From Candidatus Bathyarchaeum sp. (lineage in GTDB: Archaea; Thermoproteota; Bathyarchaeia; Bathyarchaeales; Bathyarchaeaceae), in assembly GCA_026014565.1 (NCBI GenBank), contig JAOZIB010000014.1, positions 1 to 64,000 of the forward strand: 64,000 bases of DNA, read 5' to 3'. The position numbers and the translations under genes are program-made. The notes below the pieces were generated by a model. That model did not search any database, had not been told where the DNA came from, and saw only the letters and a list, made by a program, of their open reading frames with translations. This document shows positions 1 through 64,000 of this stretch, piece after piece (position 1 is the first letter of the stretch; every line of letters begins with the position of its first letter).

Positions 1-40
1 AGTTTCAATCCTTGTTATAATGGATTTCAGTCTTTGATAG
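1..40. CRISPR. Possible terminal CRISPR repeat (array would lie left of the window)
   Basis: The first bases begin GTTTCAATCCTTGTTATAAT and carry an inverted pair, AATCC (7-11) and GGATT (22-26), around a 10-base centre. The GTTTCAATCC start and this small dyad are typical of archaeal CRISPR repeats. Only one copy is visible and no spacer or cas gene lies in the window, so this is a resemblance, not a demonstrated array. The flank is A+T-rich, as expected beyond an array. Confidence 0.35.
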
Positions 41-491
41 CACATTTTTTCCGCTTATTTTGGTGTTTTAGGCAGTTTTTGGGATTATTTAATGGCCATA
101 TTTTTCATCACCTGTTTTTATTGAACTGCTTATAAATAAATGCATAAATTACACAATAAATGTGTTTGTGGTTTGTTCTTTCAGATTCTGTAAAGTCTTC
201 CGGTTGATTGAGCCTCTTTGAAAGGCTGTAAAGGAGCGGTTGATGGATTCCATGAAGAGCCTATGCTACGTCAGGAAGAGTGGTAACATTTAGTTTCTAG
301 GTGATTAGCAACGAAAATCTTTTGACTGTAGAAAGCATCTTTAGTATCGTTTAATGTTTGGGTGAATTTATTGCCAGGATCTCTCAAAGAAACAAAAAAT
401 AAGATTGTTGCTTTTGCTGAAAACAATAACTTGAATCTATTTCATGGCCATATTTCAGGGGATAACAAACTAGTTTGGGATTCGACTAAAA
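41..491. other. Intergenic region with no firm gene
   Basis: No recognised RNA or protein gene. One short frame runs from a GTG at 362 to a stop at 499 (45 codons) and overlaps the next start codon by 8 bases; it has no clear ribosome binding site. Inside it, 382-403 is identical over 22 bases to 21727-21748, the 3' end of the crotonase gene. In the crotonase reading frame this piece again ends SQRNKK-stop, so it may be a scrap of a related gene rather than a new one. Confidence 0.5.
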
Positions 492-1076
492 ATGATTGAA
501 ACTCTCAGTGGTATCTTTACATTATTGGGCACTGCCTCTTTCATTATTATAATTGGATTAATTTGTATCCGCTTGAATCTGTTCAAATCATCAACTCAAA
601 AAAACAATATGACCCAAAAGCTTGTAATTGCAGTTGTTTTTGGCATCCTTGCTATCTATGGAACCGTAATGGGCACCGAAACCAGTGGAGCAATAGTAAA
701 CGTAAGAGAATTAGCAGCAATGATTGCAGGCGTTGTAGGCGGACCAATTTCAGGATTAATCGCAGGCTTGATCGGCGGCATCCACAGATACACAGTAGGC
801 GGCTTCACCGCATTAGCATGCTCAACATCCACTATCCTCATCGGCGTAATCTCTGGACTTGCTACAAAATGGATAACCAAAAAAACATACTTGTTGAAAG
901 GTGCAGTTCTTGGTTTAGCGTTAGAATCATTCGCAATGACCTTGATTTTAGTATTAGCATCACCCTTCACTCAAGCAGTAACTACAGTAGAACAAATCGC
1001 AATCCCAATGATTGCCGCAAACGCTATAGGTCTTGTTTTATGGTTGTTCGTGACAAACCAAAAAAAATCTGTATGA
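492..1076 (+). CDS. LytS/5TM-5TMR-like membrane protein
   Basis: A 194-residue integral membrane protein with about six hydrophobic helices (near 5-28, 43-62, 73-97, 105-124, 135-156, 166-187). The segment at residues 70-107 has the pattern N-V-R, GVVGGPISGLIAGLIGG, HRY, GG typical of the 5TM receptor domain of the LytS-YhcK type, where it is normally fused to a histidine kinase or cyclase. Here it stands alone with no output domain, so it may sense or bind a ligand for an unlinked partner. The family match rests on motif spacing only. It is followed by minus-strand genes and is probably monocistronic. Confidence 0.7.
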   Translation: MIETLSGIFTLLGTASFIIIIGLICIRLNLFKSSTQKNNMTQKLVIAVVFGILAIYGTVMGTETSGAIVNVRELAAMIAGVVGGPISGLIAGLIGGIHRYTVGGFTALACSTSTILIGVISGLATKWITKKTYLLKGAVLGLALESFAMTLILVLASPFTQAVTTVEQIAIPMIAANAIGLVLWLFVTNQKKSV

Positions 1077-1103
1077 CGTCCATATGATATGCCTTAAATT
1101 ACT

Positions 1104-1253
1104 TTAATTTCTAAATTGCTTCAGAAAATGGGCTGCATCAAACGTTTTTCTTTTCTTTCGAATTGCATATTTGTAGCCTAATAGACGTTCATTGTTGAAA
1201 ACTAGGTTTTTCCAGAAAGAAGCACTAGAACAACCTAAACAATTGTTACTCAT
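1104..1253 (-). CDS. Tiny CxxC protein (49 aa)
   Basis: Reading from an ATG at 1253 gives 49 residues starting MSNNCLGCSS and ending KQFRN. There is one Cys-x-x-Cys pair (residues 5-8) near the N-terminus and a basic patch RKKRK at 32-36. A good ribosome binding site, GGGGGT, lies 6 bases upstream of the ATG, which is the main reason to believe the gene. It is the last of a minus-strand row of very short Cys-containing genes. The function is unknown; one CxxC could give half of a zinc site, so dimerisation or a non-zinc role is possible. Confidence 0.5.
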   Translation of the reverse strand: MSNNCLGCSSASFWKNLVFNNERLLGYKYAIRKKRKTFDAAHFLKQFRN

Positions 1254-1481
1254 TTTTGTACCCCCGAAGACCCCATTAATTTAATTCACAACCATACCGC
1301 AACAATACAACATCTCATTTAGCACCAAACAAACACAAAAAGCAGACACAGAGAGACAACAAAAGCTAATAGAATCAACACCAAACATGGCGTTCCATAA
1401 TGTAGACGTTTTAATTTTTAGATAATGCCAACAAACAAATCCAAACAATAATAACAAAAAGTCATCTAAATGTAATCGCTT

Positions 1482-1622
1482 CTATTTTTTGTGTCTAGCC
1501 ACATCATAACATTCTTTATTTTCTCCACAACGACAACAAATACGGACGTCATTAGGCAAAACGTTATGAACGTCATCCTTAGTTAAACAATCTCTACAAA
1601 CCCATCTTGTCCTCAACAACAT
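1482..1622 (-). CDS. Tiny zinc-ribbon-like protein (46 aa)
   Basis: An ATG at 1622 opens 46 codons. The product has CRDC at residues 9-12 and CCRCG at 29-33, with a further Cys at 38. Two CxxC knuckles 17 residues apart make a compact zinc ribbon, as in the small zinc-finger proteins that are common in archaea. GGTGA sits directly before the start, which is unusually close; a short leader or leaderless start is possible. It lies between two other minus-strand Cys-rich short genes. No specific family was recognised. Confidence 0.6.
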   Translation of the reverse strand: MLLRTRWVCRDCLTKDDVHNVLPNDVRICCRCGENKECYDVARHKK

Positions 1623-1760
1623 TCACCACATATTTATTAAGACCATAATTTATTTCAACATGACTAAAGTAAACACAACGTATAAAGCAACTGCAAAAAA
1701 CATCATGAATTCATCATTTTTTAATTTCAATGCACCTGAGTCTTTGCAAACCCAGTTTCT

Positions 1761-1934
1761 TCAATAGCTTTTTCCTAATTCGCGTCCACAATTCAAGCAT
1801 TTGAGGGGCATACGATACCAACAAACAAGACACAAAGTTAAGCCACACTGCTTACAGGTCCAAGTATACGTTTGAGGATGAACCTTGTAACATAAATCAC
1901 ACTCAACAAGAATTGTGCCCGGAATTCTTCTCAT
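1761..1934 (-). CDS. Small multi-CxxC zinc-binding protein (57 aa)
   Basis: From an ATG at 1934 the protein has 57 residues with CDLC (11-14), CKQC (27-30), CLVC (35-38) and CLNC (46-49). Four CxxC pairs can bind two zinc ions in a crossed (RING- or treble-clef-like) or tandem-ribbon fold. The frame remains open upstream to a TTG at 1997, but that extension is hydrophobic and has no ribosome binding site, so the ATG is preferred. It is the first of the Cys-rich minus-strand row. No enzyme motif is present; binding of nucleic acid or protein is the likely role. Confidence 0.6.
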   Translation of the reverse strand: MRRIPGTILVECDLCYKVHPQTYTWTCKQCGLTLCLVCWYRMPLKCLNCGRELGKSY

Positions 1935-2119
1935 GCCCCAAATGTACAACCCACTTCTAATTTGAGCATAACGCCACAAAATACAACAACAAAGCACAGA
2001 GAGTTAAAACAAACAAATCATGCCTAAACAATAAAGTGTATAACAACTATTGGAAAAACTGACTTCCCAAGCGTTAATGTTGCTGGCGATTCAAGTAGAG
2101 GAGTAAATCAATCTCCCCC

Positions 2120-2302
2120 TTACAAGCCCAATTTCAACCGTCTTTGATGAATCCGCATTTTCCATTCTCGATAACATTCCCAAATTTCCATCATGGATTC
2201 CCCAACTGATTGCTCTGGTGGCAGAAGTAACGGTAACTGTGATTTATAGGCAAAGATTACACAAACAAAAGCACAAAAGAAAGAAATTGTAAAAAGGTTC
2301 AC
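2120..2302 (-). CDS. Possible small membrane-anchored protein
   Basis: A GTG-started frame of 60 codons with one hydrophobic helix at residues 3-20 followed by a charged tail rich in Arg, Lys and Trp. It lies just upstream of the Cys-rich row on the same strand. There is no clear ribosome binding site and no recognised family, so it may be a chance frame. Confidence 0.3.
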   Translation of the reverse strand: MNLFTISFFCAFVCVIFAYKSQLPLLLPPEQSVGESMMEIWECYREWKMRIHQRRLKLGL

Positions 2303-2446
2303 TTATTTGCTTATTCAGGTTCTGCTTCTTTCCTTGGCTCGACCAGCAATTTCTATAACTTTGGGTATAAGGGTTAAAATTTAACCAAAAAATATTTGAA
2401 ATTTAACAAAATGTTGACACGGCAACCATTTTGAAAAGACAATAGA

Positions 2447-2486
2447 AGTAGTTGTTTTTTGTTACAGGTAAAAAACAACAACTACT
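2447..2486. terminator. Hairpin beyond a surface-protein gene
   Basis: AGTAGTTGTT (2447-2456) pairs perfectly with AACAACTACT (2477-2486) around an inner T-run/A-run, making a long A+T-rich stem with a bulge. It lies 208 bases past the stop of the minus-strand surface-protein gene. It could be a transcription terminator or processing site for that mRNA; the role is inferred from position only. Confidence 0.35.
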
Positions 2487-2547
2487 AGTTTAAAGAAAGC
2501 CTCAAAAAATGTTGAGCAGTTGAACAAGATTTTGCAAAGCTCAAGTT

Positions 2548-2580
2548 TTGTTGTTGACCCCCCCTACCCCCCAACAACAA
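2548..2580. repeat. Inverted repeat with a C-rich (minus strand: G-rich) loop
   Basis: TTGTTGTTG (2548-2556) and CAACAACAA (2572-2580) form a 9-bp stem around a 15-base loop that is nearly all C with a TA interruption. On the minus strand, the sense strand of the upstream surface-protein gene, the loop region has two runs of six or more G. It lies about 113 bases past that gene's stop codon. The rest of 2303-2693 shows no gene. Confidence 0.5.
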
Positions 2581-2693
2581 CAATTTGTTTAACTTTAAGT
2601 GTTAGAGTTAGTTTAGCATCAAATGATATTTTAATTATTAGAATTGTATTGTTGCAAACATGAAACAACTTTTGAAAGTTGAAAACAAAGACT

Positions 2694-4085
2694 TTATTTA
2701 ATCTCTCCAAATCCGTTTTTCTTTTTAAAAACCACTATGACGAAAACAAATCCTAAAAACAAAGGCAAAACAATCCATGAAGAAAACGCGGGGATTAAAT
2801 CATTCTCTGAAATTAGAGGAGCATTTGGATTTGACAAAAGTGATGACCAAGGTTCGGGTAACGTCGTAACCTTATCAGAAACCGTTGGTTGATTCAACAA
2901 GGGATGATTGTCCACGTTTGTGTCCCCAAGCAAGTAGGGAGTGTCTCCGGTTCCCGACTCTGCTAGTTCAGATGCGTTCGGATAAAGGGTCAGGTAATCA
3001 TCCCAGTAATTTCCTTCATTTCCATCATCAAAAGAGTTAGTGCCTTCCACGTCCCAGTTGGTTCCAAAGTTTTTTGAGTTGTTCACAAAAATATTGCGAA
3101 GAAAAAGATTATTCTCTGCAACCAAATGATTGCCACCTAAAGCCAAACCATATCCATCATGATCAATTCCCACTCCAGTATTTTGAACAATATTTCCAAA
3201 AAAGACGTTGTATGACCCGTCCCCCATGAGAATGCCCCATAGGCCACAGTTTTCTATTTTGTTTCCCGCAAAAAGATTGTAAGAACACTTTTTGGGGGCA
3301 CTAGTTATCGAAGAACCTATCCATAAGCCCATGTTAGCTCCAGATAAGGTGTTATTTACGATGATGTTCGAGTAAGCGTTTTCAAGGTCAAAGGTGTTCA
3401 GAGAGTTGTCAAATATGGTGCTGTTAGAACAAACCAATACGAGACTGCCAATGTTGCCTGCAATCAGATTGTGAAAACCGCTCACTTGAAGACCGATACG
3501 TGTGTTGTTGGCCACTACTATGTCTGAACCCCCAAGGATACAGGAACCTGAAACATTTTCTTTAATCTGTAACCTGTCACCCTGGCCAAGAATGGCCCTT
3601 GTTCCGCCCATGAGGGTAAAACCTGAAACCGTGACGTCACTAGAGTTAATGTACACCCCAAATGTGATAGGCGGGATGAAATTCACCAGTTGGCTTTTCA
3701 AATTTGCTTGTTGTAAATCAAGTTGTGTTGCTGTATCGGATTTCAAAAATGAGTATTTAGTAGATGCTGTTTTTTCTGAATTTGTGTTTTTGACAAATGT
3801 TAAAGCGGGGGATAATTCTTCTAATGTTGTACCCCCAACTATGATTGTGCTTTCGGCGTCTTCTCCTTTCAGGGTTATCGGCTTGTTAAGGGCTATTCCG
3901 CCGGCATAATTTCCCGTTCTTACAAAAACAGTATCACCAGGGAACGCATTGTCAACGGCTTCAGCTATTGTCTGATAATCATCTGGAACAACAATAGTAT
4001 TTGGTTGTGCGTTTACTTTGAATTGAAAAAACAAACAAAGAGACAAAAAAAGTAATAGAACAACTTTTGATTTGAATCTTCTCAT
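2694..4085 (-). CDS. Secreted beta-helix (NosD/CASH-type) surface protein with C-terminal anchor
   Basis: A 463-residue predicted cell-surface protein. It has a signal peptide (about 1-26), then PDDYQTIAEAVDNA (near 34-47) and PGDTV, the usual start of right-handed parallel beta-helix proteins of the NosD/carbohydrate-binding (CASH) group. Short N- and G-rich repeats follow through the body. The C-terminus reads IPAFSSW, a membrane helix, then KKK: a PEF-like tail shared with four other proteins here. ATG start preceded by TGGGA. A palindrome (4133-4148) lies 48 bases upstream of the start. The carbohydrate ligand is unknown. Confidence 0.75.
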   Translation of the reverse strand: MRRFKSKVVLLLFLSLCLFFQFKVNAQPNTIVVPDDYQTIAEAVDNAFPGDTVFVRTGNYAGGIALNKPITLKGEDAESTIIVGGTTLEELSPALTFVKNTNSEKTASTKYSFLKSDTATQLDLQQANLKSQLVNFIPPITFGVYINSSDVTVSGFTLMGGTRAILGQGDRLQIKENVSGSCILGGSDIVVANNTRIGLQVSGFHNLIAGNIGSLVLVCSNSTIFDNSLNTFDLENAYSNIIVNNTLSGANMGLWIGSSITSAPKKCSYNLFAGNKIENCGLWGILMGDGSYNVFFGNIVQNTGVGIDHDGYGLALGGNHLVAENNLFLRNIFVNNSKNFGTNWDVEGTNSFDDGNEGNYWDDYLTLYPNASELAESGTGDTPYLLGDTNVDNHPLLNQPTVSDKVTTLPEPWSSLLSNPNAPLISENDLIPAFSSWIVLPLFLGFVFVIVVFKKKNGFGEIK

Positions 4086-4132
4086 TTCATTCCCATATAA
4101 AATTAGGGTAGAAAGCGATGAAAAGCATTTTT

Positions 4133-4148
4133 GTCAAGAAAGTTTGAC
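4133..4148. promoter_or_regulatory. Candidate operator GTCAA-N6-TTGAC (site A)
   Basis: GTCAAGAAAGTTTGAC is a perfect 5-bp inverted repeat with a 6-base centre. It lies 48 bases before the ATG of the beta-helix surface-protein gene and upstream of a TATA-like ATATAAAA (4094-4101, minus-strand TTTTATAT). The same palindrome occurs before two other surface-protein transcription units (17044, 17088, 29086), so a shared regulator is likely. A position upstream of the TATA element suggests an activator, but this is inference. Confidence 0.6.
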
Positions 4149-4292
4149 TAAATGCGTGTGAGTTTTTGTTAGTATAAACAAGTACCCAACTGAGAGGTTA
4201 TAGAAAAGAAAAAAACAGATAAAAAAAGAAAAAAGGTTAAGAGTTAATCCCAAACCTAAACATATGCACCTTGCATAGCACATAAAAATTGA

Positions 4293-5363
4293 TTACTGCA
4301 GCTTGTTGCCGCAGCTTCCACAGAACTTGTTTGTAGACAAATTCTCTGCCTTACATTTTGGGCATTTTATTTTCTCGGGTTTCATTGGTGAACCGCAGTT
4401 TCCGCAGAACTTCATTGTTTCAGGCATTGCTGCGCCACATTTTGGACAAATGATTTTGGCTGCAGGGGCAAGGCTTTTTCCACAGTTTCCACAGAATTTG
4501 GCACCAAGATTGTTTTGACTGCCACAGTTCGGACACAAAACTACTTGCTGAGGACTGCCGCCACCCTTAGAGGGCTGCATAGCTTGTCCCAATGCGTTTC
4601 CCATGGCAATTCCGATCCCTGCACCAACCCCAGCACCAGCAGCTCCGCCGCCTTCAGGAAGTTCGGAGGTCGTTTCTTTCATGTACTGCATGGTCATTGC
4701 TTGTTGTCCCATAGTTGTAGAGAAACGTCTTGCTTCTTCGGGGATTTTAACGCCTTCAAAAACTGTGTCTATGATTTTTAGTCCAATTCGGGCTGCTTCA
4801 TCTTTGATTATTAAAGAAACTTTGTCTGTTGTTTCGTCCACGTTTTTGACTACATTAAAGATGTCATGATTAGCGAATTCGTCTATTACGCGTTCGTTGA
4901 TGAATCCTCGAATGTAGTTTTCGATGTCTGTTGAGGTGCTTGCGCCTTTGTTGCCGAAAAATTCGATTACAAACAGTTTGGGGTCTTCGACTTTGTACAG
5001 AAGGTAACCATAGTATCCAAGTTCAGCTTGATATTGGATGTTTCCGCTGGGTGCAGAGTATGCTTGTCCGCCGAATTTTCCTTTGAATTGGCTGTTGCTT
5101 ACGAAAATTACTTCACATTCGAAGATATCTCCGATTATACGAAGAGCTTTCAAAGCTCCAGTTAACAAGGGAATGTTGTTGCTGGTGATTGTGTGGCGTC
5201 CTGGACCAAAAACGTCATAGGATTTGCCGTCACGGAAAAAAACAGCCCACTGGTTTTCTTTTACGATTACTTGGCTTCCATACTTTAAAGACAGGTTAGG
5301 AAAACGATAAGCGATGTCTTCGTCTCCTGCAAAGTCCCATGCTACTTTTTCTATTATTGGCAT
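4293..5363 (-). CDS. SPFH-domain protein with triple C-terminal zinc ribbons
   Basis: A 356-residue protein related to the SPFH / virion-core-like (YdjI-type) family: an N-terminal SPFH region (about 20-215) with no transmembrane start, a Gly/Ala-rich linker (about 236-272), then three zinc ribbons each with a CPxC and a FCGxCG half (about 277-296, 306-325, 334-354). Family members scaffold membrane microdomains or oligomeric shells; the ribbons may recruit partners. AGGAG precedes the ATG. It follows an uncharacterised gene by 14 bases on the same strand, so the two are likely co-transcribed. Confidence 0.75.
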   Translation of the reverse strand: MPIIEKVAWDFAGDEDIAYRFPNLSLKYGSQVIVKENQWAVFFRDGKSYDVFGPGRHTITSNNIPLLTGALKALRIIGDIFECEVIFVSNSQFKGKFGGQAYSAPSGNIQYQAELGYYGYLLYKVEDPKLFVIEFFGNKGASTSTDIENYIRGFINERVIDEFANHDIFNVVKNVDETTDKVSLIIKDEAARIGLKIIDTVFEGVKIPEEARRFSTTMGQQAMTMQYMKETTSELPEGGGAAGAGVGAGIGIAMGNALGQAMQPSKGGGSPQQVVLCPNCGSQNNLGAKFCGNCGKSLAPAAKIICPKCGAAMPETMKFCGNCGSPMKPEKIKCPKCKAENLSTNKFCGSCGNKLQ

Positions 5364-5377
5364 TTCTGTTTATTCTC

Positions 5378-5908
5378 CTATAGTTCTAAAGGTCTGAACT
5401 GTTTTTCGCGTTCAGTCCATTTATCCTCAAAGGAAAGTAATAAAGTCTTTACAGTCTTGACTTCTGCGGAAACAACGTCCCAGTTTTCAGCATCAATTTC
5501 AGTTTGGGTTTTATCTACAGCAGCTTTTAATGCATCCAGATCACTGCTAAATTCTTTATCAAAATTGAAAACGTGAGCTAACTCGTTTTCTTGAATGTGC
5601 CCTTTTCGATCATACAAACCGGCATATCCATAATCTGCGTGTCGAACTTTTTCTGTGACACGGTCTAAAACTTGAACTATTCTTTTGTAATCTCGGCTTT
5701 GTGCTTTGCCGGCATCCATGGCTGCAAGATAAAGGTCTTCCCAGGTATGGCGCATGTCACGAAGGTCGATATAGTAAAGGTCACGTAGTTTTTTGTCTAG
5801 TTCCCGTAGGTCTTCTTTTGTTCCGTAACCTAGTGTGAAAAAGTTTTGAATCTTGGAAAAAATTCCTTGTTTATCCTTTACTTTGTCGATTGTTTCCCGT
5901 TCAGACAA
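5378..5908 (-). CDS. Uncharacterised helical protein paired with an SPFH gene
   Basis: A 176-residue, highly charged, mostly helical soluble protein without signal peptide or Cys motif; coiled-coil potential is seen in the middle and near the C-terminus. It was not assigned to a family. It starts at TTG with GGGGAT upstream and ends 14 bases before the SPFH/zinc-ribbon gene, so it is probably the first gene of that operon and may be an assembly partner of the SPFH protein. That partnership is inferred from position only. Confidence 0.6.
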   Translation of the reverse strand: MSERETIDKVKDKQGIFSKIQNFFTLGYGTKEDLRELDKKLRDLYYIDLRDMRHTWEDLYLAAMDAGKAQSRDYKRIVQVLDRVTEKVRHADYGYAGLYDRKGHIQENELAHVFNFDKEFSSDLDALKAAVDKTQTEIDAENWDVVSAEVKTVKTLLLSFEDKWTEREKQFRPLEL

Positions 5909-5985
5909 GAATTAAATCCCCAGTTTAATAAAACTAATCCAATTTATCTAAGTTTTGCATAAACATAAACCAAAAATACGAAAAA

Positions 5986-7017
5986 TTATGTGAGCTTGTT
6001 TATTCCCCACCGTATCAAAAAGTAGGGAGATTTAATCAAAGAAGCAACATACATGCAATTGATAGAGCAGTTTTTGCAAAAATCCCATTCGCCACAGTTT
6101 TCAATTATGTTTTTGACTTTTTGAGAGTTAAAACAAACCTTCAAACTTTCATTATCTTTAATTTCCATCAATGTAAAAAAAGGACAGGGCAAAGCAACAG
6201 AACCGTCTGGCTTTAATGCAACAGTAGTTGATGCTGAGTAACAACCAATAACATTGTGGAACCCTCCAAGAGATTGGAAATGGAAATAGTCACTTTCAAA
6301 ATGGATTTTTTTGTATTTCTTTTTTTCTTCGGCTAATTTTTTCAGAACCACACTGTTTTCTAGTATTTTCAAGTCTTCAGCGCAGGCTTCATCCACAGAT
6401 TGCCTTGGAACGTTATCCACAGGAGAAAAATGGATAGGCAAATCAAGCGATTTTGCGAACTCAATTGTGTCATCAATGAACTCGAAGGTTTCATTGGTTA
6501 TGACAGAAAACAAGTCAATTTCAGCGCCCATTTTTTTGGCGTATTTGATGTTGTTTTTAACGGTATCAAAAGCATCAACTCCCCGGGTTCTGTTGAAGAT
6601 TTCTTTATTGTTTACATCAAAAGATACACCCAAAAAATCGGTATATCGAGAAAGAACATCAACTTTTTTATCTAAAAGCAACCCGTTAGTGACCAAGCCG
6701 GTGAATAATCCAAGGTCTTTGTTAGAAAACTTGAGTAACTGGTCAAGGTCGTTTCGTAACAGGGGTTCGCCACCAGTAAAACTAGCAACTAAACAACCCA
6801 GGTTCCAGCATTCATACAAGCGTTGTTTAAGTTGGGATGTTGTTGCCTCGGGGGTAGAGAAGTTATTTCTCCAAATGTTGCAAAAAGTGCATTTCATGTT
6901 ACAGCGATAGGTGCATTCAAAATGAACAAATAATGGACTGACCGAATCGCCATTGAACAAGGCACGGGTACGTGAGCGCAAAAAACTTTTCAAAAGGGGT
7001 TTAAGTTTAGCTTGCAC
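5986..7017 (-). CDS. Radical SAM protein with C-terminal Cys cluster
   Basis: Contains the radical SAM [4Fe-4S] motif CNMKCTFC, the SAM-binding FTGGEPLL segment and a C-terminal set of cysteines (CYSAS, LPCPFF, CKNCSINC) like a SPASM or twitch domain for auxiliary clusters. Such proteins modify peptides or activate enzymes. The frame stays open to 7134, but the extra 39 codons cross an A+T-rich stretch shared with the divergent gene's promoter. The GTG at 7017 gives a natural 343-residue protein and is preferred. The substrate is unknown. It is divergent from a second radical SAM gene 141 bases away. Confidence 0.8.
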   Translation of the reverse strand: MQAKLKPLLKSFLRSRTRALFNGDSVSPLFVHFECTYRCNMKCTFCNIWRNNFSTPEATTSQLKQRLYECWNLGCLVASFTGGEPLLRNDLDQLLKFSNKDLGLFTGLVTNGLLLDKKVDVLSRYTDFLGVSFDVNNKEIFNRTRGVDAFDTVKNNIKYAKKMGAEIDLFSVITNETFEFIDDTIEFAKSLDLPIHFSPVDNVPRQSVDEACAEDLKILENSVVLKKLAEEKKKYKKIHFESDYFHFQSLGGFHNVIGCYSASTTVALKPDGSVALPCPFFTLMEIKDNESLKVCFNSQKVKNIIENCGEWDFCKNCSINCMYVASLIKSPYFLIRWGINKLT

Positions 7018-7158
7018 AATAAAAAAATTGCAGTTTTCCTTTTTAGATTTTCTGCTAAAAAACAATATTACATTTTTAAAAGAGTAAAATTTTTTTGTAA
7101 AGAAACAGTTAGCAGTGCCTTGTTTGGCAGACAAAAATTACTTGCATGGAGGTTTGGT

Positions 7159-8277
7159 ATGTTTTTTCATTTGTTGTTAACGACTAATTGTGACTTGCAA
7201 TGCAAATACTGCTACGGCAAATCATGTGACGACATAGATGCAGAATTTGATTTTGCAGTAGATTATGATGTTCCAGCCGAAATTAACTATGACATCAACC
7301 AGTTAACAAAGTTCATGGAAAAAGACCCCCAAACAGTTCTGATTTTTTATGGAGGTGAACCAATGCTGTGCCTTAACCAAATGAAAAAGATAATGGATAA
7401 GGTTCCTGCCAAGCAGTTTAACATTCAAACAAACGGTTTACACCTCAACAAGCTTGAACCAGATTACCTGAACAGGTTAACTACCATTTTTGTTTCCTTG
7501 GATGGAACCGAACAGCTCACAGATTATTACAGGGGAAAAGGCGTCTACAAAAAAGTAATCAACAACATCAAAACCAGCAGAAACAACGGGTTTGAAGGTG
7601 AAATAATCGCCCGAATGACTCTCATGGAACAAACAGACATCTACGAAAACGTCCGATGGCTGTTAAGTAATCCTGATTACTCCTTTAGTTCAGTTCATTG
7701 GCAGCTTGATGCAGGGTTTTGGAAAAACGATTTCGCCAAACGAAACTTCAAAGAATGGACCCAAACCAGCTACAACCCCCAACTAAGAAAACTGACAGAA
7801 TTCTGGGTGGACACCATGGAAACCCAAGGAAAAGTTTTGCGGCTTTATCCCCTTCTGGGAGTGATGCATTCCCTTCTGGTTAACGAAAACAGCCTGTTAA
7901 GGTGTGGCTCGGGATGGAGCAACTACAGCATACAAACCGACGGACACATCATACCCTGCCCCGCCATGAGCGGAATGAAAGACTACTACATAGGACATAT
8001 CAAAGACTCTCATCCATTGCAACTAAAACAGATCTATGTAACTCAACCCTGCACCGATTGTGAAATCTATGAAAAATGCGGGGGACGATGTTTGTATTCG
8101 AACATAACAAAACAATGGAGTAACGAAGCATACGCTTTAGTTTGTGACACAGTAAAGAACCATATTGAAGCACTAAAGGAATCATTGCCACGAGTTCAAC
8201 AATTAATTACAGACAAAACAATTAGGCTCTCTGATTTTAACTATCCGAAATATGATAGCTGTGAAATAATACCTTAA
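7159..8277 (+). CDS. Radical SAM/SPASM enzyme, probably peptide-modifying (AF1577-like)
   Basis: A 372-residue protein starting at the ATG at 7159, just after GGAGGT; an upstream in-frame ATG at 7012 has no such site. Motifs: CDLQCKYCYG (radical SAM cluster), FYGGEPML, then C-terminal cysteines in CGSG, PCPAM, CTDCEIYEKCGGRC and a VCDTVKNH segment, the SPASM pattern. The C-terminus, YDSCEIIP, recalls the AF1577 family, annotated as putative peptide-modifying enzymes; this family name is from memory. No precursor peptide is obvious beside it. It is divergent from the other radical SAM gene, with which it may share a promoter region. Confidence 0.8.
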   Translation: MFFHLLLTTNCDLQCKYCYGKSCDDIDAEFDFAVDYDVPAEINYDINQLTKFMEKDPQTVLIFYGGEPMLCLNQMKKIMDKVPAKQFNIQTNGLHLNKLEPDYLNRLTTIFVSLDGTEQLTDYYRGKGVYKKVINNIKTSRNNGFEGEIIARMTLMEQTDIYENVRWLLSNPDYSFSSVHWQLDAGFWKNDFAKRNFKEWTQTSYNPQLRKLTEFWVDTMETQGKVLRLYPLLGVMHSLLVNENSLLRCGSGWSNYSIQTDGHIIPCPAMSGMKDYYIGHIKDSHPLQLKQIYVTQPCTDCEIYEKCGGRCLYSNITKQWSNEAYALVCDTVKNHIEALKESLPRVQQLITDKTIRLSDFNYPKYDSCEIIP

Positions 8278-8348
8278 AATTAAAAAAGCAGTTAGAGGAT
8301 GCAAAAGTTTAATCGTTAAAAACTACAAATTTAATATAGGAAAATAAA

Positions 8349-9239
8349 ATGAGTCAACAACCAGAATATTCACGTTCACCTGCACCCTTTGTTACGTTCA
8401 TTATAATTTCTTTGATTTTTGTGGCATTAGCAGTTCTTAATTATCCAGACCCAACTGCTTACTTGTTTGGGTTACTAGCCGCATTAGCATTGTTTCCTTT
8501 GCCTGCAACAGTTGCAATTAACAAAGAATGGGAAGAAGCAATAATACTACGATTCGGAAAGTTTCAGCGACTTGTTGGTCCAGGATTTTTCTTCAAATGG
8601 CCATATGTAGAAACATTCCTTAAACAAGACAAACGAATCATCAACCTAGATATTTCACACCAAGAAGTCATGACCAAAGACAACATCAGCGTAACAGTGG
8701 ACGCCGTAGTTTTTGTTAAAATTGTCAACACCAAAGACAGCCTAGTAAACATACGAAACGTCTGGGACAGCGTCATGAAATATGCCCAAACAACCATGCG
8801 AGACGTAGTCGGAGAAATCGAACTAGACGAACTCCTAGCCCGCAGAGACGAAGTCGCAGACAAAATCGCCAACATAGTAGACCGCGAAACAAAAGATTGG
8901 GGAGTAGACATCACCTCTGTTAACCTGCAAACCATGGAACTGCCCGAAGACATGAAACGCGTAATCGCCCGACAAGCAGAAGCCGAACGAGAAAAACGAG
9001 CAGTAATCATCAAAAGCGAAGGAGAACTAACCGCAGCAGAAAATCTAGAAAAAGCAGTAAACAAAATGAGCAACCGAGCAATGTATCTGCGCTCCCTTTC
9101 AAGCCTTGAAGACATCAGCTTTGACCAAAGCAACACCATAGTATTTGCAGTACCCATGGACATCGTTAAAGGAGAAATCGTGGGAATGACTGCCCTTGCA
9201 GAGGCAACAAAAGCAAAGAAGAACCCAGAAAAACAATAA
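8349..9239 (+). CDS. Stomatin/slipin-type SPFH (band 7) membrane protein
   Basis: A 296-residue protein with two N-terminal hydrophobic segments (about 12-32 and 36-58), then a canonical band-7 domain: EEAIILRFGKFQRLVGPGFFF, the start of the SPFH core, and the conserved QTTMRDVVGEIELDELL segment. A coiled coil rich in EAERE follows. Slipins form oligomers on the inner membrane face and in archaea are often beside an NfeD-type protease; none is present here. AGGAAAATAAA precedes the ATG. It is the second of three SPFH proteins in the window. Confidence 0.88.
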   Translation: MSQQPEYSRSPAPFVTFIIISLIFVALAVLNYPDPTAYLFGLLAALALFPLPATVAINKEWEEAIILRFGKFQRLVGPGFFFKWPYVETFLKQDKRIINLDISHQEVMTKDNISVTVDAVVFVKIVNTKDSLVNIRNVWDSVMKYAQTTMRDVVGEIELDELLARRDEVADKIANIVDRETKDWGVDITSVNLQTMELPEDMKRVIARQAEAEREKRAVIIKSEGELTAAENLEKAVNKMSNRAMYLRSLSSLEDISFDQSNTIVFAVPMDIVKGEIVGMTALAEATKAKKNPEKQ

Positions 9240-9272
9240 ATAAAAAGAAAAAAGGCTTGTTTTGCTGCTAAA

Positions 9273-9632
9273 TCATAACAGCAAAAAGCTTAAGCCAATA
9301 CCTATTCCTACAAGACCAAGAAGTGCAATTATTACAGCAAACAACACTGCAGCCAGCACCGAAATTATCAGAGCTTTTAGCCAGTCAGAATCAAAGAAGT
9401 GCTTTACCAGACCAAGCAGAATAACCAACAAGATTACAGATGCGATAATTCCATCAAACAACGCATTAAAAACTGTGCTGATTAACGTTCCAAGAACTAC
9501 AATCCATACAGCGTCAACAAACTTTGCTTTTTTCTCGCCGACAAGCAATCGACCAGCCAACCAAAGAACAGGCGCCAGAACTATAATGTTAACAACAACT
9601 TGAATCAATAGTGTGTCCAAATTAAGAGCCAA
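9273..9632 (-). CDS. Four-helix membrane protein, paralogue of 18308-18667
   Basis: A 119-residue membrane protein of about four helices. It shares with the gene at 18308-18667 the central pattern AKFxDAVWIVxLGxLI, NALxxGI, and KxFFDxxWLKALxxxxxA. The frame is open to 9704, but a TTG at 9632 preceded by AAGGAGG at good spacing gives 119 residues, exactly the paralogue's length, so that start is preferred. No known family was assigned. It is convergent with the slipin gene and its stop lies 33 bases from that gene's end. Confidence 0.7.
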   Translation of the reverse strand: MALNLDTLLIQVVVNIIVLAPVLWLAGRLLVGEKKAKFVDAVWIVVLGTLISTVFNALFDGIIASVILLVILLGLVKHFFDSDWLKALIISVLAAVLFAVIIALLGLVGIGIGLSFLLL

Positions 9633-9788
9633 ACCATTTCCTCCTTGTTTATTTTGTAAACAACTGCTTTGATGCAGTTTATTTTTATCTTTTGCTATAG
9701 GCAAGAATCAAAAACTACAACATATCAAAATTCGAGTTATGCAAAGATAACCGACCATAGACCAATAGCAAACTAACATTTTTTGTAT

Positions 9789-9815
9789 GTATTCCAAAAT
9801 AGCCCAGACACTGGA
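9789..9815 (-). other. 3' strand of the 23S rRNA processing stem
   Basis: In RNA sense this strand holds UCCAGUGUCUG (9815-9805) and UUGGAAUAC (9797-9789). These pair with CAGACAUUGGA and GUAUCCAA on the 5' side (12900-12925), leaving an internal loop of 7 bases on each side. This is the place where archaeal pre-23S rRNA is cut by the splicing endonuclease. The internal loop does not form a perfect bulge-helix-bulge as read here. Confidence 0.65.
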
Positions 9816-9817
9816 AA

Positions 9818-12897
<3,080 letters not shown>

Positions 12898-12899
12898 AC

Positions 12900-12925
12900 T
12901 CCAATGTCTGTTTAGCATTGGATAC
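12900..12925 (-). other. 5' strand of the 23S rRNA processing stem
   Basis: In RNA sense GUAUCCAA (12925-12918) and CAGACAUUGGA (12910-12900) flank a 7-base internal segment and pair with the sequence just past the 3' end (9789-9815); the inner helix is 11 bp with one G-U pair. This closes the whole 23S into one stem, the usual maturation substrate, and shows that the gene is transcribed and processed without a linked 16S. Confidence 0.65.
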
Positions 12926-13100
12926 ACACTTAATTTTTTAATGCTAGTATCGCTATTGCCTATGATCGGTTATCACTGCGAGCAAATAGAAGCTCACTCC
13001 ACCCTTAGCTCCTAACGGGTTAGGTCAGGAGGTGCGTGTGAATTGTGGCAGTTTAATCGGAACCCGATTTTTAACCGCCAACTACCTTACACAGAAGTCG

Positions 13101-13112
13101 GAAAATATAAGC
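13101..13112 (-). promoter_or_regulatory. TATA box, probable 23S rRNA promoter
   Basis: On the minus strand GCTTATATTTTC is a good archaeal TATA element. Transcription would begin about 25 bases downstream, near 13080, giving a leader of about 155 bases before the processing stem. It lies in the short region between the divergent 23S and rnpB genes. The assignment is from sequence and position only. Confidence 0.5.
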
Positions 13113-13187
13113 ATTGCTATTATGGGTTTTTGGGTTTTTAAACATCGGAATTTTTATCCCTACGAACCCCAGTAATGTTTATTTGTT

Positions 13188-13482
13188 GGTGAGCTGGCGG
13201 ACGGCTTCGGACTTTGGTCTGAGGAAACTCCATCCACCATGCTGAACTGCAACACCTGCAAAGGTGTAAGGTGAGAGCCTTGGCAACAGAGCAGAAACGA
13301 AACGTCCAAACGCAGTTAAAGATGATGCGTGCTAAATCGCTGATGATGCATTTGGAAACGGTGAAACGGCTGTCCTGCAGGGTGAAAGGGCGAATAGGCG
13401 TTGTTGACCTCAGCAAGAGACGCGGGTAGCCCGTACAGCTAAATGCCGTCAAAAACAAAAGATGGGCTACGACCAGCACACC
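13188..13482 (+). ncRNA. rnpB: RNase P RNA
   Basis: About 295 bases with archaeal RNase P RNA landmarks. The ends pair as P1: GGTGAGCTGG (13188-13197) with CCAGCACACC (13473-13482), one mismatch. The conserved region GAGGAAACTCC starts at 13221, AGAGCAGAAACG lies near 13288-13299, and GGGCTACGACC closes the 3' side at 13464-13474. It is the catalytic RNA that trims the 5' leader of tRNA precursors. A TATA-like TTTTTATC (13151-13158) lies about 30 bases upstream. It is divergent from the 23S gene. Confidence 0.9.
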
Positions 13483-13664
13483 AACAAACAAATTATAGGG
13501 TAGTAACAAAAAATAACTCAAAACATATTTTTATGCAACAAAATATAAAAGAAGAATAAAAAGCAAATTAATTCTGCATAACATATATTTTGATAAATTG
13601 TAAAAAATCCCAACCCAAAATTAGTTTAAAAAGAAAAAGAGGGGATATGTGTATTTATTTGCAG

Positions 13665-14507
13665 TTAGCGCGTCGGATGAAATATATCAATTTGGGACAG
13701 TTGCTCCGTTGGTACAATATTGTTGTAAATGAAACCGTCTTCATAAGTGTCAAGTTGAACACTAACTATTGGTTTGTCCTCAGTTAGGACATCTTCATGT
13801 ATGATTATAGATCCATCACTCATCGTAATATATCCAACCCGGTATACATCTACTGAAATAGCATTTGGCATTCCAGAACTGGATAAATCAGAACAGCTTT
13901 GCTGAATCAAGGTATTATTCGATGTATACACTCCGATAGACCCAATTGTATGACTTAACACAGATCGATTAGCAGCCCAATTATAGCAAAATGTACCGCC
14001 TCGGGATCGATAGGTACTATGCTGTATCATTTCTGCCCTGTAACTAGCTAAAGTAGCCAAATCATCTTCAGTAAATGTACTATAGTTTCCCGTTCCAGCA
14101 CTCCAACCATAGTATTCGGTTTGCCCAGTATCTGCAGTTATCTTTACCCCATATACTGCTATGACCGCATCACATGAACTTGTCATAGAAAAAACTGGTG
14201 TAAAGTCCAAGAAAACGGCTGAAGGAAAAGTACTTGCATGAACCATTGTTACATTAGTAAGGGGATCAACGTAAGAATCTTTATCCGAAGGCAAAGGACC
14301 CACATAAACATAAGCAAATTTTACCTGAAAACAAGATTCAGAACCAGCTGACTCGACGGAGGGGGCAACCCGGTTAACCGCGTCAAGAGATTGTGTTATC
14401 TGCATAGAACCGCTGATTATTGCGAACATAGAAAAAACCACTAAAATCGAAACCACAGCAAATAATGACACATAAGTTTTCTTTCTTAGCAAAACAATTT
14501 TTTTCAT
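13665..14507 (-). CDS. Uncharacterised membrane-anchored extracellular protein
   Basis: A 280-residue protein with one N-terminal membrane helix or uncleaved signal (about 12-35) and a large extracytoplasmic part rich in Ser, Thr, Tyr and Asp, with five cysteines that could form disulfides. AAGGAGATATTAAA precedes the ATG. The class of N-terminus (basic, then helix, then a polar domain) also fits pilin-like or sensor ectodomains, but no such motif was confirmed. It follows the secreted protein at 14540-15148 by 32 bases on the same strand, so the two are probably one operon. No family was recognised. Confidence 0.65.
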   Translation of the reverse strand: MKKIVLLRKKTYVSLFAVVSILVVFSMFAIISGSMQITQSLDAVNRVAPSVESAGSESCFQVKFAYVYVGPLPSDKDSYVDPLTNVTMVHASTFPSAVFLDFTPVFSMTSSCDAVIAVYGVKITADTGQTEYYGWSAGTGNYSTFTEDDLATLASYRAEMIQHSTYRSRGGTFCYNWAANRSVLSHTIGSIGVYTSNNTLIQQSCSDLSSSGMPNAISVDVYRVGYITMSDGSIIIHEDVLTEDKPIVSVQLDTYEDGFIYNNIVPTEQLSQIDIFHPTR

Positions 14508-14539
14508 TTTAATATCTCCTTCATACGAGTAGACACCAT

Positions 14540-15148
14540 TTAATCATCCCAAGCATGCAAGAAACTCCATCCGTTGGGGTCATTTGGATTACTTGGATTC
14601 TGCGTATACGCATCTAAAAACCAAAGTTCACCAAATGTAGGCGAGTAAGGAGGATCGCTTGGATGATAGAAATAAGTTGAGGCGTAACCTTCGACTGAAG
14701 CTTTGTATCCAATATATACAGCGTTATTATTTGGGTTTATTTCATAATGAACATACCAGCATTGATACCACGCGCCAGATGGAGTTGTCCATACAGGTGC
14801 ACCGTTATATGTGTAATAATTGTGTTCATCACCGTTAACACAAGGATCGATTAATAGCCCAGTATACATAGCAACATCTCCATTGCCATACTGGCCATTA
14901 AAATCCCACCATGCATGGTCAAAATACTGAGCTGAATAATATTCAGCCCGTACTCCAAGCCCCACTTCAGTATTGTCTGAAGCTCCAGGGTAAGTATCAT
15001 GATTACATTCACTGTAAACAGGATCCATCTCAGACGAATAGGAATAATTAACTCCATCAATATGGTGAACCGTACTACCTACAATATGTACTGTAAACAT
15101 CATCATAGCCAACATAAATAGCAAGCAAACAAATGCTTTTTTTATCAT
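14540..15148 (-). CDS. Uncharacterised secreted aromatic-rich protein
   Basis: The preferred start is the ATG at 15148, after GGAGAC, which gives 202 residues beginning MIKKAFVCLLFMLAMMMF, a clean signal peptide. The mature part is rich in Tyr, Trp, Asn and Pro with four cysteines (in SECN, DPCVN, YQCW and the signal peptide), and resembles a small secreted beta-rich domain. A longer reading to 15217 would run through three RNA-type hairpins and has a polar start that would bury the signal peptide. It is the first gene of a two-gene operon with 13665-14507. Function unknown. Confidence 0.65.
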   Translation of the reverse strand: MIKKAFVCLLFMLAMMMFTVHIVGSTVHHIDGVNYSYSSEMDPVYSECNHDTYPGASDNTEVGLGVRAEYYSAQYFDHAWWDFNGQYGNGDVAMYTGLLIDPCVNGDEHNYYTYNGAPVWTTPSGAWYQCWYVHYEINPNNNAVYIGYKASVEGYASTYFYHPSDPPYSPTFGELWFLDAYTQNPSNPNDPNGWSFLHAWDD

Positions 15149-15174
15149 CTTTTTGTCTCCATTATCCATTTTTC

Positions 15175-15241
15175 TGCATGGCTTTTTATCCCCATGCAAG
15201 CTCTTTCTGTCCCTCACTTGGGACCAGGTGGTGAAACACCT
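15175..15241 (-). promoter_or_regulatory. Structured 5' leader with three hairpins
   Basis: Upstream of the secreted-protein gene three perfect short stems lie in a row: AGGTG/CACCT (15226-15241), GTCCC/GGGAC (15209-15224) and TGCATGG/CCATGCA (15175-15198). In RNA sense the last stem ends 26 bases before the start codon. It does not match any riboswitch class I know. It may control translation or mRNA stability. Confidence 0.45.
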
Positions 15242-15760
15242 CCAATGCAGTTAGCCTTGGCTTAAACAGGGAATTAAAAACGATGATTACCAGCGCAATC
15301 AAGTTTTTGACAATAAACCAGAAATAACAACAATAACACATCAAAAACGATTGCCCCCTCAATCAATTTTCCCCTAATTATAAAATTAATATATTAAATA
15401 TTTAAACCGTACCAATTAAAAGTATTAAATATCAGTTAATTGCATATACAGTTTCAATAATAATATTTTTTTTTGATTTTAAACATTTTTTATTTTATAT
15501 TCAAGTTTTAATTTTAGATAGGGTTTATCAGACTAGAAGAATATTGAGATATCCAGAATGTAAGGTTTCAATTGAATAAACAATTCAAAGAATTTTTTTA
15601 ACATAAACATAAAAATTAGGCCCAAACATGCTTTTTAACATACACAAAGGAGATTTTGTAGAACAGCATAGTTAACAGAGTTAAGTAGTTGAAATAAGAA
15701 TTTGGAAAAATGCTAGTAGAAAAGTCCAATTTGAAATTTATTTCGAAACAGGAGTAAAAA
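15242..15760. other. A+T-rich intergenic region, no gene seen
   Basis: About 520 bases between the structured leader and the end of the propeller gene. Very A+T-rich; only frames of about 20 codons or less. Nothing with a ribosome binding site or a recognisable RNA fold was found. Confidence 0.6.
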
Positions 15761-16993
15761 CTAACGGCCCAAAGTTTTCTTCAACTTCTTTTTAAATATT
15801 AACGCTATTGAGGTCGTCATCACAAGGAAGGGCACAATAACCAATGAAGGAATCTCGGGAACATTACCATAGCTGTCAGTCTTTATTAGCAATAAATCAG
15901 GAAGATTGGGATAACTGGAAGTTTTGTAACCCGCCAAAGCAAATTCCCCATCAGAGGTTTCAATTAGGGAATAAATGAAATAATTTTCTATTCCATTGTA
16001 CGTTTGGTTCCAGATTTCGTTTCCATTTGTATCGGTTTTAACCAACCAACCTTCGGACCCTCCAGCATTACCCGATGACACACATCCTGCAAGGGCGTAT
16101 CCCCCCTCAGAAGTCTCAATCAGCGAATAGGCTTCTGCGGTACTTAATTTTGAGTGTGTTTGATTCCATTGCAGGTTCCCGAGGCGGTCAATTTTTATCA
16201 ACCAAAAATCCTGAGAAATAAAACCCGCTAAAGCGTAACCATCATCAGAAGTCTTCACTACAGAATTGACTCCTGAAGAACCTTTCCCTCCAAATTCTCG
16301 ATCCCATTGTAGGTTCCCTTGCGCATCTGTTTTTATTATCCACACGTTAGATTCAACAAGGTAAAGACCTGTATTACCCACCAATAAATACCCGCCATCA
16401 GAGGTTTCAACCAAAGAGTTAACATAATCATAACCTAACCCTCCATAAGTTTGGTTCCACTCCATATTGCCGTAAGCATCGGTTTTTACTAACCAAAAAT
16501 CACGATCTCCAAAAGGGTCCTCAGAATCTGGATTATAAGAGCCTCCAATCGCATATCCCCCATCAGAAGTCTCAATTAATGAGTTGGCGTAATCATAACC
16601 TTGTCCGCCATAAGTTTGGTTCCATTCCATGTTTCCAAAACTATCGGTTTTGACTAACCAACAATCACAATTTCCAGAATATCCTACTAAGGCAAATCCG
16701 CCGTCAGATGTCCCAATCAAAACTTTTGCGCTTTCAGATTCAGGTCCGCCATATGTTTTATTCCATTTCATGTTTCCATACTCATCTATCCCAATTAACC
16801 AAAAATCAGCATCTCCATATGTAGTTCCAGCAAGTGCAAAATCACCATCAGAAGTTTGAACCACAGAACACCCGGTTCCAGTTCCAAAGGAGTTACTCCA
16901 CATTTGAGAAGAGGGAAAAACAACACTAGTTGAGTTAAAAATGACCAGAATACAAAAAATTATACATACAAGATAAAGCCTCTTACCATGCAT
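15761..16993 (-). CDS. Secreted seven-bladed beta-propeller surface protein
   Basis: A 410-residue surface protein from the ATG at 16993, after GGGG. It has a signal peptide (about 1-29), then seven repeats of about 50 residues with the core GNxxWNxTYGG ... SLIETSDGGYALAG ... DxWLVKTD. Seven copies fit a closed seven-bladed propeller. The C-terminus has PEIPS, a membrane helix and KKKLKK, the PEF-like anchor seen in other proteins here. Two GTCAA-N6-TTGAC palindromes lie upstream. Ligand unknown; propellers of this type usually bind proteins or glycans. Confidence 0.75.
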   Translation of the reverse strand: MHGKRLYLVCIIFCILVIFNSTSVVFPSSQMWSNSFGTGTGCSVVQTSDGDFALAGTTYGDADFWLIGIDEYGNMKWNKTYGGPESESAKVLIGTSDGGFALVGYSGNCDCWLVKTDSFGNMEWNQTYGGQGYDYANSLIETSDGGYAIGGSYNPDSEDPFGDRDFWLVKTDAYGNMEWNQTYGGLGYDYVNSLVETSDGGYLLVGNTGLYLVESNVWIIKTDAQGNLQWDREFGGKGSSGVNSVVKTSDDGYALAGFISQDFWLIKIDRLGNLQWNQTHSKLSTAEAYSLIETSEGGYALAGCVSSGNAGGSEGWLVKTDTNGNEIWNQTYNGIENYFIYSLIETSDGEFALAGYKTSSYPNLPDLLLIKTDSYGNVPEIPSLVIVPFLVMTTSIALIFKKKLKKTLGR

Positions 16994-17043
16994 TAACAAT
17001 ACCCCATAATTATCTATTTAATATTCAATTAAAATGAGTTTTT

Positions 17044-17059
17044 GTCAAGAAATATTGAC
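17044..17059. promoter_or_regulatory. Candidate operator GTCAA-N6-TTGAC (site B1)
   Basis: GTCAAGAAATATTGAC, a perfect palindrome with 6-base centre, 51 bases upstream of the propeller gene's ATG and upstream of its A+T-rich promoter region. It differs from site A only in the two central bases of the spacer. Confidence 0.6.
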
Positions 17060-17087
17060 TAAAATCCATAAAACAGTCCAGCAACCA

Positions 17088-17103
17088 GTCAACAAAAATT
17101 GAC
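17088..17103. promoter_or_regulatory. Candidate operator GTCAA-N6-TTGAC (site B2)
   Basis: GTCAACAAAAATTGAC has the same half-sites and the same 6-base spacing as B1, 44 bases away centre to centre (about four helical turns). Two in-phase sites suggest cooperative binding of a dimeric regulator. Confidence 0.55.
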
Positions 17104-17300
17104 CATGAATAATTTTTAGTGAAAACGCAAGTTCCAACATGAATAAGGAATAAAAAAGTGCCTCATGACCCACACACCAAGATCAATAGAACTGAACAAA
17201 TGGACTAAGAAATGATTGCTTACTAGACATTATGATACATCAAGAAAATATAAAACAGTCAATTAGACAATTACGAAGTTAAATTATTGGTTGGCTTTCT

Positions 17301-17861
17301 ATGGTTAACAAAGTTTGTATTTTTGGCAGTTACAAAGATTTGAGCCAAGAAGCAAAAGAGGATATTGTTCGTTTAGGCAAAATGTTTGCACAAAAGGACA
17401 TTACTGTGATGTCCGGGGGGTTTGGTGGGACAATGGAGGATATTTCTCGGGGAGCTAAATCAGCAAACGGAAAAACCGTAGGGGTTACCTGCTATATTTG
17501 GGGCAAAGATAGGTATACTAAAGCCAACGAATTTATTGATGAAGAGATTGTTGCAGATAATTTGTTTGATAGAATTCACATTATGATTAATGAAGCAGAC
17601 GCTCTTGTGGTGTTTCCAGGAGGAACTGGAACATTACTGGAACTTTCTGCCACCCTAGAATACATCAACAAAGGGTTGATTGAACCCAAACCGATAATTA
17701 TCATGGGTGAGTTCTGGAAACCAGTTTTGGCTTGTTTAAAAAATGAGCCTGTTTTTAGCAAGAAAATAAAAAATAATCAGAATATTTCTTGTTGTGCAGA
17801 ACTCGTTACGTTTGTTAGCACAACAGATGAATGCGTGGAAAAAATCATAAATTCCAAATGA
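17301..17861 (+). CDS. LOG-family (lysine decarboxylase-like) protein
   Basis: A 186-residue Rossmann-fold protein of the TIGR00725/LOG group. Motifs: CIFGS near the start, MSGGFGGTMEDISRGA (about 36-51) and PGGTGTLLELSATLEY (about 104-119), the phosphoribohydrolase signature PGGxGTxxE. Relatives include nucleoside 5'-monophosphate phosphoribohydrolases that release the base. The exact substrate is not predictable. It is monocistronic, divergent from the propeller gene. Confidence 0.85.
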   Translation: MVNKVCIFGSYKDLSQEAKEDIVRLGKMFAQKDITVMSGGFGGTMEDISRGAKSANGKTVGVTCYIWGKDRYTKANEFIDEEIVADNLFDRIHIMINEADALVVFPGGTGTLLELSATLEYINKGLIEPKPIIIMGEFWKPVLACLKNEPVFSKKIKNNQNISCCAELVTFVSTTDECVEKIINSK

Positions 17862-17914
17862 AATGGTGGTTGAGACAGGACAAAAATCCTAGTCAAAACG
17901 GCTTAGATTCACAT

Positions 17915-18115
17915 CTAAACATAGTATCGATGGTTTTGTGTTTTCTTTATTTTTCCAAGAAAAATTCCCGCAAAATAGTCTAACCAGAACTGTTCGTGGG
18001 TGTTTAAATGGGCATCTTCTTCAGAAACTGCAGTTTCAAATGAAGTGGCTCCTGCTTTTTCAAATTTACGAACAATTTTGTGTTCCATTTCAAATTGTAG
18101 TCCGTACGCTGACAT
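17915..18115 (-). CDS. Small conserved protein, paralogue of 19753-19974
   Basis: A 66-residue soluble protein from an ATG at 18115 with AAAGGAGGG upstream. It shares with the gene at 19753-19974 the pattern RKFxKAGATS, A, LNxxEQxWLxYFAGxFLGxIKKTxNxRYY. The shared block reaches the C-terminus of this copy. The longer frame to 18175 adds a hydrophobic start absent from the paralogue. Not assigned to a family; no Cys or metal motif. Confidence 0.65.
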   Translation of the reverse strand: MSAYGLQFEMEHKIVRKFEKAGATSFETAVSEEDAHLNTHEQFWLDYFAGIFLGKIKKTQNHRYYV

Positions 18116-18307
18116 GTTTTTACATTTCCCTCCTTTCAAATATTTACAGAATAGAAGACTCAAAAATAACGACAAAAATCAGTTTGCCAAGATTATACAA
18201 AAAGTCTCTATAGTATAGTATACTCAGGGGCACTTATAAAGGATTAATTTCAAGGAGCCATCTGTAGCGAATTCAAGAAAAAAAATGGGAGTTTAGGATT
18301 CTGTTTT

Positions 18308-18667
18308 CTAGAATCCTATTGTGAACAGTGTTACTCCAGCGATTAGTCCTATTACGAATCCGACAATTGCCATTATGATTACGGCGATTATTGCGACCAC
18401 CAGTGCTTTGAGCCATCCGCAGTCAAAGAAGCGTTTAATCAAGTACAACCACAAAAGCAGCACAACTATTGTTCCAAGGATTCCCGACAGCAAAGCGTTA
18501 AGAGCTCCTCCAATTAAAGAGCCAAGAATTACAATCCATACTGCGTCACTGAATTTTGCTTTGCTTTCGCCAACCATGCTTTTACCGGCAAACCAAACCA
18601 CCAACGAGTTGATCACTACGCTTATCAGAACGCTGACTAACAAGTAGATAATTTCAGTAATTTCCAA
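18308..18667 (-). CDS. Four-helix membrane protein, paralogue of 9273-9632
   Basis: A 119-residue protein with about four membrane helices and the conserved loop segments AKFSDAVWIVILGSLIGG and FFDCGWLKALV. Starts at TTG after GGGGGTG. The same family occurs near the 23S gene; both copies are single genes. Function unknown. Confidence 0.7.
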   Translation of the reverse strand: MEITEIIYLLVSVLISVVINSLVVWFAGKSMVGESKAKFSDAVWIVILGSLIGGALNALLSGILGTIVVLLLWLYLIKRFFDCGWLKALVVAIIAVIIMAIVGFVIGLIAGVTLFTIGF

Positions 18668-18859
18668 ACAAATACACCCCCCATATCTTGTCTAAAAGAC
18701 AGTGTTTAGTTGTTAAAGTATATATAATTTTCAACATCAAATAAATTGACCAACTTTTGTTTTCGAATATTCTTTATATGATTGTTTGATAATTAACGCG
18801 TATTAACACTGTACATAACATTTAATCTAAAACTCTAAGTTAGCAAAGGACGTTAAAAT

Positions 18860-19384
18860 TTGGCCAGAACAAAGAAAAAAGAAAAAATGAATGCATTATT
18901 AAACGAACTCCTAATCGATTCAAGTAGAAGCGACCGCGAACTAGGAAAAATAATAGGAGTATCCCAACCAACAGTTTCTCGAACAAAGAAAATGCTAGTA
19001 GAAAAAGGCCTAATACAAGGTTTTAGTGCCATACCCAATTTTTACAAAATCGGATACGAATTAATGGCGTTAACTTTAGTAAAAATAAAATCTAACCTTT
19101 CATCAAAAGAAGAGCGACAAAAAGGCCACAACATAATTAAAGAATGGATGAACAAACAAAACAACGTAATTTTTTCATCATACTGCAGAGGACTAGAGTC
19201 TGACGCTTTTATTATTTCCTTTCATCCAAATTACAAAGATTTTGATGATTTCATCCAAAAGCATAACAGAGATCTAGGCTACCTGCTAAATGACGTAAAA
19301 AGTGCCCTAGTCAACCTAGACAACCAACAAACAATAAAATCCTTCAACTTCAAACATTTAGCAGAAAACATGAAACAAGAATGA
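18860..19384 (+). CDS. AsnC/Lrp-type winged-helix regulator
   Basis: A 174-residue DNA-binding protein. Residues about 10-55 form a helix-turn-helix of the AsnC type: LLIDSSRSDRELGKIIGVSQ then TVSRTKKMLVEKGLI. The C-terminal part is not a classical RAM domain and may bind another ligand or mediate dimerisation. TTG start with AAAGGA upstream. The small-protein paralogues on either side (17915 and 19753) make them candidate targets, but this is only proximity. Confidence 0.75.
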   Translation: MARTKKKEKMNALLNELLIDSSRSDRELGKIIGVSQPTVSRTKKMLVEKGLIQGFSAIPNFYKIGYELMALTLVKIKSNLSSKEERQKGHNIIKEWMNKQNNVIFSSYCRGLESDAFIISFHPNYKDFDDFIQKHNRDLGYLLNDVKSALVNLDNQQTIKSFNFKHLAENMKQE

Positions 19385-19752
19385 TCCAAACTGATCCAAA
19401 AGATTCACAAGTTTGTGTGACATATTAGTGTTCAAATAGAAGAATGTTGAAAAATAGTTTCTTTTCTGAAGTTTTCAGCACAATACACAATATCCAGAAG
19501 TAAATGCAAATATGGACAGTTCAATTTATCAAATACATTGCTCTTCGAAACGATTAGAAAAGTTAAGATGTTTGATGGTCAGAGACAACCCTTAGTTTAT
19601 GGCATTTTCTTCTTGCTGTCGCTCTTTTTTTCCCTTTAGAATATAAATGGTTTGAAATCAACAATTTTTTATCAGATTGTTTTAATGACTTTTTAGAGCC
19701 AGACAAAGTGTTCTCTCCATTCAAATATTTCAAAAAAATTTTTCCTTCAAAA
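19385..19752. other. Intergenic region, no convincing gene
   Basis: A+T-rich. A minus-strand frame (19563-19862) crosses part of it, but its N-terminal third overlaps the small gene at 19753-19974 in another frame and it has no ribosome binding site, so it is not taken as a gene. No RNA gene was seen. Confidence 0.5.
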
Positions 19753-19974
19753 TTAACCACAAACAGTTGCGCTGGAAATGTAGTAACGACCGTTTTTTGT
19801 TTTTTTAATTTCTCCAAGAAAAGCCCCAGCAAAATATTCAAGCCAATATTGCTCTTGTTCATTCAAATTGGCTTCTTGAAACGTTACAGCTTTGTCCATA
19901 GATGTTGCCCCTGCTTTCGCAAATTTTCGAATCAACCGGTCTAACATCACAAACTGAAAACCAGACATAGACAT
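19753..19974 (-). CDS. Small conserved protein, paralogue of 17915-18115
   Basis: A 73-residue protein from an ATG at 19974 preceded by GGAGGGGGGAG, an unusually strong ribosome binding site. The conserved block runs RKFAKAGATSMDKAV, LNEQEQYWLEYFAGAFLG, then IKKTKNGRYY; a short extra tail follows. With its sister 1.6 kb away it flanks a regulator and a membrane-protein gene, suggesting a local duplication. Function unknown. Confidence 0.65.
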   Translation of the reverse strand: MSMSGFQFVMLDRLIRKFAKAGATSMDKAVTFQEANLNEQEQYWLEYFAGAFLGEIKKTKNGRYYISSATVCG

Positions 19975-20152
19975 ATTTTACTCCCCCCTCCAAATTTAAT
20001 AGATAACATAGAATCCTCAAAATAATGACCAAAAATGTGGACAGTTCTCAAAATCCACAGAGAATTCTACAATTAATAATACGTAATGCTCCCTTATTAA
20101 GGCAACACTTTAGAGCTCACACGATTATGTAAACAATTGATAAAAATCCAAA

Positions 20153-20344
20153 TCATGCACGAATAAGATAGATAGATTCTTCCAATCCACACTCTTTTCG
20201 GTAAGCTTTCAGTAGCTCATCATATTCGATTCTGGCTTTGACTCTTTCCTTTCCTGTCAAACTGAAAATCTGTTTTTCGAATAGGGCAAGCCTGTGCCTT
20301 AATTCATCTTTTTGATTTTCATGTGACAATTCAAGATCCCCCAA
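20153..20344 (-). CDS. Possible small helical protein
   Basis: A 63-codon frame from a TTG, giving a charged helical protein (E, K, R and L-rich, with a conserved-looking KAYRKECGLEESIYLI end). Composition is protein-like, but there is no clear ribosome binding site and no family. It is divergent from the coiled-coil gene at 20520. Confidence 0.45.
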   Translation of the reverse strand: MGDLELSHENQKDELRHRLALFEKQIFSLTGKERVKARIEYDELLKAYRKECGLEESIYLIRA

Positions 20345-20519
20345 AAAAAGGAAGCTAAACTATTAGGATATAATATAATCATAAAATCTAATAAACATAG
20401 CGAAAACTCAAATTAGAAAAACCGCAAATAGGCTGCAGCTGCTTTTTTCATTTGCACTCAAAAGTAACTTAAATGTTAAATGTTTAAATCAAATAAATTG
20501 TTTACAGAATGGTGTTTCT

Positions 20520-20834
20520 ATGAGTCAAGAAGAATCACTTGAAAGACTACAAAAAACAAGAAGAGAAAACGAAGAAGCATACATAAAAGTCAAGGCATTT
20601 TTAGAAGGCTTTCGAGCAAGAGGCCAATTAAACCAAAGGGATGACGACTTTTTGGTTCTCATGGAGTTCGTAATCAAGGGATTCAAAAACCACGGAAACG
20701 ACATAATTACAGCTTTTGAAAACCAAGTAAGATTCAATCAAACTATTGCAGAGATGCAAACTAAAATTGCAGAACTCGAAAAACAAATAGTCCAAATAAA
20801 AATAACCTTAGACCGGATGTATCAAGACAGATAA
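20520..20834 (+). CDS. Small coiled-coil protein
   Basis: A 104-residue soluble protein. Residues about 1-30 are charged helix; residues about 72-100 show leucine/isoleucine heptads (IAEMQTKIAELEKQIVQIKI), a likely coiled coil for oligomerisation. No known domain. ATG start. Preceded by an A+T-rich region; a separate transcription unit from the operon at 20977. Confidence 0.6.
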   Translation: MSQEESLERLQKTRRENEEAYIKVKAFLEGFRARGQLNQRDDDFLVLMEFVIKGFKNHGNDIITAFENQVRFNQTIAEMQTKIAELEKQIVQIKITLDRMYQDR

Positions 20835-20976
20835 GATGTCTATTATCTTAAATTCATTTGTTATTAAATCGCATTGACTTTTAATTAACTAAGCAATATT
20901 CTGCAGAATCGACCAAAAAAGAAGAAATAGTCATAGACATTATGAAAAACTGCAAAATCAAAATTATGGGGAATCT

Positions 20977-21747
20977 ATGATGTTTAACAATTTCCGTACA
21001 ATAAAAATTCACACTGACTATCATATTGCCCATTTAAAATTAAACCGACTCAACAAACTTAACGCAATAAACTCGGTTATGTTACAAGAACTGTCAAAAG
21101 CCATAGATAATGTTGGGAAAAACAAAGAAATCAAATGTCTCATAATATCAGGTGAAGGAAAAAAAGCATTCAGTGCCGGAGCGGACCTGAAGGAACTTCA
21201 AAAACTTACCCCGAAAAAGGCTAGAAAATTATCCAGTAAAGGGAAACAAGTTTTCTCAAAAATTGAAAACATGCCCAAACCGGTTATAGCATCAATTAAC
21301 GGATACGCTTTAGGAGGAGGGCTGGAACTTGCCCTAGCTTGTAATCTTCGTGTAGCAACTGTTGATTCACAATTTGGGTTCCCAGAAACAAAACTAGGCC
21401 TTATCCCAGGATGGGGAGGAACAGTAAGGCTGCCGTTAATTGTTGGAGAAAAAAAAGCAAAACAGTTGATAACGTCTGGAAAGCACATTAATGCAAAAGA
21501 GGCTTTGAAGATTGGATTAGTTGATGATGTTTTTTCCTTAGAAGATTTTGAGTCTAAAACAAAAGCCCTAGCCCAAAAATTATGTGATTGCCCACCATTA
21601 GAAGAATCCCCTTTGAAGAAAACATTGTTTTCTAATTCAGATCATGAGAAATTTGACAAGGAAACAGAAGTTTTTGTCTACCGTTTTTCTTTGCCGGAAA
21701 CAAAAAACATGTTGACCGAGGTTTTATCTCAAAGAAACAAAAAATAA
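20977..21747 (+). CDS. Enoyl-CoA hydratase/isomerase family (crotonase)
   Basis: A 256-residue crotonase. Oxyanion-hole segments are seen at FSAGADLKEL (about 67-76) and ALGGGLELALACNLRVA (about 110-126); PETKLGLIPGWGGTVRL follows, with the Glu expected of a hydratase. It would hydrate trans-2-enoyl-CoA to 3-hydroxyacyl-CoA. It is the first gene of an operon with thiolase, DUF35 and 3-hydroxyacyl-CoA dehydrogenase, matching steps of beta-oxidation or its reverse. Its last 22 bases match a piece at 382-403. Confidence 0.88.
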   Translation: MMFNNFRTIKIHTDYHIAHLKLNRLNKLNAINSVMLQELSKAIDNVGKNKEIKCLIISGEGKKAFSAGADLKELQKLTPKKARKLSSKGKQVFSKIENMPKPVIASINGYALGGGLELALACNLRVATVDSQFGFPETKLGLIPGWGGTVRLPLIVGEKKAKQLITSGKHINAKEALKIGLVDDVFSLEDFESKTKALAQKLCDCPPLEESPLKKTLFSNSDHEKFDKETEVFVYRFSLPETKNMLTEVLSQRNKK

Positions 21748-21791
21748 GGATGTTGATTAGTCAGATTACCAGCAGTTGCAGATGAACGCGT

Positions 21792-22955
21792 ATGAATAAA
21801 GTAGCAATTATTGGAAAAGGCCACAGCAGATTTGGGGATCGGTCAGAGGTTAACTTGGCTGAATTATCTTTTGAGGCTGTTCATCCTGCTCTTGAAAGTT
21901 CAGGACTAACATCAAAAGACGTGCCCTACATGACCTTAGGGTCTATGGGCGTTTGGTCAGAAGAGCCATTACCTGCTGTTGTTATTGCAGAGTATTGTGG
22001 ATTAACAGGAGCAGGCTTAGTTAGATGTGAAGCAGCTTGCGCTTCAGGAACTGCAGCGGTTTTTAATGCTTATTCTGTGGTTAGAAGTGGACAAGCAGAT
22101 TTAGCGCTGGCGGTTGGAGCAGAAAAAATGAAGCAAATCGACACTGCTACAGTCATGGAAATGATTGGCAGAGCAGGTTACTACATGTGGGAGTTTGAAA
22201 ATTTTGGAATGACTTTCCCCGCTTATTATGCGTTGCATGCTGTTGCGCACATGGAAAAATTTGGTACAACTGAAGAGGATTTAGCAAAAGTTGCAGTAAA
22301 AAATCACCGATATGGTGCAATGAATCCTGTAGCACATCTTAGGCACGAAATTACTGTGGAAAAAGTCCTCCAGTCATGTGTGATTGCTTCGCCCCTGAAG
22401 CTTTATGATTGTTGTCCAATTTCTGATGGTTCAGCTGCAGTGGTTTTGGCTTCCGAAAAAAAGGTAAAAGAATTAAACATAGAAGACCCCGTGTGGATTG
22501 AATCCATGGGTTTTGCTTCGGACACGGCGAACATTTCTAAGCGTGAAAATTATGTTGGATTGGACGCCTCAGTTAAAGCCTCGAAAATGGCATATTCTGA
22601 AGCAAAAATTTCACCTGCAGATGTGGACGTGGCGAATGTTCATGACTGTTTTACCATTGCTGAGATTATGGCGTACGAAGATCTTGGTTTTTGTGAAAAA
22701 GGCAAAGGAGCAAACATGATTCGTGACGGAGAAACAGAAATTGGCGGCAAAATTCCAGTTAACCTTGATGGGGGATTAAAGGCAAAAGGGCATCCAATTG
22801 GGACTACAGGTGTTTCCATGTTAGTAGAATTAACAAAACAATTACGGGAAGAAGTAAAACCATCTAGGCAAGCCCCCATGAAAAACTATGTTGCGTTAGC
22901 ACATAACACGGGTGGAACAGGTCATTATGGGTTTGTGACAGTATTAAGGAGATAA
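21792..22955 (+). CDS. Archaeal thiolase (acetyl-CoA C-acyltransferase)
   Basis: A 387-residue thiolase of the archaeal/SCP2-like type. The catalytic Cys lies in CEAACASGTAAVF (about 78-90); NVHDCFTIAE and GHPIGTTG carry the other active-site residues. It would cleave or form 3-ketoacyl-CoA. Archaeal enzymes of this type work as a complex with a DUF35 OB-fold protein, which is encoded 6 bases downstream. Starts 44 bases after the crotonase gene. Confidence 0.9.
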   Translation: MNKVAIIGKGHSRFGDRSEVNLAELSFEAVHPALESSGLTSKDVPYMTLGSMGVWSEEPLPAVVIAEYCGLTGAGLVRCEAACASGTAAVFNAYSVVRSGQADLALAVGAEKMKQIDTATVMEMIGRAGYYMWEFENFGMTFPAYYALHAVAHMEKFGTTEEDLAKVAVKNHRYGAMNPVAHLRHEITVEKVLQSCVIASPLKLYDCCPISDGSAAVVLASEKKVKELNIEDPVWIESMGFASDTANISKRENYVGLDASVKASKMAYSEAKISPADVDVANVHDCFTIAEIMAYEDLGFCEKGKGANMIRDGETEIGGKIPVNLDGGLKAKGHPIGTTGVSMLVELTKQLREEVKPSRQAPMKNYVALAHNTGGTGHYGFVTVLRR

Positions 22956-22961
22956 AAAAAA

Positions 22962-23393
22962 ATGAGTGAAGCGCCATCCTTGAAAAGCAATAGGCCCTTA
23001 ACAATAACATATAATCTGCCAATAAGCAAGACAACAAAGTTTTGGAAGGAACTAAAAGAGGGAAAAGTCTTCGCTACCAAGTGCAAAAATTGTGGTAAAC
23101 TATATTTTCCGCCAGTTGCAGATTGTGGAAACTGCGGTTCATCAGAAGTAGAATGGATCCAATTAAGTGGAGAAGGAAAACTTGTAACCTTTACAGAAGT
23201 GATCGTTAAACCCGCCAGTTTTTCCAAAGAGCCTTCATACATTGTTGCAGTTGCTGAATTAGTTGAAGGCGTTAAAGTTTTGGCTTGGCTTACCGGGATT
23301 GAAAAAGAAAAGATTACAATTGGAATGAAAGTGAAACTTGAAGCAAAAGTTGTTTCCGACAAAAAATTTGCTTACGAGTTTGTTTTAGCCTAA
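22962..23393 (+). CDS. DUF35 zinc-ribbon OB-fold protein, thiolase partner
   Basis: A 143-residue protein with an N-terminal helix, a rubredoxin-like zinc ribbon (CKNCGKLYFPP ... CGNCGSSEVEW, about 44-66) and an OB fold. In archaea DUF35 proteins bridge thiolase and HMG-CoA synthase or serve thiolase alone, channelling the CoA intermediate. Here there is no HMG-CoA synthase beside it. AAGGAG inside the thiolase stop region serves as its ribosome binding site, so the two are translationally linked. Confidence 0.88.
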   Translation: MSEAPSLKSNRPLTITYNLPISKTTKFWKELKEGKVFATKCKNCGKLYFPPVADCGNCGSSEVEWIQLSGEGKLVTFTEVIVKPASFSKEPSYIVAVAELVEGVKVLAWLTGIEKEKITIGMKVKLEAKVVSDKKFAYEFVLA

Positions 23394-23396
23394 ACT

Positions 23397-24572
23397 TTGG
23401 TGATAAAAACGACAGATAAAAACATTCAACGGGTGGCAATTGTTGGAACTGGATTAATGGGTCACGGTATTGCCCAGACGTTTGCAGTCAAAGGTTTTGA
23501 TGTTTGTCTTTTGAGTAGAAATACAAACAACTTGGAGCGAGCAATTCAAAAGATTCAGTGGAGCCTAAGCAAGTTTGCCAAAAAAGGCAAGATGAGCCAA
23601 AGGGAATTGAACGATACGTTGGCAAGAATCAAAACAAGTACATCTTACACGGAAGGTTTGCGGAATGTTGATTTGGTAGTGGAGTCTGTTTCAGAAAAAA
23701 TGGAACTGAAAAAACAAGTTTTTTCCACAGTTGACAAATACGCTCCAGCTCATGCCATAATTGCAACGAACACTTCTGCGTTAAGTGTAACCGAAATGGG
23801 AAAAGCAACAAAACGACCCGAAAAAACAGTTGGAATGCACTGGTTTATTCCACCTCAGCTGATTCAGTTGGTCGAAGTGATTAAAGGCAATAACACCAGT
23901 AACGAAACCCTAAACACCCTAATGGATGTAAGTAAAAAACTTGGAAAAACACCGATTCTTTGCAAAAAGGATGTGCGAGGATTTATTGTGAGCAGGATTC
24001 TTGTTTCAGTTTTTAACGAAGCTTTTTGGACCCAGACACGTAAAGAAGCCTCTATTGAAGAAATTGATTCAGCAGTAAAATATCATGGAGGGTTTCCCAT
24101 GGGCTGGTTTGAATTGGTTGATTTTGTTGGAGTTGACATCGAACATGACGTCGGCCAAATTTTGTATGATGCCTATGGTGAACGGTTTTTTTCACATCCA
24201 AAAATTACCGAGCCATTGATTAAAGCAAACAAGTTAGGTAAAAAATCGGGTCATGGATTTTATGATTGGAGCCAAGGTAGACCCAAAATACCTGAAAAAA
24301 TTGACGTTAAATATTGTGTGGAGCGTTCGTGGGCTGTTGCCGTAAATGAGGCAGCATGGATTGTTCATGAAGAAGTTGCAGAACCAGAAAGCATCGACTT
24401 AGGCATGAAGCTAGGCACAGGATGGAGTTTGGGTCCTTGTGAGTACTCGGACAAACAAGGAGTCAACAATATTCTAAACACGCTGGAATCAGCTTATGAC
24501 AAGTACTCCATTGAATTGTACAAACCGTGTCCGTTACTCAAAAAAATTAAGAAAACAGGATTTTACAGTTAA
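23397..24572 (+). CDS. 3-hydroxyacyl-CoA dehydrogenase
   Basis: A 391-residue protein with an N-terminal Rossmann NAD domain (VAIVGTGLMGHGIAQTFAVKG, about 13-33), the motif ATNTSALSVTEM and GMHWFIPPQ, then two C-terminal 3HCDH helical domains (FIVSRILVSVFNEA and a second copy ending GWSLGPCEYSD). It oxidises 3-hydroxyacyl-CoA to 3-ketoacyl-CoA. TTG or GTG start 3 bases past the DUF35 stop. Last gene of the operon; no acyl-CoA dehydrogenase is present. Confidence 0.88.
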   Translation: MVIKTTDKNIQRVAIVGTGLMGHGIAQTFAVKGFDVCLLSRNTNNLERAIQKIQWSLSKFAKKGKMSQRELNDTLARIKTSTSYTEGLRNVDLVVESVSEKMELKKQVFSTVDKYAPAHAIIATNTSALSVTEMGKATKRPEKTVGMHWFIPPQLIQLVEVIKGNNTSNETLNTLMDVSKKLGKTPILCKKDVRGFIVSRILVSVFNEAFWTQTRKEASIEEIDSAVKYHGGFPMGWFELVDFVGVDIEHDVGQILYDAYGERFFSHPKITEPLIKANKLGKKSGHGFYDWSQGRPKIPEKIDVKYCVERSWAVAVNEAAWIVHEEVAEPESIDLGMKLGTGWSLGPCEYSDKQGVNNILNTLESAYDKYSIELYKPCPLLKKIKKTGFYS

Positions 24573-24669
24573 CTTTGTTAGTTGAATGGTGTTCTGATTT
24601 TCAGATTTGCACAGGCAGCAATTTTGGTATCGGGTAAATTTTCAGAAAAAAGTTGATAACAAAAATGAT

Positions 24670-25233
24670 TTAACTTTTTCGTGGTGCTCCACAGATTGGA
24701 CAGGCACTTGACGTTACGGGTATTAATGCTTGACAGTATTCGCAGGGCACCATTTCTACTTCTTTGATTACAGTGCCTGAAGGTCTGAATACTTGAAGTT
24801 CAGTTGTTTCACTTACTGCGTCAGGGCGATCGTCCACTGCAACTACACCTTTGATGAACCATGAAACGTTTCTGTCAACTCCGTCTAATGTTTCGCGTCC
24901 GCTTACGGGTATGTGAACCTTGATTTCGTACTTCTTTTTGAGTCCAGGAACAATGTGCATTGAGCCTCCTGCTTTTAGGTCGTCGGAAACAAGGGTGGCG
25001 GTGTCCCAGTAGGTGTGGCGGATGTTTCGTCTTAGTCTTTGGTTGTAGACCCATTGTTCTCGTCGAACTTTTTCGATGCACCGAAGTTCTGCACGGATTT
25101 CTGTGGCATCAAATTCTTCTTTTGATGCAATAGTGATGGTGGCAACTGTTTTTGAACCTAAAGTTAGCTGGGTTTTTTTTAGCGTAAGATTGACTGCAAC
25201 TTTTGGTTTTCTGAACATTTTGAAAAAGCCCAA
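24670..25233 (-). CDS. Arrestin-like beta-sandwich protein with C-terminal zinc ribbon
   Basis: A 187-residue protein. The body (about 8-150) has the beta-strand pattern of Spo0M/arrestin-like domains (VNLTLKKTQLTLGS, ATEIRAELRCIEK, IPVSGRETLDG). The tail has CEYCQALIP ... CPICGAPRK, a zinc ribbon. Starts at TTG (25233) or ATG (25218). It lies after an SPFH gene on the same strand; arrestin-like proteins may act as membrane-trafficking or scaffold adaptors. No closer assignment. Confidence 0.65.
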   Translation of the reverse strand: MGFFKMFRKPKVAVNLTLKKTQLTLGSKTVATITIASKEEFDATEIRAELRCIEKVRREQWVYNQRLRRNIRHTYWDTATLVSDDLKAGGSMHIVPGLKKKYEIKVHIPVSGRETLDGVDRNVSWFIKGVVAVDDRPDAVSETTELQVFRPSGTVIKEVEMVPCEYCQALIPVTSSACPICGAPRKS

Positions 25234-25344
25234 AGACGCCTATCTCCAGTTTGATGTTATCTTAAAAAATAAGATGCAGTTTTATAATTTATGTGTGTCC
25301 CCCAAAACGAAATTAGAAAAAAAGAAAAAGAGGGAGAGACTTTA

Positions 25345-26304
25345 CTAGTCTTCCGAGTTGGTTGAAGGTAGCAATATTGGAGTTCCGTCAGGAGCCATTA
25401 TCAGCATGTCGATGTCGGGGGCGATTTCTTGAAGGGTTTGCACGGTAAGGTAAAGTTCTGCAAGTCGGGTACTGTTACTTGAATCTGCCCCTGCAGCTTC
25501 AAGAACAAGTTCAATTGCTTCTTTTGTTGCGTTAGCCTCAATGATTGTAGCGTTAGCGTTTGCTGCTGCTTCGATTGATATCTTTTGTGAATTTGCTGTA
25601 GCCTCAATAACTACGATTTGACGCTCAAAGTCTGCTTGAATCTTTTGTTGTTCTGCAACCAGTTTTGCTTCGATTGCGATTGTATAGGTGTCAGGGTATC
25701 CTATGTTTCTGAGTTCAAATTCGAAGTCTGTTATTGCACCCGCAAGGGGGGCTGATGAACTAAGTTTGGTCCAGATTGCGTCACGCATTGTTTGTGCTAC
25801 ATAGTCTCTTTGTTCGATTGTTTCGATTGTGTTGAAATCTTTTGTAACGATTCGGACTTGTTCTCGTGCGATTGATGATACGATGTCGTTTTTCCAGTTC
25901 TTTTGAGGGAGATTCTGATACAATTGCTTGACTTTTGAAGGGTCAAGTCTCCAACGAATTGTTATGTCAATTTCCATTTCCAGCTGGTCTTTGGAGAAAC
26001 TCTTTATTGTTGGAAAATCTGCGGTGCGGTCGTATCCGTCACCCCACATTCCCAGAGTGTCTACAGCTACCGTGATTTCTACGGCATTAACCCAGGGTGC
26101 TTTGGTTGCCCATGCAGGACCCATAATTGGGTCGCTAATTTGTCCACTTAAGGGGTCAACCATTACGACTGCGCTACCTACGGGGACGTTAACCCACATA
26201 GTCAATACAAAGACCGCAGTGAAAACGATTGCAGCGACAATAACAGTGACTAAAGCAATTACAACTTTAGGATTTGGATTAAATCTTGGTGTTTCATAAA
26301 CCAT
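25345..26304 (-). CDS. SPFH/prohibitin-like membrane protein
   Basis: A 319-residue protein with an N-terminal membrane helix (about 13-36), an SPFH domain (about 40-215; DYVAQTMRDAIWTKL resembles the band-7 core), and a long Ala/Glu-rich coiled coil (about 215-275). This is the prohibitin/HflK layout. GGAGGTGAAAA precedes the ATG. It is the third SPFH protein in the window, and is followed by the arrestin-like gene. Confidence 0.75.
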   Translation of the reverse strand: MVYETPRFNPNPKVVIALVTVIVAAIVFTAVFVLTMWVNVPVGSAVVMVDPLSGQISDPIMGPAWATKAPWVNAVEITVAVDTLGMWGDGYDRTADFPTIKSFSKDQLEMEIDITIRWRLDPSKVKQLYQNLPQKNWKNDIVSSIAREQVRIVTKDFNTIETIEQRDYVAQTMRDAIWTKLSSSAPLAGAITDFEFELRNIGYPDTYTIAIEAKLVAEQQKIQADFERQIVVIEATANSQKISIEAAANANATIIEANATKEAIELVLEAAGADSSNSTRLAELYLTVQTLQEIAPDIDMLIMAPDGTPILLPSTNSED

Positions 26305-26550
26305 ATTTTGTTTTCACCTCCAGTACATGTTTATTACTAAACAAAAAAACGTGTTGCTTGTTCTGATTCACGGAGTTGAATTTTCCACCTAATCATGCCA
26401 GTTATGGCATATTCAATTTCAATATATAAAATCAAATCTAAATATTTTATCATAATAGTATATGTACCTCTATTGAAACTATAGAGAAATAGTTTATGAA
26501 ATAGAGCCTAATGACAACACAATAGTCCGACCGCTTTCAGAAAACAAAAA

Positions 26551-26558
26551 CTATTTAT
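26551..26558 (+). promoter_or_regulatory. TATA-like element of the fluoride-responsive gene
   Basis: CTATTTAT lies about 35 bases before the riboswitch; initiation about 25 bases downstream would place the RNA start just before the aptamer. Position and sequence only. Confidence 0.4.
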
Positions 26559-26587
26559 CATCTCCAATGCGTTTTTGATTACTTCAT

Positions 26588-26646
26588 GGCGATGAGGCTC
26601 GCCTTTAACCGCCCTTGCTAACTTTTGCTCGGGCTGATAGCTTCTA
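26588..26646 (+). promoter_or_regulatory. Fluoride riboswitch (crcB RNA motif)
   Basis: GGCGATGAGGCTCGCC (26588-26603), TTTAACCGCCC, a variable loop, then GGGCTGATAGCTTCTA (26631-26646) match the crcB motif in order. GGCG pairs with CGCC; GCCC (26611-26614) pairs with GGGC (26631-26634); GAGGC in the first loop can pair with GCTTC in the 3' part as the pseudoknot. The gene 30 bases downstream is a fluoride channel, as expected. Family: crcB riboswitches sense fluoride and turn the gene on. Confidence 0.9.
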
Positions 26647-26663
26647 AAAACAACACAAAATGT

Positions 26664-26673
26664 GGGCGGTTAA
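26664..26673 (+). promoter_or_regulatory. Riboswitch expression platform (anti-aptamer strand)
   Basis: GGGCGGTTAA ends two bases before the ATG and is the perfect complement of TTAACCGCCC (26605-26614) in the aptamer. With no fluoride this 10-bp helix would break the aptamer stem and mask the start codon; fluoride would free it. A translational switch is inferred. Confidence 0.65.
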
Positions 26674-26675
26674 CA

Positions 26676-27062
26676 ATGAAAGGAATTGAAATAGTGTTCC
26701 TAGCCATAGGAGCAATTATTGGAGCATTTCTACGTTACAAAATAACAGAAGCCCCCGTGGCTTTCTGTGGGTTGTCAGTTAACATTTTGTTGGTTAACAT
26801 CTGCGGCAGCTTCATTCTAGGTGCCTTTTCTATACTTTCTCCCCTTTTGCATTTAGACACCCACTACACCTTGTTTATGTCAGTGGGATTTTGTGGTTCA
26901 TTAACCAGCATGTCGTCCTTTGCCCTTGAGACCTGCAATTTGCTGGACAACAGTTTCTTGCAACACGCGGTTGTTAATGTTCTTGCAAATGTGATCTTAT
27001 CCATTGGAGCGTTGATTGCAGGCAGGACCTTAACAGATCTAATAATGAAGGCAATAATGTAA
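26676..27062 (+). CDS. crcB: Fluoride channel Fluc/CrcB
   Basis: A 128-residue, four-helix membrane protein. Family motifs: GAFLRYKI (about 14-21), VNICGSFILGAF (with the Asn and Gly residues of the pore) and GFCGSLTSMSSFALE (the family's G-F-C-G-x-T-T-F-S-T-F segment, with T to S/M changes). Works as a dual-topology dimer that exports fluoride. The ATG at 26676 is preferred over an upstream TTG because it sits directly after the riboswitch platform. Confidence 0.9.
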   Translation: MKGIEIVFLAIGAIIGAFLRYKITEAPVAFCGLSVNILLVNICGSFILGAFSILSPLLHLDTHYTLFMSVGFCGSLTSMSSFALETCNLLDNSFLQHAVVNVLANVILSIGALIAGRTLTDLIMKAIM

Positions 27063-27119
27063 CAACAGAAAACGGTTTGGAATTACTTTTAAATTAAGTC
27101 TATTGTATTACGTTAAACA

Positions 27120-27932
27120 TTGGACGTGAACAGTTTGTCAGTAACAGAAACTGCAGAAATTGGAATAATCGGCGGAACCGGGGTCTATGACCAAGAAAGT
27201 TTTGAAGACACAAAAGATGTGAAAATCTTTACTCCCTTTGGGGAAACTTCTGACCTTGTTTCCATTGGCACTTATAAGAACACCAAAGTGGCCTTTATTG
27301 CACGCCACAGCAAAAACCACACTATTCCTCCTCACCGAGTGAATTATCGAGCAAACGTTTGGGCTTTGAAACAGTTAGGGGTCAAACGAATAATCGCATC
27401 TGCAGCAGTAGGAAGCCTACGCGAAGACTGCGGACCCGGAACATTTGTAATTCCCGACCAGTTCATCGACCGAACCAAAAACCGAAAAGATACTTTCTAC
27501 GAAGGTGGACAAGTCTGCCACATTTCCTCTGCTGACCCGTTTTGTGAACAACTCCGACAATATTTCATCCAAAAAGCTCAAGCCATGGGCATCAATGCCA
27601 AAAAAACTGGAACATACGTTTGTATAGAAGGCCCAAGATTTTCAACCCGAGCAGAATCTCGACTATTTCAAACATGGAAAGCCGACATTGTAGGAATGAC
27701 CGTGTACCCAGAATGTATTTTAGCCCGAGAAGCCGAAATGTGCTATGTTTCTATTTGCATGGTTACTGATTATGATGTTTGGGCAGAAAGCCCAGTTTCT
27801 ACAAAAGAAGTCATCGAAAAAGCCCAAGAAAGCAATGAAAAACTCAAAAAGCTGATCCTAGAAGCAATTCCTCAAATGCCCAAAACCCGTGAATGCACTT
27901 GCGGTTCAGCACTAAAAGATGCTATGTTTTAA
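27120..27932 (+). CDS. mtnP: S-methyl-5'-thioadenosine phosphorylase (or MTI-type homologue)
   Basis: A 270-residue PNP/MTAP-family enzyme. Motifs: IGIIGGTGVYD (about 14-24), the phosphate-binding RHS (IARHSKNHTIPPHRVNYRAN, about 60-79), ASAAVGSL and EGPRFSTRAESR (about 171-182), GMTVYPECILAREAEM and the YDVWAE segment. It phosphorolyses methylthioadenosine in methionine salvage; some archaeal members prefer methylthioinosine or other purine nucleosides. TTG start. Confidence 0.88.
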   Translation: MDVNSLSVTETAEIGIIGGTGVYDQESFEDTKDVKIFTPFGETSDLVSIGTYKNTKVAFIARHSKNHTIPPHRVNYRANVWALKQLGVKRIIASAAVGSLREDCGPGTFVIPDQFIDRTKNRKDTFYEGGQVCHISSADPFCEQLRQYFIQKAQAMGINAKKTGTYVCIEGPRFSTRAESRLFQTWKADIVGMTVYPECILAREAEMCYVSICMVTDYDVWAESPVSTKEVIEKAQESNEKLKKLILEAIPQMPKTRECTCGSALKDAMF

Positions 27933-27982
27933 AAAGAAAAGTTAATTAAATCTTGAATTGGAAAATTCAAGATTAACCCTTT

Positions 27983-28633
27983 TCAATTATTGTTTCTTCT
28001 TTTTATTTCTTGCAAAATCTCGTTTATTGTTTCTTCTGTCGTGTCGATGCAATAGGATTGTTTGAGTTCATTTTTTATTTCAGTAGCATCTGCAGCTTCA
28101 AGGCTTGATTGTATTCTTCGACAAGCTTTGGGAACAATTGTGCAAAGGTCTTCCGTAAAGTTCCAAGGAAATATAACCCAGACCCAAGAGATTTCTTCAC
28201 CTATGTAATCTGATTTGAATTTGGCACTGGTTATGTGTTGTAGACTGGCAGTTCGGATTTCTGCAGGCCCTAATGATTTGATGTAATCAACGGCCACTCG
28301 CATGCTTTCACCGGTGTCCGTAAGGTCATCTACAATTAGAACCTTTTTTCCCTTCAGGTCAACATTGATTTCGTTTTTTACTTTTGCTGTTCCGTCAGGA
28401 GTTGCGGTTACACCCCAATGTTCAACTTTTAGGCTGATCAGGTCTTTGACGCCAACAAAATCACATAAAACCCGAGCTAGCACCCAACCGCCACGGGCCA
28501 ATCCAACAATTATGTCAGGCTGGTAGCCTGATTTGTTGATTTTTTCGGCTACTTTTTTAGATAACCCGTAAAACATATTCCAGTCCATAACAAGGCACTC
28601 AAAAGTTTTTTCGTCCATAACAAAGCCGCCCAT
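27983..28633 (-). CDS. Phosphoribosyltransferase (xanthine/guanine-type)
   Basis: A 216-residue type I phosphoribosyltransferase. The PRPP-binding motif is VLIVDDLTDTGESM (about 93-106); IIVGLARGGWVLAR (about 41-54) is the loop found in archaeal xanthine/guanine and Gcp-type PRTs. An inner ATG at 28618 is an alternative start. A second copy of this family is at 37706-38329. Base specificity is not certain. It is convergent with mtnP, which releases adenine, so purine salvage is plausible. Confidence 0.82.
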   Translation of the reverse strand: MGGFVMDEKTFECLVMDWNMFYGLSKKVAEKINKSGYQPDIIVGLARGGWVLARVLCDFVGVKDLISLKVEHWGVTATPDGTAKVKNEINVDLKGKKVLIVDDLTDTGESMRVAVDYIKSLGPAEIRTASLQHITSAKFKSDYIGEEISWVWVIFPWNFTEDLCTIVPKACRRIQSSLEAADATEIKNELKQSYCIDTTEETINEILQEIKRRNNN

Positions 28634-28723
28634 TATTTCTGATAATGTTCCTTGTTTGTAATATTATAGTTTCGCATTAGATGCCAATCTTTCAATTCAA
28701 GTCATGTCTTGTTTTTAGACTTA

Positions 28724-29011
28724 ATGCTGAAGTCAGCAACAGATCCCGAACTCGAACAATCGATAATGTCTTCAAAACCCAGTTTTTGTAAACTGTGGAT
28801 GGGAATGCAAACAACAGTAGCAACTTTACTTTTTGTCACCTCAGCAGTAGTGCTTGCATGTGTAGTTATCAACTATGTAATAGAAGCCTGCGAACGAACC
28901 CTAGACACAAAAAGCCTACTTCAATGTGACAGAATATGTGTACTGAAAGACAAAGTATTAAACCAAACAGACAATTTGAGCAATTTAATCGAAACATTAA
29001 ATCAAATATAG
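28724..29011 (+). CDS. Small membrane protein of unknown function
   Basis: A 95-residue frame from ATG 28724 (a TTG at 28709 is also in frame). A hydrophobic helix lies at about 30-51, followed by a charged, Asn- and Lys-rich helical tail with two Cys. No family recognised; no strong ribosome binding site. Confidence 0.45.
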   Translation: MLKSATDPELEQSIMSSKPSFCKLWMGMQTTVATLLFVTSAVVLACVVINYVIEACERTLDTKSLLQCDRICVLKDKVLNQTDNLSNLIETLNQI

Positions 29012-29085
29012 AATCTTTGGACTAACTGTCTCCCGTAATTGTTTTGAAAATGAACTGCTGTTTCTATATGGAGCAAAAAGGCTTA

Positions 29086-29101
29086 GTCAAGAAAATTTGA
29101 G
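29086..29101. promoter_or_regulatory. Candidate operator GTCAA-N6-TTGAG (site C1)
   Basis: GTCAAGAAAATTTGAG matches sites A and B1 except for the last base of the right half-site. It lies 200 bases before the beta-helix gene at 29301, upstream of a TATA-like CTTTTATG (29143-29150). Confidence 0.5.
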
Positions 29102-29119
29102 TAAGTTATGTTAAGTTAG

Positions 29120-29135
29120 GTCAAGAAACCTTTAC
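29120..29135. promoter_or_regulatory. Degenerate operator copy (site C2)
   Basis: GTCAAGAAACCTTTAC keeps the complete left half-site GTCAAGAAA but has a poor right half (TTTAC). It is 34 bases from C1. It fits a second weaker binding site of the same regulator. Confidence 0.4.
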
Positions 29136-29300
29136 AAAAATCCTTTTATGAATATTCTGCAATAAAATGAATTAATAATGAACATAATCGAGAAAAAACG
29201 TCTGCAATTATTGGAACGATAAATAACAGATGAATATAATTTCATGGAAGCGTTTCAAATGTCAACAGCAACCTAGACTATAAACAGAAGAGAGAAAAAA

Positions 29301-30956
29301 ATGAATAAAATTCATCCAATAACATCTGCTCTGCTGATAGTGTTTTTATGCTTTGCAGTCTTTGGAATTCAATCCATTAAACCGACAAAAGCAAATTTTA
29401 TGCCCATGCAGATTCCCCAACCGGCAGTTGTTATTAGAAGTGACGGAAGCATTGACCCCGCAACGGCACCTATTCAACGCAATGGAAACGTTTACACGTT
29501 TACGGATGATATTGTTGGATACACAATCGCTTCTGAATGTAACGATATTGTGATTGATGGGAACGGGCACTCTCTTACTGGAAACGGGAATTCTGCAGGG
29601 GTTTTTATTCTTAACCGCAACGGTGTGACAGTGAAGAACTTGAATGTCAGTAAATTTTCTTATGGCATACGTCTCATTGAAGATTACTACACTGCAGAAG
29701 CTTCATCAGACAATGTCCTTTTGAATAATACTGTAACAGACAACGTTCATGGTATTGATATCAGTAGCTCATCAGATAATCTTTTGAGAAACAATGTTAT
29801 GGTCAATAACACCTATAATTTTGCAGTTCAAGGCAGATACCCCCAAGATATTGACGATTCAAACACAGTCAACGGAAAATCAATCATCTACTGGATAAAA
29901 CAAGAAAATCGGGTTGTGCCCTCTGATGCAGGATTTGTTGCGCTTGTAAACTGTTCTTGCATAACCGTTCAAGACCTGAGCATATCTAACAACGGACAAG
30001 GGGTTATTTTGGTTTCTACCATAAATTCGACAATAACAAACAATAAAATAACTACTATCGGGGATGCACTATATGTTGGACATTCTTCAGGCAACACAAT
30101 TTCAGAAAACGAGTTAGTAAACAGCGGCAACGGCATAAACGGTCAAGCTTCTTCGAACAACATCATATCATTAAACCGAATAGTAAACAACGAAAACGGC
30201 ATTTACTTTACTGGAGAGTCAACAGGTAACATCTTCGCCCAAAACTACATAACAGAAAACACGGTAGACGGCATAAACCTGTGGGGGTCAACTAACACCG
30301 ACATCAAAGACAACACTATTACTAACAACAACGAAACTGGCATTACTTTTTTTGAGTCAAAAAATAACAGAATCACCGAAAACAACATTACTTACAATGG
30401 TGACGGCATCAAATTATGGTTCCACACAAGCGATAACAATGTTTCAAGCAACTACGTTGCAAAAAACATCATTGGCATATTACTTGATGACTCGTATGAT
30501 AACAGAATAATTGGAAACCTGATAACCGAAAACATTGACTATGGAATGCAATTCGTAGGTAGTCAAAACAACAACGTAATTTATCACAACAATTTTGTTA
30601 ACAACAACATTGATGGTGACGGGTTACAGGTTTCTATTCCAGGTTATAGGGGGATGGGTATATCCGATGAATTGTTAGCGGGTCATGGCAATGTTTGGGA
30701 TAACGGCACTGCAGGAAATTACTGGAGCGATTACCTGTTAAGGTACTCTAATGCCACAGAAGTTGAAGGAACCGGAATTGGAGACACAATTTTTTATATC
30801 AACGAGAATAATTACGATAGATATCCTCTCATGGAACCTGCATCAATTCCTGAATTTTCATTTTTTGCCACAATACTGTTGTCATTTGGCGCCTTCGCTA
30901 TCCTGTTAATCACATGTAAACAAAAAATGAGCAAATCAAAAAAAGGAGACCAATAA
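29301..30956 (+). CDS. Secreted beta-helix (NosD/CASH-type) surface protein with PEF anchor
   Basis: A 551-residue surface protein: signal peptide (about 1-33), many beta-helix coils with N-x-x-x-x-N-x-I patterns (NNTVTDN, ENNITYNGDGI, SGNTISEN), then NYWSDYLLRY, IPEFSFF, a membrane helix and a KKxxKSKK tail. It shares the N-Y-W-S/D-D-Y segment and anchor layout with 2694-4085. It is 1 base from the next gene and forms an operon with it. Operators C1 and C2 lie upstream. Confidence 0.8.
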   Translation: MNKIHPITSALLIVFLCFAVFGIQSIKPTKANFMPMQIPQPAVVIRSDGSIDPATAPIQRNGNVYTFTDDIVGYTIASECNDIVIDGNGHSLTGNGNSAGVFILNRNGVTVKNLNVSKFSYGIRLIEDYYTAEASSDNVLLNNTVTDNVHGIDISSSSDNLLRNNVMVNNTYNFAVQGRYPQDIDDSNTVNGKSIIYWIKQENRVVPSDAGFVALVNCSCITVQDLSISNNGQGVILVSTINSTITNNKITTIGDALYVGHSSGNTISENELVNSGNGINGQASSNNIISLNRIVNNENGIYFTGESTGNIFAQNYITENTVDGINLWGSTNTDIKDNTITNNNETGITFFESKNNRITENNITYNGDGIKLWFHTSDNNVSSNYVAKNIIGILLDDSYDNRIIGNLITENIDYGMQFVGSQNNNVIYHNNFVNNNIDGDGLQVSIPGYRGMGISDELLAGHGNVWDNGTAGNYWSDYLLRYSNATEVEGTGIGDTIFYINENNYDRYPLMEPASIPEFSFFATILLSFGAFAILLITCKQKMSKSKKGDQ

Positions 30957-30957
30957 C

Positions 30958-32238
30958 GTGAACAAATTTCAGAAACAGATTCTTGTGTTTCTAGCTGGTT
31001 TTTGTTTATTGCTTTCTTTCAATTCAAGCATAATAACAGTACATGCAACTTTTGACACAGCATATGACTGGCCCACTTTTCAGTATGACAAAGGACGAAC
31101 CGGATACACTGAAAGCCCGGCTCCTGATAGTAACCAAACTTTTTGGGTGTTTTCGACGGGGGGTGCAATAACGTCTTCTCCTGTTGTAGCGGCAGGAATG
31201 GTTTTTGTAGCCTCTTCTGATGGTTACCTCTATGCAGTTAACGTTAGCACAGGAACAAAAATTTGGGATTTTTGGATAGGTCCTGAAGCAAATTCTCCAA
31301 CAGTAGCTCACAATAAGGTCTTTATCACGTCTTCTGTTGGTGTTGTTTACGCCATTGACATGTATTCTGGTTTGTCTGTTTGGAACACTTCGCTTGGGGA
31401 AGCTGCTGGTTTTGGTGCACCCTTAGTTGTGGGTACACGAGTGTTTGTGAATGGAAACCATACCGTGTTTGTTCTAAACGAAGCAGTTGGAGTAAAGCTG
31501 TATAGTGAGGAGATGGCTCATGCAACTGCAATTGCAACTATTGCATACGATAATAGTGGTTATGAGGATGGTCTAATTGTTTCCACTGTTTCCCGCGGTG
31601 CAACAATTGGAATAAATGGTTTTGAAACCAGAAACGGCTATGGACGCTTCTGGGTAAGCTTGGCCCAAAACGTCACTGAACCTGTGAAAAGCGGAGTAAC
31701 AATCACCAACGAACAAACCTTTTTGGCTATTTCCAATGGCAATGGTACCAGCACAATCCATGAGATAAACGATTTTGGAATGAGACTTTGGGAACACCTA
31801 CTTGATGGGGATACTTGTGCTTCTTCAGCATTTGCATACAACACTGTTTACATTCCAACAGGCAATAACGTCTACGCTTTACACCCCGAAAACGGGACAA
31901 TAAACTGGAGCCACACCGTAGACGGTGGGCACTGTGTTTCTTCTCCAGCAGTAGCAGACGAGAAAGTCTATTTTGGACTTGACAACGGCTACATTTACGC
32001 TTTGAATGCATACAATGGCAACATTGTTTGGAGCTACAAAACTGAAGGCGCTGTTCAATCCTCACCTGCAATCTCTGACGGATTACTTTTTGTAGGCTCC
32101 GACGATGGAAACCTATATGCCATAGGAACCCATACTATCCCTGAATTTACATCTTGGACTTTCATGGCATGTCTGCTTGTTGCAGTAACATTTGTGTTAT
32201 GCATCTACAAACTCAAACTGCCTAAAAACAGGAAATAG
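30958..32238 (+). CDS. Secreted PQQ-like beta-propeller protein with PEF anchor
   Basis: A 426-residue surface protein: signal peptide (about 1-31) and an eight-bladed PQQ_2-like propeller with repeats of the SSPVVAAGMVFVASSDGYLYAV type and W-x-F/Y-x-T (VWSYKTEGAVQSSPA). The C-terminus has IPEFTSW, a membrane helix and KLPKNRK. AAGGAG lies 9 bases before the GTG start, at the end of the beta-helix gene. Relatives are outer scaffold or ligand-binding proteins; no quinone-binding catalytic residues were identified. Its stop abuts the stop of the convergent ABCE1 gene with no gap. Confidence 0.8.
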   Translation: MNKFQKQILVFLAGFCLLLSFNSSIITVHATFDTAYDWPTFQYDKGRTGYTESPAPDSNQTFWVFSTGGAITSSPVVAAGMVFVASSDGYLYAVNVSTGTKIWDFWIGPEANSPTVAHNKVFITSSVGVVYAIDMYSGLSVWNTSLGEAAGFGAPLVVGTRVFVNGNHTVFVLNEAVGVKLYSEEMAHATAIATIAYDNSGYEDGLIVSTVSRGATIGINGFETRNGYGRFWVSLAQNVTEPVKSGVTITNEQTFLAISNGNGTSTIHEINDFGMRLWEHLLDGDTCASSAFAYNTVYIPTGNNVYALHPENGTINWSHTVDGGHCVSSPAVADEKVYFGLDNGYIYALNAYNGNIVWSYKTEGAVQSSPAISDGLLFVGSDDGNLYAIGTHTIPEFTSWTFMACLLVAVTFVLCIYKLKLPKNRK

Positions 32239-34035
32239 TTAACCCTCTTCTGCTGTGTTGAGGTAATAGTATTCTCCTAGGTCTTTTTGTTCGCGGTCCA
32301 GTCGGGAGCCTTCTTTGTTCACTCTAGGGCGTTTGGTTTGAGGGTCACGTCGGAAGGTGATCTTCATGTTTTCTAGAAAACTGTTCATGCCGTTTCGCAG
32401 ATCAGTTGGTGGGTTTGCATATCCTCGAATTCCGGGTTCGCCTTCGAAAATCATGAGGCGGTCTGCGATGAAGTCTTGGGCTACTACGTCGTGTTCTACA
32501 ACTAGGGCAGTTACTTTTTTGTTTTCGATTACGCGCCTGATTGTGCGGGCGGCTGAAAGTCTGTCTTCTACATCTAGGTAGGCGCTGGGTTCGTCCAGAA
32601 GGTAAAGGTCTGCTTCTCGGGAGAGACATGCAGCGATTGCTACGCGTTGGAGTTCTCCGCCGCTGAGTTCGGTTACGTCCCGTTCCATAAGATCGGGCAG
32701 TTTAAGAGGCTGTAAAACCTGAGTGTGATACAAGCCAGTTCCAAAGGCTTTGTCTGCAGCTTCTTTGAGAAGGTCTTCTACTGTTCCGCTGTATTGAGGA
32801 GTAATGTACTGGGGTTTATAGCTGATTTTCATATCTTTATCTGCGGTGGTTTCCCCAGAATCTGTTTTTTCAAGTCCTGCAAGCATTTTTACAAAGGTTG
32901 TTTTTCCGATTCCGTTGGGTCCAAAGATTCCGACTACTTCCCCTCGTTTTACTTCTCCAGGACGTGATTTGAACTCAAAGTCCTCAAATGATTTGGTAAT
33001 TTCTGTCCATTCCAAAAGGGTTTCAGAAACAGTATGTCCTGCATGGGGGGGTCTAACATGGAATTTTATGGGTTCGGATCTGAACCTGACGTTTTCGTCA
33101 GGGATGTAACCTTCAAGGTAAATGTTGATTCCAACCCGCACTCCATGAACATGGGAAACAACACCGTAGACGCCTGGGTCACCATAAAAGATGCAGATTT
33201 GGTCAGAAAGATAGTCTAAAATCGCAAGGTCGTGCTCCGCAACAATAACTGTTTTGCCAGCATCCTTCAATGATCGAATGGCTTTAGCAGCATTCAGACG
33301 CTGTTTAACGTCCAGATAACTGGTAGGTTCGTCAAAAAGGTAAACGTCAGCTTCGCGACAAATTGATGCTGCAACTGCTACTCGTTGGAGTTCTCCTCCA
33401 CTTAAGACTTTGAGGTCGCGGTTCCAGATTGTTTCTAGCTGCAACTGCTTTTTAAGTTCAGCCAACTTACCTCGCTCGTCAACTTTTCCGAGCAGGTCAC
33501 CAACTTTGCCTGAAACTACTCGGGAAATTCTGTCCACATATTGGGGTTTGTGGACAACTTTCATGTTGCCTTCGCTGACTTTTAGGAAGTAATCCTGTAA
33601 AGTTGAGCCCCTAAAATGCAAAATTAAATCCTCCCACGAGGGAGGATCGTCAAATCGTCCAAGGTTGGGTTTGAGTTCCCCCGAAAGAACATGTAGTGCA
33701 GTTGTTTTTCCAATTCCGTTTTGTCCTAAAAGGCCTAAAACGACTCCAGGGGAGGGAGTAGGGAGTCGGAACAGTTTGAAAGTGTTGGGTCCGAATCTGT
33801 GGCTGCAGTCTTCTTCTAGTTCGTCGGCTAGGTTTACTATGGAGATTGCTTTAAACGGGCATTTTCGTACGCAGATTCCACAGCCTACGCATAGGCTCTC
33901 TACGATTTTGGGGGTTTCGCCTTCGAAGACGATGGCTTCAATCTTGTTTCTTACGGGGGGACAGAACCGAAAACATGGTCTACCGCAGCGTTTGGATTCG
34001 CATCTTTCTTCGTCAAGGACTGCTATTCGAACCAT
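32239..34035 (-). CDS. abce1: Ribosome recycling factor ABCE1 (Rli1)
   Basis: A 598-residue twin ABC ATPase that splits ribosomes after termination. Two [4Fe-4S] clusters are marked by CESKRCGRPCFRFCPP (about 12-27) and CVGCGICVRKCPF (about 48-60). Walker A motifs GQNGIGKTT and GPNGIGKTT and two LSGGELQRVA signatures are complete; DEPTSYLDV and DEPSAYLDV are the Walker B parts. The ATG at 34035 is chosen because MVRIAVLDEERC is the family start; the longer frame adds 31 unrelated residues. Confidence 0.95.
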   Translation of the reverse strand: MVRIAVLDEERCESKRCGRPCFRFCPPVRNKIEAIVFEGETPKIVESLCVGCGICVRKCPFKAISIVNLADELEEDCSHRFGPNTFKLFRLPTPSPGVVLGLLGQNGIGKTTALHVLSGELKPNLGRFDDPPSWEDLILHFRGSTLQDYFLKVSEGNMKVVHKPQYVDRISRVVSGKVGDLLGKVDERGKLAELKKQLQLETIWNRDLKVLSGGELQRVAVAASICREADVYLFDEPTSYLDVKQRLNAAKAIRSLKDAGKTVIVAEHDLAILDYLSDQICIFYGDPGVYGVVSHVHGVRVGINIYLEGYIPDENVRFRSEPIKFHVRPPHAGHTVSETLLEWTEITKSFEDFEFKSRPGEVKRGEVVGIFGPNGIGKTTFVKMLAGLEKTDSGETTADKDMKISYKPQYITPQYSGTVEDLLKEAADKAFGTGLYHTQVLQPLKLPDLMERDVTELSGGELQRVAIAACLSREADLYLLDEPSAYLDVEDRLSAARTIRRVIENKKVTALVVEHDVVAQDFIADRLMIFEGEPGIRGYANPPTDLRNGMNSFLENMKITFRRDPQTKRPRVNKEGSRLDREQKDLGEYYYLNTAEEG

Positions 34036-34163
34036 CTTAATCAATACCCATTTGTATCGTAAACATAAAAATTGAGAAATAATAATGTGATGCTTAGAAC
34101 AGCCCTTATCGAATGTAAGTAATTGCAAATTTCAGGTTAAGGATAAAATGTTTTTCACTAATT

Positions 34164-34373
34164 TTATGTTTTCAACGAAGAGTAACTAACATTGAGGTTT
34201 AGCTCATCACTTTCAGAGAGATTGTTTGAAATTGTGGTGACTTTTGTAGATTCTGGAGAGTTAGGTAGTTCGTTTTGGTTTTCAGGGATGTTTGGATTTT
34301 GTAATCCAAGAACAGTAGCAACCAAAAAAGCAGCTACTGCTAAAACAGTGAAAAGAATTGTGGACTTTTTCAT
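34164..34373 (-). CDS. Small secreted or anchored protein
   Basis: A 69-residue protein with signal peptide (KKSTILFTVLAVAAFLVATV, about 2-21) and a polar Asn/Ser/Glu-rich tail. GAGGGTG precedes the ATG at suitable spacing. No lipobox or known domain. Low complexity makes function unpredictable. Confidence 0.5.
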   Translation of the reverse strand: MKKSTILFTVLAVAAFLVATVLGLQNPNIPENQNELPNSPESTKVTTISNNLSESDELNLNVSYSSLKT

Positions 34374-34573
34374 ATTGTTTGCACCCTCTGTGTTGTGTGA
34401 ATTACTCTTGGTGCGGTTGATATAATGCCACGGTTTAGAACAATGTGTTCTAGACTTTAGAACTAATTAAGTCCAATAGTTGTGAAAGATAATCTTAAAT
34501 CATCAAACACGAATCATGTATGTACCTAACTTGTAAAAATTAGTTGATTGAACTTAGAAAATGGTGAAAATAA

Positions 34574-35269
34574 TTGGAGTATGAAATTAAGTATAAACCA
34601 TCATATTCGATGCTAGTTGTGAAATTAGACACAAACGAAACCGTAACCGCGGAAGCAGGCTCCATGACCTACATGGCTCCCAACATAAAAGTAAACACTC
34701 GCAAACGGGAAAAAAGCTTGCTGGGCAGTATAGGCTTGTCCCTTTTTGGCCGCCAATCATTTTTTGTTAACGACTATACCGCTGAAAACAGTCCAGGTGA
34801 AGCAGCATTTGTTGCAGCTCCAGTTGGTGACATTGAAACGTTGGATGTTTCAGCAAAACAAGGATACATTATACAATCAGCATCCTATATTGCATCCACT
34901 CAAAGTGTAGACCTAGACATGAAATGGCAAGGCTTCACCAAGGGCTTGTTTGGTCAGGGCTTGTTTATGATCAAAGCAAAAGGCGAAGGAAAACTGTTCA
35001 TCAACACGTTTGGAGCCATCGACAAGCATAGCCTCAAAGCTGGAGAAACTTTGATTGTTGATAACTTCCATCTTGTTGCCTTTAGTGACACTTGTGATTA
35101 TAAGGTTCGAAAGTTTGGCGGTTTGAAATCAACCATACTTGGCGGTGAAGGACTAGTAACAGAAATTCAAGGTCCAGGAGACATTTACATACAAACCAAA
35201 AACTTAAACGAGTTTGTGGAGTGGCTTTGGACCCTTCTTGGACCCCGAGTTAAATCACGGTCAAGATAA
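34574..35269 (+). CDS. AIM24-family protein (TIGR00266)
   Basis: A 231-residue beta-rich soluble protein of the AIM24/DUF124 family: EAGSMTYMAPNIKV (about 26-39), SLFGRQSFFVNDYTAE (about 56-71), and GLFGQGLFMIKAKGEG in the C-terminal half. Family members are trypsin-like-fold oligomers of unclear function; in yeast mitochondria Aim24 shapes the inner membrane. TTG start. It precedes a mechanosensitive channel gene by 159 bases. Confidence 0.85.
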   Translation: MEYEIKYKPSYSMLVVKLDTNETVTAEAGSMTYMAPNIKVNTRKREKSLLGSIGLSLFGRQSFFVNDYTAENSPGEAAFVAAPVGDIETLDVSAKQGYIIQSASYIASTQSVDLDMKWQGFTKGLFGQGLFMIKAKGEGKLFINTFGAIDKHSLKAGETLIVDNFHLVAFSDTCDYKVRKFGGLKSTILGGEGLVTEIQGPGDIYIQTKNLNEFVEWLWTLLGPRVKSRSR

Positions 35270-35428
35270 AACAACAAACAAAAACGGAGTAGGGGTTATC
35301 CGCTCCTACAAATTTTCTTTTTAACTATCAATTAACTGCAAAAACTTTGGCTAAACCAAAAAATTGTATGGGTAAGTTATGGTTCCAATAAATTAAAGTA
35401 GTGTGCTTGATTAAAAAAACACGAACAG

Positions 35429-36523
35429 ATGATAATTATGACTGCAGTTGGTCTGGTTGATATTTTTCACGGTTTTGGCATTGGCCAATTCGAAAGTGAA
35501 ATAATTGCCGCGTTTGTAATATTTTTAGTCGCATTAACAATTGGTTGGGTAATTTACCTAGTTTTTCGTAGATATCTTGGTCGTTGGGCAAAAGCAACAA
35601 AGACCCAAATAGACGATGAAATTATACGCAACATCAAGGCTCCCATTATTTTTCTTGCAATCCTTTTTGGAATGCATTATGCCTTAGAGACAATCACTTA
35701 CTTGTCACAGTATTCAGAAGTAATTACAAAGATATTTTCAATAGCCCAAATCTTAATTACAGCATTTATAATTATTCGAGTGCTAAATGTTCTGTTTAGC
35801 TGGTTTGCAGCCCGAGCAAAACAAGAAAAAAGAGTGAGTGAGCACCTTCTATTTGTTTTTAAACAAATACTTCGGGCAATTGTTTACATGGCGGCATTTC
35901 TTGCGATTCTAGCTGCAAACGAAACAGACCTCTCAGGCTTAACAGTCGGACTAGGAGTGAGTGGAATTGCAATTGCTTTGGCTGTTCAAAGCATTCTGGG
36001 TGATGCTTTCAGTGCATTTTTAATCTACTTTGATCGCCCCTTTGAAGTTGGAGACTTTATTGTTGTAAATGATTACTCTGGAACCGTAAAAAAAATTGGC
36101 ATCAGGTCAACTAGATTACAGTTGTTACAGGGTGAAGAACTAGTAATTTCAAACAAAGAACTCACTGAATCAAGCATCAGAAACTACAAAAAACTAAGAA
36201 AAAGAAGAGTTGCCTTCACCGTGGGTGTTGCTGCAGACACTCCCGTAGAAAAGCTGAAAAAGATTCCACAAATAATTGAAAACATCATTTCAAACATAAA
36301 ATTGGCAGAGTTTGACAGGGTTCATTGTTCAGAGTTAGGAGATTTTAGTTACAAATTTGAGATAGTCTTCTACACAAAAACATCAGATTACACAAAATAC
36401 ATGGACATCCGACAAGAAATCAACTTTGGAATAATTGAAGCATTCGAAAAACAAGGAATTGTCATGCCCTTTCCAACCCAAACTATATCCTTGAAAAAGG
36501 ACGATGAATCTGTTAGAAAATGA
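35429..36523 (+). CDS. MscS-type mechanosensitive channel
   Basis: A 364-residue channel. N-terminal membrane helices lie near 25-48, 68-90, 100-120 and 143-160; the pore helix is in GLTVGLGVSGIAIALAVQSI then LGDAFSAFLIYFDRPFEVGD, the MscS core and beta-domain entry. The C-terminal alpha-beta domain follows. It opens under membrane tension to relieve osmotic stress. ATG start; an upstream regulator was not seen. Confidence 0.9.
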   Translation: MIIMTAVGLVDIFHGFGIGQFESEIIAAFVIFLVALTIGWVIYLVFRRYLGRWAKATKTQIDDEIIRNIKAPIIFLAILFGMHYALETITYLSQYSEVITKIFSIAQILITAFIIIRVLNVLFSWFAARAKQEKRVSEHLLFVFKQILRAIVYMAAFLAILAANETDLSGLTVGLGVSGIAIALAVQSILGDAFSAFLIYFDRPFEVGDFIVVNDYSGTVKKIGIRSTRLQLLQGEELVISNKELTESSIRNYKKLRKRRVAFTVGVAADTPVEKLKKIPQIIENIISNIKLAEFDRVHCSELGDFSYKFEIVFYTKTSDYTKYMDIRQEINFGIIEAFEKQGIVMPFPTQTISLKKDDESVRK

Positions 36524-36547
36524 AAAGTTTCATCGGGTTGACACGAA

Positions 36548-37159
36548 ATGACTGTTCTAAAGGCAACAAAAGATAACATCAAAGCTGCTGCTCAAATAAT
36601 TAAAACAGGGGGAACAGTAGTTTTTCCAACAGAAACAGTTTATGGACTGGGGTGTGACCCTCTAAACACTCAAGCAGTTCAACGATTATTGACCATAAAA
36701 GGGGATCGAAAAAAGCCCTTCCCAGTTTTGGTTGCGAGCCTTGATGAAGTAAATAGAATAGCCAAGATATCGAATAATGGAAAAAAGCTAGCAACAAAGT
36801 TCTGGCCTGGACCACTTACAATTGTGTTTCCAAAAAAGGAAGCCATTGACGGCGTCGTAACTTTTGGACTGAATACTGTAGGATTACGTGCACCAAATAA
36901 TCAAGTCGCTTTAAATTTAATCGAACTGTCGGGTGGTCTATTAATTGGTTCGAGTGCGAATCTAACAGGCGAAAAACCACCACGGTCAGTTTCTGAGATG
37001 TCTAAAGAACTAATAGAAAAAGTAGATTTGGTTCTTGATGATGGACCAACCACTGAAGGGATACCATCCACAGTGGTTGATTTAACGTTGGATAATCCAA
37101 AAATTCTTCGAGAAGGGCCATTAAGCCTTAAGCAGATACAGAACGCAATTAGCTCTTAG
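36548..37159 (+). CDS. sua5: Threonylcarbamoyl-AMP synthase (Sua5/YrdC)
   Basis: A 203-residue YrdC-domain protein: GGTVVFPTETVYGLGCD (about 19-35), KGDRKKPFPVLV (about 53-64) and GSSANLTGEKPP (about 137-148). It makes threonylcarbamoyl-AMP from Thr, bicarbonate and ATP for the t6A37 tRNA base. The C-terminal Sua5 domain is absent, as in short forms. Its 3' end overlaps by 11 bases the convergent cgi121 gene, which serves the same pathway. Confidence 0.9.
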   Translation: MTVLKATKDNIKAAAQIIKTGGTVVFPTETVYGLGCDPLNTQAVQRLLTIKGDRKKPFPVLVASLDEVNRIAKISNNGKKLATKFWPGPLTIVFPKKEAIDGVVTFGLNTVGLRAPNNQVALNLIELSGGLLIGSSANLTGEKPPRSVSEMSKELIEKVDLVLDDGPTTEGIPSTVVDLTLDNPKILREGPLSLKQIQNAISS

Positions 37160-37709
37160 TTACTAGTAAAGCCATTCGTTCAATAACTAAATCAACTAGG
37201 GTTTCTTCGTCAGTGTCTTCTGTTTTATAACAAGCTTCAAACTCCAGTTCAGAAATTTCATACAAGTTTTTGATGTGTTCAATTTTCTCAGGCGTTAAAA
37301 CTAGTATGGTGTCGTCTCGTTTTCCGGGGATTAAATCTGTTACTAACTGAATGGCGCAGTTTTTTTGAGATTCGTTTTCTGCAAGGATAAGGGCTGCAAT
37401 TTCTGAAGTGCTTTTTTTCAGACCTAACAAGTCTACTGCTTTTGTTATTTGTCGTTGAGTAGAAGCGAAAAGTAAGCATTCAACTTCGATATTGTTTGAA
37501 ATGTTAGTTTTTTTAGCAAATGCATTCAACGCATTTACCGCAGCAAAATACAAATGCTGAGGACCTGCTATGTTTTTTGCATCAAAAAGTTGGATTGTTG
37601 CGTTGCCTTTTTTTTCTTTGAATCGTTCAAGAAAAACAGTAACATTTCCAATTTTGGTTCCACTAAAACCTACGATGCCAATTTGTGTTCCTAATGATTT
37701 GCTGGTCAA
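37149..37709 (-). CDS. cgi121: KEOPS complex subunit Cgi121
   Basis: A 186-residue protein with the Cgi121/TPRKB fold: QLFDAKNIAGPQHLYFAAVN (about 41-60), IEVECLLFASTQRQITKAVD (about 74-93) and LKKSTSEIAALIL. KEOPS transfers the threonylcarbamoyl group from Sua5's product to tRNA; Cgi121 binds Bud32 and recruits tRNA. It overlaps by 4 bases (ATGA) the upstream phosphoribosyltransferase gene. It is convergent with sua5, with 11 bases of overlap. Confidence 0.85.
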   Translation of the reverse strand: MTSKSLGTQIGIVGFSGTKIGNVTVFLERFKEKKGNATIQLFDAKNIAGPQHLYFAAVNALNAFAKKTNISNNIEVECLLFASTQRQITKAVDLLGLKKSTSEIAALILAENESQKNCAIQLVTDLIPGKRDDTILVLTPEKIEHIKNLYEISELEFEACYKTEDTDEETLVDLVIERMALLVTKS

Positions 37710-38329
37710 TGCATTTCCCCGTAAGTCTGATCAATAATTTTCTTGTTTAACCCGACGCTAATCAGTTTTTCTTTAATTTCTGTAACAGTGTTTTCTGAAG
37801 TTTTGAATTTTTCAAACACGTTTCTGATGGTTTCTGTTTGGTCCCAGGGAAAAACAACCCAAGCCTTAGTTTCTTCAAAACAGTAATCTGGAACAACAAC
37901 ACTCCAAGGTTTGCGATAAAGAGTTACAGTTTTGACCGCGGATGCACCCTTACTGTGCAAATACAAAATTACTAGCTGAAGGCTTTTACCTGAATCCACC
38001 AAGTCATCAACCAAAAGAACTTTTTTGCGGTCAACTGAACCATATAGTTCTTGCGTAATTGTAGGCTCTTGTTTTGTCTCATTCACTCCAGTGTAAAATT
38101 TTGTTGCAACACTATACAAGTTCGAGTTTTCCAACAAATCAGAAAAAATCCGAGCGGGAACCCAACCGCCTCGGGAAACGCCTATAATTAAATCAGGCAC
38201 AAAATTACTGTTTTTAATTACTGTTGCAAGCTCAATTAGTGAACCGTAGATTTGATTCCATGACAAAACTTTAAGTTGCAAATCCCTTAGGAGAAATTTG
38301 TTAGATTGTTCTTTTTTGGGTTCGTTCAT
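37706..38329 (-). CDS. Phosphoribosyltransferase (second copy)
   Basis: A 207-residue PRT related to the one at 27983: LIIGVSRGGWVPARI (about 47-61) and VLLVDDLVDSGKSL (about 96-109, PRPP motif). GAGGAAAA before the ATG. The gene pair with cgi121 (4-base overlap) indicates co-translation. Some archaeal PRTs of this group use xanthine, guanine or hypoxanthine; the base is not identified. Confidence 0.82.
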   Translation of the reverse strand: MNEPKKEQSNKFLLRDLQLKVLSWNQIYGSLIELATVIKNSNFVPDLIIGVSRGGWVPARIFSDLLENSNLYSVATKFYTGVNETKQEPTITQELYGSVDRKKVLLVDDLVDSGKSLQLVILYLHSKGASAVKTVTLYRKPWSVVVPDYCFEETKAWVVFPWDQTETIRNVFEKFKTSENTVTEIKEKLISVGLNKKIIDQTYGEMH

Positions 38330-38623
38330 GGTTTTTCCTCAAGGATTTTTAATATTGGCGTTGATAATCAACAATTGAAGGAATAGATGGTATATGTGAG
38401 GGCTGGTGTTTATGTTTTACAGTTTTGTTGCGGATATGTCTGTTTTAGAAGTATGGCATTGTTTGCAATATCGATATAATGCCTTTGAGGAGCACTAAAC
38501 CATAGGGGGTTGCTTAAATGTTGTCACTAAAAAATGCTTGAAACCCTTTAAGACTCGTAATCTACTTTTTGTTAATTAACATAATTTTCAAAAATTAGGT
38601 AAATCTACGAACTGTTAAAGGGT

Positions 38624-39592
38624 CTAGTCCAGTTGTTGTAATGCACGTAAACGTTTCACTATGTTGGGATGAGTTGAGAAAACTTCCATAATCTTGTCAA
38701 AGGTACTTATTTTTCTTCGCAAGACTTCTTCAACAAGTTTTCTGTCCCCCATACTGCCACCAAGATATCGCAATTCTGCTGCATCTACTTCAGAACGGTC
38801 AGGGTCCGAAATGAACAAGGCCTTAAAGGAGCTTGATCCTCCAGCACTTTTAGTTTGTTGGCGTCTGTTTCTTAGGTTGCTTGTGGAGTTTACTATCTTT
38901 GCTAGGCCTTCAGAAAGCTTGTTTGCACCGTCATCAACAATTGAAACACTGTGGCGGTCTGCATAGTATTCTCGGATTCTGCTCAAGTAAAGGGTAAACA
39001 AAGTAAGTACCCAATACAGCAAGATGCTTACAAGTCCAATGATTGCCGCACCTCCGTTGTCGCGGTCTCTGCGGTTGTACATGGAAGAAAGAAGCATGGA
39101 ATAGCCAATGTAGTAAAAGATTGCAGGAAGTATGGAAACAAACATCATGACTTGGACGTCTCGGTGTTTGAGGTGCCCAAGTTCGTGTCCGATTACTGCT
39201 TCTACTTCGTCGGCGTCTAGGGTTTCTAAAAGCCCTGTTGTTACTGCAACCCTGCTTCCTGTAAGGGGTGAACCATAAGCAAAAGCGTTAGGAATGTCCA
39301 TTTTTGCTTTCATTAGTTTGGGGGTTTTGATTTTGCTTTTTTGACTTAAACGTTCCACCATATTATAGAGGGCGGGGTCTTCTGATGGAGTTACTTCTTT
39401 TGTTCGGTACATCGCCCCAATTAGATAAGGCGCAATAAGCCATTGTATGATGTTGAAAACAACAACAATGAAAGGCAGTAACAGGATACTAACGCCTGCC
39501 AAAGACAAAATAACAGTGAAAAAAAGCGTAGACAACCCTATTATTGCTGCTACAGTTCCGATTAAGGAAAGTCTAAGTTTCCACAAATTCAC
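38624..39592 (-). CDS. htpX: HtpX-family membrane zinc metalloprotease (M48)
   Basis: A 322-residue protein with membrane helices near 9-30 and 34-60, the zinc motif HELGH at residues 136-140, the later helices near 150-205, and a Glu ligand in LSRIREYYADRHSV (ExxxD). HtpX degrades damaged membrane proteins on the cytoplasmic side. ATG start. The next gene on this strand is rtcA, 40 bases upstream, so co-transcription is possible. Confidence 0.88.
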   Translation of the reverse strand: MNLWKLRLSLIGTVAAIIGLSTLFFTVILSLAGVSILLLPFIVVVFNIIQWLIAPYLIGAMYRTKEVTPSEDPALYNMVERLSQKSKIKTPKLMKAKMDIPNAFAYGSPLTGSRVAVTTGLLETLDADEVEAVIGHELGHLKHRDVQVMMFVSILPAIFYYIGYSMLLSSMYNRRDRDNGGAAIIGLVSILLYWVLTLFTLYLSRIREYYADRHSVSIVDDGANKLSEGLAKIVNSTSNLRNRRQQTKSAGGSSSFKALFISDPDRSEVDAAELRYLGGSMGDRKLVEEVLRRKISTFDKIMEVFSTHPNIVKRLRALQQLD

Positions 39593-39631
39593 AAAAGGTC
39601 CCTAATATTGCTGAAAACTATCAGTGACTTA

Positions 39632-40675
39632 TTAACTTTTTTCAGTTTTTTGAACCAAAAAACCATTTGCTGATTTAATAATTTGAAATTTAGCTCCAAG
39701 AATCTTTTCAGTCAACCAGACATTAGACTCTATGTGATCAGTTATTTCACGAACCAAATAAGCTGAAGCCCCATCAGCTAAACCAATGTACGGCACAAGC
39801 ATATCCCCCAGATGAACATCCACAACGGCATTCATTTTAAGCTCCTTTAGAAGATTTTCAGCAGCTTCTTTCCCGACCGCTTCACTGGTTTTTCTTCGTT
39901 CTCCAATAGCATCTGCCCCAAGCAATGCGCCGGTATCTGTTTTTGCCCACAAGGCTATGGAGCTGCCTTTCTGGAACTGGTTGGATTTGTCGTTAACTAC
40001 TTGGATGTTTGTTTTGTAACCATGACGTTCAAGAACCTTCGTGGCTTTTTCAGCTTGCCTTTGGGCAACCTTTTGTTTTTCCAAAAAAGTGCAAACAGAT
40101 ATTCCTTCAATTTTGGTTATTTTGCCAGATTTGGTTAGGTTTATTGGTTTTAGGTTCGAGCAAGGTGTTACCTCTAAACTGGCTTCGCCCATGCCTTTGG
40201 GGTAGTATCCATATTTTTTGACGGTTATGTCGGCTTTTAGTCCCATCTGTTCAAGGACAGGTAACAAAACATGTTTCATGTAATTGATTGTAGGAGCGTA
40301 CCGAACATCGGTTCCGCCGTTTTTAACATTTATTTTGATTGGCTGTTTTGCATAGGCACATATGGGTAAAACTGTTAACATGAGCATGGAGATGCTTCCA
40401 GTGGTTCCAATTTCTGCAGTTATCTCTCCTCCTGCGATGGAGCCTGGTTTGAACCACAATTCGTCAGAACCCAGTTCTGCTCCTTTGGTTTGTGCATTAC
40501 ATAGTTTTGCTGCAGTAATTACTGATTCTAGGTGTTGGGGACGTAGTCCGGGTTGTTTTCGGTTATGACGGATGTTTTGGATATGTAAGGGTTGTTGGGT
40601 AATGGCGGATAAAGCAACTGATAATCTTAGTATGGTTCCGCTGCCGCTTTTTTGGCTGCCGTCGATTTGTAACAT
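39632..40675 (-). CDS. rtcA: RNA 3'-terminal phosphate cyclase
   Basis: A 347-residue RtcA: QIDGSQKSGSGTILRLSVAL at the start (about 3-22), IRHNRKQPGLRPQHL, NGGTDVRYAPTINYM and ITDHIESNVWLTEKIL, where the His is the likely AMP-accepting residue. It converts RNA 3'-phosphate to 2',3'-cyclic phosphate using ATP. ATG start. Divergent from the gene at 40743, with 67 bases between. Confidence 0.92.
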   Translation of the reverse strand: MLQIDGSQKSGSGTILRLSVALSAITQQPLHIQNIRHNRKQPGLRPQHLESVITAAKLCNAQTKGAELGSDELWFKPGSIAGGEITAEIGTTGSISMLMLTVLPICAYAKQPIKINVKNGGTDVRYAPTINYMKHVLLPVLEQMGLKADITVKKYGYYPKGMGEASLEVTPCSNLKPINLTKSGKITKIEGISVCTFLEKQKVAQRQAEKATKVLERHGYKTNIQVVNDKSNQFQKGSSIALWAKTDTGALLGADAIGERRKTSEAVGKEAAENLLKELKMNAVVDVHLGDMLVPYIGLADGASAYLVREITDHIESNVWLTEKILGAKFQIIKSANGFLVQKTEKS

Positions 40676-40742
40676 TCTTTGTCGAGGTTATTGTGTTTGC
40701 CCAGATATTTAATGTAGAAAGGTAGGTCGGGTTTGGAAACTA

Positions 40743-41132
40743 ATGGGAACATACGAGGTGCAGGATAAGAAGGTTTTTTTGTTTAGAAACAGTAGTATAT
40801 GTTGTGGGGGTTTGGATTTGAGTTGGATGGAAGACCTGAAAAGGCTCCAGAGCAAACCAAAAATGTCCGTTGCTGAGGTTAATGATTACATTCTACAGCA
40901 TCCGAATTGGGCAGCAGCAGTGATTCGTAGCGCGCTGAACCTGGAAATGTATCAAGAGTTTTGTCTGGGCTGTAAAAGCTTTGATTGCTGTTACCAAAAG
41001 TTGGGCAGGGTACAAAAGGATACGGATTTGGGATGTATCTGTAACGAGTTCATGAACCAAGAGATTACCAAAGCCAATCAGCTTCGTTTACACAAATACT
41101 TCAAGTTAGTCTTTTCAATGCTAGGATTTTAG
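40743..41132 (+). CDS. Uncharacterised Cys-rich small protein
   Basis: A 129-residue soluble protein with Cys clusters: CC (20-21), CLGCKSFDCC (about 73-82) and CIC (about 98-100). Such a pattern could hold an Fe-S or zinc centre. The ATG at 40827 is an alternative that would drop the first 28 residues, including the first CC. No family recognised. It is divergent from rtcA. Confidence 0.5.
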   Translation: MGTYEVQDKKVFLFRNSSICCGGLDLSWMEDLKRLQSKPKMSVAEVNDYILQHPNWAAAVIRSALNLEMYQEFCLGCKSFDCCYQKLGRVQKDTDLGCICNEFMNQEITKANQLRLHKYFKLVFSMLGF

Positions 41133-41259
41133 GTTAAAAGTTCTCTGGAAAAGTTTCTAGTTTGGTTGATTAGTTAAATGAAATTATATAAACCCAAAAC
41201 AGAATAGGAAAACACAAAAAAGTGACCTAACTGTAACCTGTTGTAAGGAGCCGCTGATT

Positions 41260-41670
41260 ATGGGAGAAGAAAAAGCTAACCTACAAAACCTAGCCCAAAA
41301 AGTAGACGACCTACTAAACGTCCTAAATGCCATCGCAAAAGACCTCGCAGAAGTCTCTAAATCCCTAAAATCAGCAACCGGAACAACAACATCAACAACA
41401 GCTGCTCCAAAAACCCCAACTACTGCTCCTACTACTCTTACTTCAGTTGCTTCTGGACAAAAACTAGACATCAACCAAGTTAAACAAGCCTTCACCCCCG
41501 AACTTGCAGGCATGCTACTTTTTGAAGAAACAGGCAACCTCATAATCGTAAAACCCCGACGATTCCTCGGCTCAGACAACTTCGCCAAAATCGCCCAAGT
41601 AGTAAGAGAAATCGGCGGAGAATACGTCAGCGCAGGACGAAACTCACACTTCAAAGTCGCAAAGAAATAA
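41260..41670 (+). CDS. Uncharacterised coiled-coil and C-terminal-domain protein
   Basis: A 136-residue protein: an N-terminal coiled coil (about 5-40), a Thr/Pro/Ala linker (about 41-70) and a compact alpha-beta domain (about 78-136) with the patterns LLFEETGNLIIVKPRRFLG, DNFAKIAQVVREIGGEYVSA and HFKV. Rich in common codons, and followed by a strong hairpin, so it is probably well expressed. GTAAGGAG lies ahead of the ATG. A nucleic-acid-binding role is possible from the basic C-terminal domain but is not shown. Confidence 0.65.
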   Translation: MGEEKANLQNLAQKVDDLLNVLNAIAKDLAEVSKSLKSATGTTTSTTAAPKTPTTAPTTLTSVASGQKLDINQVKQAFTPELAGMLLFEETGNLIIVKPRRFLGSDNFAKIAQVVREIGGEYVSAGRNSHFKVAKK

Positions 41671-41695
41671 TTTTCCAAAAAAGGTTGTTTTCAAC

Positions 41696-41725
41696 ATTCT
41701 ATTTGTATTAGGATACTAATAGAAT
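41696..41725. terminator. Near-perfect 30-base dyad downstream of the 41260 gene
   Basis: ATTCTATT (41696-41703) pairs with AATAGAAT (41718-41725); a T-T mismatch and a further GTAT/ATAC stem close a TAGG loop. It lies 26 bases past the stop codon of the 41260 gene. Likely a transcription terminator or mRNA 3'-stabiliser. Confidence 0.5.
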
Positions 41726-41856
41726 TGTGATTTGGAACGTTACAACTGAAGATTTTTTAGTGATGCCACATGCAAACAGACCAATTTTTGAAAGCCAGTC
41801 TAGACAGTTACACTAGCAAACGTGGATTTATTAAAAAAGAAAAAAAGGGTTACGTC

Positions 41857-41952
41857 TTATTTTTTAGCGTTGCCGCGCCCTTTTCCTGATTTGTTTCCAG
41901 TTGTGCTTGGGTAGTTAGGATTTCCTTTGCCACCCTTACCGCCTTTTCCCAT
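41857..41952 (-). CDS. Tiny Gly/Lys-rich protein (31 aa)
   Basis: A 32-codon gene starting MGKGGKGGKGNPNYPSTTGN and ending GRGNAKK. It has AAGGTG 7 bases upstream and two TATA-like elements behind that (TATATATTAA at 41971-41980 and ATTTATA at about 41991-41997). A complete signal set argues that it is real. Very basic and disordered; it resembles KGG-type stress proteins only in composition. Function unknown; nucleic-acid binding is possible. Confidence 0.6.
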   Translation of the reverse strand: MGKGGKGGKGNPNYPSTTGNKSGKGRGNAKK

Positions 41953-42048
41953 ATAAAAACACCTTATATCTTAATATATACGATTTATTGTATAAATGTT
42001 TTGGTTACTTACCAGTGAGATATACTTATTGAACTAACAAAAAGGGGT

Positions 42049-42300
42049 TTATTTTGGGCTTTGGTGGGTTTTTGCTACGATTAGGGTTGCTGTTTGGAAG
42101 ATGTCTGGTAGTACTCGTAGTTCGTCGGTTAGGAAGTTGTTTAGTTGGGCGAGTGTTTCTGATTCTACTAATACTAAGGCGTCGTATTCGCCGTAGGTCA
42201 TGTTTACTTGGGTGACTTCTTTAAAGTCTGCAATTTTTTCGAGTATGTTTTTTTCGCTGCCTGGATTCAGCGTAACTAACACATATGCTGAGACTGCCAT
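42049..42300 (-). CDS. Stand-alone Lrp/AsnC ligand-binding (RAM) domain protein
   Basis: An 83-residue protein from the ATG at 42300. It is a full RAM domain (AYVLVTLNPGSEKNILEKIA, then VNMTYGEYDALVLVE) without a DNA-binding part. Such proteins bind amino acids and may heteromerise with Lrp regulators. It lies 71 bases past a ROK kinase gene on the same strand and may be co-transcribed. Confidence 0.85.
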   Translation of the reverse strand: MAVSAYVLVTLNPGSEKNILEKIADFKEVTQVNMTYGEYDALVLVESETLAQLNNFLTDELRVLPDIFQTATLIVAKTHQSPK

Positions 42301-42371
42301 CTGAATTCCCTGCCTAACACAGAAGCGGCACCGAAGAACATTAACCTTTTGCACAAAAACAGCCAGACAGC

Positions 42372-43340
42372 TTAAACAACCAGTTTTTGCGCCAAATCAG
42401 CAGCCCCAATCGCCCCCGCGTTGTTGCCTAACTTTGCTTTCACAATCTTTAGGTTAGTGACCGCAGACATTAACGCCCTACTAGGGAGCTCTTGTTTGAC
42501 TATGCCCACAAGTTCTGGAATTCCTTCAATAACGCCCCCACCAAAAACAAGACAACAAGGATTAAACGCATTAACCACACTAACCACTCCCGCAGCCAAA
42601 AACTTGCCCGTTTCCTCAACCAACAAATTTGCTAGGGGGTCGTTTTCATGAAAAGCCTGAGCAACCGTAGCAGAAGTAATGTTTTCTACAGCGCCAGCCA
42701 ATGACAACAAAAACTTGCCTTTCTCAGGATTTTTTTTAACTACTTCTTGGGCGCGTTCAGCAATTGCCCACCCTCCAGCATAGGCTTCTAAACAACCCTT
42801 GTTAGGACAACGACATTTCCGCCCCTCATAAACAAGAGTAATGTGTCCAAGCTCGGCTCCACTGTTGTTGCATCCAAACAAAAGTTGCCCATTAGCTACT
42901 ACGCCACCCCCAATTCCGGTTCCAACAAAAATAACAGCTAAATCATCCAGGCCTTTTCCTGCACCGTAACGCCACTCCGCCCAAGTAGCCGCCCGAACAT
43001 CATTCGTTACAAATACAGGCAAATCAATCAACGATTCCAGTTTACGGGTTAAAGAAAAATTTTGCCAACCTAAATTTGGAGAACCAAAAACAAAGCCCTC
43101 AGAGTCAACTTGGGCAGCAACCCCAAGACCAAAAGCACTAGCTTCGTAACCTGTTTTGTCAAGGCAGTAATTCATTTCGTTCATTACATGCTTGAGAACT
43201 TGATCTGGTTCCTTTGAGACAGGAATCAAAGACTTGTGAGAAAACAATAATTGACCACAAGCATCCACCAAAACAACATTAGCCTTGGTGCCTCCAATGT
43301 CAACACCAAAGGTTAGGGGTTCAATTACTTCTTGGGTCAT
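42372..43340 (-). CDS. ROK-family sugar kinase
   Basis: A 322-residue ROK kinase. GVDIGGTKANVVLVD is the phosphate-binding motif (about 7-21); VFVTNDVRAATWAEW carries the catalytic Asp; GHITL with CRCPNKGCLEAYAGG is the zinc site. It phosphorylates a hexose, probably glucose or N-acetylhexosamine. The ATG at 43340 is preferred over the TTG just before it. Confidence 0.9.
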   Translation of the reverse strand: MTQEVIEPLTFGVDIGGTKANVVLVDACGQLLFSHKSLIPVSKEPDQVLKHVMNEMNYCLDKTGYEASAFGLGVAAQVDSEGFVFGSPNLGWQNFSLTRKLESLIDLPVFVTNDVRAATWAEWRYGAGKGLDDLAVIFVGTGIGGGVVANGQLLFGCNNSGAELGHITLVYEGRKCRCPNKGCLEAYAGGWAIAERAQEVVKKNPEKGKFLLSLAGAVENITSATVAQAFHENDPLANLLVEETGKFLAAGVVSVVNAFNPCCLVFGGGVIEGIPELVGIVKQELPSRALMSAVTNLKIVKAKLGNNAGAIGAADLAQKLVV

Positions 43341-43449
43341 CAATTCTCACACAAACACAATCTAGCATAAGAAGCTAAAACATCTTCTGTGAAAAGAGCG
43401 GATTTGGAAAAATAAAAAATAAAAAAAGAAAGAAGGTCAATTAGACCTC

Positions 43450-45084
43450 TTAATAGCCTTCAGGCATTCCGCCAGGAGGAGCTCCGCCTGCGGATTTGGT
43501 TGAAGCAATGACGTCATCGATTCTTAAAATCATGCCTGCAACTTCTGCGGCAGATTTCATTGCTTGTTCTTTGACTTTCATTGGTTCAATAACGCCATTC
43601 TTGTAGCTATCAACGATTTCGCCCTTGAAGACGTCAACACCCATTAGGTGACCGTTCTTCTTTTCGTGAGCTGCTCGCAACCCAACAAGAATGTCAATGG
43701 ATTCTAGACCAGCGTTTTCAGCCAAAGTTTTAGGCACAATCTCCAAAGATTCAGCAAATGCTTCGATTGCTAGTTGCTCCCTGCCGCCTACTTTTGTAGC
43801 AAAAGCTCGAAGGGCTTTAGCGATTTCAGCTTCGGTAGCGCCGCCACCAGCAACAATAGATTTGTCCTGAACAACATCAGCAACTACACACAATGCATCG
43901 TTCATTGCGCGGTCGGCTTCGTCAACCATTCGTTCTAGACCTGCACGAATAAGAATCGCAACTGAACGGGGTTCTTTGCATTGTTCGACAAAAATCATTT
44001 TGTCATCTCCAACTTTGCGCTCTTCTACTAGTCCAGCTTCGCCTAGATCTTTTTTAGTTAGGTCGTCAAGTTTATTGGTAATTTTTCCACCAGTTGCCCG
44101 AGAGAGTTTTTCCATGTCAGATTGTTTTACACGACGGGCTGCCATGATTCCTTGTTTTGCCAAGAAATGTTGAGCCATATCGTCGATTCCTTTCTGACAG
44201 AAAAGAACAGTTGCACCAGAGGCTTTGACTTTTGCGACCATTTCTTTGATCATTAAGGTTTCTTTGTCCAAGAAGGCTTGCATTTGAGTTGGGTCACTGA
44301 TTCTGATTTCAGAAGAAAATTCAGTTTTTTCTACTTCTATCGGAGAGTTAACAAGAGCAATCTTGGCGTTTTCAACACGTTTAGGCATACCAGCGTGAAC
44401 GATTTCTTTGTCGATAACTATGCCTTTGATTAGTTGAGTGTCAAATAGGCTTTTTCCAACCTTTTTCACGCGTTGAATGTTGTCAATATCAGCTATTGTT
44501 TTGTCACCACGTTTCTCTGCAATCATTTTGACTGCATCGATGGTTATGTCCGAAAGGTGACTGCTTGCATCACCAACAGCTTTGCTGCCCATTGAAGTAA
44601 GTGAAACTTTCTTGAGGGTTTCACGGTCATCAATGCTTACGTTGATTGCTAGGTTCCCTAAAACTTTTACAGCTTCGTCAACTGCTTTTCGGTAGCCTCT
44701 TACAATTACTGTTGGGTGAATATTCTGAGCCAGTAGCTCTTCTGCTTTGCGCAATAGCTCTCCAGCCAAAATTACAGATGTAGTAGTTCCATCGCCAACC
44801 ATGTCATCCTGTGTTTTTGCGATTTCAACCATCATTTTAGCGGCAGGATGCTGAACATCAATTTCGTCTAGTATTGATGCCCCGTCGTTAGTTATGGTTA
44901 TGTCACCTAAACCGTCAATAAGCATTTTATCCATTCCGCGTGGTCCCAGAGTTGTCCGCAAAACTTCTGCAATAACTTTTGCAGCAGTGATGTTGTTGGA
45001 TTGCGCCTCTTTTCCGCGTTTACGGGAGGTTCCTTCTTTAAGAATAAGAACAGGTTGTCCACCTTGAGTAGTCAAATATGCCAT
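43450..45084 (-). CDS. Thermosome (group II chaperonin) subunit
   Basis: A 544-residue subunit of the archaeal chaperonin. [11 protein letters not shown] and [12 protein letters not shown] (nucleotide site), [16 protein letters not shown], and a C-terminal Gly/Pro-rich tail ending GGMPEGY. GGAGGAT lies ahead of the ATG at 45084; a TTG two codons earlier overlaps that site and is not used. A strong TATA box (45141-45148) and a palindromic leader (45099-45115) point to regulated high expression. Confidence 0.95.
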
Positions 45085-45098
45085 ACACAAATCCTCCT

Positions 45099-45115
45099 AA
45101 TTTATCAGATAAATT
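45099..45115 (-). promoter_or_regulatory. Perfect palindrome in the chaperonin leader
   Basis: AATTTATCAGATAAATT has 8-base arms around one base. It directly precedes the ribosome binding site and is about 26 bases downstream of the TATA box, at the expected transcription start. It may be an operator for a repressor, or an RNA hairpin beside the ribosome binding site. Confidence 0.5.
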
Positions 45116-45140
45116 CTAGCTACTGCAACTTTCGGGTGAG

Positions 45141-45148
45141 ATATAAAG
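45141..45148 (-). promoter_or_regulatory. TATA box of the thermosome gene
   Basis: On the minus strand CTTTATAT, a good archaeal TATA element, 57 bases before the start codon. Confidence 0.6.
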
Positions 45149-45212
45149 TTTTTCACTAGGTAAAAATAGAGGCAATTAGTAGCCTCATTAAGAAAAAAGA
45201 GAGATAAAAAGG

Positions 45213-45434
45213 CTATTTTTCTAAAACTTTTTTCGCAGCGATTTCTATGTCTTCTTCTTTGACTGTTTTTCTTCCAGCATGCATAGCATAGTCAATTGCT
45301 TCTTTAGCAATTTTAACGCCAATTTCATCAAGTTCTTTTGCCAAGACTTTTGCAGCGGCTTCACTTACTCGGCTTGCGCCTGCCTTTTTGCAGATTCTGT
45401 GCATTGGAGCCACAGATAATTCAGGATGTTTCAT
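45213..45434 (-). CDS. Archaeal histone
   Basis: A 73-residue single histone fold: [20 protein letters not shown] at helix 1, [20 protein letters not shown] at helix 2, and [18 protein letters not shown] at the end. It packs DNA as dimers and tetramers. GGGGTAATAAA precedes the ATG; a leader dyad (45453-45473) lies upstream. It is next to, and on the same strand as, the thermosome gene but has its own promoter. Confidence 0.95.
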
Positions 45435-45452
45435 TTTATTACCCCTTTTTAG

Positions 45453-45473
45453 CGTCTTTTTTATTTAAAGACG
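45453..45473 (-). promoter_or_regulatory. Inverted repeat in the histone leader
   Basis: CGTCTTT (45453-45459) and AAAGACG (45467-45473) around a 7-base loop, just downstream of a TATA-like CTTAAATA (minus, 45474-45481). The position at the likely start site suggests an operator or a leader hairpin. Confidence 0.45.
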
Positions 45474-45638
45474 TATTTAAGTTTTTCATTACATTTTAGA
45501 CTGAGAACATACTTCTTTTTAGATTTAACCCGTTTTTTTACCTTTAAAACAAGATTAGAAATCAGTTATAGTTAAGTAGGAGAAATATACTGGGTTTCTA
45601 AGTTAACAAAAAGTTAAAAATTCCTAAAGGTGTTCACG

Positions 45639-48329
45639 ATGGTTACTATAAACCTCGACAATATCTTTAACCCCGAAAGCATCGCCGTAGTCGGAGCAAG
45701 CGACAAGAAGGGCTCTGTTGGATACTCTTTGATGGTTAACCTTACCCAAAAAGGCTATGAAGGCAAAGTATATCCAATTAACATCAAAAAAGACGAAATT
45801 CTTGGAGTTAAAGCATACAAAAGTGTGGGAGAAATCCCAGAAAAAGTTGACTTAGCAATAATTGCAACCCCAGCCAAAACCGTTCCCTCAATAGTAGAGG
45901 AATGCGGCAAAGCAGGAATTATTGGATTAATCATAGTTTCAGCGGGTTTCAAAGAAATCGGACCAAAAGGCAAAGAGCTGGAAAATCAAATTGCCGAAAT
46001 GAAGAAAAAATATGGTCTTCGAATTATTGGTCCAAACTGTCTTGGAATTATTCGTCCAAGCGGCAAACTTAACGCTACTTTTTCATCTAAAATCCCCAAA
46101 CCCGGAAATATCGCAGTAATTTCTCAAAGTGGAGCATTAGGCTCAGCAATGTTGGACTGGGCAATTAACGAAAACATTGGATTTAGTAACTTCGTTTCAA
46201 TCGGCTCCATGCTAGATGTGGACTTTGGAGATTTAATCGATTATTTTGGAAATGACCCCAAAACCAAAAGTATACTCATGTACATCGAAGGCATCACCCA
46301 AGCCCGAAAATTCATGAGTGCAGCAAGGCACTTTGCCCGAACAAAACCCATCATTGTAGTTAAAGCAGGAAAATTCAGCGAAAGCGCAAAAGCCGTAGCA
46401 TCCCACACAGGCGCCTTAACAGGCTCAGACATGACCTACGACGCAGCCCTTAGGCGCGCAGGAATTGTTCGCGTAGAAGACATCGGTGATTTGTTCAACT
46501 GTGCAGAGGTTTTAGGCGTTCAACCCTTACCTAAAGGACCACGACTAGCCATAATTACTAATGCTGGAGGTCCAGGAGTTATGACTGCAGACTCAGTAAT
46601 AGCAGAAGGCGGAAAACTAGCAAAACTAGATCCAAAAACTATTGATCAACTTAACAAAGTTTTGCCTCCATTCTGGAGCAGGGGCAACCCAATCGATATT
46701 TTAGGAGATGCCCAAACAGACAGGTATGAAGCAGTTCTGAATTCGTGTATAAAAGATGAAAACATTGATGGAATGCTAATTATTTACACGCCTCAAGGCG
46801 TAGCTGATCCAGCAAAAATTGCTAAGAATATTGCACAAATTGTAAAGAAGAAAGGCAGTAACAAACCTGTTTTGACTTCTTTTATGGGCCATGAAGAGGT
46901 AGAAACAGCAAACAAGATTCTTAACCAAAACAACATTCCAACATATTCCACACCTGAACAAGCTGTAAAGACTTACATGTACATGTATCAATATAGTCGA
47001 AACTTAGAGATGCTCTACCAAACACCCGAAGAGTTGCCAGTAGACAGTGTTCCCCCCAGACGACCAATAAATGTAATCATCAAAGAAGCTGCAAAACAGA
47101 ATCGTGACATTCTAACCGAAACTGAGGCAAAACAATTACTCGAAAACTATCGCATACCCATCGTGAAAACTGTAATTGCCAGAAACGAAAACGAGGCAAT
47201 TAACGCGGCATCAAACATTGGTTATCCTGTGGTCATGAAGATTCTGTCGCCCCAGATTGTTCATAAGTCAGACATTGAAGGCGTTATACTGGACATTAAC
47301 TCAAGAGAAGAGCTTGTTGATTCTTACCGTAAACTAATGCAAAGAGCCAAAGAAAAAGTTCCAGATGCAGTAATTCAAGGCGTAACTGTTCAACCAATGA
47401 TTAGCAGAATTGGTTATGAGGTTATTCTTGGAGCTCAAACTGATTCTTTGTTTGGTCCAGTAGTCTTATTTGGAATGGGTGGAGTTGGCGTTGAAATCTT
47501 TAAAGATGTTACCATTGGTCTTCCTCCGCTGAACCAAAACTTAGCAAGTAGAATGATAGAAGAAACAAAGGTATACAATATGCTCAAAGGTTTCCGTAAC
47601 ATGCCTCCTGCAAACCTCAAACTTTTGGAAGAAACTATTGTTCGATTCTCTCAAATGCTCATTGATTTCCCGCAGATTAAAGAAGTAGACATCAATCCAT
47701 TGTTTGTTAACGAAAAAGATGTGATTGCGTTAGACGCTCGAATAGTAATTGACAAAGAAAAAGTGTTCAAGAAAGTTGAACCTCATGCACATTTGGTAAT
47801 TAGTCCATACCCCAAAAAGTATGAAACAGTTTGGAACATGCGAGACGGCAAACAAGTTTTGTTGCGACCAATCAAACCTGAAGATGAGCCACTGTGGTTA
47901 GAGATGTTCAAGAGTTTCTCAGAGGAAGCTGTACGTTATAGGTTCTTTAACATAATCAAAGACACCCCCCACGAAGTTCGAGTCAGATACTGTAACATCG
48001 ACTACGACCGAGAAATCGGAATAGTTGCAGAACTTCAAAACGGCAAACGACAATTCTTAGGAGTAGTACGACTCATAACCGAACCCGATGGCAAAAACGC
48101 AGAAATTGCATTCATCGTTTCAGACAAATGGCAAAACCTTGGTCTTGGCTCCAAGATGGTGGATTACATCATTGAAATCAGCAAAGACATGGGACTAGAC
48201 ATGATTTACGCCGAGATGCTAAAAGACAACTACCGTGCAATTCGACTGTTAAAGAAGATGGGGTTTACTATTCAATACGACGCGGACGTCGTAAAGGCTT
48301 CCCTCAACCTGAAGGAAGAATTACATTAG
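45639..48329 (+). CDS. ADP-forming acyl-CoA synthetase fused to a GNAT acetyltransferase
   Basis: An 896-residue fusion: CoA-binding and succinyl-CoA-ligase domains (alpha part, about 5-460), ATP-grasp domain (beta part, about 480-700), and a C-terminal GNAT domain (about 735-890). The phospho-accepting His is at about 256 in ASHTGALTG; the beta-side His in VHKSDIEGV is also kept. E. coli PatZ-type acetyltransferases have lost the alpha His, so this protein may still make acyl-CoA plus ATP. AAAGGTG precedes the ATG; a GTG at 45630 overlaps that site. It could couple energy metabolism with protein acetylation. Confidence 0.85.
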   Translation: MVTINLDNIFNPESIAVVGASDKKGSVGYSLMVNLTQKGYEGKVYPINIKKDEILGVKAYKSVGEIPEKVDLAIIATPAKTVPSIVEECGKAGIIGLIIVSAGFKEIGPKGKELENQIAEMKKKYGLRIIGPNCLGIIRPSGKLNATFSSKIPKPGNIAVISQSGALGSAMLDWAINENIGFSNFVSIGSMLDVDFGDLIDYFGNDPKTKSILMYIEGITQARKFMSAARHFARTKPIIVVKAGKFSESAKAVASHTGALTGSDMTYDAALRRAGIVRVEDIGDLFNCAEVLGVQPLPKGPRLAIITNAGGPGVMTADSVIAEGGKLAKLDPKTIDQLNKVLPPFWSRGNPIDILGDAQTDRYEAVLNSCIKDENIDGMLIIYTPQGVADPAKIAKNIAQIVKKKGSNKPVLTSFMGHEEVETANKILNQNNIPTYSTPEQAVKTYMYMYQYSRNLEMLYQTPEELPVDSVPPRRPINVIIKEAAKQNRDILTETEAKQLLENYRIPIVKTVIARNENEAINAASNIGYPVVMKILSPQIVHKSDIEGVILDINSREELVDSYRKLMQRAKEKVPDAVIQGVTVQPMISRIGYEVILGAQTDSLFGPVVLFGMGGVGVEIFKDVTIGLPPLNQNLASRMIEETKVYNMLKGFRNMPPANLKLLEETIVRFSQMLIDFPQIKEVDINPLFVNEKDVIALDARIVIDKEKVFKKVEPHAHLVISPYPKKYETVWNMRDGKQVLLRPIKPEDEPLWLEMFKSFSEEAVRYRFFNIIKDTPHEVRVRYCNIDYDREIGIVAELQNGKRQFLGVVRLITEPDGKNAEIAFIVSDKWQNLGLGSKMVDYIIEISKDMGLDMIYAEMLKDNYRAIRLLKKMGFTIQYDADVVKASLNLKEELH

Positions 48330-48467
48330 CACGTTCTCTTCGTATTGAACCTAAAAAACAGTAACCAGCAAGTAAAAACTTGCTGTTTTCCTCCTCTTTC
48401 TATTTTTTTAAAATCCCAACATTCTAGGAAAGTAAGCGATTTTGTTATGATTTTTTTGGGTTTCTTG

Positions 48468-48626
48468 TCAAGTATCATATCCAAAGAGTGAAACGTTTCC
48501 AGACGTTAGACGCATCATGTATAGTAGGGTTCGGATAGTTGTGATTTTTCCTGCCCCGTTTGGGCCTAAAAAACCAAAAACTAACTTTTGTTTAAGGGCA
48601 CAGTTATTTGAAAGTAACCTTGCCAT
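48468..48626 (-). pseudogene. Remnant of an ABC transporter ATPase
   Basis: A minus-strand frame of 52 codons holds [20 protein letters not shown], then [13 protein letters not shown] and a stop. This is the Walker A region and next strand of an ABC ATPase of the gene-fused export type. The usual GKTTT reads GKITT, which would weaken nucleotide binding, and the Q-loop, signature and Walker B parts are missing. It is a decayed fragment, not a working protein. Confidence 0.75.
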
Positions 48627-48680
48627 AAATTGAAAAAATAAAAACAAGAAGCCTTAGCAAAACTAACGCATAAGGCTATT

Positions 48681-48914
48681 TTATTGAACAGCTTCTACTT
48701 TCTTTACTTCAGATATCTGTTTTTTGAGAAAGTTTTCAACGCCCCATTGTAAGGTCATAGCAGACATTGGGCATCCATTGCATGAGCCTTTAAGTTTTAC
48801 TTTTACGATGCCGTTGTCGAATCCAACGTATTCTATATCGCCGCCGTCAGCTTGCAGTTGTGGTCTTACTTGTTCCAGAGCCTTTTTTACGCGTTCTTCT
48901 ATGGGTTCACTCAT
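48681..48914 (-). CDS. NifU-like Fe-S scaffold protein (Nfu)
   Basis: A 77-residue stand-alone NifU C-terminal domain: LQADGGDIEYVGFDNG (about 19-34) and KGSCNGCPMSAMTLQWGVE (about 39-57) with the cluster-binding CxxC. It delivers Fe-S clusters. GGTGA lies 5 bases ahead of the ATG at 48914; an ATG at 48926 is an alternative. Confidence 0.9.
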   Translation of the reverse strand: MSEPIEERVKKALEQVRPQLQADGGDIEYVGFDNGIVKVKLKGSCNGCPMSAMTLQWGVENFLKKQISEVKKVEAVQ

Positions 48915-49026
48915 TAGATTCACCATTATTTAGTTAGGTAAGAGTTTAAAATATAAACAAGTCTAGAAAAAGTTTTTGATTTTCAGGTTTTTCAATGATA
49001 ACAAATAATTTTGAATAGGTTTATTA

Positions 49027-49046
49027 AATATGACGTATGTCATATT
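49027..49046. promoter_or_regulatory. Perfect dyad operator before the molybdopterin oxidoreductase gene
   Basis: AATATGAC (49027-49034) and GTCATATT (49039-49046) are perfect 8-base arms around GTAT. The dyad ends 18 bases before the ATG and overlaps the A+T-rich promoter region, so it is a likely repressor site. Confidence 0.55.
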
Positions 49047-49064
49047 ACGTAGGGGTAATAATTT

Positions 49065-49853
49065 ATGAAAAAACAATTAACCACAGTTTTAATGCTATTC
49101 GGATTAGTTTTAACATTTGTAGTTAACCCCATTGATGTAACATATGCAACATCAACTGACCTTGGCGAGGTTGAAATCAGAGAATATGAAGGAGAAAACC
49201 TTTCGTCAATTAACGCTTTTAGAGAAAACTCAATCAAAGGTCCACAGCATGTAGATAACGAAACTTACCGCCTATCAATTAGCGGTTTAGTTGAGAACGA
49301 ACTGCAATTTACCTACGATGAAATAATAAACGGCTTTGAAAGTTACAAAAAAGTTGTCACCCTATTCTGTGTAGAAGGTTGGAGGGCCACCATTCTTTGG
49401 GAAGGAGTTCTTATCGAAGATTTGCTAAAAGATGCCAATGTTGACCCCAATGCGACCACGGTGATGTTTTTTGCCCATGATGGATATTCTACTTCATTGT
49501 CGCTGGATTATATACTAGACAATCACATAATGATCGCATACAAAATGAACAACGTGACTCTTCCGCCTGAACGGGGATATCCATTCCAGTTAGTTGCAGA
49601 GAGCAAATGGGGATACAAATGGATAAAATGGGTAACTGGAATTGCTTTATCAGATAACGAAAACTTCAGAGGATTTTGGGAACGAGCCGGCTACGCCATC
49701 GGCGGAGATCTAGATGAGCCATATTTGCAGCCTTTTGACCCCCGAGGAGAAATCCCAGAATTTTCAACGCTAGCCATACCTATAGTAATCACAGCAGGAT
49801 TGATTGTCATAGTTGCCCGAAAAAAGTATTCACACAAACTAGCCAAACAATAA
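49065..49853 (+). CDS. Surface-anchored molybdopterin oxidoreductase (SUOX-like)
   Basis: A 262-residue protein: signal peptide (about 1-27), a sulfite-oxidase-type molybdopterin domain (about 60-215) with VTLFCVEGW (the Cys is the expected Mo ligand), HDGYSTSLSLDY, then WGYKWIKWVTGIAL, and a C-terminus with IPEFSTL, a membrane helix and KKYSHK. Without a dimerisation domain it resembles YedY/MsrP and short archaeal relatives. The acceptor and substrate are unknown. AGGGGT precedes the ATG; a perfect dyad lies just upstream. Confidence 0.8.
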   Translation: MKKQLTTVLMLFGLVLTFVVNPIDVTYATSTDLGEVEIREYEGENLSSINAFRENSIKGPQHVDNETYRLSISGLVENELQFTYDEIINGFESYKKVVTLFCVEGWRATILWEGVLIEDLLKDANVDPNATTVMFFAHDGYSTSLSLDYILDNHIMIAYKMNNVTLPPERGYPFQLVAESKWGYKWIKWVTGIALSDNENFRGFWERAGYAIGGDLDEPYLQPFDPRGEIPEFSTLAIPIVITAGLIVIVARKKYSHKLAKQ

Positions 49854-49949
49854 ACATCTGCAAAGACAAAAGTAGTGCTGAACCTGTAAAGATACAAAAT
49901 AAAGGTTTTTACCTGACCGTTGAAATCCGAACATAAAGGGTTGATTTGT

Positions 49950-50792
49950 TTGAAGATTGGTTTTCATGTTTCTATTTCTGGCTCTGTTGACTTGGCAGTG
50001 GACAGGGCGATAAATCTTGGTTGCACTACTTTTCAGATTTTTACTCGAAGCCCAAGGCAATGGTATTCCGCAAAACTTGACCCAGAAATTGCCCAAAGTT
50101 TTTCTGACAAAGTAAAAAAACACAATTTGCAACCTGTTTTTGCTCATATGCCGTATCTTCCAAATTTAGCATCTCCCAAGGATGACGTTTACGAAAGATC
50201 TGTTAAGACACTTAGTTCAGAACTCAAAAGATGTGAACAATTAGAAATACCGTATTTAGTTACCCATTTAGGCAGCCACCTTGGAAAAGGAAAAGAAATT
50301 GGTTTTGAACGGTTAATCAATGGAATCAATAAAGTCCTGAGCGACACTAACGGAAAAGTGACGTTGCTGTTAGAAAATACTGCAGGAACAAAAAACAGCA
50401 TGGGAAACACCTTTGAAGACGTTCAGACCATTATCGACCAGCTAACCGATCAAGAATTTGTTGGAGTGTGTTTCGATACCAGTCATGCTTTTGCCGCGGG
50501 ATATGATTTGCGAACAAAAGAAACTGTTCAAGAAACAATAGACCGTATCGAAGAAACTGTTGGATTTGAAAAAGTTAAACTAGTTCATCTTAATGACTCA
50601 AAGGGAGACCTTAATTCAAGAATCGACCGTCATGACCACATTGGATTAGGAAAAATCGGAGAAGACGGATTTAGAAACATACTCGCCAGCGAGTTAGGAG
50701 ACCTACCGTTAATAATGGAAACCCCAATAGACGAAAGGCGTGACGACGTGGGAAATCTAAAAAAACTCAAAGAACTTTACAGAAAAAAATAA
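49950..50792 (+). CDS. nfo: Endonuclease IV (AP endonuclease)
   Basis: A 280-residue TIM-barrel AP endonuclease: GFHVSISGSVDLAV at the start, FAHMPYLPNLASP, LVTHLGSHLGKG, LLENTAGTKNSMG, VCFDTSHAFAAGYD, LVHLNDSKGD and RHDHIGLG, which together carry the nine zinc-ligand residues. It cuts DNA at abasic sites. TTG at 49950 after AAAGGG is chosen; an earlier TTG (49920) would add ten residues. Confidence 0.92.
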   Translation: MKIGFHVSISGSVDLAVDRAINLGCTTFQIFTRSPRQWYSAKLDPEIAQSFSDKVKKHNLQPVFAHMPYLPNLASPKDDVYERSVKTLSSELKRCEQLEIPYLVTHLGSHLGKGKEIGFERLINGINKVLSDTNGKVTLLLENTAGTKNSMGNTFEDVQTIIDQLTDQEFVGVCFDTSHAFAAGYDLRTKETVQETIDRIEETVGFEKVKLVHLNDSKGDLNSRIDRHDHIGLGKIGEDGFRNILASELGDLPLIMETPIDERRDDVGNLKKLKELYRKK

Positions 50793-50885
50793 TTTTTTTC
50801 CAAATTAGTTTAGAGAGCAAAAACGTTTTCAACACGAACACTGAAATGAAAATAACATAACCATAAACTAAAGGAGAATACACGA

Positions 50886-51095
50886 ATGCAAATTAGAACC
50901 TTAGCAGCAATTCTAGCATGGATTGTAGTTGCATTACTTTTACTCAACGGCATGATACAGTCAGTGTGGATGACGGTGGCTTCAATTGTTTTGACAGGCG
51001 TTGCACTTTTGCTGTATTTCAGTCCAAGGTGGACAAAAAACAAAAAAACACAAGACCAAAAACCAGAAACAGAAAAAACTAACACAAAAAAATGA
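50886..51095 (+). CDS. Small two-helix membrane protein
   Basis: A 69-residue protein with hydrophobic segments at about 5-22 and 27-45 and a Lys/Gln/Thr-rich charged tail. AAGGAG precedes the ATG at good spacing. No family; perhaps a small membrane regulator. It lies between nfo and the Vps62-domain gene. Confidence 0.6.
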   Translation: MQIRTLAAILAWIVVALLLLNGMIQSVWMTVASIVLTGVALLLYFSPRWTKNKKTQDQKPETEKTNTKK

Positions 51096-51191
51096 TGATT
51101 TATTCTTTTCATTTATTCATAATTTGAGTTGCCAAAACTTATAGGCAAATTGGCTACAAAGTTTCAAAACAAATTTACGGTGTTGAAGGTA

Positions 51192-52883
51192 ATGAAAAAA
51201 AGGTTCATGCCATTATTTGTAGTTTTTATCACTTGCTTGCTTGTTGTTTCTCCAATAGTGGGAGTTATTGCACAACAAGATTCAGACAATGATGGAATAT
51301 CCGATGCAAAAGAAAATGAATTGGCTTCAAGGTTTGAGCCAGTTCTGCATTTTGTTTCAGGGGAGGAGTTTTTCCCTACTGACCCAAATTATCACATACA
51401 AAATTCTGAGTTGTTCATGAAATCTGGTGAGACAAACACTTTGGTTGATAATTCACCAACTGTATCAAGTATTGGTCAGTATACCACTGATGGTTACTTT
51501 TTGAACAACATATTAGGAAGTCGGGAAGCTATAGCCCAGGACTACAAACAAAGTCGAAGCACATATGGGGACAAAATCTACGCCCGCGTAACTACAGAAG
51601 GACAATACATTGTTGTTCAGTATTGGTTCTTTTATGCATACAACCCGGGAAGCCTAAATCAGCATCAAGGGGACTGGGAAATGATTCAGGTGATTTTGGA
51701 TTCAACTGAAACTCCAGTTTATGCAGTATATTCACAACATCACTTGGGAGAAATTGCAGAATGGCAAGACGTAGAAAAAGCCGACGAAACCCATCCACGA
51801 GTTTACGTTGCTTTGGGTTCTCACGCGAACTACTTCAAGTATTTCCAAGGCAAACTTGGACACGAAAGTGACACGGTAGGGAACGACTACACTCTAAACC
51901 CAGAGGACCTAGAAATAATGCTTCTTGGAGAAATGGGCACAGGTAACCATCCTGCATCCCAAGACTGGCTCGAGTTTGGAGGAAGATGGGGCAACTGGGC
52001 AGAACTCGCAGATGCCTACATGGGCTCAGCAGGTCCAAATGGACCCGGACAAGGAGAGAACACCGAAAAATGGTTTAACCCAGTATCATGGGGAAACGAA
52101 ACCTTTGGAGTAGATCAGACATGGTTTACTGCGAGCATGTTTGCATATTATTTCCTTTACATCTTTGTTGCAATTCTAGCAATACGCATTGTAATCAAAG
52201 CGTGGAAGATAATCAAAAGCACAAAAAATGGAGAACTCAACATAATGAAGATGTTGCGTTCCAAAGCTGCATTGCCAATAGTTCTAGGTTTACTCGGCGT
52301 AATAATTTACCTTGTGGCGTTGTTATCGCCATGGTACACATGTTCCGGAAACATTCAAACAACAATGATTAGCACAGAAGGCACAGTAGATATCATTACC
52401 CTTGACGGAGTTAACGGTCTACAAGTTAACATGCTCCAAGGAAGTGAAGGAGTAGCTCCACTGTTTGCAATAGTAATTCCATTTAGCATCATGTTCATAT
52501 CCAGCGTTTTGCTAAACGTGTTGGACATAATTTCAACAGAAAAACCTAGCAAGCTTTCAAAAAGCTACATAATAAGCGGCATAACTTCACTGATTCCGGC
52601 AATCCTCATAATCGTGGCAGTGATTTCTTTAACAGTATTAATTGAATCCGTTGCAGGATCCTTCTCTGGCGGACAAGCATTACCCCCAGAAGTAACAGAT
52701 ATTGTTTCAGCAATTTCCGCAGCTCCCTTTGGAGGAACCACAACACAAACAATCGACTCGGCTGGAACTGCAACCGTTAGTTGGGGTGTGGGTATTGGCG
52801 TGTACTTGTTCATTGTGGCCGCGGCAATCAAAATTGTTGCGGGAATAATGCTAAGAAAAATCAAGGTTGAAGAAACAAAATAA
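51192..52883 (+). CDS. Membrane-anchored Vps62-domain protein
   Basis: A 563-residue protein from ATG 51192 (in-frame TTG 51129 would add 21 residues). Signal peptide (about 1-28), then an Asp-rich TSP3-like calcium motif DSDNDGISDAKENEL (about 30-44), a Vps62-like domain (QYWFFYAYN, NQHQGDWEMIQVIL, VYVALGSHANYFKYFQG, GRWGNW), a membrane helix near 322, and a four-helix C-terminal part (LGLLGVIIYLVALLSPWY ...). Vps62 domains are known in eukaryotic vacuolar sorting and in secreted bacterial proteins. Function here unknown. Confidence 0.75.
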   Translation: MKKRFMPLFVVFITCLLVVSPIVGVIAQQDSDNDGISDAKENELASRFEPVLHFVSGEEFFPTDPNYHIQNSELFMKSGETNTLVDNSPTVSSIGQYTTDGYFLNNILGSREAIAQDYKQSRSTYGDKIYARVTTEGQYIVVQYWFFYAYNPGSLNQHQGDWEMIQVILDSTETPVYAVYSQHHLGEIAEWQDVEKADETHPRVYVALGSHANYFKYFQGKLGHESDTVGNDYTLNPEDLEIMLLGEMGTGNHPASQDWLEFGGRWGNWAELADAYMGSAGPNGPGQGENTEKWFNPVSWGNETFGVDQTWFTASMFAYYFLYIFVAILAIRIVIKAWKIIKSTKNGELNIMKMLRSKAALPIVLGLLGVIIYLVALLSPWYTCSGNIQTTMISTEGTVDIITLDGVNGLQVNMLQGSEGVAPLFAIVIPFSIMFISSVLLNVLDIISTEKPSKLSKSYIISGITSLIPAILIIVAVISLTVLIESVAGSFSGGQALPPEVTDIVSAISAAPFGGTTTQTIDSAGTATVSWGVGIGVYLFIVAAAIKIVAGIMLRKIKVEETK

Positions 52884-53078
52884 AACACACAAAAACAACA
52901 CACAATCCCCTTCTTCCTTTTTTATGAAATAATATATTGAAACCGTTTTTTTGATGATAACGCCCCACAATATCTAATTTTACGAATATAAAAAAAATGT
53001 TGTAAAGTTTGCGAGTCATAAGGGTTATATCCCTTTTTTTACAACACATATTGGACAAAACTTCTGAGGCGAAAAGAA

Positions 53079-54512
53079 ATGAGAAAAACAAAAGGAATCG
53101 TACTAACATTACTAGTTTGCAGCATGATGACTTTAGGAACATTCACCTGCACCACATTTGCAGCTGAAAATTCCCCAACAGTGTGGGTTACAGTTCATAG
53201 AATCCAAGCAATAGAAACTAGCGAATATGATAGTCGTTGGAAATACAGCATCACAGTAGATGACCAAGTAACTAGCCCCGTGACACAAGAGTTTACAGAC
53301 GAACAAACTGGTGATGACATTACAATTAACAACAAAGAATCCTTCGAAGTGGAAAATCAAGATGTGTATATCATTTTAACAGTACTAAGAAAGCAAAATG
53401 GAGACTACCGAACAGCCGACATCAGTAGTTTAGGAAAAACTTTTGATTGCACATACAATCTTGCAACAAACGAGGTAGGCGGAGAAGAAAGTGATGAAAC
53501 CGAAGACGGCTACTACGTAATCTCAGGAGAGGATGACGGAACGTTAACGGAGAATGATGCAACTGTTTGGTTTACAATTACTGACAATTACGATGCACCC
53601 GTAGCACATGCAGGCAGTGACCAAAGAGTTGGCGTTGATGAGCAAGTTATTTTTGACGCTTCAAAGTCCACCGCATCAGAAGGGTCATCCATTGTCAAAT
53701 ATGCATGGGACTTTAATGATGATGGCAGCATTGACTCAAACAAACAAGGACCATCATATACATTCACCCAGAATGGAAACTACACCTGCAAATTGACTGT
53801 GACTGACAGCCTCGGAGCTACGTCAGAAGACACATGCATTATTCAAGTTACAAATAAAATCCCAATAGCCCAGTTCACGTTTAACCCTGAAAACCCGAGC
53901 ATCCATGACCCAATCAACCTCACAGACCAATCATACGACAAAGACGGAACAATAACTGCATGGATATGGGAATTTGGAGATGGAACAAACTCCACAGAAC
54001 AAAATCCAACCCACACCTTCAACGAAAAGAAAGAATGGAAGATAACTCTAACAGTAACAGACAATGAAGGAGCCAAAAACTCAACTATTCAAACAGTAAT
54101 CATGAGCAATCTAGAACCGGAAGCCTGTTTTGGATGCAACACAACAAGATTTGAAATCGACACAAAAATACAGTTCCTAGACAACTCAACAGACCCAGAA
54201 AACAAAGTTACTTCATGGTTTTGGGACTTTGGCGACGGAAACTCTTCCGATGTTCAATCTCCAATCCATACGTATACAGAGTTGGGAGATTACAACGTAA
54301 CATTAACTATAAGAGATGACGAAAACGCAACAAACACTTACACAATGGCAATCTCAGTCGTTGAACATGATGACGGATCCGCTATATTGTGGATACTTGC
54401 AATTGCAGCAATTGTAGTAGCAGCAGTAGTTCTTGTGGGATTATTCTGGCGAAGTAGAAAACAGAAAAGTTTCCCAGAAATGTTTACAGGGTCAAAAGAC
54501 CCTGCAATTTGA
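53079..54512 (+). CDS. Secreted protein with three PKD domains and C-terminal membrane helix
   Basis: A 477-residue surface protein: signal peptide (about 1-27), an N-terminal beta domain (about 30-175), then three PKD domains (about 178-262, 265-345, 348-428) with AWDFNDDGSID, WIWEFGDGTNSTEQNPTHTF and WFWDFGDGNSSDVQSP, and a TM helix near 437-455 with a basic tail. PKD domains bind proteins or sugars at the cell surface. It has no PEF motif. GAGGCG precedes the ATG. Tandem hairpins mark its end. Confidence 0.85.
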   Translation: MRKTKGIVLTLLVCSMMTLGTFTCTTFAAENSPTVWVTVHRIQAIETSEYDSRWKYSITVDDQVTSPVTQEFTDEQTGDDITINNKESFEVENQDVYIILTVLRKQNGDYRTADISSLGKTFDCTYNLATNEVGGEESDETEDGYYVISGEDDGTLTENDATVWFTITDNYDAPVAHAGSDQRVGVDEQVIFDASKSTASEGSSIVKYAWDFNDDGSIDSNKQGPSYTFTQNGNYTCKLTVTDSLGATSEDTCIIQVTNKIPIAQFTFNPENPSIHDPINLTDQSYDKDGTITAWIWEFGDGTNSTEQNPTHTFNEKKEWKITLTVTDNEGAKNSTIQTVIMSNLEPEACFGCNTTRFEIDTKIQFLDNSTDPENKVTSWFWDFGDGNSSDVQSPIHTYTELGDYNVTLTIRDDENATNTYTMAISVVEHDDGSAILWILAIAAIVVAAVVLVGLFWRSRKQKSFPEMFTGSKDPAI

Positions 54513-54527
54513 GCACCTAACGGTGCT
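54488..54527. terminator. Tandem hairpin terminator region
   Basis: AGGGTC-AAAA-GACCCT (54488-54503) and AGCACC-TAAC-GGTGCT (54512-54527) are two perfect stem-loops at the end of the PKD gene, followed by an A-run and a T-run. They lie between convergent genes and may end transcription both ways. Confidence 0.55.
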
Positions 54528-54545
54528 TAAAAAACCTTTTTTGTT

Positions 54546-54848
54546 TTATCGAATCAGCATTGGAATGCTGCGGTCTTCAGTTAATTGTAGGACTTCATCG
54601 ACTTTGCTGAAGTATTTGAGAACAGTTTTTCCCTTTTCAGTTATTGCATAACGGACTTTTGTTTTGTTTCGTTTCTTGACGGTGATTTGTTCTTCAACTA
54701 AATTTTGTTGAATAAGAAAATGTAGAGTACCTTTCAGGACACTGGAGTTCACGTTAGCTTTGTACATAATGTGGGTAAGTTTCATTGGTCCATGTTGTGC
54801 CATGACTTTGACGATGTCGATGTACATTTCCATTTTAGATCTTCGCAT
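54546..54848 (-). CDS. Winged-helix transcriptional regulator
   Basis: A 100-residue protein with an archaeal winged helix: HGPMKLTHIMYKANVNSSVL (about 19-38) and the wing KVRYAITEKGKTVLKYF (about 65-81). It may regulate genes nearby; no operator was assigned. ATG start. Convergent with the PKD gene. Confidence 0.8.
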   Translation of the reverse strand: MRRSKMEMYIDIVKVMAQHGPMKLTHIMYKANVNSSVLKGTLHFLIQQNLVEEQITVKKRNKTKVRYAITEKGKTVLKYFSKVDEVLQLTEDRSIPMLIR

Positions 54849-55203
54849 TTTTGTTCAACCTTTGGCATTTACGAACTGCACATAAAGGAACACAAATTCC
54901 GGTTTTGAAGGACCAAAAAAATAATTCCATTCCAGCATGTGAGCAAACAGCTACTTACAACAAGTTTGCCTAAAAGCATTGTTAAGTCACTAAGATACAC
55001 GACAATATTATGTTCAATGATAGCACACCAATATTTTCAAAAAATCACAAACATATATTCGGGAAATATGCATAGTAAAAAAGAAAAAGTTACCATAAAC
55101 ATGGCAAAAATTGCACAATTTTGACAAAAACCGATGTTTTTTGCAACATTCAAAAAAGGCAAGAATCAACTGAAAAACAGCAAAATAATAAGTTTTCAAC
55201 AGA
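54849..55203. other. A+T-rich intergenic region, no gene seen
   Basis: No frame with a ribosome binding site. A plus-strand GTG frame of 61 codons at 54939 has low-complexity, non-protein-like composition. No RNA fold was recognised. Confidence 0.5.
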
Positions 55204-55977
55204 TTATGAATAAAATGAGCCAATTACTTGCATTGGTTTGTTAACTGCACTCAAAAGTTGATTTAAAGCATTTTTCGACACCGTGACCAAAACAGCAGTT
55301 GCAGGACCTGCAGACTTTTTTGCTTCATTTTCAGTTAAATCTAAGTTGTAACTTAATCCACAATCATTAGACAGAACTTTTACTTCATGCAACAGTCCAT
55401 GAGAACCAACAGGAACAAGCTCATGAACGAAATCAAACGTCATCAGCTCTATCACGTCGGTTAAATCTACAATTTTGCCCTGTTTTTCTGCAGGCAAAAC
55501 TTCATCTTTTACACTTGGTTGACCAATTGCAACAATCAAATCTTCAGATTTAGACAACCCAATTTTCAAATCATTTTTTGGGGCTAAACCAACAACTGTG
55601 ATTCCGATGCCCGTTTGCTCGACTTCAATAGTTTTTTCCATGCTTCCAATTACAGGTAAACTATCATCTAACTGAGCAAGTTCAACCGCTTTTTTTATTC
55701 CTCTAACAATTTCAAATCCTGTAGGATCGGGTTCAACACCTAAAGTGTCGGTTAAACAAACTGGTGTTGCCCCAACAGCCATAACTTCCATTAAAGCCAC
55801 CCGCGCAGTAAACCGACCCAAAGTGTAACCGGTGACTTTCACTTTGTCCAAAGGTTTGGGTCCAATTCCACCTGCGGAATCACACCCAACAACCATAACT
55901 TGGTCATTATTGATCTCAAAAACTGAGACATCACGACCAGTTTTAATGGTTTTCGGACAAAACGAACAGGGGGTCAT
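55204..55977 (-). CDS. PurM/AIRS-superfamily kinase, probable alpha-ribazole kinase (CblS-like)
   Basis: A 257-residue protein: VVGCDSAGGIGPKPLDKVKV (about 29-48), ARVALMEVMAVGATPVCLTD, TGIGITVVGLA (about 122-132), VKDEVLPAEKQGKIVDL, VPVGSHGLLHEVKVL and KSAGPATAVLVTV. This is an AIR-synthase-like fold; CblS, the alpha-ribazole kinase of Listeria and Geobacillus, belongs to this superfamily to my knowledge. The gene overlaps by 4 bases (ATGA) an ECF S-component of CblT type, which supports salvage of alpha-ribazole for cobamide synthesis. The assignment to CblS rests on this context plus the superfamily and was not tested. Confidence 0.6.
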   Translation of the reverse strand: MTPCSFCPKTIKTGRDVSVFEINNDQVMVVGCDSAGGIGPKPLDKVKVTGYTLGRFTARVALMEVMAVGATPVCLTDTLGVEPDPTGFEIVRGIKKAVELAQLDDSLPVIGSMEKTIEVEQTGIGITVVGLAPKNDLKIGLSKSEDLIVAIGQPSVKDEVLPAEKQGKIVDLTDVIELMTFDFVHELVPVGSHGLLHEVKVLSNDCGLSYNLDLTENEAKKSAGPATAVLVTVSKNALNQLLSAVNKPMQVIGSFYS

Positions 55978-56492
55978 ATGTTAATCCTTCTGTTTCTAAC
56001 GGCAACGTATAGTATTACTGCAATTGCTGCGTTTAAACTAGCTGCCAACATTAACGGAACAGTTACGTTTGCAATTGTTGCCTCCCAGCCTATCGTTGGA
56101 ACCATAACTACTGAAAGAACAGTATTAATGACAACGGATACGACTGCGCCGGGTATGAATCCCCATTTCTTGTTTAATTTGTTTACTAGACCCATTGTGC
56201 CACCAGCAACTGCCATTCCTGCGGCAATAACATAATGCAAGGTACCTAAGGGGAACCCGTTTATCACTGAAGTCACTATGTGTCCAAGTCCAGTAATCAA
56301 CAAACCGTCAATTGCTCCAAAATATAGTGCTGCAAAAAAGCCGGGACTAGAGTCTAGAGCAATTGTTGATATGACAGGATAAGGGGTAATGAACGAACCA
56401 ATTACGCTAAGTGCAGTAAAGATTGATATTCGTGCAACGCGCAAAGCGCTTGATGCTCGTTTCTTGTTATTTGAATTTGATTGGGTGCTCAT
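55974..56492 (-). CDS. ECF transporter S component, probable alpha-ribazole transporter (CblT-like)
   Basis: A 172-residue membrane protein from the ATG at 56492, after AAGGA. About six helices. The segment IALDSSPGFFAALYFGAIDG, then GLGHIVTSVINGFPL, is the pattern of S components annotated as CblT. Energy would come from a shared EcfAAT module not in this window. It is translationally coupled to the AIRS-type kinase gene and divergent from an RHH regulator gene. Confidence 0.7.
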   Translation of the reverse strand: MSTQSNSNNKKRASSALRVARISIFTALSVIGSFITPYPVISTIALDSSPGFFAALYFGAIDGLLITGLGHIVTSVINGFPLGTLHYVIAAGMAVAGGTMGLVNKLNKKWGFIPGAVVSVVINTVLSVVMVPTIGWEATIANVTVPLMLAASLNAAIAVILYVAVRNRRINI

Positions 56493-56558
56493 CTTTAGTT
56501 TTCCTTCTTGGTCGTTTGAAAGAAAAAAGAACAGATAAAAACCTTCGTTCATGTATTA

Positions 56559-56569
56559 CACTTGTAGTG
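56559..56569. promoter_or_regulatory. Possible RHH operator CACT-N3-AGTG
   Basis: CACTTGTAGTG is a short dyad between the divergent CblT and RHH genes and overlaps the likely TATA region of the RHH gene. RHH regulators bind short palindromes, so it could control both directions; arms of only 4 bases make chance possible. Confidence 0.35.
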
Positions 56570-56582
56570 CGAGTTGGTTTAA

Positions 56583-57512
56583 ATGGATGTAGTTAACGTT
56601 AGGTTGCCCAGCAATGTTGTAAAAGATTTGGAAAAACTAGCAAAACGCCACGATCTGAGCAGGTCAGAAGTCATAAGACAGGCATTGATTGTTTACATCC
56701 ATTTTGTGGAAAATGTTGGAACCTTACTGCGTCCAACAATATTCAGAGTCAAACCAGCTCAAATTTCCTATGTAACTAGGGGTGATGTTTCAATAATGAA
56801 AATGCCCACAGGTCATGCGATTGTTGTAGGTTCTTCTTCATCAGGGGGCGTTGGACCCAAACCTATGGACAAGATAAAAAGCAGTGGCAAAATAGTAGGG
56901 AAATTTCTAGCAAGAGTAGCATCAATGGACGTTGCAGCTACAGGGGCATTTCCTGTTTCAGTTTCAGTTACGTTGGGTGTCGAAAAAGAGCCCACGGGCA
57001 ACCAAATCATAGAAGGCATACAAAAAGAAATCCGAGGACTAGGCTTAGATCCCAACCAAGTTTTGAAGGAAAATACTGAAGAAAATTTTGAAACCATCCA
57101 AACAGGTGCAGGAATAACCGTTGTAGGCTTAGCAAACGAAGATGAACTAAGGCTCGCAAAAACTGTGCCCGGAGATTTGGTTGTTGCAATTGGTGAACCC
57201 AAACTAGGAGATGAAGTTATTCCGGCAGAAGCCAGAGGAGAAATTGCAAACCTTAAAGACGTAACAGCATTAGCTAGAAAAAAATACGTTCATGATATTG
57301 TTCCGGTTGGCTCCTTTGGCATTATTCATGAAGCAAAAATGTTGGCATACAGCATTGGACGGCAATTAAAAATCGATGAAACTACAAAATTGGATTTGAA
57401 CAAGTCTGCTGGACCGGCTACAGTGGTCTTAGCAACAGTAGACAAGAAAAAAGTAGATGAATTACAGTTTTTCATTAGAAAACCAATCAACGTGATCGGA
57501 GAAATAATGTAA
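56583..57512 (+). CDS. RHH DNA-binding domain fused to an AIRS-like (CblS-paralogous) domain
   Basis: A 309-residue protein. Residues 1-45 form a CopG/RHH domain (VNVRLPSNVVKDLEKLA, DLSRSEVIRQALIVYI). Residues about 75-309 repeat the fold of the adjacent kinase: IVVGSSSSGGVGPKPMDKIK, GAGITVVGLA, LGDEVIPAEARGEIANL, VPVGSFGIIHEAKMLAYSI, KSAGPATVVLATV. A shared ligand between the enzyme and the regulator is likely. It is divergent from the CblT/CblS-like operon over 90 bases. No such regulator is known to me. Confidence 0.7.
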   Translation: MDVVNVRLPSNVVKDLEKLAKRHDLSRSEVIRQALIVYIHFVENVGTLLRPTIFRVKPAQISYVTRGDVSIMKMPTGHAIVVGSSSSGGVGPKPMDKIKSSGKIVGKFLARVASMDVAATGAFPVSVSVTLGVEKEPTGNQIIEGIQKEIRGLGLDPNQVLKENTEENFETIQTGAGITVVGLANEDELRLAKTVPGDLVVAIGEPKLGDEVIPAEARGEIANLKDVTALARKKYVHDIVPVGSFGIIHEAKMLAYSIGRQLKIDETTKLDLNKSAGPATVVLATVDKKKVDELQFFIRKPINVIGEIM

Positions 57513-57599
57513 CAAAGGGATCAACATGAAACTTAATTAAACTCAAGTTTACAAACGGTTTATTTTGTCTGTTGTCGACTTGTTTTAAGTTGAACCTAA

Positions 57600-58835
57600 T
57601 TGACAGCTTTGGCTAAACTCAGGGATGAATTCTCGTTTATCAAAGGTAACATCTTAATTAACACAATTACTATTGCGATAATCCTTGTTACTTCAGCTGT
57701 TCCATATACTTTTTATCCAAAATACATTGAGGGCCTAGGCGGCAACTCCTTCATTGTTGGCGTAATAGGTTTTACAGCATATGTAACATTGGCTTTGGTT
57801 CAAATTCCGGGTGGCTATCTTGCAGACAAACATGGAAGACGAAAACTAACTGTAACCATGACCTTTGCAATCTCGATAACATATTTTCTGTATGCCATCG
57901 CGCCCAATTGGCAATTTTTCATGTTTGCTACAATACTACAAAACATATTCATGATTTATCAACCAGCGCTTCAAGCACTGGTAGCAGATTCTACCCCTCC
58001 AGAAAAACGGGGAATGGGGTTTTCTATCATCAACCTTTTACATCATATTTCCATTCCTTCGCCCATAATTGCAGGAATACTGGTGGTTCAGTTTGGGATA
58101 ATTACTGGAATGCAAATTGGCTACCTGATTGTTAGTGTAGCATTTATCGTAACAGCAATAATTCGAACAAAATTCAAAGAAACCCTAAAAACAACAGTAG
58201 AAGGCAACCCCATAACAGATGTAATCAAAAACATTCCCACATCCATAATTGAAAGCACAAAAGCCCTCAAAACTGAATCTAAACCGATGCTGTTCCTTTT
58301 TGGAAGTTTTGCAATCTACCATTTTGCATGGTACATGTGCTCTATATACCTAGTTGTTTATGCAACAGAGGCACTAAACATTCCTGAGCTTCAATGGGCC
58401 TTACTAATGAGCTGGTTTTCCATCGTCAACGTAGCAACAGCACTGCCCTGCGGCAAAATCGTAGACAAAATCGGAAGAAAAAAACCACTAATCGCAGCTT
58501 GGATTTTGTTCATTCCAGGACTTGTTGCATTCGTTTATGGAAACCCCATAATAATCGCCATGTGTTTACTTTGTTTTGGAGTAGCCCTGATTTTAGCAAA
58601 CAGCGCATACTCTGCATTAATGGCAGACTTTGTTGTCAGAGAAAAACGTGGAAAAGTAATCGGTAGCACAAATTTCTTTTTTAACATCTTAAGCGGTTTA
58701 GGTCAACTCTCAGGCGGAATCATGTATGAATACGTGTCTCCGGCTCTTCCTTTTTTTACTGCTGCAATTCTGTTTGTCCCATGTCTTGTTTTGACCGTTT
58801 TGAAAGTTCAGGAACCAACAAAAAGAGAACAATAA
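57600..58835 (+). CDS. Major facilitator superfamily transporter
   Basis: A 411-residue, 12-helix transporter. GGYLADKHGRRKL (about 72-84) and CGKIVDKIGRKKPLI (about 282-296) are the two cytosolic MFS motif A copies. TTG start. It lies 87 bases after the RHH-AIRS gene on the same strand and may export or import a related compound, but this is only proximity. Confidence 0.88.
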   Translation: MTALAKLRDEFSFIKGNILINTITIAIILVTSAVPYTFYPKYIEGLGGNSFIVGVIGFTAYVTLALVQIPGGYLADKHGRRKLTVTMTFAISITYFLYAIAPNWQFFMFATILQNIFMIYQPALQALVADSTPPEKRGMGFSIINLLHHISIPSPIIAGILVVQFGIITGMQIGYLIVSVAFIVTAIIRTKFKETLKTTVEGNPITDVIKNIPTSIIESTKALKTESKPMLFLFGSFAIYHFAWYMCSIYLVVYATEALNIPELQWALLMSWFSIVNVATALPCGKIVDKIGRKKPLIAAWILFIPGLVAFVYGNPIIIAMCLLCFGVALILANSAYSALMADFVVREKRGKVIGSTNFFFNILSGLGQLSGGIMYEYVSPALPFFTAAILFVPCLVLTVLKVQEPTKREQ

Positions 58836-58862
58836 AAAGCTCAGATGAACTCGATTTAAAAC

Positions 58863-59594
58863 CTAAAAGAAATTTGCAGATTTCAGGTCATCGAAACTAA
58901 GTGTTCTATCATGTAATGTAGTAGCAACTAATGCTCCAGTAACCCCAATTTTGTTTAGTTCATCTAATTCAGTGAAACTTCGGATTCCACCACCAACAAT
59001 TACGTCAACTTTGGTCTTTTCAACAAGATGTTTGATGAACTGCAAATCAACACCAAACTCAGTCCCGACACGGCTTAAATCCAAAAGAATAATTTCTGTT
59101 ACACCTAAGCCCTCAAGCTTTTTGACAAAGGAAAAAACATCTAAAGAAGAAAGCAACGATGATTTGGTGAGTAGTTTTCCATTTTTTTGGTCTATGCTAA
59201 TTGTAACATTGTTTTCTCCAAAGCGTTCAATTGATTGCTTTACAAAATCTAAACTTTGTAAAGTTTCTGAACCGATTATGACCTTTGAAACTTTAGCATC
59301 CAGAACTTCTTGGACACGTTTTAGCTCTGAGGCACCGGAGTCAACCATAAAATCAAGGTTTGTTGTTTGAGCAATCTGTTTGATTAGATTCAGGTTCATT
59401 GGTTTGCCTAAGATTGCATCCAAATCAGCCAAATATAACTTAGTAAACCCTACGGCTTCAAAAAAAGAAGCAATAGTCAACGGGTTTGTGGACTTTAAAA
59501 GACAACTTTTTAGGGGTTTGTACTGGTTTCTTTCCCCTCGTTTGCCGTGGACTGCAACACCATTTAAAACGTCAATCACAGGAATAACTTTCAT
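58863..59594 (-). CDS. HisA/HisF-related TIM-barrel protein (hisAF_rel) of a methanofuran cluster
   Basis: A 243-residue TIM barrel: VIPVIDVLNGVAVHGKRGER (about 3-22) with the Asp-8 position of HisA, FMVDSGASELKRV, VTISIDQKNGKLL and VIVGGGIRSFTELDEL. TIGR00734 groups such archaeal proteins apart from true HisA. Here it faces mfnD with 45 bases between, so it may catalyse or assist a step of methanofuran synthesis. Its reaction is not known. It is not a histidine gene: no other his genes are nearby. Confidence 0.7.
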   Translation of the reverse strand: MKVIPVIDVLNGVAVHGKRGERNQYKPLKSCLLKSTNPLTIASFFEAVGFTKLYLADLDAILGKPMNLNLIKQIAQTTNLDFMVDSGASELKRVQEVLDAKVSKVIIGSETLQSLDFVKQSIERFGENNVTISIDQKNGKLLTKSSLLSSLDVFSFVKKLEGLGVTEIILLDLSRVGTEFGVDLQFIKHLVEKTKVDVIVGGGIRSFTELDELNKIGVTGALVATTLHDRTLSFDDLKSANFF

Positions 59595-59639
59595 TACGAG
59601 TCACGCATTAATAACAAGAAGATACAGTGAGGGCAAAGT

Positions 59640-60869
59640 TTGAACCTTTTGATACTAGAATGGATTTCTGGAGGCGGATACTCAGGTCAAAAACTTTCAA
59701 GCACTATCCTTAGCGAAGGCTACGCAATGCTGAGATGTATAATTTCAGACTGTAAAACAGCAGGACACACAGTTACCACATTTCTAGACCAAAGACTAAC
59801 AACTTTTAATCCACCCAACAAAGCAGACAAAATAATTCATATATCATCCCGTGATGGTTTCTACAAAAAATTATCAGAAATTTCAAGTATATTTGATGGC
59901 GTTTATGTTATTGCACCAGAATCAGGCAAAATTTTAGAAAATCTAGTAAAAACAGTAGAAAAATCTGGAGGAATTTCGCTTAACTGCAACTCTGAATCCA
60001 TAAAACGGGTTTCAAACAAGATGACAACCTATGAAACACTGAAAAAGCATGGGCTTCAAGTTCCAGAAACAATTTTAGTGAAAAATGATGAAAAGGTCAA
60101 CATCATTAAGGGTTTAGCCGAAAAGCTGGGTTATCCAGTGATTTTTAAGCCCCTTGATGGAGTCAGCTGCGCTGGATTAAGTGTTGTAGACACAGAAAAC
60201 GACATTGCAATGGCACAAAGGAAAGTTGCAAAAGAGTCAACAAGTGAGCAGTTTATAATTCAAAAACAGATTAGAGGAAAAAACGCTAGTGTATGTGTAT
60301 TCTCTGATGGAAACAAATCGGTGTCTGCTACGGTGAATCAACAGTTTGTAACTTTGGCTTCACCAGAAGATGAGTCAAAATACTACGGGGGAATTGTTCC
60401 GTACAATCACCCATTAGAAAAAGAAGCACTAAAAGCTGCAGAAAAAGCAGTTGAAGTTATGAAGGAATTAAAGGGTTATGTGGGCGTAGACATTGTATTA
60501 ACTGACATGGAACCGGTTGTGATGGAAATTAACCCACGGCTTACTGTATCTTATATCGGCTTAAAAAAAGCCGTGAATTTCAATCCCGCTCAAGCAATAA
60601 TTAATGCCACAGTTGAAGGAAAGTTACCAAAAAAGGTCCAAAAGACAGGATACACACTATTTTCCAAAGTAACAGTTCCAACAAGGGGCACCCAAGACAT
60701 CAAACAAACCTACAACATGAAAGCAGTTGTGTCACCACCATTTCCGGTTGAAAAAAATGAAATATCATATGGTTTAGTTGCTGTTGATTCAATTACTAGT
60801 AATGGCGCTAGGTCAGCGTTTTACCGAACAAAAAAACAGTTGCTTAACATCTATCGTGGAGGAGCCTAA
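59640..60869 (+). CDS. mfnD: Tyramine-L-glutamate ligase (MfnD)
   Basis: A 409-residue ATP-grasp ligase: SIKRVSNKMTTYETLKKHGL (about 120-139), YPVIFKPLDGVSCAGLSVVD (about 163-182), QIRGKNASVCVFSDG, and GYVGVDIVLTDMEPVVMEINPRLT, the Mg-binding end. MfnD makes gamma-glutamyltyramine, the first amide of methanofuran. TTG start. Three bases before mfnF: one operon. Confidence 0.82.
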   Translation: MNLLILEWISGGGYSGQKLSSTILSEGYAMLRCIISDCKTAGHTVTTFLDQRLTTFNPPNKADKIIHISSRDGFYKKLSEISSIFDGVYVIAPESGKILENLVKTVEKSGGISLNCNSESIKRVSNKMTTYETLKKHGLQVPETILVKNDEKVNIIKGLAEKLGYPVIFKPLDGVSCAGLSVVDTENDIAMAQRKVAKESTSEQFIIQKQIRGKNASVCVFSDGNKSVSATVNQQFVTLASPEDESKYYGGIVPYNHPLEKEALKAAEKAVEVMKELKGYVGVDIVLTDMEPVVMEINPRLTVSYIGLKKAVNFNPAQAIINATVEGKLPKKVQKTGYTLFSKVTVPTRGTQDIKQTYNMKAVVSPPFPVEKNEISYGLVAVDSITSNGARSAFYRTKKQLLNIYRGGA

Positions 60870-60872
60870 AAG

Positions 60873-61949
60873 GTGGTATATGTTCTGGGATTGGATATTG
60901 GTGGCGCCAATACTAAAGCAACGTTGTTGAAAAGTGAACAAGGTAAGGTTATCGAACGAAAAACGGTTCTAGAATATTTTCCGGTATGGAAGAAAGAAAA
61001 GAGTCAGTTTTCAGAATTGATAAAAAAGATTAAGAAAACTTTGGTCAACTCTACAATTCTAGATGGGGTTGGGGTTACTATAACTGCAGAGCTTTCTGAT
61101 GCATACATGACAAAAAGAGAAGGAATCAATCACGTTTTGGATTGTGTTATACAAGTTTTTGGTGATGTGCCAGTTTTTGTTCTTGATGTTGAAGCTAATT
61201 TGTTATCGGTTACGCAAGCTTTGAAAGAGCCACTTAAGGTTTCGTCGGCTAATTGGGCGGCAACGGGTTGGCTTGTTTCTCGATTAATCAAAAATGGGAT
61301 AGTTGTTGATGTTGGAAGCACCACCGCCAGCATTATTCCAATAATTAATGGAAAAGTCGCTGCACACGGCAAAACTGATTTAGAAAAGCTCCAAAATGGA
61401 GAACTTGTTTATTCAGGGTCGTTGCGGACAAATGTTGCTGCAATCGTTAAGGCTGTTCCTGTAAAAGGAAAAACAACGCGAGTTTGTTCAGAACTTTTTG
61501 CACAGTCAGGTGATGTTCATCTGATTCTAGGTAACATATCAAAAGAAGATTACACCGCAGAAACATGCGATGGACGCGGAAAAACCAAACAGGAAACCAT
61601 TGCTAGGTTAGCTCGGGTTGTATCTGCAGACACAGATATGCTAACAGATCAAGAGATACTGTATATGGCCGAGTTTGTTTACGAAAAGCAGGTTGAGCAG
61701 ATTTCTGAAGGGTTAAATCAAGTTTATGAAAGCACCAAGTTGCCTAAAGAAAGCATAAAAATTGTAGTTACTGGCCTAGGCAGAAACTTTTTGGCTCGAA
61801 AAGCTGCACAACAAGTTGGCTTTAGTAAAATCATGGACATGAAAGACATACTAGATGCCGATTCGGCAGTTGTTTCACCATCAGTTGGGGTGGCCCTTAT
61901 GACGGCTAATTATTTGGAGGGAAAAACAACAACATGGAAGCAATCTTGA
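60873..61949 (+). CDS. mfnF: Methanofuran-unit coupling enzyme MfnF (actin/Hsp70-like fold)
   Basis: A 358-residue protein with VLGLDIGGANTKATLLK (about 4-20) and IVVDVGSTTASIIPI (about 147-161), the phosphate loops of the hydantoinase/actin-like fold. In Methanocaldococcus MfnF joins the furan diphosphate to gamma-glutamyltyramine. GTG start after AGGTG-like sequence. It overlaps mfnE by 16 bases. Confidence 0.82.
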   Translation: MVYVLGLDIGGANTKATLLKSEQGKVIERKTVLEYFPVWKKEKSQFSELIKKIKKTLVNSTILDGVGVTITAELSDAYMTKREGINHVLDCVIQVFGDVPVFVLDVEANLLSVTQALKEPLKVSSANWAATGWLVSRLIKNGIVVDVGSTTASIIPIINGKVAAHGKTDLEKLQNGELVYSGSLRTNVAAIVKAVPVKGKTTRVCSELFAQSGDVHLILGNISKEDYTAETCDGRGKTKQETIARLARVVSADTDMLTDQEILYMAEFVYEKQVEQISEGLNQVYESTKLPKESIKIVVTGLGRNFLARKAAQQVGFSKIMDMKDILDADSAVVSPSVGVALMTANYLEGKTTTWKQS

Positions 61950-62599
61950 AAATTGGCGGAAGCTTAGCTGCAGACCCTGCTTGTTTGAAAATTCTTTGTC
62001 AAGAATTAAGTCAATTAGCTAAAACTCATGAAATTGCTGTTGTTCCAGGGGGAGCAGAATTTGCAGATACTGTAAGAAAATTTGACGAAAAATATGGACT
62101 CTCAAAAACAGCAACTCATAAAATGGCCATATTAGCAATGGATCAGTATGGACTGCTTTTGTCGGATATTACTCCAGACTCTTACGTTTGTTATGGGTTA
62201 CAAGAAATAATCCAGTCTAAGAAGAAGGGAAGACTACCGATTTTTTTACCATCACAATTTATGTTTCGTGACGATTCTTTGGAAAAATCCTGGAATGTAA
62301 CCTCAGATACAATAGCGGCATACATTGCAAAAAAACTGTGTGCTGAAAAAGTGGTGCTAGTGAAAGATGTTGATGGAATTTTCTTGAAAGACCCCAAAGC
62401 AGAGGACAGTAAACTGCTTGAAACATTGTCTGCTAAAGAAATGCAGAGCTGGAATAAAACAACAAGTGTTGACAAGGCATTACCAAAAATGCTTCTACAA
62501 AATAAAATGCAATGCTACATAGTTAACGGTAAACACTTGGAAAGAATTAGCGACATTTTAGAAAATAAAAAAACTGTTTACACAAAAATTACAGTTTAA
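61934..62599 (+). CDS. mfnE: MfnE, furan-phosphate kinase (amino acid kinase fold)
   Basis: A 221-residue kinase of the amino acid kinase family: ILKIGGSLAADPACLKIL (about 4-21), VVPGGAEFADTVR, VTSDTIAAYIAKKL and VLVKDVDGIFLKDP (about 140-153). In the pathway it phosphorylates [5-(aminomethyl)furan-3-yl]methyl phosphate to the diphosphate. The ATG lies inside the 3' end of mfnF. Convergent with mfnB, 7 bases apart. Confidence 0.82.
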   Translation: MEAILKIGGSLAADPACLKILCQELSQLAKTHEIAVVPGGAEFADTVRKFDEKYGLSKTATHKMAILAMDQYGLLLSDITPDSYVCYGLQEIIQSKKKGRLPIFLPSQFMFRDDSLEKSWNVTSDTIAAYIAKKLCAEKVVLVKDVDGIFLKDPKAEDSKLLETLSAKEMQSWNKTTSVDKALPKMLLQNKMQCYIVNGKHLERISDILENKKTVYTKITV

Positions 62600-62606
62600 T
62601 TTTAAC

Positions 62607-63323
62607 TTATACTGCATTAAGTGCTTCGACGAATTCTGCAACTTTTTCTTGTTCAAGTTTTCCATATACTCGATCTTTTTTGGCACAAACGGCTCCTCTA
62701 ACCCCAATGATGTCGGCGCCCAAAAGGTGCAGCATTGGAATGTCACTAGGGGTTAAAGAGCCTGCAAGGGCAGCAAGTAAATTGTGTTCATGGGCTTTTG
62801 TGACAAATTCTGCTAGTTGTATATCCTTTAGAAAAGTGAACAGGTTGCTTTTTCCATCTTTTATTTTAACGTCAATAAGCACACCATCAGCACCTGAAGA
62901 GTCTGCAACTTCTGGAAGGTCAAGAGGACTTACGCATCCAACCGATTCAAAGTCAGCATATCCAGACGCAATTATTTTCAAGTTAGAATTGTAGTCTTTT
63001 ACTGCTTTAACTACTTCAGTCATCAGAATAGTTGCTTCTTCTGTGTTTTTTACGCCAAAAAGACCGGCTTTAACATAATCTGCGCCAGAAACTGCAGCAC
63101 CAAGAGCAGCCAATGAAGCAGTTCCAGGCAAATTAGGCAAATCCCCGATGGTGGCGCTTAATTCTAGGTTTTTGGGCATAACCTGTTTAACTGTTTGTAT
63201 TACATGAGGAAAGTTTGCTCCAAGGGAGCCTTCTTTGGGGTTTTTAACGTCGATTATATCCGCTCCGCCTTTGATGCTGTCATGGGCTTCGGTTTTGTTT
63301 ACAACGCTAACTAGCAGTTTCAT
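62607..63323 (-). CDS. mfnB: (5-formylfuran-3-yl)methyl phosphate synthase (MfnB)
   Basis: A 238-residue TIM barrel: DIIDVKNPKEGSLGANFP (about 22-39) with Lys-27, the Schiff-base Lys of the Methanocaldococcus enzyme, and VLIDVKIKDGK with Lys-155. It forms the furan ring from two glyceraldehyde-3-phosphates. ATG start. It is the last mfn gene in the window; mfnA and mfnC were not found. Confidence 0.88.
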   Translation of the reverse strand: MKLLVSVVNKTEAHDSIKGGADIIDVKNPKEGSLGANFPHVIQTVKQVMPKNLELSATIGDLPNLPGTASLAALGAAVSGADYVKAGLFGVKNTEEATILMTEVVKAVKDYNSNLKIIASGYADFESVGCVSPLDLPEVADSSGADGVLIDVKIKDGKSNLFTFLKDIQLAEFVTKAHEHNLLAALAGSLTPSDIPMLHLLGADIIGVRGAVCAKKDRVYGKLEQEKVAEFVEALNAV

Positions 63324-63415
63324 TGGGTCACCGTCTCGGTTTCTTTTCAGGTAATCAGGGCTTATATTCTTTAAGTTTAATAAGAAAACTTAACCGCCAA
63401 GTAATACATACATAA

Positions 63416-63997
63416 ATGTTGATTATGACAAACCATCAACCAACACCAACTAATCATGACCCGATTGAAATCGCAACATTAGGCGGAGGATGTTTTTGGT
63501 GCATAGAAGCTGCCTTTGAACAAATAAATGGCGTACTAAAGGTTGAGTCAGGTTATTCGGGAGGAATAACTTCGGCTCCAAGTTACGAACAGGTTTGCAC
63601 CGGAACAACAGGGCACGCAGAAGTAGTCCAAATAACATTTGACTCAACAACAGTGACATTCAAAGAAATTTTGGAAATTTTTTTCACAGCCCATGACCCA
63701 ACAACATTGAATCAACAAGGAGCAGATGTAGGCACACAGTATCGTTCAGTTATTTTTTATCACACTAAACAACAAAAAGAAACAGCCAAACAAGTTATCC
63801 AAGAAATTGAAGCCATGAAAATTTGGGGCCGCCCCATAGTGACAAAAGTTGAACCTTTTAAAAAATTCTACAAAGCAGAAGATTATCACGACAAATATTT
63901 TGCTCGGCATCCTGAAGCGGGTTACTGTAGAGTAGTTATTGCTCCAAAAATCGCCAAGTTAAGAAAGAAGTATAAAGAAAGACTGAAAAAAGGTTAA
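63416..63997 (+). CDS. msrA: Peptide methionine-S-sulfoxide reductase MsrA
   Basis: A 193-residue MsrA: GGGCFWCIEAAFEQ (about 22-35) with the catalytic Cys, GYSGG, TGHAEVVQ, FFTAHDPTTLNQQG and EAGYCRVVI. It reduces methionine sulfoxide. ATG at 63416 or 63425. The end of the window follows 3 bases after the gene. Confidence 0.95.
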   Translation: MLIMTNHQPTPTNHDPIEIATLGGGCFWCIEAAFEQINGVLKVESGYSGGITSAPSYEQVCTGTTGHAEVVQITFDSTTVTFKEILEIFFTAHDPTTLNQQGADVGTQYRSVIFYHTKQQKETAKQVIQEIEAMKIWGRPIVTKVEPFKKFYKAEDYHDKYFARHPEAGYCRVVIAPKIAKLRKKYKERLKKG

Positions 63998-64000
63998 TTA

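Follow-up and report, generated by a model that had tools for sequence, protein, structure and literature searches.

The genomic locus of the RHH-AIRS fusion

The window, i.e., the 64,000-nucleotide stretch of DNA that was analyzed, comes from a 1.81-Mb genome (G000) of the archaeal class Bathyarchaeia, whose closest named relative is Candidatus Bathyarchaeum tardum. It contains a gene for a protein combining an RHH with an AIRS-like domain (93% identical to its counterpart in Ca. B. tardum), which is divergently oriented relative to a cblT-cblS gene pair, with a palindromic element lying in-between (Table 1). We place the start of cblT at 56,492 (MSTQ...) rather than at 56,552, since this is where its homologs begin and since the TATA box separates the two candidates. 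The cblTS genes encode a transporter and a kinase for alpha-ribazole (PMC6167548). Homologs of the CblS of the window occur in Listeria, Levilactobacillus, and Cytobacillus (31-35% identity); in Cytobacillus the gene follows that for an ECF S component as the last of a cobamide operon, and in Levilactobacillus it lies between genes for an ECF S component and an adenosylcobinamide-GDP ribazoletransferase. In other Thermoproteota, cblT-cblS pairs without the fusion adjoin genes for CobY-, CobS-, CbiZ-PgpA-, CbiB-, and CobD-like proteins. A winged-helix protein matching Pfam HTH_45 (Sso10a family: 52.3 bits against a cut-off of 60) is additionally encoded near cblS and occupies the same place throughout the genus.

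Table 1. Features of the window and of further loci considered in the analysis
Feature	Position	Strand	Remarks
Winged-helix protein near cblS	54546-54848	-	
cblS-like alpha-ribazole kinase	55204-55977	-	257 aa; CDSAGG (Asp33) intact
cblT-like ECF S component (alpha-ribazole transporter)	55974-56492	-	
Probable cblT TATA box, TTTTTAT	56535-56541	-	11 nt past the operator
cblT BRE (inferred placement)	within 56542-56547		
Putative operator, GTATTACACTTGTAGTGC	56553-56570		in the fusion-cblT interval; 12 nt separate its end from the fusion start codon
RHH-AIRS fusion (predicted regulator)	56583-57512	+	ATG start; 309 aa
c36 family	L110:4999-5592, L111:4474-5085, L114:3801-4379, L062:7668-8252		hydrophobic proteins of ~200 aa
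Conserved gene after c36 in many genomes	L110:5680-6225, L111:3817-4389, L124:2324-2866		~180 aa; MK.R.IKLTPE...
Operon of ECF S-like component, GHMP pantoate kinase, and pantetheine-phosphate adenylyltransferase	L035:3361-5447		convergent with the fusion; equivalents in 18 loci
Fusion divergent from two B12-binding-type radical SAM genes	L064:6950-9853		G092
Zinc-dependent dehydrogenase gene preceded by a perfect operator	L123, L132, L121, L138 (position ~1501 or 1721)		G043, G063, G039, G051

The N-terminus of the fusion (residues 4-36) is recovered by the Pfam RHH_1 profile (PF01402; E=1.5e-8; 34.7 bits against a cut-off of 20.5) and displays the conserved strand and SRSE-type turn of RHH domains, with N5, R7, S28, E29, and R32 being near-invariant among the fusions. 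The remainder (approximately residues 65-309) is a CblS-like AIRS module: the Pfam AIRS N-terminal domain falls on residues 72-154 with a score slightly below its cut-off (E=1.1e-4; 23.1 bits against 24), and BLASTP aligns the fusion with the neighboring CblS over 241 aa (46% identity; E=9e-71), a sharing of sequence far above chance. The predicted structure of the fusion, a model of moderate confidence (mean pLDDT 65) built from four sequences only, matches those of SelD, ThiL, PurM, and HypE with a probability of 1.00; its RHH part is of low confidence and is left out of the argument. With the fusion as the query, no third AIRS relative was found in this genome at E<=1. The sequence-only reading had claimed an RHH and an AIRS-like domain in a single open reading frame and five motifs common to the fusion and the neighboring kinase; the profile and BLASTP matches bear out the former, and all five motifs are seen in the alignment.

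Phylogeny and distribution

Among archaeal CblS proteins, 35 fusions form one clade in the phylogenetic tree (support 98/79), the position of one of them (G349), which lies on a very long branch, being less certain. The CblS of the window is not the closest relative of the fusion, pointing to an ancient duplication and fusion. The idea that the sensor derives from the very enzyme that it controls hence needs qualification: descent from the CblS family stands, whereas recent copying of the adjacent kinase does not.

In a survey covering only Thermoproteota genomes, the fusion was found in 36 of 257 Bathyarchaeia genomes, namely 35 of the 163 of the order and one of another order (G210; 47% identity), and in one genome of another class (G349; 31%). 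A search of genome contigs with the single protein matched only two near-identical genomes, and an alignment-based scan of viral contigs found no relative. CblS is present in 19 of the 257 Bathyarchaeia genomes, and co-occurs with the fusion in 13 of them (Fisher's test, 1.4e-8). In all 13, cblS lies at most ~4 kb from the fusion, for the most part within a divergent unit starting with cblT, consistent with the adjacency proposed from the window. That the fusion would always sit beside cblT/cblS did not survive the survey, as no CblS is seen in 23 of the 36 Bathyarchaeia genomes with the fusion (among them G036, whose contig breaks off within cblT). The fusion is thus found mostly away from cblTS, a distribution that does not refute a regulatory role since in most such genomes the predicted operator precedes either a gene of a family that we term c36 or a CobT-c36 pair. 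The arrangements seen are fusion with cblTS, fusion with CobT-c36-cblTS, and fusion with c36 alone. In one genome (G092), two radical SAM genes of the B12-binding type are oriented divergently from the fusion.

Loss of a kinase-invariant aspartate in the putative sensor

Bacterial and archaeal CblS, including that of the CblS/CblT systems of Geobacillus, Listeria, and Lactobacillus, show homology to the AIRS part of the fusion along its full length; the fusion differs from these in its RHH domain, its own operator, its separate clade, and the absence of an invariant aspartate. We compared residues across 34 Bathyarchaeia fusions, the fusion from the other class (G349), 22 archaeal CblS, and 3 bacterial CblS (Listeria, Cytobacillus, Levilactobacillus). 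In CblS, the CDSxGG motif always carries Asp33 (24/24, with the bacterial proteins among them), whereas every fusion has lost this Asp: 31 of the 34 Bathyarchaeia versions have Thr and 3 have Ser, with Thr also in G349 and Ser85 occupying the position in the fusion of the window. R15 is replaced by Gly and E64 by Asp in 33 of the 34, and S112 mostly by Asn; all 34 retain D16, D44, R59, E114, Q121, G191, and the AGP motif. The spacing of 17 between Asp16 and Asp33 equals that between D30 and D47 of Escherichia coli ThiL, and the equivalence of Asp33 and D47 rests on this spacing and the shared fold, the hhalign alignment of CblS with ThiL being weak and yielding no significant profile match. 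We take an Asp of this type to help hold Mg-ATP, and its loss makes the sensing of Mg-ATP less likely than that of a nucleoside. The uniform Thr or Ser at this position argues for a conserved new role rather than decay. A comparison of the two active sites for lost catalytic residues, as put forward in the sequence-only reading, hence comes out in favor of a sensor, and suggests that the AIRS part is kinase-derived rather than itself a kinase.

This bears directly on a bifunctional reading, in which the AIRS part would phosphorylate alpha-ribazole or another nucleoside while the RHH domain controls genes. A precedent exists in the archaeal riboflavin kinase-regulator RbkR, in which a DNA-binding domain of the HTH type is joined to an enzyme from the very vitamin pathway under its control, with the kinase activity kept (PMC8305020). 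The fusion is similar in joining a DNA-binding domain to a CblS-like enzyme of the vitamin pathway that it presumably controls, and differs in its PurM/AIRS fold, RHH domain, and missing catalytic Asp. Bifunctionality would account for the 23 fusion genomes without CblS, and most CblS-conserved residues besides Asp33 are indeed retained. However, Asp33 is gone in every fusion, with R15 and S112 altered too; intact CblS coexists with the fusion in 13 genomes; and CobT, present in 33 of the 35 fusion genomes of the order, already supplies alpha-ribazole phosphate. We hence regard continued kinase activity as improbable.

A conserved putative operator between the fusion and cblT

The regions upstream of the fusions share a dyad of the form GTATTAC-N4-GTAATAC, or a variant with CACTAC, which mostly ends 7-14 nt before the start codon. 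Generalized as RYAYTAC-N4-GTARTRY, it has a sole exact match in the genome of the window, namely the element between the fusion and cblT, and this conserved site supports the claimed tie of the fusion to cblT. Even with one mismatch permitted, only 0.29 matches are expected by chance in the window; genome-wide, the one-mismatch copies (9, versus 8 for the reversed pattern) are at background. A matrix built from the fusion upstream regions scores an operator above the 1% null in 27 of 33 fusions, these being its own training set, and no site above the cut-off was found at the other 6. The dyad is also present at the fusion of the other order (G210), and a diverged version of it is seen in G349 (score 9.8).

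The predicted regulon

An exact-pattern scan of the 163 genomes of the order uncovered further, unlinked operators in genomes with the fusion, many of them before c36. We then applied the matrix, trained on the fusion upstream regions alone, to other genes. All 22 c36 genes, which lie outside the training set, are preceded by a site, 18 directly and 4 via a CobT gene before them; in contrast, none of 20 other CobT genes has one, including two further copies in G088. This genome encodes three CobT proteins (C24, C58, C61), with an operator only at the one preceding c36. Additional sites occur before cblT in G089, G091, and G093, as against none in the 8 cblT upstream regions of fusion-free genomes. 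For an RHH transcription factor, a conserved palindrome is expected at its own and target promoters, and such a palindrome is observed here.

The c36 proteins occur in two genera, nearly always alongside the fusion: the family is carried by 21 of 35 fusion genomes versus 1 of 128 others (Fisher's test, 3e-16). We found no Pfam or PDB relative of c36, no Pfam ECF match, and a probability of only 1.8% for an hhalign match to the CblT alignment. We consider c36 a membrane protein and a candidate transporter of a lower ligand or corrinoid. It is followed in many genomes by a conserved gene coding for a ~180-aa protein without a Pfam match. One genome (G050, 82% complete) has c36 with a site, and the fusion was not found in it. 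The regulator, the operator, and the membrane protein often remain where cblTS has been lost, and one of the CobT copies would, in several genomes, come under the same predicted control.

Two further candidates were rejected as targets, with sites in 1 of 18 upstream regions of a pantoate-kinase operon and 1 of 11 of c6. The former operon, which is convergent with many of the fusions, encodes an ECF S-like component together with a GHMP pantoate kinase and a pantetheine-phosphate adenylyltransferase; upstream of it lies a conserved ACATTATAAACGGAATAC-like stretch, to which the matrix of the fusion gives only a weak score.

RHH domains are common among antitoxins, and weak antitoxin-family matches are found at the N-terminus of the fusion. 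These might be taken to mean that it is an ordinary antitoxin-like protein that is by chance a neighbor of cblTS, its AIRS domain having no regulatory role. The above contextual associations make this scarcely credible: the operator tracks the targets to unlinked loci, c36 is almost restricted to fusion genomes, and cblT lacks the site in fusion-free ones.

Perfect operators are additionally found before a zinc-dependent dehydrogenase gene in four genomes, in one of which (G039, 95% complete) the fusion was not found. In G043 and G063, and apparently in G039, the dehydrogenase is divergent from the archaeal riboflavin-pathway reductase (TIGR01508). These sites at a dehydrogenase/RibD-type reductase pair have no obvious fit with lower-ligand salvage, with a link between the supply of flavin and that of the lower ligand being possible. 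They raise the alternative of a genuine regulator whose ligand is the free base, a corrinoid, or an intermediate of the flavin pathway, the CblS homology reflecting no more than the scaffold; along with the pair in G043 and G063, the sites at the dehydrogenase in G051 and G039 and the fact that c36 is the sole target found in many fusion genomes speak for it. On the other hand, the targets, found in three arrangements, comprise CblTS and a CobT copy, which represent the two routes by which alpha-ribazole phosphate is obtained, as well as a membrane protein, and the sensor is homologous to a nucleoside-binding enzyme. On balance, we consider such a ligand unlikely. With a CblS homolog as the sensor and targets spanning both of these routes, alpha-ribazole or its phosphate would be the likeliest effector.

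Promoter geometry and the direction of control

Of 34 target promoters (cblT, CobT, c36), 33 have a TATA box of the CTTTTAT type that starts at a distance of precisely 11 nt from the operator, leaving space for the BRE; in the remaining one (G210) the best TATA score is at 10. G349 shows the same 11-nt layout with a weaker TATA-like stretch. Where a fusion has no divergent target, the TATA positions are scattered, with none fixed on that side, and the operator is nevertheless retained, which points to autoregulation.

The RHH proteins are most often repressors, a protein bound beside the BRE could block TFB, and the operator is positioned against the start at the fusion's own gene. The same regulator and regulon could accordingly operate by repression of the targets, with the ligand either releasing or engaging the repressor. 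This is a serious but rather unlikely alternative, given that the fixed 11-nt spacing is what contact with TFB or TBP would need and that archaeal repressors usually overlap the BRE/TATA or lie downstream (PMC5512572). The typical binding position of archaeal activators, in contrast, is directly upstream of the BRE (PMC5512572), and the fixed-distance site of the target promoters resembles those of Ptr2, EarA, and TFB-RF1 in this regard (PMC5512572), though the fusion belongs to another protein family and its activating role is predicted from spacing. The geometry favors activation of the targets over repression.

Discussion

The fusion, the loss of Asp33, the single clade, the operator, the regulon, and the fixed spacing are established at the level of sequence, and we infer DNA binding itself, the direction of control, the effector, and the substrate of c36. 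We propose that the fusion is an autoregulated transcription factor that uses a catalytically disabled CblS as its sensor and activates genes for the salvage of the cobamide lower ligand, a reading to which we assign a probability of about 0.6. The RHH domain would bind the RYAYTAC-N4-GTARTRY palindrome, and in the window a single shared operator would control both the divergent cblT-cblS operon, for the uptake and phosphorylation of the lower-ligand nucleoside alpha-ribazole, and the gene of the fusion itself. Target genes would be activated, probably via recruitment of TFB or TBP from an operator just upstream of the BRE; at its own gene, with the operator against the start, the protein would probably act as an autorepressor. 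Alpha-ribazole or its phosphate is the most likely ligand of the sensor. The factor, acting at this type of site, would control a second CobT gene and c36, a probable transporter, in related genomes.

A CblS-derived regulator of lower-ligand salvage is thus well supported by comparative genomics. The earlier proposal of an enzyme-derived, corrinoid-linked regulator was right in kind, given the Asp33 loss, the CblS clade, and the operator, but most genomes with the fusion lack cblTS and the predicted regulon is wider and more mobile than was supposed.

Several regulators offer partial parallels. In the ROK repressors (NagC, Mlc) and MocR/PdxR, the sensor derives from a kinase or another enzyme with catalysis lost; the fusion resembles them in its enzyme-derived sensor and differs in fold, DNA-binding domain, and pathway. 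NikR and similar RHH regulators have an N-terminal RHH domain, a C-terminal sensor, and a palindromic operator, with an ACT-type metal sensor; in contrast, the sensor of the fusion is a PurM-superfamily domain, and its operator has 7-bp half-sites with a 4-bp gap. The principle of an enzyme-derived sensor is already known, e.g., from RbkR (PMC8305020). In the literature searched, outside which most subscription journals lie, we found no description of an RHH-AIRS regulator or of an archaeal regulator of lower-ligand salvage, and so far as this literature shows, novelty appears to lie in the type of sensor, the class of ligand, and the operator. We would give even odds that this is the first transcription factor with a PurM/AIRS sensor and the first regulator devoted to the lower-ligand nucleoside of cobamides: a dead alpha-ribazole kinase that would read alpha-ribazole or its phosphate, activate cblTS, a duplicated CobT, and the c36 family, and outlast the kinase itself.

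The system indicates a new candidate transporter family in c36, and its predicted operator and regulon open the idea to direct experimental test. It would also offer a case of a pathway enzyme turned pathway sensor, with several of its gene arrangements still visible. Bathyarchaeia are abundant archaea of sediments. In one member of the class, lignin-derived aromatics are the substrates of a corrinoid-dependent methyltransferase system (PMC10989822). Given this abundance and the use of such methyltransferases, how these organisms acquire the parts of cobamides bears on carbon cycling.
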